From: Candidatus Alcyoniella australis
GTDB lineage: Bacteria > Lernaellota > Lernaellaia > JAVCCG01 > Alcyoniellaceae
NCBI GenBank assembly: GCA_030765605.1
Contig: JAVCCG010000029.1
Location: 1 to 24,529, forward strand
Reading direction: 5' to 3'
Length of the DNA stretch: 24,529 nucleotides
In this document: in pieces, positions 1 through 24,529 of the stretch
Position numbering within the stretch: the stretch's first letter is position 1
How the letters are laid out: each line of letters starts with the position of its first letter
Made by a program: the position numbers and the translations under genes
Notes under the pieces: model-generated
The model's database searches: none
Seen by the model: only the letters and a program-made list of their open reading frames with translations
Told to the model about the DNA's origin: nothing

Positions 1-479
1 GCGCCCTGGGTGAGGTCGGCGAACAAGTCGGATTGTTGGTGCACACTGTTGTGCGCGAGGACGCTTTTGATCTCTATGGGTTCGTCAGCGAGATCGAACG
101 GCGAATGTTCGAGCTGCTGATCTCGGTCTCGCGCATCGGACCGCGTCTGGCGCGCAACATCCTCTCCGGAATCGAGGCCGAGCGTCTGAACCAGCTTTTG
201 CAGCAAGAGAACGCGGCAATGATCAGCAGCGCGCCGGGAGTCGGGACCAAGACCGCCGAACGGATGATCGTCGAGCTGCGCGGCAAGCTGCCCAAGGTTC
301 AAAGCGAGGAGTTGGATTCCTCGGACCTGAACCAGGACGTGATCTCAGCTTTGCTCAACCTCGGGTACCGGCGTAAGGAAGCCGAGGCTGCCGCCGCGCG
401 GGTCAGTGAAAATCTCGATCCCGACGACGGAATTGAGCAGCTGCTGCGCAGCGCATTGAAGCTGCTTTCCAAGGCATAG
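1..479 (+). CDS. ruvA: Holliday junction branch migration protein RuvA (5' end outside window)
   Basis: RuvA binds four-way Holliday junctions and loads the RuvB motor for branch migration in recombinational repair. The open frame runs in from the window edge (first full codon at base 3), so about 158 of the usual roughly 200 residues are visible and most of the N-terminal OB-fold is missing. Seen: the end of the OB domain (VREDAFDLYGF), two helix-hairpin-helix motifs (SRIGPRLARNILSGI and APGVGTKTAERMIVELRGKL), and a C-terminal RuvB-contacting three-helix domain (ISALLNLGYRRKEAEAAA). The stop is 3 nt before ruvB, the usual ruvAB order; ruvC could lie upstream but is not in view. A TTG at 33 is an internal codon, not the start. 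Confidence 0.95.
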   Translation, partial: ALGEVGEQVGLLVHTVVREDAFDLYGFVSEIERRMFELLISVSRIGPRLARNILSGIEAERLNQLLQQENAAMISSAPGVGTKTAERMIVELRGKLPKVQSEELDSSDLNQDVISALLNLGYRRKEAEAAAARVSENLDPDDGIEQLLRSALKLLSKA

Positions 480-482
480 CCG

Positions 483-1511
483 ATGGACGAATGCCGCAAC
501 GTAATCGATCCCGATCGCACGCCGGACGACATTTCGCTGGAGGCGACGCTACGTCCGCAGCGCTTTGAGGAGTACATCGGCCAGGGCCGGGTAAAAGACA
601 ACCTCAAGGTTTTCGTGGCAGCGGCCCGCGAGCGCGGGGAAGCGTTGGATCACATGATGTTCTACGGCCCGCCGGGGCTGGGTAAGACCACCTTGGCCCA
701 CATCGTGGCCGCACAGCTCGAGGTTCAACTGCGCATCACCAGCGGCCCGGTACTCGAGCGTCCGGGCGATCTGGCAGCGATCCTGACCAACCTCGAGCCC
801 AACGACGTGCTGTTTATCGACGAGGTCCACCGCCTGAGCCATGTGGTCGAGGAGGTACTGTACCCGGCGATGGAAGACTTTGAGCTCGACCTGATCGTCG
901 GGCAGGGACCCTCGGCGCGCTCGATCAGAATGGACATCCCGCGCTTTACCTTGATCGGCGCCACGACCCGCGTGGGCTTACTTACCGGACCGCTGCGCGA
1001 CCGCTTTGGTTGGGTCGCGCGCCTGGACTATTACAGCGACCAGGAGTTGACCCAGATCCTGCTGCGTAGCGCGCGCATTCTCGGGGTACCGATCGTCGAT
1101 GACGGCGCGGAAGAGATCGCGCGACGCTCGCGCGGGACCCCGCGCGTTGCCAACCGCCTGCTGCGCCGCGTGCGCGATTTTGCCCAGGTCGAGGGCGAGG
1201 GGGTTGTGGACCACGCAATAGCCGAACACGCCCTGGGAAGGCTCGAGGTCGATTCCGAGGGCCTGGACATGATGGACACCAAGTTTCTGCGACTGATGAT
1301 CGACAAGCACGGCGGAGGTCCGGTGGGCGTCGAGACCCTGGCCGCCGGACTCTCCGAGGAACGCGACACGCTCGAAGAGGTGATCGAGCCCTACCTGCTG
1401 CAAAAGGGATTCATCGCGCGCACCCCGCGCGGCCGGGTGGCCACGGAGCACGCCTACCGCCACCTGGGAATCAAGGGCCCGACGATCGCGCCCCAGAAAA
1501 AACTTTTCTAA
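483..1511 (+). CDS. ruvB: Holliday junction DNA helicase RuvB
   Basis: Hexameric AAA+ ATPase that pumps DNA through the RuvA-bound Holliday junction. At 342 residues it is the normal family length. Visible in order: Walker [10 protein letters not shown] (about 62-70), Walker B LFIDEVH (about 110-116), sensor 1 GATTR (about 159-163), arginine finger in RDRFGW (Arg174), sensor 2 [13 protein letters not shown] (about 217-229), and a C-terminal winged-helix domain ending in the typical [13 protein letters not shown]. The ATG at 483 follows the ruvA stop by 3 nt, with a weak AAGG about 8 nt upstream. It is co-transcribed with ruvA; SOS control, if any, would be read from a promoter upstream of this window. 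Confidence 0.98.
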
Positions 1512-1528
1512 TCCACCTGGCCGAATAG

Positions 1529-1693
1529 ATGAGCGCCAATAAAACCAAACTCCGCATTCCGTTGCCGCCCAAGCCCGGCGGACCGCACGAGGTCAAGGGG
1601 CGCAAGCGCAAGCAGCAACAGCTCGATAAACGCCGCCGGATCGAAGAGGGGCTCTCCGAGCGCGAACGCTCGCGCAACAAGGACAAGGATTGA
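1529..1693 (+). CDS. small highly basic hypothetical protein (54 aa)
   Basis: I do not recognise this ORF. An ATG at 1529, immediately preceded by an in-frame TAG, opens 54 codons ending in TGA at 1691-1693. The N-terminal third is proline-rich (RIPLPPKPGGPHEV). The rest is a run of Lys, Arg, Glu and Gln (GRKRKQQQLDKRRRIEE) predicted to be charged helix or disorder. It starts 17 nt after the ruvB stop, and its TGA shares one base with the ATG of the phosphatase-cupin gene (TGATG), which suggests translational coupling. No clear Shine-Dalgarno is seen. It fills nearly the whole ruvB-phosphatase gap in one frame, which supports reality, but a short ORF in GC-rich DNA can arise by chance. Confidence 0.5.
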   Translation: MSANKTKLRIPLPPKPGGPHEVKGRKRKQQQLDKRRRIEEGLSERERSRNKDKD

Positions 1694-2547
1694 TGGGCGG
1701 AGTGCTGGTGGTCTGCACCGGCAACCTGTGCCGCAGCCCGCTGGCCGCAGGCTATTTATCGATGCGTCTTGCTGATTCAGGTTCAGGGCGTATCGTGGCC
1801 TCGGCAGGCACCCACGGGGTCGAGGGGTCGCCTGCAACTCCCCAAGCCTGCGAGGTGGCTTTAGAGAACGGATTCGACATCAGCGGCCATCGCGGTTGCG
1901 AAATCACGATCGCGATGCTCGAACAATACGCATTGGTGCTGCTGATGGAACGCAGCCAGCGCGAGCATTTGGCGCAGCTCTACCCTGAATGGTCAAACAA
2001 ACTTCGACTGCTCAGCGAGTTCGGACCGCATGACGGGCCGGTTGATATACCCGATCCCTACGGTGCGCCGGTCGAACAATATCGGCACGTCTTCTCGCTG
2101 ATGCGACCGTGTCTCGATAATTTTGCCGCTTGGTGGGCGGATCAACACCTGGTGGGCGGCGTGCTGATAATCAAGGCGACCACCGGATCAGATCAGCGCG
2201 GCTGGTCGAGCCATCTGGCCCAGATCATGCCCTGGCCGCTACGCGAGATGCGCAACGTGCACGCTGTGGAGCTGCTGCCCGCGGCTGTGCGCGGCAACCA
2301 CCTGCACCAATCGACCAACGAGGCGATCCTGGTGATCGGCGGTCCGTGCGAGGCCGTATTTTGCAAAGACGGCGATGTGGCGAAGGTGGTCTGCGCGCAA
2401 CATGGTCCGGTGTTGATCGCGATTCCCGCTGGCACGGCCCACGCCTTTCGCAATTTTTCGGATTCGCCGATCGAGCTGATCTGTCTGACCGATCGTGAGT
2501 TCGATCCGCAAGAGCCTGATCAGATCCGGGTGGAGCTGATCGCCTAA
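1693..2547 (+). CDS. low-molecular-weight protein tyrosine phosphatase fused to a cupin domain
   Basis: A 284-residue protein with two domains. Residues 1 to about 150 are a low-molecular-weight protein tyrosine phosphatase: P-loop VVCTGNLCRSP with catalytic Cys8 and Arg14 (CX5R), and the general-acid loop IPDPYG (Asp121). Residues about 185-284 form a cupin: motif 1 is His203-x-His205-x4-Glu210-x6-Gly217, and motif 2 (PAGTAHAFRN) gives His250, so a full 3-His/1-Glu metal site is present. In other bacteria, stand-alone phosphatases of this type (Wzb-like) reset tyrosine kinases of polysaccharide export, or act as arsenate reductases. Many small cupins isomerise sugars or bind small ligands. 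The fusion substrate is unknown. ATG 1693 is preferred over the TTG at 1690 because it overlaps the upstream TGA. AAGGA lies just upstream. The 3' end overlaps a convergent gene by 4 nt. Confidence 0.85.
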   Translation: MGGVLVVCTGNLCRSPLAAGYLSMRLADSGSGRIVASAGTHGVEGSPATPQACEVALENGFDISGHRGCEITIAMLEQYALVLLMERSQREHLAQLYPEWSNKLRLLSEFGPHDGPVDIPDPYGAPVEQYRHVFSLMRPCLDNFAAWWADQHLVGGVLIIKATTGSDQRGWSSHLAQIMPWPLREMRNVHAVELLPAAVRGNHLHQSTNEAILVIGGPCEAVFCKDGDVAKVVCAQHGPVLIAIPAGTAHAFRNFSDSPIELICLTDREFDPQEPDQIRVELIA

Positions 2548-3683
2548 CCCAACCCGAACTTCATTGCCAACCTACGCGCCAGACCCATGCGCTCGTCCAC
2601 CGCGCCGTGGGGGCACAGCTCATGGCAACAGAAGCACTCGATACAGCGTTCGGGGTCGATGCGCGGCAGCGGATCAAAGGTGATGCACTCCGCCGGGCAG
2701 GCATTGGCGCAGGTCTCGCAACGCTGGCAGCGATCAACGTTGATCACCGGCCTGATCCACAACATGCCGTAGAACATGCGGTAGAACAGACGCGGCATAT
2801 TGCGAAACCAGGTCGGGGGCGGAGCAAGCTTCAGGGCGTCGGACGCCAAATTCATACCGCGCAGCTCGATGTGTTCGATGCGCGATTCCCCCAATCCGCG
2901 AGCCGTAGCATGATCCAGGTAATGGATGCGCACTTTGCTAAAACCCATCAGCTCGGCGGTCGCCCGGTCCACGGCCACGGGGTCGGATCCGCAAAGCAGC
3001 CAGCCGATCTGTTCGATCGTTCCCTCGCTGGGTCCGCGTCCGGACATGCCGACCACCGCGTCCATCACTGAAAAGGTCGGACGGGCAACGGCCAGAATAT
3101 CGACCAGCGATTCGTTGAACGCCTCATATTGCGCCAGGGTGTGCAGCCGTTTGCGCTCGCGGGCGGGGATCGTACCGAACATGTTTTTTACCGCTCCGGT
3201 GAACATCGCCTGCATGTGGGTCTTGGCCTTGGCCAGGCTGATCACCGCGTCCGCGTCGACAATGTCCTGGGCCACGAACAACGTTTGCGTTTGCTGTCCC
3301 TCAGGAACCGTCAGCTCGCAATATCCGTGGTCTTGAAAGGTGAAGTACTCGACTCCCAGCTCGTCGCAGACCGCGGCCGTGCCCGTCGCCGTAAAAGCGC
3401 GGCGCACTTGATCAATGGGCAGCATGCCCGGCTCCTCGCCCACGCAAACATCGGCGCCCAACTCCAGCAGGTTTTTAAGCACGGCCCGTAATACCTCAGG
3501 GTGGGTCGTGACCGCCTTTTCCGGTGCCACAGGCAGCAGCAGGTTGGGCTTTACCAGCACCTTGCGCCCAGGGCCGATAGCAGCGGGCCACCCTCCGGCG
3601 CGTTCCAGGGCCAGGGCAAAGGCCTGCGAAATCAGATCGCGATCGTACTGCTGGCAACGCGCCGCGCCGACAAGGGCCGTCAT
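2544..3683 (-). CDS. DUF362 domain protein with C-terminal 2[4Fe-4S] ferredoxin domain
   Basis: A 379-residue protein. The N-terminal part (about 1-290) is a DUF362 domain, recognised from VLVKPNLLLP (about 42-51) and KTHMQAMFTGAVKNMFG (about 154-170). The C-terminal part has two complete CX2CX2CX3CP cluster motifs (Cys319/322/325/329 and Cys347/350/353/357), so it probably carries two [4Fe-4S] clusters. DUF362 function is not established; the ferredoxin domain implies electron transfer or cluster sensing. No signal peptide or membrane helix is seen. The start at 3683 was chosen because GGGAGG sits 5 nt upstream. The frame extends upstream to 3731, but that region contains the promoter and Shine-Dalgarno. 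It is divergent from the phosphohydrolase gene and convergent with the phosphatase-cupin gene, overlapping that stop by 4 nt. Confidence 0.88.
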   Translation of the reverse strand: MTALVGAARCQQYDRDLISQAFALALERAGGWPAAIGPGRKVLVKPNLLLPVAPEKAVTTHPEVLRAVLKNLLELGADVCVGEEPGMLPIDQVRRAFTATGTAAVCDELGVEYFTFQDHGYCELTVPEGQQTQTLFVAQDIVDADAVISLAKAKTHMQAMFTGAVKNMFGTIPARERKRLHTLAQYEAFNESLVDILAVARPTFSVMDAVVGMSGRGPSEGTIEQIGWLLCGSDPVAVDRATAELMGFSKVRIHYLDHATARGLGESRIEHIELRGMNLASDALKLAPPPTWFRNMPRLFYRMFYGMLWIRPVINVDRCQRCETCANACPAECITFDPLPRIDPERCIECFCCHELCPHGAVDERMGLARRLAMKFGLG

Positions 3684-3706
3684 CAATTCCTCCCAGATTG
3701 GTGTCC

Positions 3707-3736
3707 AGCCTAGGAAAGCGGCTTGCCGCATGTCAA
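3707..3736 (-). promoter_or_regulatory. sigma-70-type promoter for the DUF362 gene
   Basis: Read on the minus strand, a perfect -35 TTGACA (3736-3731) is followed after 18 nt by TAGGCT (3712-3707; 3 of 6 matches). The inferred start near 3700 gives a leader of about 17 nt that includes the strong GGGAGG. A GC palindrome, GCGGC-TT-GCCGC (3718-3729), lies wholly inside the spacer and could bind a regulator. Inference from sequence only. Confidence 0.45.
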
Positions 3737-3821
3737 GGCGACATACCGAAAGTCCGCTGCGCCATTGCCCGCACAGGGGGCGTCTGCTAACTTCGATTTC
3801 AAGTTAATGGATGATTTATAA

Positions 3822-5663
3822 ATGACAAAGCACAACAGCTCGCGACTTATCATCATCGCCGGAGACGGAATGGATCCGCGGATTTGCGACCGAATGATCG
3901 CCGCGGGAGAGCTTCCGACGTTGGCGCGGCTGTGCCACGGAAAGACGATCGCGCGTCTGGGCACCACGCTTCCCTCGCAGTCGCCAGTGGCCTGGACCAC
4001 GGCGTTGACCGGTGTCAATCCTGGGCGTCATGGGATCTTCGATTTTCTACGACGCGATCCACAGAACTACCTGCCGTCCATCGGGCTCTACGATTACGGT
4101 CCCAATGGATTCGTCACCCGCCGCCGTGCGCCGCTGGTCAGCGAACTGCTGGCCAGGCAGGGGATTCGCAGCCTGCTGTTGCGCATTCCGGGCACGTTCC
4201 CGCCGCCCCAGGGCGCGGGCGACGTGTTGTGCGGCCAGGGCACGCCCGACCTGGTCGGCGCCTGGGGGCGCTCGGCAGTCTATGAAACGGGCCGCGAACG
4301 CGAGGCCGGTAGCGTAATGGGTGTGCGCCTGCTGCCGCTCAAGCCGATCGATGGCGGATTTTGCGCAAATATCTTTGGCCCCGAAGGCCACACGCTGGAG
4401 CTGCGGTTGGACCGTGTGTCGTCTGATGGCGCGCTGCTGCGCTTGGGCGGCAGTGAGATCGTTCTGGCGCGCGGTGAACTCAGCGACTGGCTCTCGCTGC
4501 AATTCGGCTCAGGCGACGATGCTGTTCACGGCCAGATCCGCTGCCTGCTGCTACTGGGTGGTCCGGCGCCGCGTCTCTACTGCTCGGCGGTGATGGTCGA
4601 TCCCCTCGAACCCGCGTTCGCCGTGAGCGAGCCCGCGGGACTGAGTCGGTCGCTGGCCCAATCGTTCGGCCGCTTTGCCACGCTGGGCTGGGCCGAGGAC
4701 ACCTGGGCTCTGATCGAAGGGCTGACCGGTTTCGACGATTTTCTCAACGAGGTCGAACGCAACCTAGAGCTGATCGAACGCATGACCTGGTGGGCGGTGC
4801 ACGAGTCCGACTACCGGATGGTGTTCACCTGTTTTGAACATACCGACCGCGTGGCGCACCTGCTGGGCCACCTTGCCGATCCCGACCATCCACGCCACGA
4901 CCCGGCGTTGGCCAAGCGTTACGGAGCCGAGCTGTTCAAGGCCTATCGCCGCATTGACGCGTTCTGCGGCAAGCTGCTGGACAGCATGGGACCGCAAGAC
5001 ACGCTGCTGGTAATCAGCGACCACGGTTTCTCCCCCTTCGCCTGGCAGGTCAACCTCAACTCCTGGCTCGCGGCCGAGGGCTACCTGACGGTGCGCGATG
5101 AGCTGCCGCACGAGCGGACCCTTGACGAGCTGTTCGAGCACACCTGTTTTTTATCAAACGTCGCCTGGCAGGGGACCAGCGCTTACAACGTCGGCCTGAG
5201 TTCGATCTACCTCAACCTCGAGGGGCGCGAGGGGGGCGGGATCGTGCCTCGCGGCCGCTCGTCCGCGGAGCTGCTCGATCGGATCTCGCGCGGGCTGCTG
5301 GAGCTACGGCACCAGGGTCGGCCGGTGGTGCGGCGCGTGCTGCGCACGGATCGCGAGCTTTGGGGCACGGCAATGGCCGACGCTCCGGACCTGACGGTCT
5401 GTTTTGCGCCGGGTTTTCGTACCGCATGGCAAAGCTCGCTGGGCGCACTGTCGCCTGACGTGATATTTGACAACATGGGTCCGTGGGCCTCGGATCACTG
5501 CTCGTCCGATCCGCTGGACGTGCCCGGAATTCTGGCGGCCAACCGACCGATCAGCAAAAGCGATCCATGGTTGGCCGACGTGGGGGCCACAATGGCGGCG
5601 TTTTTCAATGTCGAACCCGACGAGCCGCTTGACGGCCAAGACCTGTTCGCGAAGGACAGATGA
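3822..5663 (+). CDS. alkaline-phosphatase-superfamily phosphohydrolase/phosphodiesterase
   Basis: A 613-residue metal-dependent hydrolase of the type I phosphodiesterase / nucleotide pyrophosphatase branch of the alkaline phosphatase superfamily. Metal-binding positions are visible: Asp15 (IIAGDGMD), the nucleophile region PSQSPVAWTTALTG with Ser54 the likely nucleophile by spacing to TG, then HGIFDF (70-75), Asp342 and His346 in EHTDRVAH, Asp400-His401 in ISDHGF, and a late His559 in WASDHC. A middle insertion (about 150-300) probably shapes the substrate pocket. The substrate is unknown; candidates are phosphodiesters or lipid-linked head groups. No signal peptide is seen, so a cytoplasmic location is likely. 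The stop overlaps the GT9 start (ATGA), so the two are probably made together, possibly for envelope glycolipid. The leader is AT-rich with no clear Shine-Dalgarno. Confidence 0.85.
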   Translation: MTKHNSSRLIIIAGDGMDPRICDRMIAAGELPTLARLCHGKTIARLGTTLPSQSPVAWTTALTGVNPGRHGIFDFLRRDPQNYLPSIGLYDYGPNGFVTRRRAPLVSELLARQGIRSLLLRIPGTFPPPQGAGDVLCGQGTPDLVGAWGRSAVYETGREREAGSVMGVRLLPLKPIDGGFCANIFGPEGHTLELRLDRVSSDGALLRLGGSEIVLARGELSDWLSLQFGSGDDAVHGQIRCLLLLGGPAPRLYCSAVMVDPLEPAFAVSEPAGLSRSLAQSFGRFATLGWAEDTWALIEGLTGFDDFLNEVERNLELIERMTWWAVHESDYRMVFTCFEHTDRVAHLLGHLADPDHPRHDPALAKRYGAELFKAYRRIDAFCGKLLDSMGPQDTLLVISDHGFSPFAWQVNLNSWLAAEGYLTVRDELPHERTLDELFEHTCFLSNVAWQGTSAYNVGLSSIYLNLEGREGGGIVPRGRSSAELLDRISRGLLELRHQGRPVVRRVLRTDRELWGTAMADAPDLTVCFAPGFRTAWQSSLGALSPDVIFDNMGPWASDHCSSDPLDVPGILAANRPISKSDPWLADVGATMAAFFNVEPDEPLDGQDLFAKDR

Positions 5664-6766
5664 TCGTTCGCTACGACTGTTGCTTTTATCTGGGTGAGAA
5701 GCCCTGCCGTTTCAAGCGGACCTGCGAGGGTTGCGATCATTACAAGCCCCAGGGGACCCGCGTGCTGATCATCAAGCTCGGGGCGATGGGCGATTGCCTA
5801 CGCACCACGCCGCTGCTGCGTGCATTGGATAAACTCCATCAGCCGCTGCACGTCAGCTGGATCACCGATCCGGCATCGTATCCGCTGCTGCTTCACAACC
5901 CGCTGATCGACCGGCTGCTGACCCTCGATCTGGAGGCCGTGCTGCGGCTGGACGTGGAGCGCTTTGACCTTGCGTACTGCTTTGACAAGGACCCGCGGGC
6001 AATCGCCGCGATGATGCGTTGCCGGGCCCAGCGCAAGTTCGGCTTTGGCATGACCGAGCACGGCTCGCTGTGCGCGTTGAACCCGGAGTCCGAGTACGCC
6101 CTGCGCCTGGGTCTGGACGATCCGCTGAAGTTTGAGCACAACCGCAAAACCTATCAGCAGATAACCTTCGAGATGGCCGACATGGAGTTCAACGCAGAAC
6201 CATACTTGCTCGAGCTGACGGATGCAGAGCACAGCCTGGCCGAGCAAAAGTTGGCGAAGCTTGGAATCGCTTCCAATGAGCGGCTGATCGGGCTGAACAC
6301 CGGAGCGGGCGCAGTCTTTGCCACCAAGCGCTGGCCGGTTGAACATTGGATCGAGCTGGGCCAAATGCTGAGCCGCGCCGGACACGGGCGGTTGCTGCTG
6401 CTCGGCGGCCCCGAGGAGGTCCAGCGCAACGCGGCTATTGGCGAGGCTCTGGGCGATGCGGTCGTCGATACGGGCACGGATAATCCGCTGCGCGTGTTCG
6501 CCGCCATTGTATCGCGCCTGGGACTGCTGGTCAGCGCCGACACCTTGGCGATGCACCTGGGGCTGGCGCAGGGCGTGCCGTGCGTGGCGCTGTTCGGCTC
6601 GACCACGCCGCACGAGGTCGAGTGCTACGGCCTCTGCGAAAAGCTCGTGTCGGACGCTGACTGCGCGCCGTGCTACCGATCCAGCTGCGAGGACATGCGC
6701 TGCATGGAGGGGATTACCCCCGCAACGGTCTTTGCCGCCTGCAAGCGGGTGCTGGCTGTTGATTGA
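5660..6766 (+). CDS. glycosyltransferase family 9 (heptosyltransferase-like) with cysteine-rich ends
   Basis: A 368-residue GT-B enzyme of the family that includes ADP-heptose:LPS heptosyltransferases, acting on the cytoplasmic side of the inner membrane in core-oligosaccharide assembly. The N-terminal signature LIIKLGAMGDCLRTTPLLRA is at about 36-55. The nucleotide-sugar half has GLNTGAGAVFATKRWPVEHW (about 211-230), LLLLGGPEE (about 245-253) and VSADTLAMHLGLAQGVPCVA (about 291-310), then LFGSTTPHEV. Unusual cysteine clusters flank the core: Cys7, 8, 16, 22 and 25 before the first strand, and Cys335, 338, 343 and 348 after the last motif. They could form one metal or Fe-S site. It overlaps the upstream hydrolase by 4 nt. 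Donor and acceptor cannot be named from sequence. Confidence 0.88.
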   Translation: MIVRYDCCFYLGEKPCRFKRTCEGCDHYKPQGTRVLIIKLGAMGDCLRTTPLLRALDKLHQPLHVSWITDPASYPLLLHNPLIDRLLTLDLEAVLRLDVERFDLAYCFDKDPRAIAAMMRCRAQRKFGFGMTEHGSLCALNPESEYALRLGLDDPLKFEHNRKTYQQITFEMADMEFNAEPYLLELTDAEHSLAEQKLAKLGIASNERLIGLNTGAGAVFATKRWPVEHWIELGQMLSRAGHGRLLLLGGPEEVQRNAAIGEALGDAVVDTGTDNPLRVFAAIVSRLGLLVSADTLAMHLGLAQGVPCVALFGSTTPHEVECYGLCEKLVSDADCAPCYRSSCEDMRCMEGITPATVFAACKRVLAVD

Positions 6767-6817
6767 GTTTGCATCAGGGGCGTTTTGGGGCTAATTCTAC
6801 GTGCTCTAATAAAGAGG

Positions 6818-6823
6818 GATAAT
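6818..6823 (+). promoter_or_regulatory. -10-like element for the LD-carboxypeptidase gene
   Basis: GATAAT (5 of 6 to TATAAT) ends 7 nt before the ATG at 6831. No good -35 is visible (TTCTAC at 6795-6800 is weak). The only Shine-Dalgarno-like tract, AGAGGG, overlaps the hexamer and lies about 12 nt from the ATG, which is too far for an efficient site. This fits a leaderless transcript, but the evidence is one hexamer. Confidence 0.35.
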
Positions 6824-6830
6824 CTATCGG

Positions 6831-7712
6831 ATGAGGTTTGTTGCGCTCAAACCGGGGGACACGCTGGGCGTGTTCGCGCTCTCCAGCCCCTTTGATCCGC
6901 AGCTGCTCGATAAGGGAGTAGCGCGAATCAAGGAGATGGGGTTTGCGGTTAAGCGGGCGTCCAACCTCGGGCTTGCGGAAGGCTACCTCGCGGGCGAGGA
7001 CGAGCAGCGGGCAGCGGGATTCAACGAGTTGCTGCACGACAGCTCGGTGCGGGCCTTGATCGCGGCGCGCGGCGGCTACGGCTGTTCGCGCGTTTTACCG
7101 CTGATCGAGTTCGAAGCGCTCGAGGCTGACCCGCGACCGATAATCGGCTGCTCGGACTTGACGATGCTGCAGATGCTGCTGCTCGCACGCGGACTGCCGT
7201 GCATCCACGGCCCGATGGTCGCCTCGCAACAGATGATCCAGTCGGATACGGGTGGCAACCGGCTGCGTTCGCTGCTGCTGAGAACCGACCAGCCGCAGCC
7301 GATCAGACCGGAACAGGGCAGGGTGCTGCGTCCGGGTAACGCTGACGGGAAGTTGATCGGCGGCAATCTGACGATGATCGTCAATGCCCTGGCCGCGGGA
7401 GTGATCGGGCCGGAGCTGTTCGACGGCGCGCTGCTGTTTCTCGAGGAAACCAACGAACGGCAGTATCGCATCGATCGGATGCTGACTACGCTACGGCTCT
7501 CATCAATATTGGAACGAATCAACGGCCTGATCCTCGGAAGTTTTCTTGGCGATATCGACGACACGACCCTGGACCGGCTGGCGCTTCAAAGCGTCGGTTC
7601 ACGCAAAATTCCGATAGCGGCCGGTTTCCCCGTCGGCCACGGCGACCTGAACCTGGCGTTGCCCCTGGGCGTTCAGGCGCGGCTGCAAGGCGTGGAGCTG
7701 AGCTTTGGATGA
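6831..7712 (+). CDS. ldcA: LD-carboxypeptidase (peptidase family S66, LdcA/MccF-like)
   Basis: A 293-residue serine peptidase that cuts the L,D-bond between meso-diaminopimelate and the terminal D-alanine of tetrapeptides, a cytoplasmic step of peptidoglycan recycling. The family motif ARGGYGCSRVLP is at about 79-90. The nucleophile Ser108 lies in IIGCSDLTML. The catalytic Glu is in LLFLEETNERQYRIDRML (Glu205), and His270 is in AGFPVGHGDLN. Length is normal and there is no signal peptide, consistent with the cytosolic LdcA group. MccF-type self-immunity enzymes share this fold, but the neighbouring Mpl gene favours muropeptide recycling. The serine hydrolase gene overlaps its 3' end by 8 nt, so the two are one transcription unit. 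The leader looks leaderless. Confidence 0.9.
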   Translation: MRFVALKPGDTLGVFALSSPFDPQLLDKGVARIKEMGFAVKRASNLGLAEGYLAGEDEQRAAGFNELLHDSSVRALIAARGGYGCSRVLPLIEFEALEADPRPIIGCSDLTMLQMLLLARGLPCIHGPMVASQQMIQSDTGGNRLRSLLLRTDQPQPIRPEQGRVLRPGNADGKLIGGNLTMIVNALAAGVIGPELFDGALLFLEETNERQYRIDRMLTTLRLSSILERINGLILGSFLGDIDDTTLDRLALQSVGSRKIPIAAGFPVGHGDLNLALPLGVQARLQGVELSFG

Positions 7713-8823
7713 TAACGGAACCACCCCTGCCGCATGGCAGTCGGTCGTCGACCTGCTCGAAACAGGACGGCGCGATAATCTGTTCTCGTGCTACGATCTG
7801 GTAGCCGGCCGCGGCGACCAAACACGATCAATCCGCGGCGGTTGGGCCCAACGCGAGCCCGAGGCGCGAAAGCTCGACGACAATCCGATCTTCGATCTCG
7901 GATCGCTGACCAAGGTGATCTGCACCACAACTCTGGTGATGCAGGCCGTGGACCAGGGGCTGATGCGCCTGGATCAGACCGTGGCCGAGCTCTGGCCCGA
8001 GTTCCCGGCGCCTTGGGCCTCCAAGGTCACGCTGACCCACCTACTGAGCCACAGCTCGGGCCTGGCCGCCACCCGTCCATATTTTGAGAAGATGCAAGGA
8101 GTTGGCGACATCCTCTCGCGGGTGGCCATCGACCCGCTGGACGCCACGCCGGGCAGGGTTAGCATCTATTCGGATCTGGGTTTCATGGTGTTGGGCCGGA
8201 TTCTCGAGATCCACCTCGGAGCGAGGCTCGACCAACTATTTTATACGCGCGTAGCCCAGCCGCTGGGACTGGAGCAGACGTTCTTTCTGCCCATTGAGCG
8301 CGGTAAGAGCTCGCCGCAATACCCCACCGAACGCTTCGTAGCAACCGAGCGTTGCCGCAATCGGGGCAGGGTGTTGGTGGCCGAGGTGCACGATCACAAT
8401 GCCTGGGCCATGGGCGGCGTTGTCGGCCACGCCGGACTGTTCGGGACTGCATCAGATGTCTTTCGCTTCGGCCGGATGACACTCGATTCCTGGCAAGGCC
8501 GCGGGCCGCTGCCCACGGAACAGGTCAGGCTTTTCGCCAATCGCGCGCAGATCGTGCAGGGCTCGGACCGTGCACTGGGTTGGGACACGCCAAGCAGCGG
8601 CCGATCCTCATCAGGTACGATGTTCGGCAGCCAGGCTATCGGGCATCTGGGTTACGTGGGCACCAGCCTCTGGGTCGACCTGCAGAGCGGTACGCTGATC
8701 GTGCTGCTGACAAATCGGGTTCACCCGGAGGACACCGCAGCGGGCAGGCGCGCGATGCGCGCGTTCCGTCCCGGACTGCACGATGTTGTCTGGGAGGCAC
8801 TTGACCCTGGTCTTGATACATAA
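7705..8823 (+). CDS. beta-lactamase-family (class C-like) serine hydrolase
   Basis: A 372-residue member of the beta-lactamase/penicillin-binding-protein-like fold. Motif 1 is SLTK (Ser67, Lys70) in FDLGSLTK. Motif 2 is Tyr155-Ser-Asp in IYSDLGF. The third motif (KTG in lactamases) appears as HLGYVGTS (about 314-321). LLTNRVHP near 334-341 is typical of the EstB/AmpC-like group. It is probably a D-peptidase or esterase acting on a cell-wall peptide rather than a resistance beta-lactamase. No signal peptide is seen, so cytosolic. The start is TTG at 7705, inside the end of the LD-carboxypeptidase gene, with GGAG 7 nt upstream. The ATG overlapping the upstream stop is in another frame and does not give this protein. 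Context suggests muropeptide recycling. Confidence 0.82.
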   Translation: MDDNGTTPAAWQSVVDLLETGRRDNLFSCYDLVAGRGDQTRSIRGGWAQREPEARKLDDNPIFDLGSLTKVICTTTLVMQAVDQGLMRLDQTVAELWPEFPAPWASKVTLTHLLSHSSGLAATRPYFEKMQGVGDILSRVAIDPLDATPGRVSIYSDLGFMVLGRILEIHLGARLDQLFYTRVAQPLGLEQTFFLPIERGKSSPQYPTERFVATERCRNRGRVLVAEVHDHNAWAMGGVVGHAGLFGTASDVFRFGRMTLDSWQGRGPLPTEQVRLFANRAQIVQGSDRALGWDTPSSGRSSSGTMFGSQAIGHLGYVGTSLWVDLQSGTLIVLLTNRVHPEDTAAGRRAMRAFRPGLHDVVWEALDPGLDT

Positions 8824-8832
8824 TTTACATAA

Positions 8833-8869
8833 GATATCAAGTTGATATCGACATTGATTAATGTAGAAT
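8833..8869 (+). promoter_or_regulatory. mpl promoter with two overlapping palindromes
   Basis: In the AT-rich 54-bp gap before mpl, -35 TTGATA (8842-8847) and -10 TAGAAT (8864-8869) are 16 nt apart, each 5 of 6 to consensus. A perfect 17-bp inverted repeat, GATATCAA-G-TTGATATC (8833-8849), covers the -35. A second repeat, ACATT-GATT-AATGT (8851-8864), fills the spacer. The -10 ends 8 nt before the ATG, so the transcript would start at or next to the start codon. The palindromes have the size and position of repressor operators. No T-run follows them, so they are not terminators. Confidence 0.55.
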
Positions 8870-8877
8870 ATTAAGTA

Positions 8878-10353
8878 ATGAGTAACAATAGCACTAATTA
8901 CAACGATTATTACTACATTCCGCCCGACCTGAGGCCCTTGCCGCCGCAGCATTCGCAGCGGATTTACATGATCGGCATCTGTGGAATGGGCATGGGCACC
9001 TTGGCCTCAATGCTCAAGCAGTCCGGGCGCGAGGTGATCGGTTCGGACTCGGCGATCTACCCGCCGATGAGCGAGCACTTGGCATCCCAGGGAATCACGG
9101 TGCTGCCCGGGTACGATCCGGCCAACCTCGAACGGCCCATCGACCTGGTGGTCGTGGGCAACGTTGTGCGCAAGGACAACCCCGAGGCAGCGTCGACTGT
9201 CCAGCGTGGACTGCCCTACGTTTCAATGGCCGAAATGCTCGAGCGCGAGTTCATCAGCGGCCGCACCTCGGTTGTGATATCCGGCACCCACGGCAAGACC
9301 ACTACCTCCGGGTTGACGGCCTGGGCCCTGCAGCAGGCCCGGATGAGCCCCGGATTCATGGTCGGCGGTATCCTGCGCAACTTCGGCTCCAGCCATGCGC
9401 TGCCCGGCGGCCCGGAATCGCCCTTTGTCTGCGAGGGGGACGAGTACGATACCGCCTACTTTGATAAGGGCCCCAAGTTCCTGCACTACCGGCCCGAAGT
9501 GCTGCTGCTGAACAATGTCGAGTTCGATCACGCGGACATCTATCAAAACTTGGATCACGTGTTGTGGGCCTTTAACACGCTGCTTGATCGCATGGACCCC
9601 GCAGGCACGGTAGTCGCCGGAATCGATTGCCCGAACGTGCGAAGACTTGTGCAAGACCGCAAACAGCGCGTGATCAGCTATGCCACGGCTTGCGACGCCC
9701 AGATCAGGGCGTGCAGTTGGAAATTCGACGCCGGCTTGACCACCATCGAGACAGCGATCGAGGGACAATCCGTGGAGCCGATTGCGACACCGTTGATCGG
9801 CGAGCACAACGTGCGCAACGTGCTTGCCTGCTACGGCGCCTGTCGCCGGCTGGGAGTTGACGAGTCCGTATTCAGGAAGGCGATGCTCACGTTCCAGGGC
9901 ATGGCGCGGCGCTCGCAGGTGCTGCTCGACGGAGCGGTCAAACTGATCGACGACTTCGCCCATCACCCCACGGCAGTGGCCACAACCCTCGATGGACTGC
10001 GTGCAGCCCACCCTGGACGCCGACTTGTCGCGGCGTTCGAGCCGCGGTCGGCAACCAGCCGTAGCAACCGCTTTCAGGAGCAGTATACCGTAGCGCTGAA
10101 CCGCGCCGACATCGTGTTCCTCGCTCCGCTGCACCAGCCCGAACGACTGCTGCCGGAACAACGTCTCGATTTGGAGCAAATCGCCGAACAGTTACGGCTT
10201 GCCGGACGTAACTGCAGCGTAGGCCGCAGCCACGAGGAGCTGTCCGTGGCAATGCTCGAGTGCATTGAACCCGGCGACGTGGTCGTGCTGATGAGCAACG
10301 GCGGATTCGGCGGGCTGCCGCGTAAACTGGCGCAGGCATTGGAGCGCAAATGA
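8878..10353 (+). CDS. mpl: UDP-N-acetylmuramate:L-Ala-gamma-D-Glu-meso-DAP ligase (Mpl)
   Basis: A 491-residue Mur-ligase-family enzyme that joins recycled tripeptide to UDP-MurNAc using ATP, returning old cell-wall peptide to the precursor pool. The N-terminal Rossmann motif IYMIGICGMGMGTLASML is at about 29-46. The ATP loop SGTHGKTTTSG is at about 135-145. The Mpl-typical VCEGDEYDTAYFDKGPKF (about 184-201) and NNVEFDHADIY (about 212-222) separate it from MurC. The C-terminal domain has DDFAHHPTA (about 358-366) and EPRSATSRSN (about 388-397). Length is in the normal range. ATG 8878 has no Shine-Dalgarno, and its first codons are AT-rich, unlike the rest of the gene. It lies downstream of LD-carboxypeptidase, which makes its tripeptide substrate from tetrapeptide. 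It overlaps the next gene by 4 nt. Confidence 0.96.
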   Translation: MSNNSTNYNDYYYIPPDLRPLPPQHSQRIYMIGICGMGMGTLASMLKQSGREVIGSDSAIYPPMSEHLASQGITVLPGYDPANLERPIDLVVVGNVVRKDNPEAASTVQRGLPYVSMAEMLEREFISGRTSVVISGTHGKTTTSGLTAWALQQARMSPGFMVGGILRNFGSSHALPGGPESPFVCEGDEYDTAYFDKGPKFLHYRPEVLLLNNVEFDHADIYQNLDHVLWAFNTLLDRMDPAGTVVAGIDCPNVRRLVQDRKQRVISYATACDAQIRACSWKFDAGLTTIETAIEGQSVEPIATPLIGEHNVRNVLACYGACRRLGVDESVFRKAMLTFQGMARRSQVLLDGAVKLIDDFAHHPTAVATTLDGLRAAHPGRRLVAAFEPRSATSRSNRFQEQYTVALNRADIVFLAPLHQPERLLPEQRLDLEQIAEQLRLAGRNCSVGRSHEELSVAMLECIEPGDVVVLMSNGGFGGLPRKLAQALERK

Positions 10354-11321
10354 GCGTCGACAATCTGCCGATGGCCATCAAGCCGGAAAGTAAGTTGCTG
10401 CTGGCGTGCACCAACGAAATCGAGACGATCCTGATCAGCGTTGCGCTGAGTCAATGCCTTGAGACGCCGCTGGTTCGGCTGTTCATGTCGCACTTGGGCC
10501 TGGGCCGGCTAAGCAATGTTCCGGTATTCCGTCAAGGGAAGACACCGACCGTGCTGATCGGCTTTCCCACACCGCGACTGGCGCAGGACGAGGAGGCGGC
10601 GCGCAAGGTGCTGAAGCTGGGCTTGGACCTGACCTGGATCAGCGAGCATCCGCTGGATGCCGATGAGATCGCCGCTGCACCGCGACTCCGGTTGGAGCCG
10701 GTTGACCAAGGATTATGGCAAACCGTTTGCCGCGTACTGGGATGCCCGCGTTCGGCCATCGAGCCATTTGCCGGAATCGCAGCCGAGCTTGGCGAGCCGC
10801 TGGTCGATCCCCAGGTAGCGGACCACGACACGGCCTGGCGCTATTGCCTGGAAGCAGCCTGCCAGGAGCCGCAATACCTCGGACCGAGCTCGGCAGGTCT
10901 GATCAGCGGCCTCCAACCCGATCCGATCCTGGTGCTGGCCGGTCACCAGCTGATCGTGCAGCGTTCCCAACTCGCTGCCGACAGCAGCTTTCACACCTTC
11001 GACACGCCCAACGGCCGTGCGGTATTGGTGTTGGCGCCGCGTAGGGCGCTGGGCTTCTACTACGGCCTGGCGCATGAGGTGAGACGGCGTAGGTCGTGCG
11101 TGCTGAGCGTGCTGGCGTTCGATACGGGCGAGCCGCTGATCGTCGAGTACGAACAGCGGCCCAGCGATTTTAAGCTGCGCATGGAGATGATCGGCTCGCG
11201 GTTCCCCGAGCACGTGGTCAGGCCCTACGGACCAAGCGGAATCGCGATCAAGGGCTCAAAGGCGGGGTCGCTGGACGTACTCGATCCGCTGATCGAGCTG
11301 CTTTCGAGCGAGATCAACTAG
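10350..11321 (+). CDS. hypothetical protein translationally coupled to mpl
   Basis: I do not recognise this 323-residue protein. It has no signal peptide or transmembrane helix and looks like a globular cytosolic protein with alternating strands and helices. The segment LDLTWISEHPLDADE (about 92-106) and the C-terminal EHVVRPYGPSGIAIKG faintly recall the architecture of DHH/DHHA1 phosphoesterases. The metal-binding Asp-His-His residues are not intact, so this is speculation. The start ATGA overlaps the mpl stop by 4 nt, with GGAG 5 nt upstream, so it is almost certainly translated with Mpl. A role in muropeptide recycling or control of Mpl is suggested by position only. Codon use looks like its neighbours. 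Confidence 0.75.
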   Translation: MSVDNLPMAIKPESKLLLACTNEIETILISVALSQCLETPLVRLFMSHLGLGRLSNVPVFRQGKTPTVLIGFPTPRLAQDEEAARKVLKLGLDLTWISEHPLDADEIAAAPRLRLEPVDQGLWQTVCRVLGCPRSAIEPFAGIAAELGEPLVDPQVADHDTAWRYCLEAACQEPQYLGPSSAGLISGLQPDPILVLAGHQLIVQRSQLAADSSFHTFDTPNGRAVLVLAPRRALGFYYGLAHEVRRRRSCVLSVLAFDTGEPLIVEYEQRPSDFKLRMEMIGSRFPEHVVRPYGPSGIAIKGSKAGSLDVLDPLIELLSSEIN

Positions 11322-11358
11322 CCCTCCACGCCCGGCGTGCCTGCCGTGCGCAGAGGGC
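11321..11358. terminator. nested hairpin between convergent genes, possible terminator
   Basis: GCCCTC (11321-11326) pairs with GAGGGC (11353-11358), enclosing a second hairpin CACGC-CCG-GCGTG (11327-11339). It lies in the 49-bp gap between two convergent genes, where a bidirectional terminator would be expected. There is no T-run on either side, so it is not a standard intrinsic terminator. Confidence 0.3.
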
Positions 11359-11370
11359 GTCGGTAATTGA

Positions 11371-11982
11371 CTATTCGGCCGTGACCTGCTTGATCTCGAC
11401 GTGCTCGATCACAACGTCCTTGATCGGCTTGTCCATGGCCGCAGTGTTCGCGCGGGAGATTTTCTTCACCACGTCCATACCCTCAACTACTTCGCCGAAA
11501 ATCGTGTGCTTGTTGTTCAACCACGGCGTGGCGGCCTCGGTAATGAAGAACTGGCTGCCGTTGGTTCCCGGTCCGCGGTTGGCCATTGCCAGCATACCCG
11601 GATGGCTGAACTTCAGGCTCGGATCGAACTCGTCCTGGAAGGTATAGCCCGGTCCGCCCGCGCCCGTGCCCTGCGGGCATCCGGCCTGGATCATGAAGTC
11701 CGGGATCACGCGATGGAAGATCAACCCGTCGTAGAAACGGCTCTTTATCTTCTGGCCGCCGCGGTCGGTCCACTCCTTTTTTGCCGTGGCCAGCTCGACG
11801 AAGTTGGCGACGGTCATCGGCGCCTTGTCGTCGAACAACTTAATCGTAATCTCGCCCATGCTCGTTTGCATAATCGCATACAGTCCTGGTTCCAATTTGT
11901 TCTCCTCTGCTGCCAAGGCCATTGAGGCGATCAGCAGCAACGCCGATATCGTTATTACGGCACTCAGGGTTCTTTTATGCAT
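11371..11982 (-). CDS. exported cyclophilin-type peptidyl-prolyl cis-trans isomerase
   Basis: A 203-residue cyclophilin that catalyses cis-trans isomerisation of X-Pro bonds in protein folding. An N-terminal signal peptide (KR, then a hydrophobic stretch of about 16 residues, likely cleaved after ALA at about 22-24) sends it to the periplasm. Active-site motifs are intact: FHRVIPDFMIQAG (Arg91, Phe96, Gln99), MANRGPGTNGSQFFIT (about 133-148) and TPWLNNKHTIFGEV with the Trp154 of cyclosporin-sensitive types. ATG 11982 is preceded by AGGAG at about 6 nt. It is 15 nt downstream of the aminotransferase gene, so probably co-transcribed with it. Convergent with the gene ending at 11321. Confidence 0.93.
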   Translation of the reverse strand: MHKRTLSAVITISALLLIASMALAAEENKLEPGLYAIMQTSMGEITIKLFDDKAPMTVANFVELATAKKEWTDRGGQKIKSRFYDGLIFHRVIPDFMIQAGCPQGTGAGGPGYTFQDEFDPSLKFSHPGMLAMANRGPGTNGSQFFITEAATPWLNNKHTIFGEVVEGMDVVKKISRANTAAMDKPIKDVVIEHVEIKQVTAE

Positions 11983-11997
11983 TCCGTGCTCCTGTGG

Positions 11998-12849
11998 TTA
12001 TCGATTGTTGGCCATGCTTTCCATCAACAGGCTGTAGAATTTCTTGGTCAGCGCTCCGGGCCTTCCCTTGCCGATCTTTCGATCGTCGATGCCCACCACC
12101 GGCATTACCTCGGTTGTGGTGCCGCTGAGGAACACCTCGTCGGCCGCGTAGAACTGATCGAGGCTCGTTGCCCGTTCCACGACCTTGATTCCGGATTTGC
12201 GTCCGAGTTTGATCAGATGGTCGCAGGTTACTCCACCGAGTATACAGTGGCTGGAAGGATGGGTGAAGGCCGTATCGTCCTTGACCATGAACGCGTTGGC
12301 CGCGGTGGCCTCGTGTAGGATTCCGTCGTGTCCGATCATCAACGCATCGAACGCCCCGGCGTCGAGGGCCGCCTGTTTGGCGCGAACGTTGCCCAGCAGG
12401 TTGACGGTCTTAATGTCGCAACGGGACCAGCGCTCGTCCGCTACGCTGATTACCGACACTCCCTTGCGAAACAGCGCCGCACTGTAGCGCTTAAGCGGAC
12501 TGACCGTAATCAGCAGATTGGGTTGCGGATGCTTGGGGTAGGGATGTGCGCGCGGCGCAGTGCCGCGGCTGATCTGCAGGTAGATCTTGGCCTGGTCGAT
12601 CTTTGAGAGCTTGAGCAGCTTCCTGATCTGAGCTCTTATCAGACGGATATCGACCGCTTCGAGCATCTGCATCTCGCCCAGGGAGCGCTTGAGTCGGCGC
12701 ATGTGAGCGTCGAACAGGAACAGCTTGCCATGGTAGACGGCCACGACCTCGTACACCGCGTCGCCGAACAGCAGACCGCGATCGTTGACTGAAATCGTCG
12801 CACTATCAAGCGACGAGACAACACCGTTAACCATTGCCAGATCTGACAT
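11998..12849 (-). CDS. dat: D-amino-acid aminotransferase (D-alanine aminotransferase type)
   Basis: A 283-residue fold-type IV PLP enzyme that interconverts D-alanine and 2-oxoglutarate with pyruvate and D-glutamate, supplying D-amino acids for the cell wall. The PLP lysine is probably Lys147 in RCDIKTVNLLGN. Its neighbourhood, and SRGTAPRAHPYP with Arg100-x-His102, match the D-specific branch rather than branched-chain aminotransferases or aminodeoxychorismate lyase. RGLLFGDAVYEVV (about 24-36) and the C-terminal LSGTTTEVMPV (about 241-251) are also typical. The start at 12849 was chosen because GGGGAG lies 7 nt upstream; a TTG at 12864 would overlap that site. First gene of a two-gene unit with the cyclophilin. 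It reads away from the DnaA-box-rich gap. Confidence 0.88.
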   Translation of the reverse strand: MSDLAMVNGVVSSLDSATISVNDRGLLFGDAVYEVVAVYHGKLFLFDAHMRRLKRSLGEMQMLEAVDIRLIRAQIRKLLKLSKIDQAKIYLQISRGTAPRAHPYPKHPQPNLLITVSPLKRYSAALFRKGVSVISVADERWSRCDIKTVNLLGNVRAKQAALDAGAFDALMIGHDGILHEATAANAFMVKDDTAFTHPSSHCILGGVTCDHLIKLGRKSGIKVVERATSLDQFYAADEVFLSGTTTEVMPVVGIDDRKIGKGRPGALTKKFYSLLMESMANNR

Positions 12850-12918
12850 CTGAACACTCCCCAAGGTGATCCTGCCCCAACGTTGTGCAATTCAATCGGA
12901 GGGGGCTATTTTTGAGGG

Positions 12919-12947
12919 ATTTTATGTTGTGTACACAACCTTGTCCA
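12919..12947 (-). promoter_or_regulatory. dat promoter with a 14-bp palindrome in its spacer
   Basis: On the minus strand, -35 TGGACA (12947-12942) and -10 TAAAAT (12924-12919), each 5 of 6 to consensus, are separated by exactly 17 nt. The spacer contains the perfect palindrome GTTGTGTACACAAC (12926-12939), a likely operator. The -35 overlaps a DnaA-box-like TTGTCCACA (12941-12949, plus strand). The predicted start near 12912 leaves a leader of about 62 nt that ends in the strong dat Shine-Dalgarno. Confidence 0.55.
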
Positions 12948-13139
12948 CAGGTTTTTCCCCATCTAATGTGAATAACCCGTGATTGCTCGCAGATATTGCA
13001 AAGACCATCGTAAATTGGGTTATCAACATGAAATAGTATGGAATATGGGTCTTGGAAGCATTGCTTAGGGTTAATTCAATCCGGACACGGGTCGCGGGAA
13101 AGCCGAATACTAAACTTATACAAGGACGAGTTATACACA
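12926..13139. other. DnaA-box cluster in AT-rich intergenic DNA (candidate origin or DnaA-controlled region)
   Basis: The 391-bp gap 12850-13240 is the only gene-free stretch over 300 bp. It holds two exact matches to the DnaA box TTATNCACA: TTATTCACA on the minus strand (12967-12975) and TTATACACA on the plus strand (13131-13139). Two single-mismatch boxes are TTGTCCACA (12941-12949) and TTATCAACA (13020-13028). ATAACCC (12972-12978) and GGGTTAT (13018-13024) form an inverted repeat around AT-rich DNA. The surroundings are clearly richer in A+T than the flanking genes. Apart from promoters and the palindrome at 12926-12939, I see no RNA gene or credible ORF here. Whether it is oriC cannot be told from this window; dnaA, dnaN and gyrB are not adjacent. 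Confidence 0.45.
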
Positions 13140-13199
13140 ACTACCTTTAAAATTGGGCCGAATCACGGAACTCGGGACTTTTATGCCGCCCAAAGTGTG

Positions 13200-13229
13200 T
13201 TGACAACTGCAAGCGGCAGCGGCTACCTT
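13200..13229 (+). promoter_or_regulatory. putative promoter of the small membrane protein gene
   Basis: A perfect -35 TTGACA (13200-13205) is followed after 18 nt by TACCTT (13224-13229), which matches only 3 of 6. The predicted start would be only a few bases before the ATG at 13241, and no Shine-Dalgarno is present, so the leader would be very short. Confidence 0.35.
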
Positions 13230-13240
13230 CCATAAACATT

Positions 13241-13582
13241 ATGGCAAAGTACAGCAAGAAAAAGATCAAGCTTAAAAGCGTCCGGCCTCCTGCCGACTTC
13301 AAGACGATCATCGTGCTGTTGGCCAGCGGATCAGCCGTGCTGGTGGCGACGTTATTGGTCTACTTCCTGGGCACGCCGGTGATCAACCAGCACTATGGAC
13401 CGGACAACACGCTGATCGATGTCCTGCAATTCCTGATCGCGTTTTTCTCGGTTGCCGCGTTCTTCGGAGTCGGTGCATTAGTTCTGGGGCTGATCAAATT
13501 GTTCAACCGTCTGCGCCACATGGTTACAAATCGGAACGAGCCCAGCAGAACTTCACGACCCAGGAAAAAGTCAAAACGCTGA
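13241..13582 (+). CDS. small two-helix membrane protein, function unknown
   Basis: A 113-residue protein with a very basic N-terminus (MAKYSKKKIKLKS), two hydrophobic segments (about 22-44 and 62-88) and a basic, Ser/Arg/Lys-rich C-terminus ending in RPRKKSKR. The positive charge at both ends and the even number of helices predict both termini in the cytoplasm, with a short periplasmic loop around NQHYGPDN. No family is recognised. The start ATG has no Shine-Dalgarno; a TTGACA -35 lies upstream. It is convergent with the OsmC-family gene, 7 nt apart. The clear membrane topology makes a real gene likely. Confidence 0.7.
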   Translation: MAKYSKKKIKLKSVRPPADFKTIIVLLASGSAVLVATLLVYFLGTPVINQHYGPDNTLIDVLQFLIAFFSVAAFFGVGALVLGLIKLFNRLRHMVTNRNEPSRTSRPRKKSKR

Positions 13583-13589
13583 GCGGTTC

Positions 13590-13985
13590 TCAGACTACCT
13601 TGGTCTGCAACTCCACGGACGGCGGCGACTCCAGTGTGCGCTTGACCGCGCACTGTTCGGCCGCGCGTACCAGGGCTTTATGGTATTTCTGCGGAAACTC
13701 CGCCGGCACTTGGATCTCGATCTTGACGTTGCTCAGGCTGTGGGTTTCCTCGTTAAAAGTATTGGTTTGCTTGATCCTCACGTTCTCGGTGTCGAGTCCG
13801 CGCATCTGGCAAAACCGCAACACGTAGTAACCCGCACAGGTGCCGATCGAGGCCAGGAAGCACAAATAGGGCGAGGGCCCCGCGCCCTCTCCGCCCTCGA
13901 TTATCGACTGGTCGGTTGTGATGCTGTCCGAACCGTACTCAGCGGTAACCTTGCTGCCGCCGGGAAATGTGATGTTCAGTTCCAT
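13590..13985 (-). CDS. OsmC/Ohr-family protein
   Basis: A 131-residue protein of the OsmC fold, whose characterised members are thiol peroxidases for organic hydroperoxides or related redox proteins. The two family cysteines are present: Cys50 in LASIGTCAGYYV, where the long central helix starts, and Cys112 in AEQCAVKRTL. The N-terminal strand segment and the GPSPYLCFLASIGTC block resemble the YhfA-like subgroup, whose substrate is unclear, more than Ohr itself. The start at 13985 is set by GGGAGG 7 nt upstream; a longer frame to 14027 is not supported. It is transcribed alone, convergent with the small membrane protein gene and divergent from the tRNA. Confidence 0.85.
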   Translation of the reverse strand: MELNITFPGGSKVTAEYGSDSITTDQSIIEGGEGAGPSPYLCFLASIGTCAGYYVLRFCQMRGLDTENVRIKQTNTFNEETHSLSNVKIEIQVPAEFPQKYHKALVRAAEQCAVKRTLESPPSVELQTKVV

Positions 13986-14085
13986 TGAGGTTCCTCCCAA
14001 ATCTTTTGAGCGGATTGTATATTGCATTGGTCTTTCCTTACATGACCAAGATCAGATTCCACCACGCGCAGGCGGGCGTTTTCAT

Positions 14086-14113
14086 TTGACACTCGCCGTT
14101 TGCTTGATGTAAA
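14086..14113 (+). promoter_or_regulatory. tRNA-Arg promoter
   Basis: A perfect -35 TTGACA (14086-14091) is followed 16 nt later by TGTAAA (14108-14113; 4 of 6). The predicted start, about 14120-14122, coincides with the first base of the tRNA at 14122, as expected for a tRNA promoter with almost no 5' leader. Confidence 0.5.
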
Positions 14114-14121
14114 CAGCCTTT

Positions 14122-14197
14122 GCCTCTGTAGCTCAGTGGATAGAGCAACTGCCTCCTAAGCAGTGGGCCGCAGGTTCAATTCCTGCCAGGGGCACCA
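14122..14197 (+). tRNA. tRNA-Arg (anticodon CCU)
   Basis: A 76-nt cloverleaf. The acceptor stem GCCTCTG/CAGGGGC pairs fully with one T-G wobble. The D stem is GCTC/GAGC and the anticodon stem ACTGC/GCAGT, with loop CTCCTAA and anticodon CCT at 14155-14157, which reads AGG. The T stem is GCAGG/CCTGC with loop TTCAATT. The discriminator A and CCA (14195-14197) are encoded. The phosphodiesterase start codon is 42 nt downstream with no terminator between, so read-through is possible. Confidence 0.97.
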
Positions 14198-14238
14198 GTA
14201 TGTACTTTCAACCGCGGGTCGTGCACGATGGGATCAGC

Positions 14239-15000
14239 ATGAAAATCGAGATCCTCGGATGCCGCGGCGACCTGGTGCCGGGAGCTGCTTGCCCCGGCTA
14301 TCTATTGGACGATACAACATTGCTTGAGGCTGGAACCGTAACTTCGGTTCTCTCGCCGCAACGACTGAGGCGAATCGACCGGGTCGTACTCTCTCACATG
14401 CACGTGGATCACATCAAAGAACTGCCGTTCCTGATCGGCGCGGCCGTCAATTCCGCCCAGTCGCCGATCGAGGTCTGGTCCACGCCGGACAACCTGGAAC
14501 TGCTCAGACGCCATCTGTTCAACTCCAGCCTCTGGCCCGACTTCACCAGGCTGCCCACGGTCTCGAACCCCGCGATGAAGATGAGAAAGCTCAGCACCAA
14601 GCGCGCCACTCGAGTCGGCGAATACTTACTGCGCGCATTGCCGGTCAACCATACCGTGCCGACCTATGGGATGTTCTTTGACAACGGCAAGCAGGTTCTG
14701 GGATACACCGCGGATACCGGACGCTGCCCGCAATTCTGGGATGCAGCGCTGCAATACGGCGATCGTCTGGCAGCGGTGATCGTCGAGGTGACGTTCTGCG
14801 ATAAGCAGGCGGACCATGCCAAGGCCACGGGGCACATGACGCCCTCGCTGCTCAAATCCGAGGTGGAGCGGGTCGACCTGGATGTGCCGCTGATCGCGGT
14901 CCACCTCCGGCCCGAGAAAGTGACCGCCATCGAGCGGGAGCTGCGACGCCTCAAGCTTCCCGTACACATCTCCGAATCCGGAGACATCATACGGCTCTAA
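14239..15000 (+). CDS. cyclic-nucleotide phosphodiesterase, class II (PDE1/CpdP-like)
   Basis: A 253-residue metallo-beta-lactamase-fold protein that most resembles class II 3',5'-cyclic-nucleotide phosphodiesterases, which hydrolyse cAMP to AMP. The dinuclear metal site is visible: HMHVDH (His53, His55, Asp57, His58), His138 in LPVNHTVPTYG, Asp159 in YTADTG, and His222 in AVHLRP. Family-type segments include IFNDxxWPDFTRLP-like HLFNSSLWPDFTRLP (about 92-106) and TGHMTPSLL (about 197-205). There is no signal peptide, so it is cytosolic, unlike periplasmic CpdP. ATG 14239 fits the family start (MKIEILGCRG); the frame is open to 14200, just after the tRNA. The Shine-Dalgarno is weak. It ends 4 nt before an adenylate cyclase gene. 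Confidence 0.8.
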   Translation: MKIEILGCRGDLVPGAACPGYLLDDTTLLEAGTVTSVLSPQRLRRIDRVVLSHMHVDHIKELPFLIGAAVNSAQSPIEVWSTPDNLELLRRHLFNSSLWPDFTRLPTVSNPAMKMRKLSTKRATRVGEYLLRALPVNHTVPTYGMFFDNGKQVLGYTADTGRCPQFWDAALQYGDRLAAVIVEVTFCDKQADHAKATGHMTPSLLKSEVERVDLDVPLIAVHLRPEKVTAIERELRRLKLPVHISESGDIIRL

Positions 15001-15004
15001 TGAT

Positions 15005-17026
15005 ATGAGTTCGATTGCCCGACGTCGCAAAATTCTAGCTGCGTTGGGGATTGCATTCCTCGTAGCTATGGGTTGTTCGGTGCTGGCCGGCTATGCGATA
15101 CGCGCGGACGCGGGGCTGCTCTCGCGGGTCGAGGGCGCGACTCTCGACATTCGATTCCGCATGCGCGGTCCGGTGGTGCCCGATCCGGAGATCGCAATCA
15201 TCGCCATCGACCAGCGCAGCCTGGACACGGTGGGACGCTGGCCGTGGAGCCGCAGCGACCTGGCCCGGCTGGTTGACGCCATCGGGCAGGGCAACTCGGC
15301 CAAGCCCAAGGCGATCGTGCTCGACATTGCCTTTCCCCAGGTGGAGCAAGCTCATTACCAACTGGTCGAGCAGAAGACCCTGAGCCAGCATCTGCCGTTC
15401 ATGTTGATCGACGCCGGCCAGCTGCGCGATCCCGACCTCGATCTGGCGCAGGCTATCCAGCGCTCGGGTAGGGTCGTGCTTTCCTCGTTCTTTCTGACTT
15501 CCACGCCCGGAGGCCAGCGGCTCGATCCCGGTCGTCTGGCATCGAGCTTCTCGATTCCGATTCTGATCGGCGAGCTGGGCGACAACATCCACTCGTTCGT
15601 GCGCAGCGCCAAGGGAGCCGAGCCGAACATCGAGCAGCTCCAGAGCGTCGCCGCTGCGACCGGCTTCTTCAACATCTTTCCCGATCCAGACGGGATCATG
15701 CGCCACAAGGACATGATCCTGCTCTACGGCGACGACCTCTACCCCAGCCTTGAGATCAGCGCCCTGCGCGTGGCCATGGGCCTGACGCGCGACGACCTGG
15801 CCTGCCGTCTGGCGAGCTACGGAATTGACTACGTTGCAGTGGGCGAACAACGAATCCATACCGACGAACAGGGCCGGATCATGCTCAACTACCGCGGCCC
15901 GGCCGGGACGTTCCAGACCTACTCGGCGGTCGACGTAATCAGCGGCAAAATCGACTCGGTGGAGTTCGCCAATCGGATAGTGTTCGTCGGCGTTACCGCA
16001 CTGGGCAATTTCGACGTGGCGATCACGCCATTCGCACCACAAGGCTTCCCCGGCGTCGAGGTCCACGCCACGGCCCTGGACAACATTAAAAATCAGCGGG
16101 CGCTGGTGCGTCCGGCATGGTACGTCTTATTTGACCTGTGCCTGATCTGGTCGTTGGCGATCATCGTCGCCATGGCCTTCGCCAGTCTGCGCCCCTGGTT
16201 GGCCGGCGCCACGGCCGTGACGCTGCTGGTAGTGCTGTGGCAGTTGGTCGGCTGGCTGTTTAATACCCGTAACTACGTGCTGTCGCTGACAGTGCCGCTG
16301 ATCTCGCTGGTCACTACGCTGATCCTGGTCGCGCTCTACAGGCTGCTGTTCGAGGTCCGGTTGCAGACCAAGATGAAACGCGCCCTGGCGCCTTACGTGC
16401 CGTTGCCCGTGGCCCAACGCATTGCAGCGGACCCCGACCGCGCCCGGCTGCAAGGCGCTCGGCGCGAGATAACCGTGCTGTTTGTGGACATCCGCTCGTT
16501 CAGCAAGCTCTCGGCCCAGGTGAGTCCGGAGAAAATGGTCGAGTTCCTAAGCGAGTTCGCCCACGAGGTCTCCGAAGCGGTTTTCGACAATCAGGGATTG
16601 CTCGACAAATTCATCGGCGACGGCGCAATGGCTTTCTGGGGCGCGCCGCTGATCAGTGATGACCATGTGGACTGCGCGATCAACTGCGCCAAAGACATCC
16701 AGCAGCGCATCACGCAGCTGGCAAAGCGGCACGCGCAGGACGAGTTCGGCCGCACCACGGTCGGCGTGGGAATCGCCACAGGCGAGGCGGTTGTCGGCGC
16801 TTTGGGTTCAATGCGCAGGTTGGATTACACGGCGGTGGGCGAGGTGGTCAACTTGGCGCAACGTCTGGAGAAACTCAATAAAAAGCTTGGCAGCAGGGTG
16901 TTGCTGAGCAAGGCCTCATCGCAAAAAGCCGGACCCCAGTGGAACATCGAATCGCTGGGCGCGCACCAACTGATCGAGGGCAGCGAGCCGATCGATGTGT
17001 ACGAATTGCCCCTTGAAGATAAGTAA
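15005..17026 (+). CDS. CHASE2-domain class III adenylate cyclase, membrane-bound
   Basis: A 673-residue sensor cyclase. One N-terminal transmembrane helix (about 9-30) is followed by a periplasmic CHASE2 domain (about 35-370; IRFRMRGPVVPDPEIAIIAI, then GFFNIFPDPDGIMR). Three transmembrane helices follow (about 374-394, 398-419, 424-449), then a short linker and a cytosolic class III catalytic domain (about 485-660). Metal aspartates are Asp495 (LFVDIRSFS) and Asp539 (KFIGDGAMAFWG). Lys535 and Thr609 (DYTAVGEVVNLAQRLE) are the Lys/Thr base-selecting pair typical of bacterial adenylate cyclases. Asn616 and Arg620 are the transition-state residues. All catalytic residues are present, so it should make cAMP in response to an unknown periplasmic signal. 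It starts 4 nt after the phosphodiesterase stop. Confidence 0.93.
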   Translation: MSSIARRRKILAALGIAFLVAMGCSVLAGYAIRADAGLLSRVEGATLDIRFRMRGPVVPDPEIAIIAIDQRSLDTVGRWPWSRSDLARLVDAIGQGNSAKPKAIVLDIAFPQVEQAHYQLVEQKTLSQHLPFMLIDAGQLRDPDLDLAQAIQRSGRVVLSSFFLTSTPGGQRLDPGRLASSFSIPILIGELGDNIHSFVRSAKGAEPNIEQLQSVAAATGFFNIFPDPDGIMRHKDMILLYGDDLYPSLEISALRVAMGLTRDDLACRLASYGIDYVAVGEQRIHTDEQGRIMLNYRGPAGTFQTYSAVDVISGKIDSVEFANRIVFVGVTALGNFDVAITPFAPQGFPGVEVHATALDNIKNQRALVRPAWYVLFDLCLIWSLAIIVAMAFASLRPWLAGATAVTLLVVLWQLVGWLFNTRNYVLSLTVPLISLVTTLILVALYRLLFEVRLQTKMKRALAPYVPLPVAQRIAADPDRARLQGARREITVLFVDIRSFSKLSAQVSPEKMVEFLSEFAHEVSEAVFDNQGLLDKFIGDGAMAFWGAPLISDDHVDCAINCAKDIQQRITQLAKRHAQDEFGRTTVGVGIATGEAVVGALGSMRRLDYTAVGEVVNLAQRLEKLNKKLGSRVLLSKASSQKAGPQWNIESLGAHQLIEGSEPIDVYELPLEDK

Positions 17027-17030
17027 TTTA

Positions 17031-17069
17031 TTATTTTCCTTGACATTAAGAGAAAATAACTCTAAGAAT
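17031..17069 (+). promoter_or_regulatory. promoter of the HU gene with an inverted repeat around the -35
   Basis: A perfect -35 TTGACA (17040-17045) is followed after 18 nt by AAGAAT (17064-17069; 4 of 6). An inverted repeat, TTATTTTC (17031-17038) with GAAAATAA (17052-17059), extends inward through CTT (17039-17041) and AAG (17048-17050) with one bulged A. The result is an AT-rich 11-bp stem with loop GACATT that contains part of the -35. It starts 4 nt after the cyclase stop, so it might also help separate the two genes. Confidence 0.45.
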
Positions 17070-17121
17070 AAATAGTTACGTACTACAGACCACTAACCGC
17101 CATTGTTGATGGGGATGCGGT

Positions 17122-17403
17122 ATGAATAAATCGGACTTGGTAGAGGTACTTGCCAAACGAACGGGAATTACTTTGAAAAAGGCCCAAGAGGTCGTGGATA
17201 AGGTCTTCGAGGCGATGACCGACACACTCGAACAGGGAGAAAGGATCGAAATCCGTGGTTTCGGTTCGTTCTCGGTCAAAGAGTACAAGCCGTATACCGG
17301 ACGCAATCCCAAGACCAAAGAATCGATCCACGTACCGCCCAAGCGCCTGCCTTACTTCAAAGTAGGCAAAGAGCTGAAAAAGAGGGTCGACCTCCACGGC
17401 TGA
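17122..17403 (+). CDS. HU/IHF-family nucleoid DNA-binding protein
   Basis: A 93-residue homologue of HU/IHF, the small dimeric proteins that bend DNA and organise the nucleoid. The N-terminal helices read NKSDLVEVLAKRTGITLKKA. The core GERIEIRGFGSFSVKEY is at about 41-57. The DNA-intercalating arm carries the conserved Arg-Asn-Pro (GRNPKTKESI, about 61-70). The C-terminal PKRLPYFKVGKELKKRV is typical. Some features, such as the PPKRLPYFK ending, look closer to IHF-like subunits, so the exact subtype is left open. GGGG about 9 nt before the ATG is a usable Shine-Dalgarno. It has its own promoter and is followed by a 107-nt gap before sucC, so probably monocistronic. Confidence 0.95.
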   Translation: MNKSDLVEVLAKRTGITLKKAQEVVDKVFEAMTDTLEQGERIEIRGFGSFSVKEYKPYTGRNPKTKESIHVPPKRLPYFKVGKELKKRVDLHG

Positions 17404-17471
17404 GGCGGTCGCCCGAACAGCTGAATCGATTTCGTCCTGCAGGGCTATTCGTTTGGGCGCAGTATTTCGTC

Positions 17472-17477
17472 TATAAT
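17472..17477 (+). promoter_or_regulatory. -10 element of the sucCD operon
   Basis: A perfect TATAAT (17472-17477) lies 33 nt before the sucC start. The -35 region (TTCGTT, 17448-17453) is a poor match, which may mean an activator is needed. Just upstream, CGCCCGAAC (17410-17418) can pair with GTTTGGGCG (17451-17459) across a 32-nt loop; without a T-run it is a weak terminator candidate for the HU gene. Confidence 0.45.
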
Positions 17478-17510
17478 CCACCAATGCTAACCACATCAGG
17501 AGAAGTGTAG

Positions 17511-18680
17511 GTGAAGATACACGAGTTCCAGGCCAAGCAGTTGCTGAACTCGGCCGGAGTACCGGTTCCGGTCTCGTATACTGCAACCAATCCCTGGCAG
17601 GCGCGGTATGTGGCCGAACTTCTCCACGCTTCGGCCTTTGTAGTCAAGGCGCAGATCCATGCCGGAGGCCGCGGCAAAGGCGGTGGCGTCGCGGTGGTCC
17701 AAAGTTTGGACGAGGTCTATCAAGCGTCCGAACGGATTCTGGGAATGACCTTGGTGACCAAGCAGACCGGACCCGAGGGACGACTGGTGCGCACGGTGTT
17801 GATCGAGCCCGCGGCGCAAATCGCCAGGGAACTGTACTTTGCCGTGTTGATCGACCGCTCGTCGCGCTGCCTGACCTTGATGGCCAGCGAGGCCGGCGGA
17901 ATGGAGATCGAACAGGTAGCGGAGCAGCGCCCCGAGGCAATTGTTAAAATCGCGATCGATCCGCTGGTCGGCGTGTCCGCGCGGCACGGCAGGGCGTTGG
18001 CCCAGGGACTGGGGATCGAGCACAAAGGATTAATTCGACAGTTCACAAAACTGGCGATCGATTGCTGCAACTGCTTTATCAACAACGACCTATCGTTACT
18101 CGAGATCAACCCGCTGGCGATCACGCAATCCGACGAGCTGCTCGCCGTGGACGCCAAAATGACGATCGACGACAATGCGATGTTTCGCCACCCCGAACTG
18201 GCAGAGCTACGCGACTTCAACGAGGAGCAGCCCCTCGAGATCCTCTCGTCGCGCTACGGCGTGGACTACGTTAAGCTCGACGGCGACATCGGCTGCATGG
18301 TCAACGGCGCGGGCCTAGCAATGGCCACAATGGATCTGATCATGGCCTCGGGCGCGATGCCCGCGAACTTCCTTGACATCAAGGGCGGGGCCGACGTTGC
18401 CAACGTTGTCAACGCTTTTGAGCTGCTGAACTCCGATCCCAACGTCAGGGCGGTGTTGATCAATATCTTCGGCGGAATAGTACGTTGCGACATGGTCGCC
18501 GAAGGGATCCTCAAGGCAATGCAAAGCGTCAAGGTCGAGGTGCCGATCGTGGTGCGGATCGAGGGGACCAACGCCGACCTCGGAGCCAAGATGCTCGCGG
18601 ATTCGCCCTACGGTTTCATTTCCGCGAAGGGCCTGTCCGACGCAGCACGCAAGGTCGTGGCCGCCCGGGGAGACGCCTGA
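17511..18680 (+). CDS. sucC: succinyl-CoA ligase, beta subunit
   Basis: The beta subunit of succinyl-CoA synthetase, the TCA-cycle enzyme that makes ATP or GTP from succinyl-CoA. At 389 residues it has the normal length. The N-terminal ATP-grasp domain begins [11 protein letters not shown] and has the nucleotide-binding Lys46 and [11 protein letters not shown] (about 50-60). LLEINPLAI (about 197-205) and [19 protein letters not shown] (about 212-230) are the metal and substrate segments. The C-terminal CoA-ligase domain has [21 protein letters not shown] and [14 protein letters not shown]. The start is GTG 17511 with AGGAG 8 nt upstream, and it matches the family N-terminus. The stop shares one base with the sucD ATG (TGATG). 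Confidence 0.97.
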
Positions 18681-19552
18681 TGAGCATTTTAGTCAACGAC
18701 AAAACGCGGGTGGTGGTCCAAGGGATCACCGGCAAGACCGGACAGTTCCACACCAGGCAGTGCCTGGAATACGGCACCAAGATCGTCGCCGGAGTGACTC
18801 CGGGCAAGGGCGGGATGGATTTCGAAGGCGTGCCGATTTACAACGGCGTTGCGCAGGCGGTGAGAGAGCAGGGCGCCGACGCCTCGCTGGTGTTCGTGCC
18901 TCCGGCACTGGCGGCCGACGCATGCATGGAGGCCGTTGAGGCCGGAATTAAAGTCCTGGTGCTGATCACCGAGGGCATTCCGACATTGGACATGCTCAAA
19001 CTGGTGCGTTACGCCAGGCTCAAGGGATGCAGCCTAATTGGACCCAATTGTCCGGGGATCATCACCCCCGGCGAATGTAAAATCGGGATCATGCCCGGAC
19101 AGATTCATCGGCCGGGCAACGTCGGCGTGATCTCGCGCTCCGGGACCCTGACCTACGAGGCCGTGGCGCAACTCAGCGCATTGCAGATCGGCCAGAGCAC
19201 CTGCATCGGCATTGGCGGCGATCCGGTGGTCGGAATGAACTTCGTCGACTGTCTTGAGCTGTTCAACGCAGACCCCAATACCCAAGCCGTGGTATTGATC
19301 GGCGAGATCGGCGGAAGCGCCGAGGAAGAGGCCGCCGCCTACATCTCACAGAACTTTGATCGTCCGGTGGTGTCTTTTATAGCTGGGTTGACCGCACCCG
19401 AAGGCAAGCGCATGGGACACGCCGGTGCGATCATCTCCGGCGGCAAGGGCACGGCCGAAGAAAAGCTTGGGGCGCTGGCAGCAGCGGGCGTCACGGTAGT
19501 GCGTGACCCCTCTGCTATCGGACACGCCACTGCGGAGGTAATCCGGCGCTGA
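18680..19552 (+). CDS. sucD: succinyl-CoA ligase, alpha subunit
   Basis: The alpha subunit of succinyl-CoA synthetase, which binds CoA and carries the phosphohistidine intermediate. It is 290 residues, the normal length. The CoA-binding Rossmann segment is [20 protein letters not shown] (about 11-30). [20 protein letters not shown] (about 121-140) and SRSGTLTYE (about 152-160) are conserved. The phosphorylated residue is His247 in [19 protein letters not shown] 18680 overlaps the sucC TGA by one base and has GGGGAG 7 nt upstream; a longer frame starting inside sucC is an overlap artefact. The stop shares one base with the ATG of the AgmX-tail gene, so three genes are joined by TGATG junctions. 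Confidence 0.97.
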
Positions 19553-21486
19553 TGAAGCGCGTTGCAATTTTTATCGCACTGCTGGCGCTGCTGTGCGCCG
19601 CCTCACCGGCAATGGCCATGGACGAACAGGCGAGCCGGCGGATTATCGTGCGCGCCATCGAGCTCTCCCCGGTCCAAATCCAACGGCTGTTCCAGGGACG
19701 CGAGCAGCTGATCCCCCAGGCGATACAACAGTCGACTGCGATTGCCGTTGATGCGCAATTCGATCCCAACGACCTGTTCGACATGGCGACGATCCACGCC
19801 GACCTGTCCGACGATGCGAGCATCGAGGCCACCCTGCGCGAGCTGATCGAACTCACCGGCATGTTGTACGCAACGGTGAATCATCAGCACAACGAGCGCT
19901 ACGACAGCCTGTTCGCTCAGGCGGCCCCGACATATCCGATCCGTTTCGACGGCTACCATACTTTCAACGACTACACGCTGATTATCGAAAAGACCGAGTC
20001 CTTTCTGCGCGTGCACGACAGCGCGGTTCAGGCCTACCTGGAGTCGCCCGAGCGCGGCGGCGGCGAGCAGGCCGCGCAATCGGCGTGCGTGATCCAAAAC
20101 GCCCTTGCCAACATCACCGCCGATCTGTGGGTCACCGTGCTGCTGCCGCTGATCGACCAGCTTGACGCGCCGCTTCAGACCGGAACGATCGTCAAGGGCA
20201 GGCGGCCGCCCGTGCAAATACCCGACGTGGAACTTTACCTGCCCAAGGGTATTGATCCGTCCGTCGCGACCGCCCCTAACCGCGACCTGCCGATCTACCT
20301 CGAAGTCACGAACTACGGCACGTCCGTGGCAGCCGATTACAGCGGTCCCACAATTACCATTGACGAAGAGGGGCTGGTGATCACGGTCGAGCGCTTAGCC
20401 CCTGAACAGGCTCTACAGCAGGCGGCACAGGCACGCCGCGAGGCCGCCCTGGGTCTGGGGCAATCGACGTCAGCGGCCAATGCCACTGGCGTGCAGGTCG
20501 AACAGCGCATTGAGCAGCAACGCGCCCTGGATCAGGCGGCACAGGCACGCCGCGAGGCTGCGATCAGTGTTGGAAAAAGCCCCGCTCCCACAGCGGGGCT
20601 GATCGGCACTCGGATCTCCCGCGAGCTAGAAAACCGAAGCGCGTTAATGCGAGCCCAGCGGATCAGAACCGCGGCCGCCTTGGCGCTTGACCGCGGCAAG
20701 GGCAGCGCTGTTCAAGCGCTGGCCGCCGCTGTCCTGGTTCGCCGCAATACGCAGATCGAAGCCGGGCGCGAGCTGAGGCTGCAAAGCATCGCCTTGCACA
20801 AGGGCGAGATCAGCGGCGTAAGCTCGACGATCGAGGGCATCTCCAACAGCATGACCTTGGAGGTCAGGATCAGCGGCAGCGAGGTGCAGTCGGTACAGAT
20901 CGATGAATCCAAGCTGGCCCACGTGCGCGGCGTGCAACCCGACGTTGACGCCGGGAACAACGATCTGTTCAGCGTGCTCGAGTCAATGGACATCGGCACC
21001 TTGGTCAACGCAGACAATCAGCGCCAGCTTAAGCAGGGTGAAAACGGCGACGCCGAAGCCGAGCAATCAGATATCGACCCAGGACTGCGATTGGACGCCG
21101 ATGCGCCGAACATCGGCGAAGAGAAATCGATGCTCACCGTGTCCAGCGGCTCGCTCAGCGTCGATCGCGGGGCGCAGCAGGGCACGTTCGACGCCCAGGC
21201 CGTTTCACAGATCTTGGCCGATAATCACCGCGGATTCAGCTATTGCTACGAGACGCAGCTCAAGCACTCTCCCAATCTATCGGGGAAAATAGCAGTGGAA
21301 TTCACCATCGGCCTTGACGGTCGCGTGGACCGCGCCGTTGTGCTCGACGATGAGAGCGACCTCAAGGACAGCGCTGTGCAGAATTGCATCCTCGAGCGCT
21401 TCAAACGACTGAAATTCCCCCCGCCGGTAGGCGGCGAGGTTACGGTCAAGTACCCGCTGATCTTTGCGCCGTCTTTTTCATTTTAG
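19552..21486 (+). CDS. exported protein with AgmX/PglI-type C-terminal domain and internal repeats
   Basis: A 644-residue protein with a signal peptide ([20 protein letters not shown], cleavage near 22-23). The N-terminal region (about 25-260) is not recognised. Residues about 287-400 hold three units of about 38 residues: [17 protein letters not shown] (287), [17 protein letters not shown] (325) and a degenerate one at about 363. They are helical and Ala/Arg/Gln-rich. The last 100 residues (about 544-644) match the TonB-like AgmX/PglI C-terminal domain of Myxococcota and relatives: [24 protein letters not shown] and the paired cysteines Cys565 and Cys612, then [11 protein letters not shown]. 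Such tails occur on envelope and gliding-related proteins; the function here is unknown. It overlaps sucD by one base, and GGAGG is 13 nt upstream. Convergent with the zinc-ribbon gene. Confidence 0.8.
20419..20558 (+). repeat. 26-bp direct repeat inside the AgmX-tail gene
   Basis: Bases 20419-20444 and 20533-20558 are identical over 26 bp and 114 bp apart (38 codons, in frame). Both encode QAAQARREA. The identity includes third-codon positions, while the rest of the two 38-codon units has diverged. That suggests either a recent duplication or gene conversion of the repeat core. Confidence 0.85.
20574..20600 (-). terminator. intrinsic terminator-like hairpin, antisense inside a coding region
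   Basis: AGCCCCGCT (20578-20586) and AGCGGGGCT (20592-20600) form a perfect 9-bp GC-rich stem with a 5-nt loop. On the plus strand it is preceded by AAAAA (20574-20578), so read on the minus strand it is a hairpin followed by TTTTT, the form of a rho-independent terminator. It lies within codons about 342-350 of the plus-strand gene. No convincing terminator was seen nearer to the convergent gene at 21571. Confidence 0.6.
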
Positions 21487-21570
21487 ACAGCTCTAGCCCG
21501 AATCATTCGTGAAACTTCTATTGCGATGCAAAGCGCAACGCTGAGTTCCATGCCTGATGGATAGATGGCT

Positions 21571-22326
21571 TTACTGGGACTCGGGCTGCTGCTCTACAGG
21601 CTCGGGCGTTTGCGCGTCCGCGGCAGGATCGACAGGCTCGGGCTCGGGCAGTTCTGCGGGCACCAAGGTGCGGTCCTTATCGACTGTTACCTGGTCGGAG
21701 TTGGTCAGCAGCTCGAACTCCTCGGGCGACAACAGCTCGAGCAGCGCGATGTAGGTCGGATTGTCCTCAGTGCCGGACTGCACTGTAAATCCGATTTCGC
21801 GATCCTCGGTAAAAAAGATCAACCGCAGCAGTGCGCCGCTGGCCGGATCCTGTAGGTGTTGGATGAACGTGGGCATTAAATCGGGAAAATTGATCGCAGC
21901 GCGGATCGACTCGCGATCGAACAGAGTTTGAAAACTCTCGGGCGTCATCTTGTAGACGATGGTCGAACCCAAGGTGTTTTCGGTGCTCACGCGATCAAAG
22001 GGGTAACCGTAACGCTGGTAGGTGGCCCAGGCAGCGGGGGTCAGCACGTTCTGCAGGCTCTCCGGCGAATGCATGTTTACCGGCTGGGCAGTCAGGATCG
22101 CCTCCTGGTTGTCGATCTGGAGAACGTTTGTCAGGTGGTGGAAAACGATCACACCGACTACCACGAGGAAGGTGACCGTCAAGGTCAGCACCAGCACTAC
22201 GTCTTCCTTGCGGTCGAGTTTGGCCTTGCATTCGTCGCAATAGAATCTTTTGGAAGTTGGGAATATCGACATGGCGCGAGTTACCGCGACCGTGGCTTTT
22301 TTACTGCACTTGATGCACTGAGCCAT
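21571..22326 (-). CDS. zinc-ribbon single-pass membrane protein, function unknown
   Basis: A 251-residue protein not assigned to a family. The N-terminus has two CXXC pairs, Cys4-x-x-Cys7 and Cys30-x-x-Cys33, spaced like a zinc ribbon. A single transmembrane helix follows (about 43-64), then a domain of about 150 residues without cysteines, and an acidic, Pro/Glu/Gln-rich tail (PAELPEPEPVDPAADAQTPE). A cytosolic ribbon with an exported C-terminal domain is the likely topology. ATG 22326 has GGGAG 7 nt upstream, and a TTGACA promoter lies in the gap shared with coaBC. Function cannot be inferred from neighbours. Confidence 0.75.
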   Translation of the reverse strand: MAQCIKCSKKATVAVTRAMSIFPTSKRFYCDECKAKLDRKEDVVLVLTLTVTFLVVVGVIVFHHLTNVLQIDNQEAILTAQPVNMHSPESLQNVLTPAAWATYQRYGYPFDRVSTENTLGSTIVYKMTPESFQTLFDRESIRAAINFPDLMPTFIQHLQDPASGALLRLIFFTEDREIGFTVQSGTEDNPTYIALLELLSPEEFELLTNSDQVTVDKDRTLVPAELPEPEPVDPAADAQTPEPVEQQPESQ

Positions 22327-22353
22327 TGCCTCACTCCCAAGTGTGTCTCAGCA

Positions 22354-22383
22354 CATCTAGCAGACTCCCGATATCGCTGTCAA
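22354..22383 (-). promoter_or_regulatory. promoter of the zinc-ribbon membrane protein gene
   Basis: On the minus strand, a perfect -35 TTGACA (22383-22378) is followed after 18 nt by TAGATG (22359-22354; 3 of 6). The predicted start near 22347 leaves a leader of about 20 nt containing the GGGAG of the gene. It lies back to back with the coaBC promoter. Confidence 0.45.
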
Positions 22384-22408
22384 TTACACTATCGACGTTC
22401 GGATTGGA

Positions 22409-22437
22409 TTGAAGGTCGTTCGCACTGGTGGTAAAGT
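22409..22437 (+). promoter_or_regulatory. putative coaBC promoter
   Basis: TTGAAG (22409-22414) and TAAAGT (22432-22437), each 4 of 6 to consensus, are 17 nt apart. The -10 ends 7 nt before ATG 22445, and no Shine-Dalgarno is present at normal distance, so the message may be leaderless. Confidence 0.35.
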
Positions 22438-22444
22438 CCGCATC

Positions 22445-23641
22445 ATGCTGATGAACAAGAGTATTGTTTTAGGAATAACCGGAGGCATCGCGGCCTACAA
22501 GGCCTGCGAGCTGATCCGGCTGATCACGCGTAGTGGGGCCACAGTCAGGCCGATTCTCACCCAGAACGGCGCCAAGTTCATCACCAAGCTCAGCGTTCAG
22601 ACCCTCAGCGGCAACCGCGCCTATAGCGATACTTTCGAGCAGGGAGACGCTTGGGAGATCGGACACATCAGCCTGGCGCAATCCGCCGACGCGATCGTTG
22701 TCGCGCCGGCTACGGCCAACGTGCTGGCCAAGGTCTGCGCCGGCGTGTGCGACGATCTACTGACAACCACGATCTGCGCCGCGGACTGTCCGGTGATCTT
22801 TGCTCCGGCGATGAACACCAAGATGTGGCTAAACCCGATCGTCCAACGCAACGTACGCACGCTGACCGAATTGGGCTACCTGTTCGTACCGCCGGGCTAC
22901 GGCGAACTGGCCTGCAAGGATGTTGGCGAAGGTAAGATGGCCGAGCCTGCGCAGATTCTCGAACACATCCGATCGACGCTTTGCGACAAACCGCTGGCGG
23001 GCAAACGGCTGCTGATCAGCGCCGGCCCGACCTGCGAGGCCCTGGATCCGGTACGGCATCTGACCAACCGCTCGTCGGGCAAGATGGGCTTTGCGCTGGC
23101 TCGCGTGGCTTGGCGCATGGGGGCCCAGGTCGAGTTGATCAGCGGTCCGGTCTGCCTCGATGATCCGGTGGGGGTTAACACCGTGCGCGTTGCTTCCGCC
23201 GCGCAAATGCTCGAACAGCTTGAGCAGCGCTTTTCCGAATCCGACATACTGATAATGTCCGCGGCCGTGGCCGACGTGCGGCCCACGCAGGTGGCCGATA
23301 CCAAGCTTCCCAAATCCGAGCTGCCGCAAGCAATCCCGCTGGAGGCTACGCCGGACATCGTGTCGCTTCTCGCAGCCCGACGTAGGGCGGGGCAGTTGAT
23401 CGTCGGGTTTGCCGCGGAGACCGATGCGATGTCGCAAAAGGCCCGCGACAAACTTCAGCGCAAGGGCCTGGACATGATCGTGGCCAACGACGTTTCGCGC
23501 AGCGACATCGGGTTCGACTCGGAGAACAACGAGGTCACTATCTATATTCGCGACGGCGAGGAACTGCACGTCGAACTCTCCGACAAGGAACGCGTGGCCC
23601 GGGCGGTGCTCTCCAAGGCTGCCGAACTGCTCGGCGACTGA
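22445..23641 (+). CDS. coaBC: bifunctional phosphopantothenoylcysteine decarboxylase / phosphopantothenate-cysteine ligase
   Basis: A 398-residue fusion enzyme catalysing two successive steps of coenzyme A synthesis: ligation of cysteine to 4'-phosphopantothenate (CoaB), then flavin-dependent decarboxylation (CoaC). The CoaC half (about 1-180) has GITGGIAAYKACELIR (about 10-25), the catalytic His74 in HISLAQSADAIVVAPATAN, PAMN (121-124) and Cys157 in LACKDVGEGKMAEP. The CoaB half (about 185-398) has ISAGPTCEALDPVRHLTNRS (about 191-210) then SGKMG, SAAVADVRP, and FAAETD. The family start is MxxKxIVLGITGG, which fits ATG 22445 or ATG 22451; the frame is open further upstream, but that overlaps the promoter. 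Transcribed alone, convergent with the phospholipase-like gene. Confidence 0.96.
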   Translation: MLMNKSIVLGITGGIAAYKACELIRLITRSGATVRPILTQNGAKFITKLSVQTLSGNRAYSDTFEQGDAWEIGHISLAQSADAIVVAPATANVLAKVCAGVCDDLLTTTICAADCPVIFAPAMNTKMWLNPIVQRNVRTLTELGYLFVPPGYGELACKDVGEGKMAEPAQILEHIRSTLCDKPLAGKRLLISAGPTCEALDPVRHLTNRSSGKMGFALARVAWRMGAQVELISGPVCLDDPVGVNTVRVASAAQMLEQLEQRFSESDILIMSAAVADVRPTQVADTKLPKSELPQAIPLEATPDIVSLLAARRRAGQLIVGFAAETDAMSQKARDKLQRKGLDMIVANDVSRSDIGFDSENNEVTIYIRDGEELHVELSDKERVARAVLSKAAELLGD

Positions 23642-23726
23642 GCGTTCAGAATTTTCCGCAAGTATTTGAATATTGGTTGCAGCCACGACGTATTACACGC
23701 ATGGATCGCAACGGCGGGAGAGCCGA

Positions 23727-24529
23727 TTATACGGCGAGCATCGGGAAACGTTCGATATTTTCGATCAGCGGCCCGAGCTTGGGCGGCGTAAACTCAAGTG
23801 CGATCTCGTCGAGGATCTGTACTTTGAGCAGACCGCGCCGGTCCAGCCAGCGCAGGTTGCGGCGTATCGAGCGCGCAGCGCGGATCGCCTCGCGGCCCGT
23901 GGGGTCCATCGCCATGATCGAGGCGCTGTCGGGGTTGGAGAGGAAGTCCATCGACGCCTCGATCGAGAGGTCGATGTAATGCTGCACGCGCTCGGGCTTG
24001 AGCAGCACCTGCGAACGCCGCGATTGGGCCGCCACGAGCTGTTGCCAGCGTTTGAGCCGACCCAGAAGCATCATCGAGTTGAAAATCTGTTTATTGACCT
24101 TGAACGGAAACAACGTGCGACGCAGTGCTTTCTGCATCAGCTCGTCCTGCTCCGCAAACGAGCGCCGCGCAAGAACGCGCGCCTTGCTCCAGACCTCAGG
24201 GCCCAGGTAGCTCTCGAAGCGCGTCTCCCAATAAGTGTGACGCATCGCATGGTGACGATAGCTGATGATCAGTTTGTTCGGGATATAGTAGCTGTGCGCG
24301 ATGGCGTCCGATGCCAGATGCGCCTGGTAGCCGTAGCAGAACGAGTGCGAGGCCTCGCTGAGGGCTTCGGCGTGCATTGCCTTGGCCACGGACCAGGCGT
24401 GGCAATGATGGATCGAGCGCGCGAAGTTCTTTCCCATGGTGATGTCGGCGGCAACGATGCCGTAGAGAAATTCCGCACGATGGCGCGAGATAACCTTGGC
24501 CACGTACGGCGCGAACATCCCCAGGTTGA
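23727..24529 (-). CDS. zinc-dependent phospholipase C-like protein (5' end outside window)
   Basis: At least 266 residues are visible; the frame is still open at the window edge. Related proteins start further upstream with a signal peptide and a WGPxTH-type N-terminus, so the ATG at 24518 is probably internal. The visible part resembles the zinc-dependent phospholipase C / S1-P1-like fold: FLYGIVAADITMGKN, then HHCHAW, then GYQAHLASDAIAHSYYIPN, which supply the His and Asp ligands of a zinc cluster. The C-terminal half is helical, Arg-rich and not recognised. The missing N-terminal residue (Trp in the family) and one His ligand cannot be checked here. Convergent with coaBC, with an 85-nt gap in which no terminator is evident. 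Confidence 0.75.
   Translation of the reverse strand, partial: NLGMFAPYVAKVISRHRAEFLYGIVAADITMGKNFARSIHHCHAWSVAKAMHAEALSEASHSFCYGYQAHLASDAIAHSYYIPNKLIISYRHHAMRHTYWETRFESYLGPEVWSKARVLARRSFAEQDELMQKALRRTLFPFKVNKQIFNSMMLLGRLKRWQQLVAAQSRRSQVLLKPERVQHYIDLSIEASMDFLSNPDSASIMAMDPTGREAIRAARSIRRNLRWLDRRGLLKVQILDEIALEFTPPKLGPLIENIERFPMLAV

Follow-up and report, generated by a model that had tools for sequence, protein, structure and literature searches.

The DnaA-box clusters (DBCs) of Bacillus subtilis and Streptomyces coelicolor occupy non-coding DNA at a distance from where replication starts, and a role in preventing premature initiation is proposed for them (PMC4585315, citing Okumura 2012 and Smulczyk-Krawczyszyn 2006). 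The same source describes datA, DARS1 and DARS2 of E. coli as short non-coding clusters of three to six DnaA boxes, and the E. coli dnaA and mioC promoters as DnaA-repressed with boxes within or near the promoter (PMC4585315). At origins with the DnaA-trio unwinding system, a box is followed by a short spacer and a repeated trinucleotide (PMC8287927). The locus of Candidatus Alcyoniella australis analyzed here resembles each of these in part. Like the DBCs it has several predicted boxes in non-coding DNA that is probably outside oriC; like datA, DARS1 and DARS2 it is short and non-coding, with no sequence homology claimed; as at the dnaA and mioC promoters, boxes are found in or close to what may be a promoter, although the gene is a different one (dat); and with a trio-type oriC, i.e. 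the basal unwinding system, it shares clustered boxes in AT-rich DNA. By its apparent anatomy the cluster thus fits the known kind of extra-origin DnaA-box cluster. We know of no recurrence beside dat for the Bacillus or Streptomyces DBCs, and a non-exhaustive literature search found no report of DnaA control of a D-amino-acid transaminase.

The window, meaning the whole stretch of 24,529 bp that was analyzed, is an entire contig (C29) of an assembly of 4.29 Mb in 157 contigs. Genome-wide box statistics were derived from pattern searches of this assembly, and the comparison set comprised 59 further genomes, six of them (G001 to G006) in the window's class and none in its genus or family. The boxes are located in a divergent intergenic gap (Table 1) that contains an AT-rich stretch of 28% GC. 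The top NCBIfam matches of dat are D-amino-acid transaminases, scoring under the curated cut-offs, and its likely start codon, picked by inspection, is the ATG at 12849-12847, five codons inside the listed TTG and preceded by a GGGGAGTG stretch. For the membrane protein on the other side of the gap no homologue was found in the 60 genomes searched, and no Pfam or NCBIfam match. Elsewhere in the window there is an HU/IHF-family gene at 17122-17403 (best NCBIfam match IHF beta, 111.3 vs. a cut-off of 115 bits), and ARAGORN called a minus-strand tRNA-Ala (cgc) at 19774-19853, inside the first part of a long ORF on the plus strand; this call is without Rfam support and probably spurious.

Table 1. 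Features of the dat region (window coordinates).
Feature	Position	Strand	Basis or remark
dat, D-amino-acid transaminase-like gene (class IV aminotransferase)	11998-12849	-	ORF; Pfam Aminotran_4, 1.1e-48
Divergent intergenic gap with DnaA-box cluster	12850-13240		391 bp, 45% GC
Sigma-70-like promoter for dat (putative): TGGACA, 17 nt, TAAAAT	12919-12947	-	consensus match only (10 of 12)
Perfect 14-bp palindrome GTTGTGTACACAAC	12926-12939		inspection; missed in the original prediction
DnaA box TTGTCCACA, 1 mismatch	12941-12949	+	overlaps -35-like hexamer
DnaA box TTATTCACA, exact	12967-12975	-	pattern match
DnaA box TTATCAACA, 1 mismatch	13020-13028	+	pattern match
DnaA box TTATACACA, exact	13131-13139	+	pattern match
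Weaker DnaA-like box TTGTCAACA, 2 mismatches to TTATNCACA	13198-13206	-	missed in the original prediction
Divergent gene, 113-aa membrane protein	13241-13582	+	ORF

The original prediction had reported four boxes in this gap, two exact ones on opposite strands and two with one mismatch, and all four are present where it placed them. With the weaker box added, the gap holds five boxes of the pattern TTRTNMACA within 266 bp, two of which are exact TTATNCACA.

Boxes were also found upstream of dat in two of the six class relatives, G002 and G006, which together with the window makes three of seven genomes, from two families. The dat orthologues of these two relatives show 47-50% protein identity. 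In G006 the upstream boxes are CTATCCACA at +28 on the minus strand, TTGTTCACA at +183 and TTATCCACA at +194, and apart from this tandem pair no two TTRTNMACA sites of one strand lie within 30 bp of each other in that 4.7-Mb genome; in G002 they are CTATCCACA at +27 on the minus strand, TTTTCCACA at +185 and TTATCCACA at +197. The nearest box in both lies 27-36 bp ahead of the dat start codon, and AAACTATCCACA ahead of the start is common to the two. What recurs across genomes is the box pattern and not alignable sequence, and the box positions in the window are unlike those of G002 and G006. Upstream of dat in G001, G003, G004 and G005, the stretch examined contains no box of one mismatch or fewer (the G003 contig stops 290 bp upstream, and the broken G005 match was joined from two pieces), and control of dat would therefore not be universal in the class; G004 even shares its family with G002 and G006, yet has no dat-upstream box. 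In a contig search with a dat alignment, G006 was the only member of the window's class among the best 80 matches. As a control, an exact box was located upstream of one of 79 dat homologues (other phyla, at least 300 bp upstream), and that one was G006 itself. Since the gene divergent from dat differs between genomes and dat is constant, dat is the more likely target.

The reading we favor, with a probability of about one half, is that the gap carries a DnaA-binding regulatory cluster outside oriC which controls dat and also titrates DnaA. It draws on the boxes themselves, on how rare they are, on a location away from the probable origin and on the boxes found ahead of dat in two relatives, and it predicts binding of DnaA, a promoter and a direction of regulation. 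Both exact boxes would be DnaA-binding sites, with cooperative binding extending to the weaker ones. The box at 12941 overlaps a promoter-like site facing dat, and the palindrome is located in the spacer of the same site; DnaA bound there may block or tune dat transcription, and the supply of D-amino acids for peptidoglycan would then follow the level or nucleotide state of DnaA. Promoter-like sites are equally frequent in shuffled versions of the gap (one found vs. 1.1 expected, no better than chance). DnaA at the box nearest to dat in G002 and G006 could likewise hinder transcription. The same binding would necessarily take some DnaA from the pool, giving a titration effect alongside. Of the three roles offered in the original prediction, that of an origin is not supported, as set out below, and those of titrating DnaA or letting DnaA control dat remain and are favored, boxes being present upstream of dat in the two relatives.

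A tentative alternative, which we hold to be somewhat unlikely, is that the cluster serves chiefly as a sink for DnaA, or as a site of its inactivation, and restrains initiation, like E. coli datA and the Bacillus and Streptomyces clusters, with dat as an incidental neighbour. It is the densest box cluster in the genome, its five boxes equal the number described for datA (PMC4585315), and a single Bac_DnaA-domain protein was found in the genome with no Hda-like partner seen. Clusters located elsewhere in the relatives also speak for a sink, as a site-level role such as titration fits them no less than gene control does. In G004, a gap with a PAP2 phosphatase gene on one side and a membrane-protein gene on the other (C85:36346-36623; L074:6346-6623) has a minus-strand TTATCCACA followed, after ~250 bp, by TTGTCCACA and TTATCCACA, a layout similar to that of the dat-side clusters. 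The PAP2 gap of G002 (C27, about 170.0-170.3 kb; L202) has a minus-strand TTATCCACA, with TCATCCACA plus CTGTCCACA at the opposite end, and G002 thus carries both kinds of cluster. The lack of dat-side boxes in G004 together with a cluster elsewhere is also what would be expected of a DnaA sink whose place matters less. Against a sink, the boxes recur beside dat and not at neutral sites of one constant type. Furthermore, datA needs an IHF site, whereas the E. coli IHF consensus WATCAANNNNTTR has no match in the window gap.

In the PAP2-gap and dat-side clusters of the relatives, and in the regions upstream of dnaN, the outermost boxes face outward, in opposite directions. This orientation was noticed post hoc and the window cluster does not cleanly fit it, and we regard it as a lead only. 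Outward boxes, TTATTCACA on the minus and TTGTCCACA on the plus strand, also occur in the window's own genome between mazG and a DUF5683 gene (G000:C95:5594-5783; L223:1395-1584). Other groups of boxes were observed in G002, with three DnaA-like boxes upstream of a subtilase-family gene (C39, about 31.0-31.4 kb; L227:1038-1441), and in G005, with three exact TTATNCACA within 242 bp upstream of a putative DUF1611-like or similar reading frame (C24:119179-119420; L107) and a further box cluster at C8:113879/114094. That the clusters represent a mobile repeat was rejected, as blastn showed little common sequence beyond the boxes.

It is improbable that the boxes are sites of another regulator, e.g. 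one recognising the palindrome GTTGTGTACACAAC, and merely resemble DnaA boxes. The box sequences do vary, and a perfect 14-bp palindrome in a promoter-like spacer is what such a regulator might use. Either strand of the palindrome reads as a two-mismatch DnaA box. Against such a regulator, the palindrome is absent upstream of dat in G002 and G006, whereas TTATCCACA is present there. In addition, the palindromes that resemble it, GTTGTATACAAC in G006 (L109, ~10453-10470) and ATTGTATACAAC in G004 (L041, ~2550-2560), are both located in DNA upstream of dnaN, i.e. in origin DNA.

A functionless chance cluster in AT-rich intergenic DNA is highly improbable. The chance of about 1 in 80 for an exact box in a region of this size, as first estimated, is of the right order. 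When the gap itself was shuffled, which controls for its AT content, two exact boxes appeared in 0.015% of 20,000 dinucleotide shuffles; a set of 6,000 shuffles gave four boxes of one mismatch or fewer in 0.1% of cases, and TTRTNMACA never occurred four or five times. As TTRTNMACA was drawn up once the boxes were known, the pattern is partly fitted post hoc, and the exact boxes give the cleaner estimate. Genome-wide there are 169 TTRTNMACA sites in 4.29 Mb, five of them in the window gap and no more than two in any other 300 bp, and the expected number of clusters like that of the window is 0.001 even at a tenfold local box rate. The boxes are hardly commoner in this genome than the reversed control pattern (32 vs. 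23 for exact TTATNCACA, 169 vs. 138 for TTRTNMACA), and therefore single boxes mean little and it is the cluster that counts. That boxes precede dat in two other genera as well also argues against chance. In four relatives exact TTATNCACA is rarer than its reversed pattern (G001 16/42, G002 28/70, G003 14/28, G004 22/54), and in G005 (33/23), as in the window's genome, it is not. G001-G004 may be avoiding DnaA boxes at stray positions, the counts being uncorrected for composition.

The original prediction had put forward the gap as a candidate replication origin, a proposal that the dnaA region of the same genome argues against. The dnaA gene is located on contig C36 with dnaN after it, and the gap between them contains TTGTCCACA and TTGTTCACA and, farther along, CCACAAATTCACAGGCG followed by ATAATACTAATACTA, a DnaA-trio-like layout; two additional boxes were found upstream of dnaA. 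One trio run of at least four is present in the dnaA-dnaN gap and none in the window gap. The strict trio pattern is absent from the dnaN-upstream DNA of G004 and G006, and therefore the trio evidence is partial and specific to this genome. The dnaA-dnaN order, with boxes, is the same in G002 and G004, and G006 has two exact boxes immediately upstream of dnaN with dnaA located elsewhere. In G002 the cumulative GC skew, computed over 220 kb, has its minimum at contig position 420,626, which is 0.6-0.8 kb past the dnaA-dnaN gap (roughly 419.8-420.05 kb), and no origin-type skew switch or minimum was observed at the dat locus. In G005 the skew near dnaA is noisy, and a sign change near dat has the direction of a terminus, with no minimum there. 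In the window the skew has the same sign on either side of the gap (+0.016 and +0.013), and on C36 it is likewise slightly positive on both sides with no clear switch; these signals are too weak and the contigs too short, and the skew argument therefore rests on G002. Unlike a trio-type oriC, the window gap thus has neither a trio run nor a skew switch, features that were both found at dnaA-dnaN, the former in this genome and the latter in a relative, and from these two sources we infer that the origin is probably at dnaA-dnaN. Of the two observations that had been named as speaking against the original prediction, a skew minimum elsewhere was found (in a relative), while the boxes, which were to lack conservation, recur upstream of dat in two relatives. 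Although one and the same pattern finds more boxes in the window gap than between dnaA and dnaN, although the window gap includes the 28% GC stretch, and although the dnaA-dnaN skew evidence comes from a relative, the skew, the trio search and the comparison of dnaN-upstream DNA, together with the mostly plus-strand genes to either side of the gap, make oriC or a second origin here very improbable. Box count alone would mislocate the origin, as the densest cluster of this genome is not in the dnaA-dnaN gap.

Returning to DnaA control of dat, a wider version would be a class-wide DnaA link between replication initiation and cell-wall D-amino acids, through a dat cluster in several genera and with a second recurrent cluster beside PAP2 and membrane-protein genes. 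We consider this rather unlikely. If the cluster beside dat is real, it would be a candidate DnaA control site in a class for which almost no literature was found, and it would be a specific case in which to test whether DnaA couples replication to the supply of peptidoglycan precursors.
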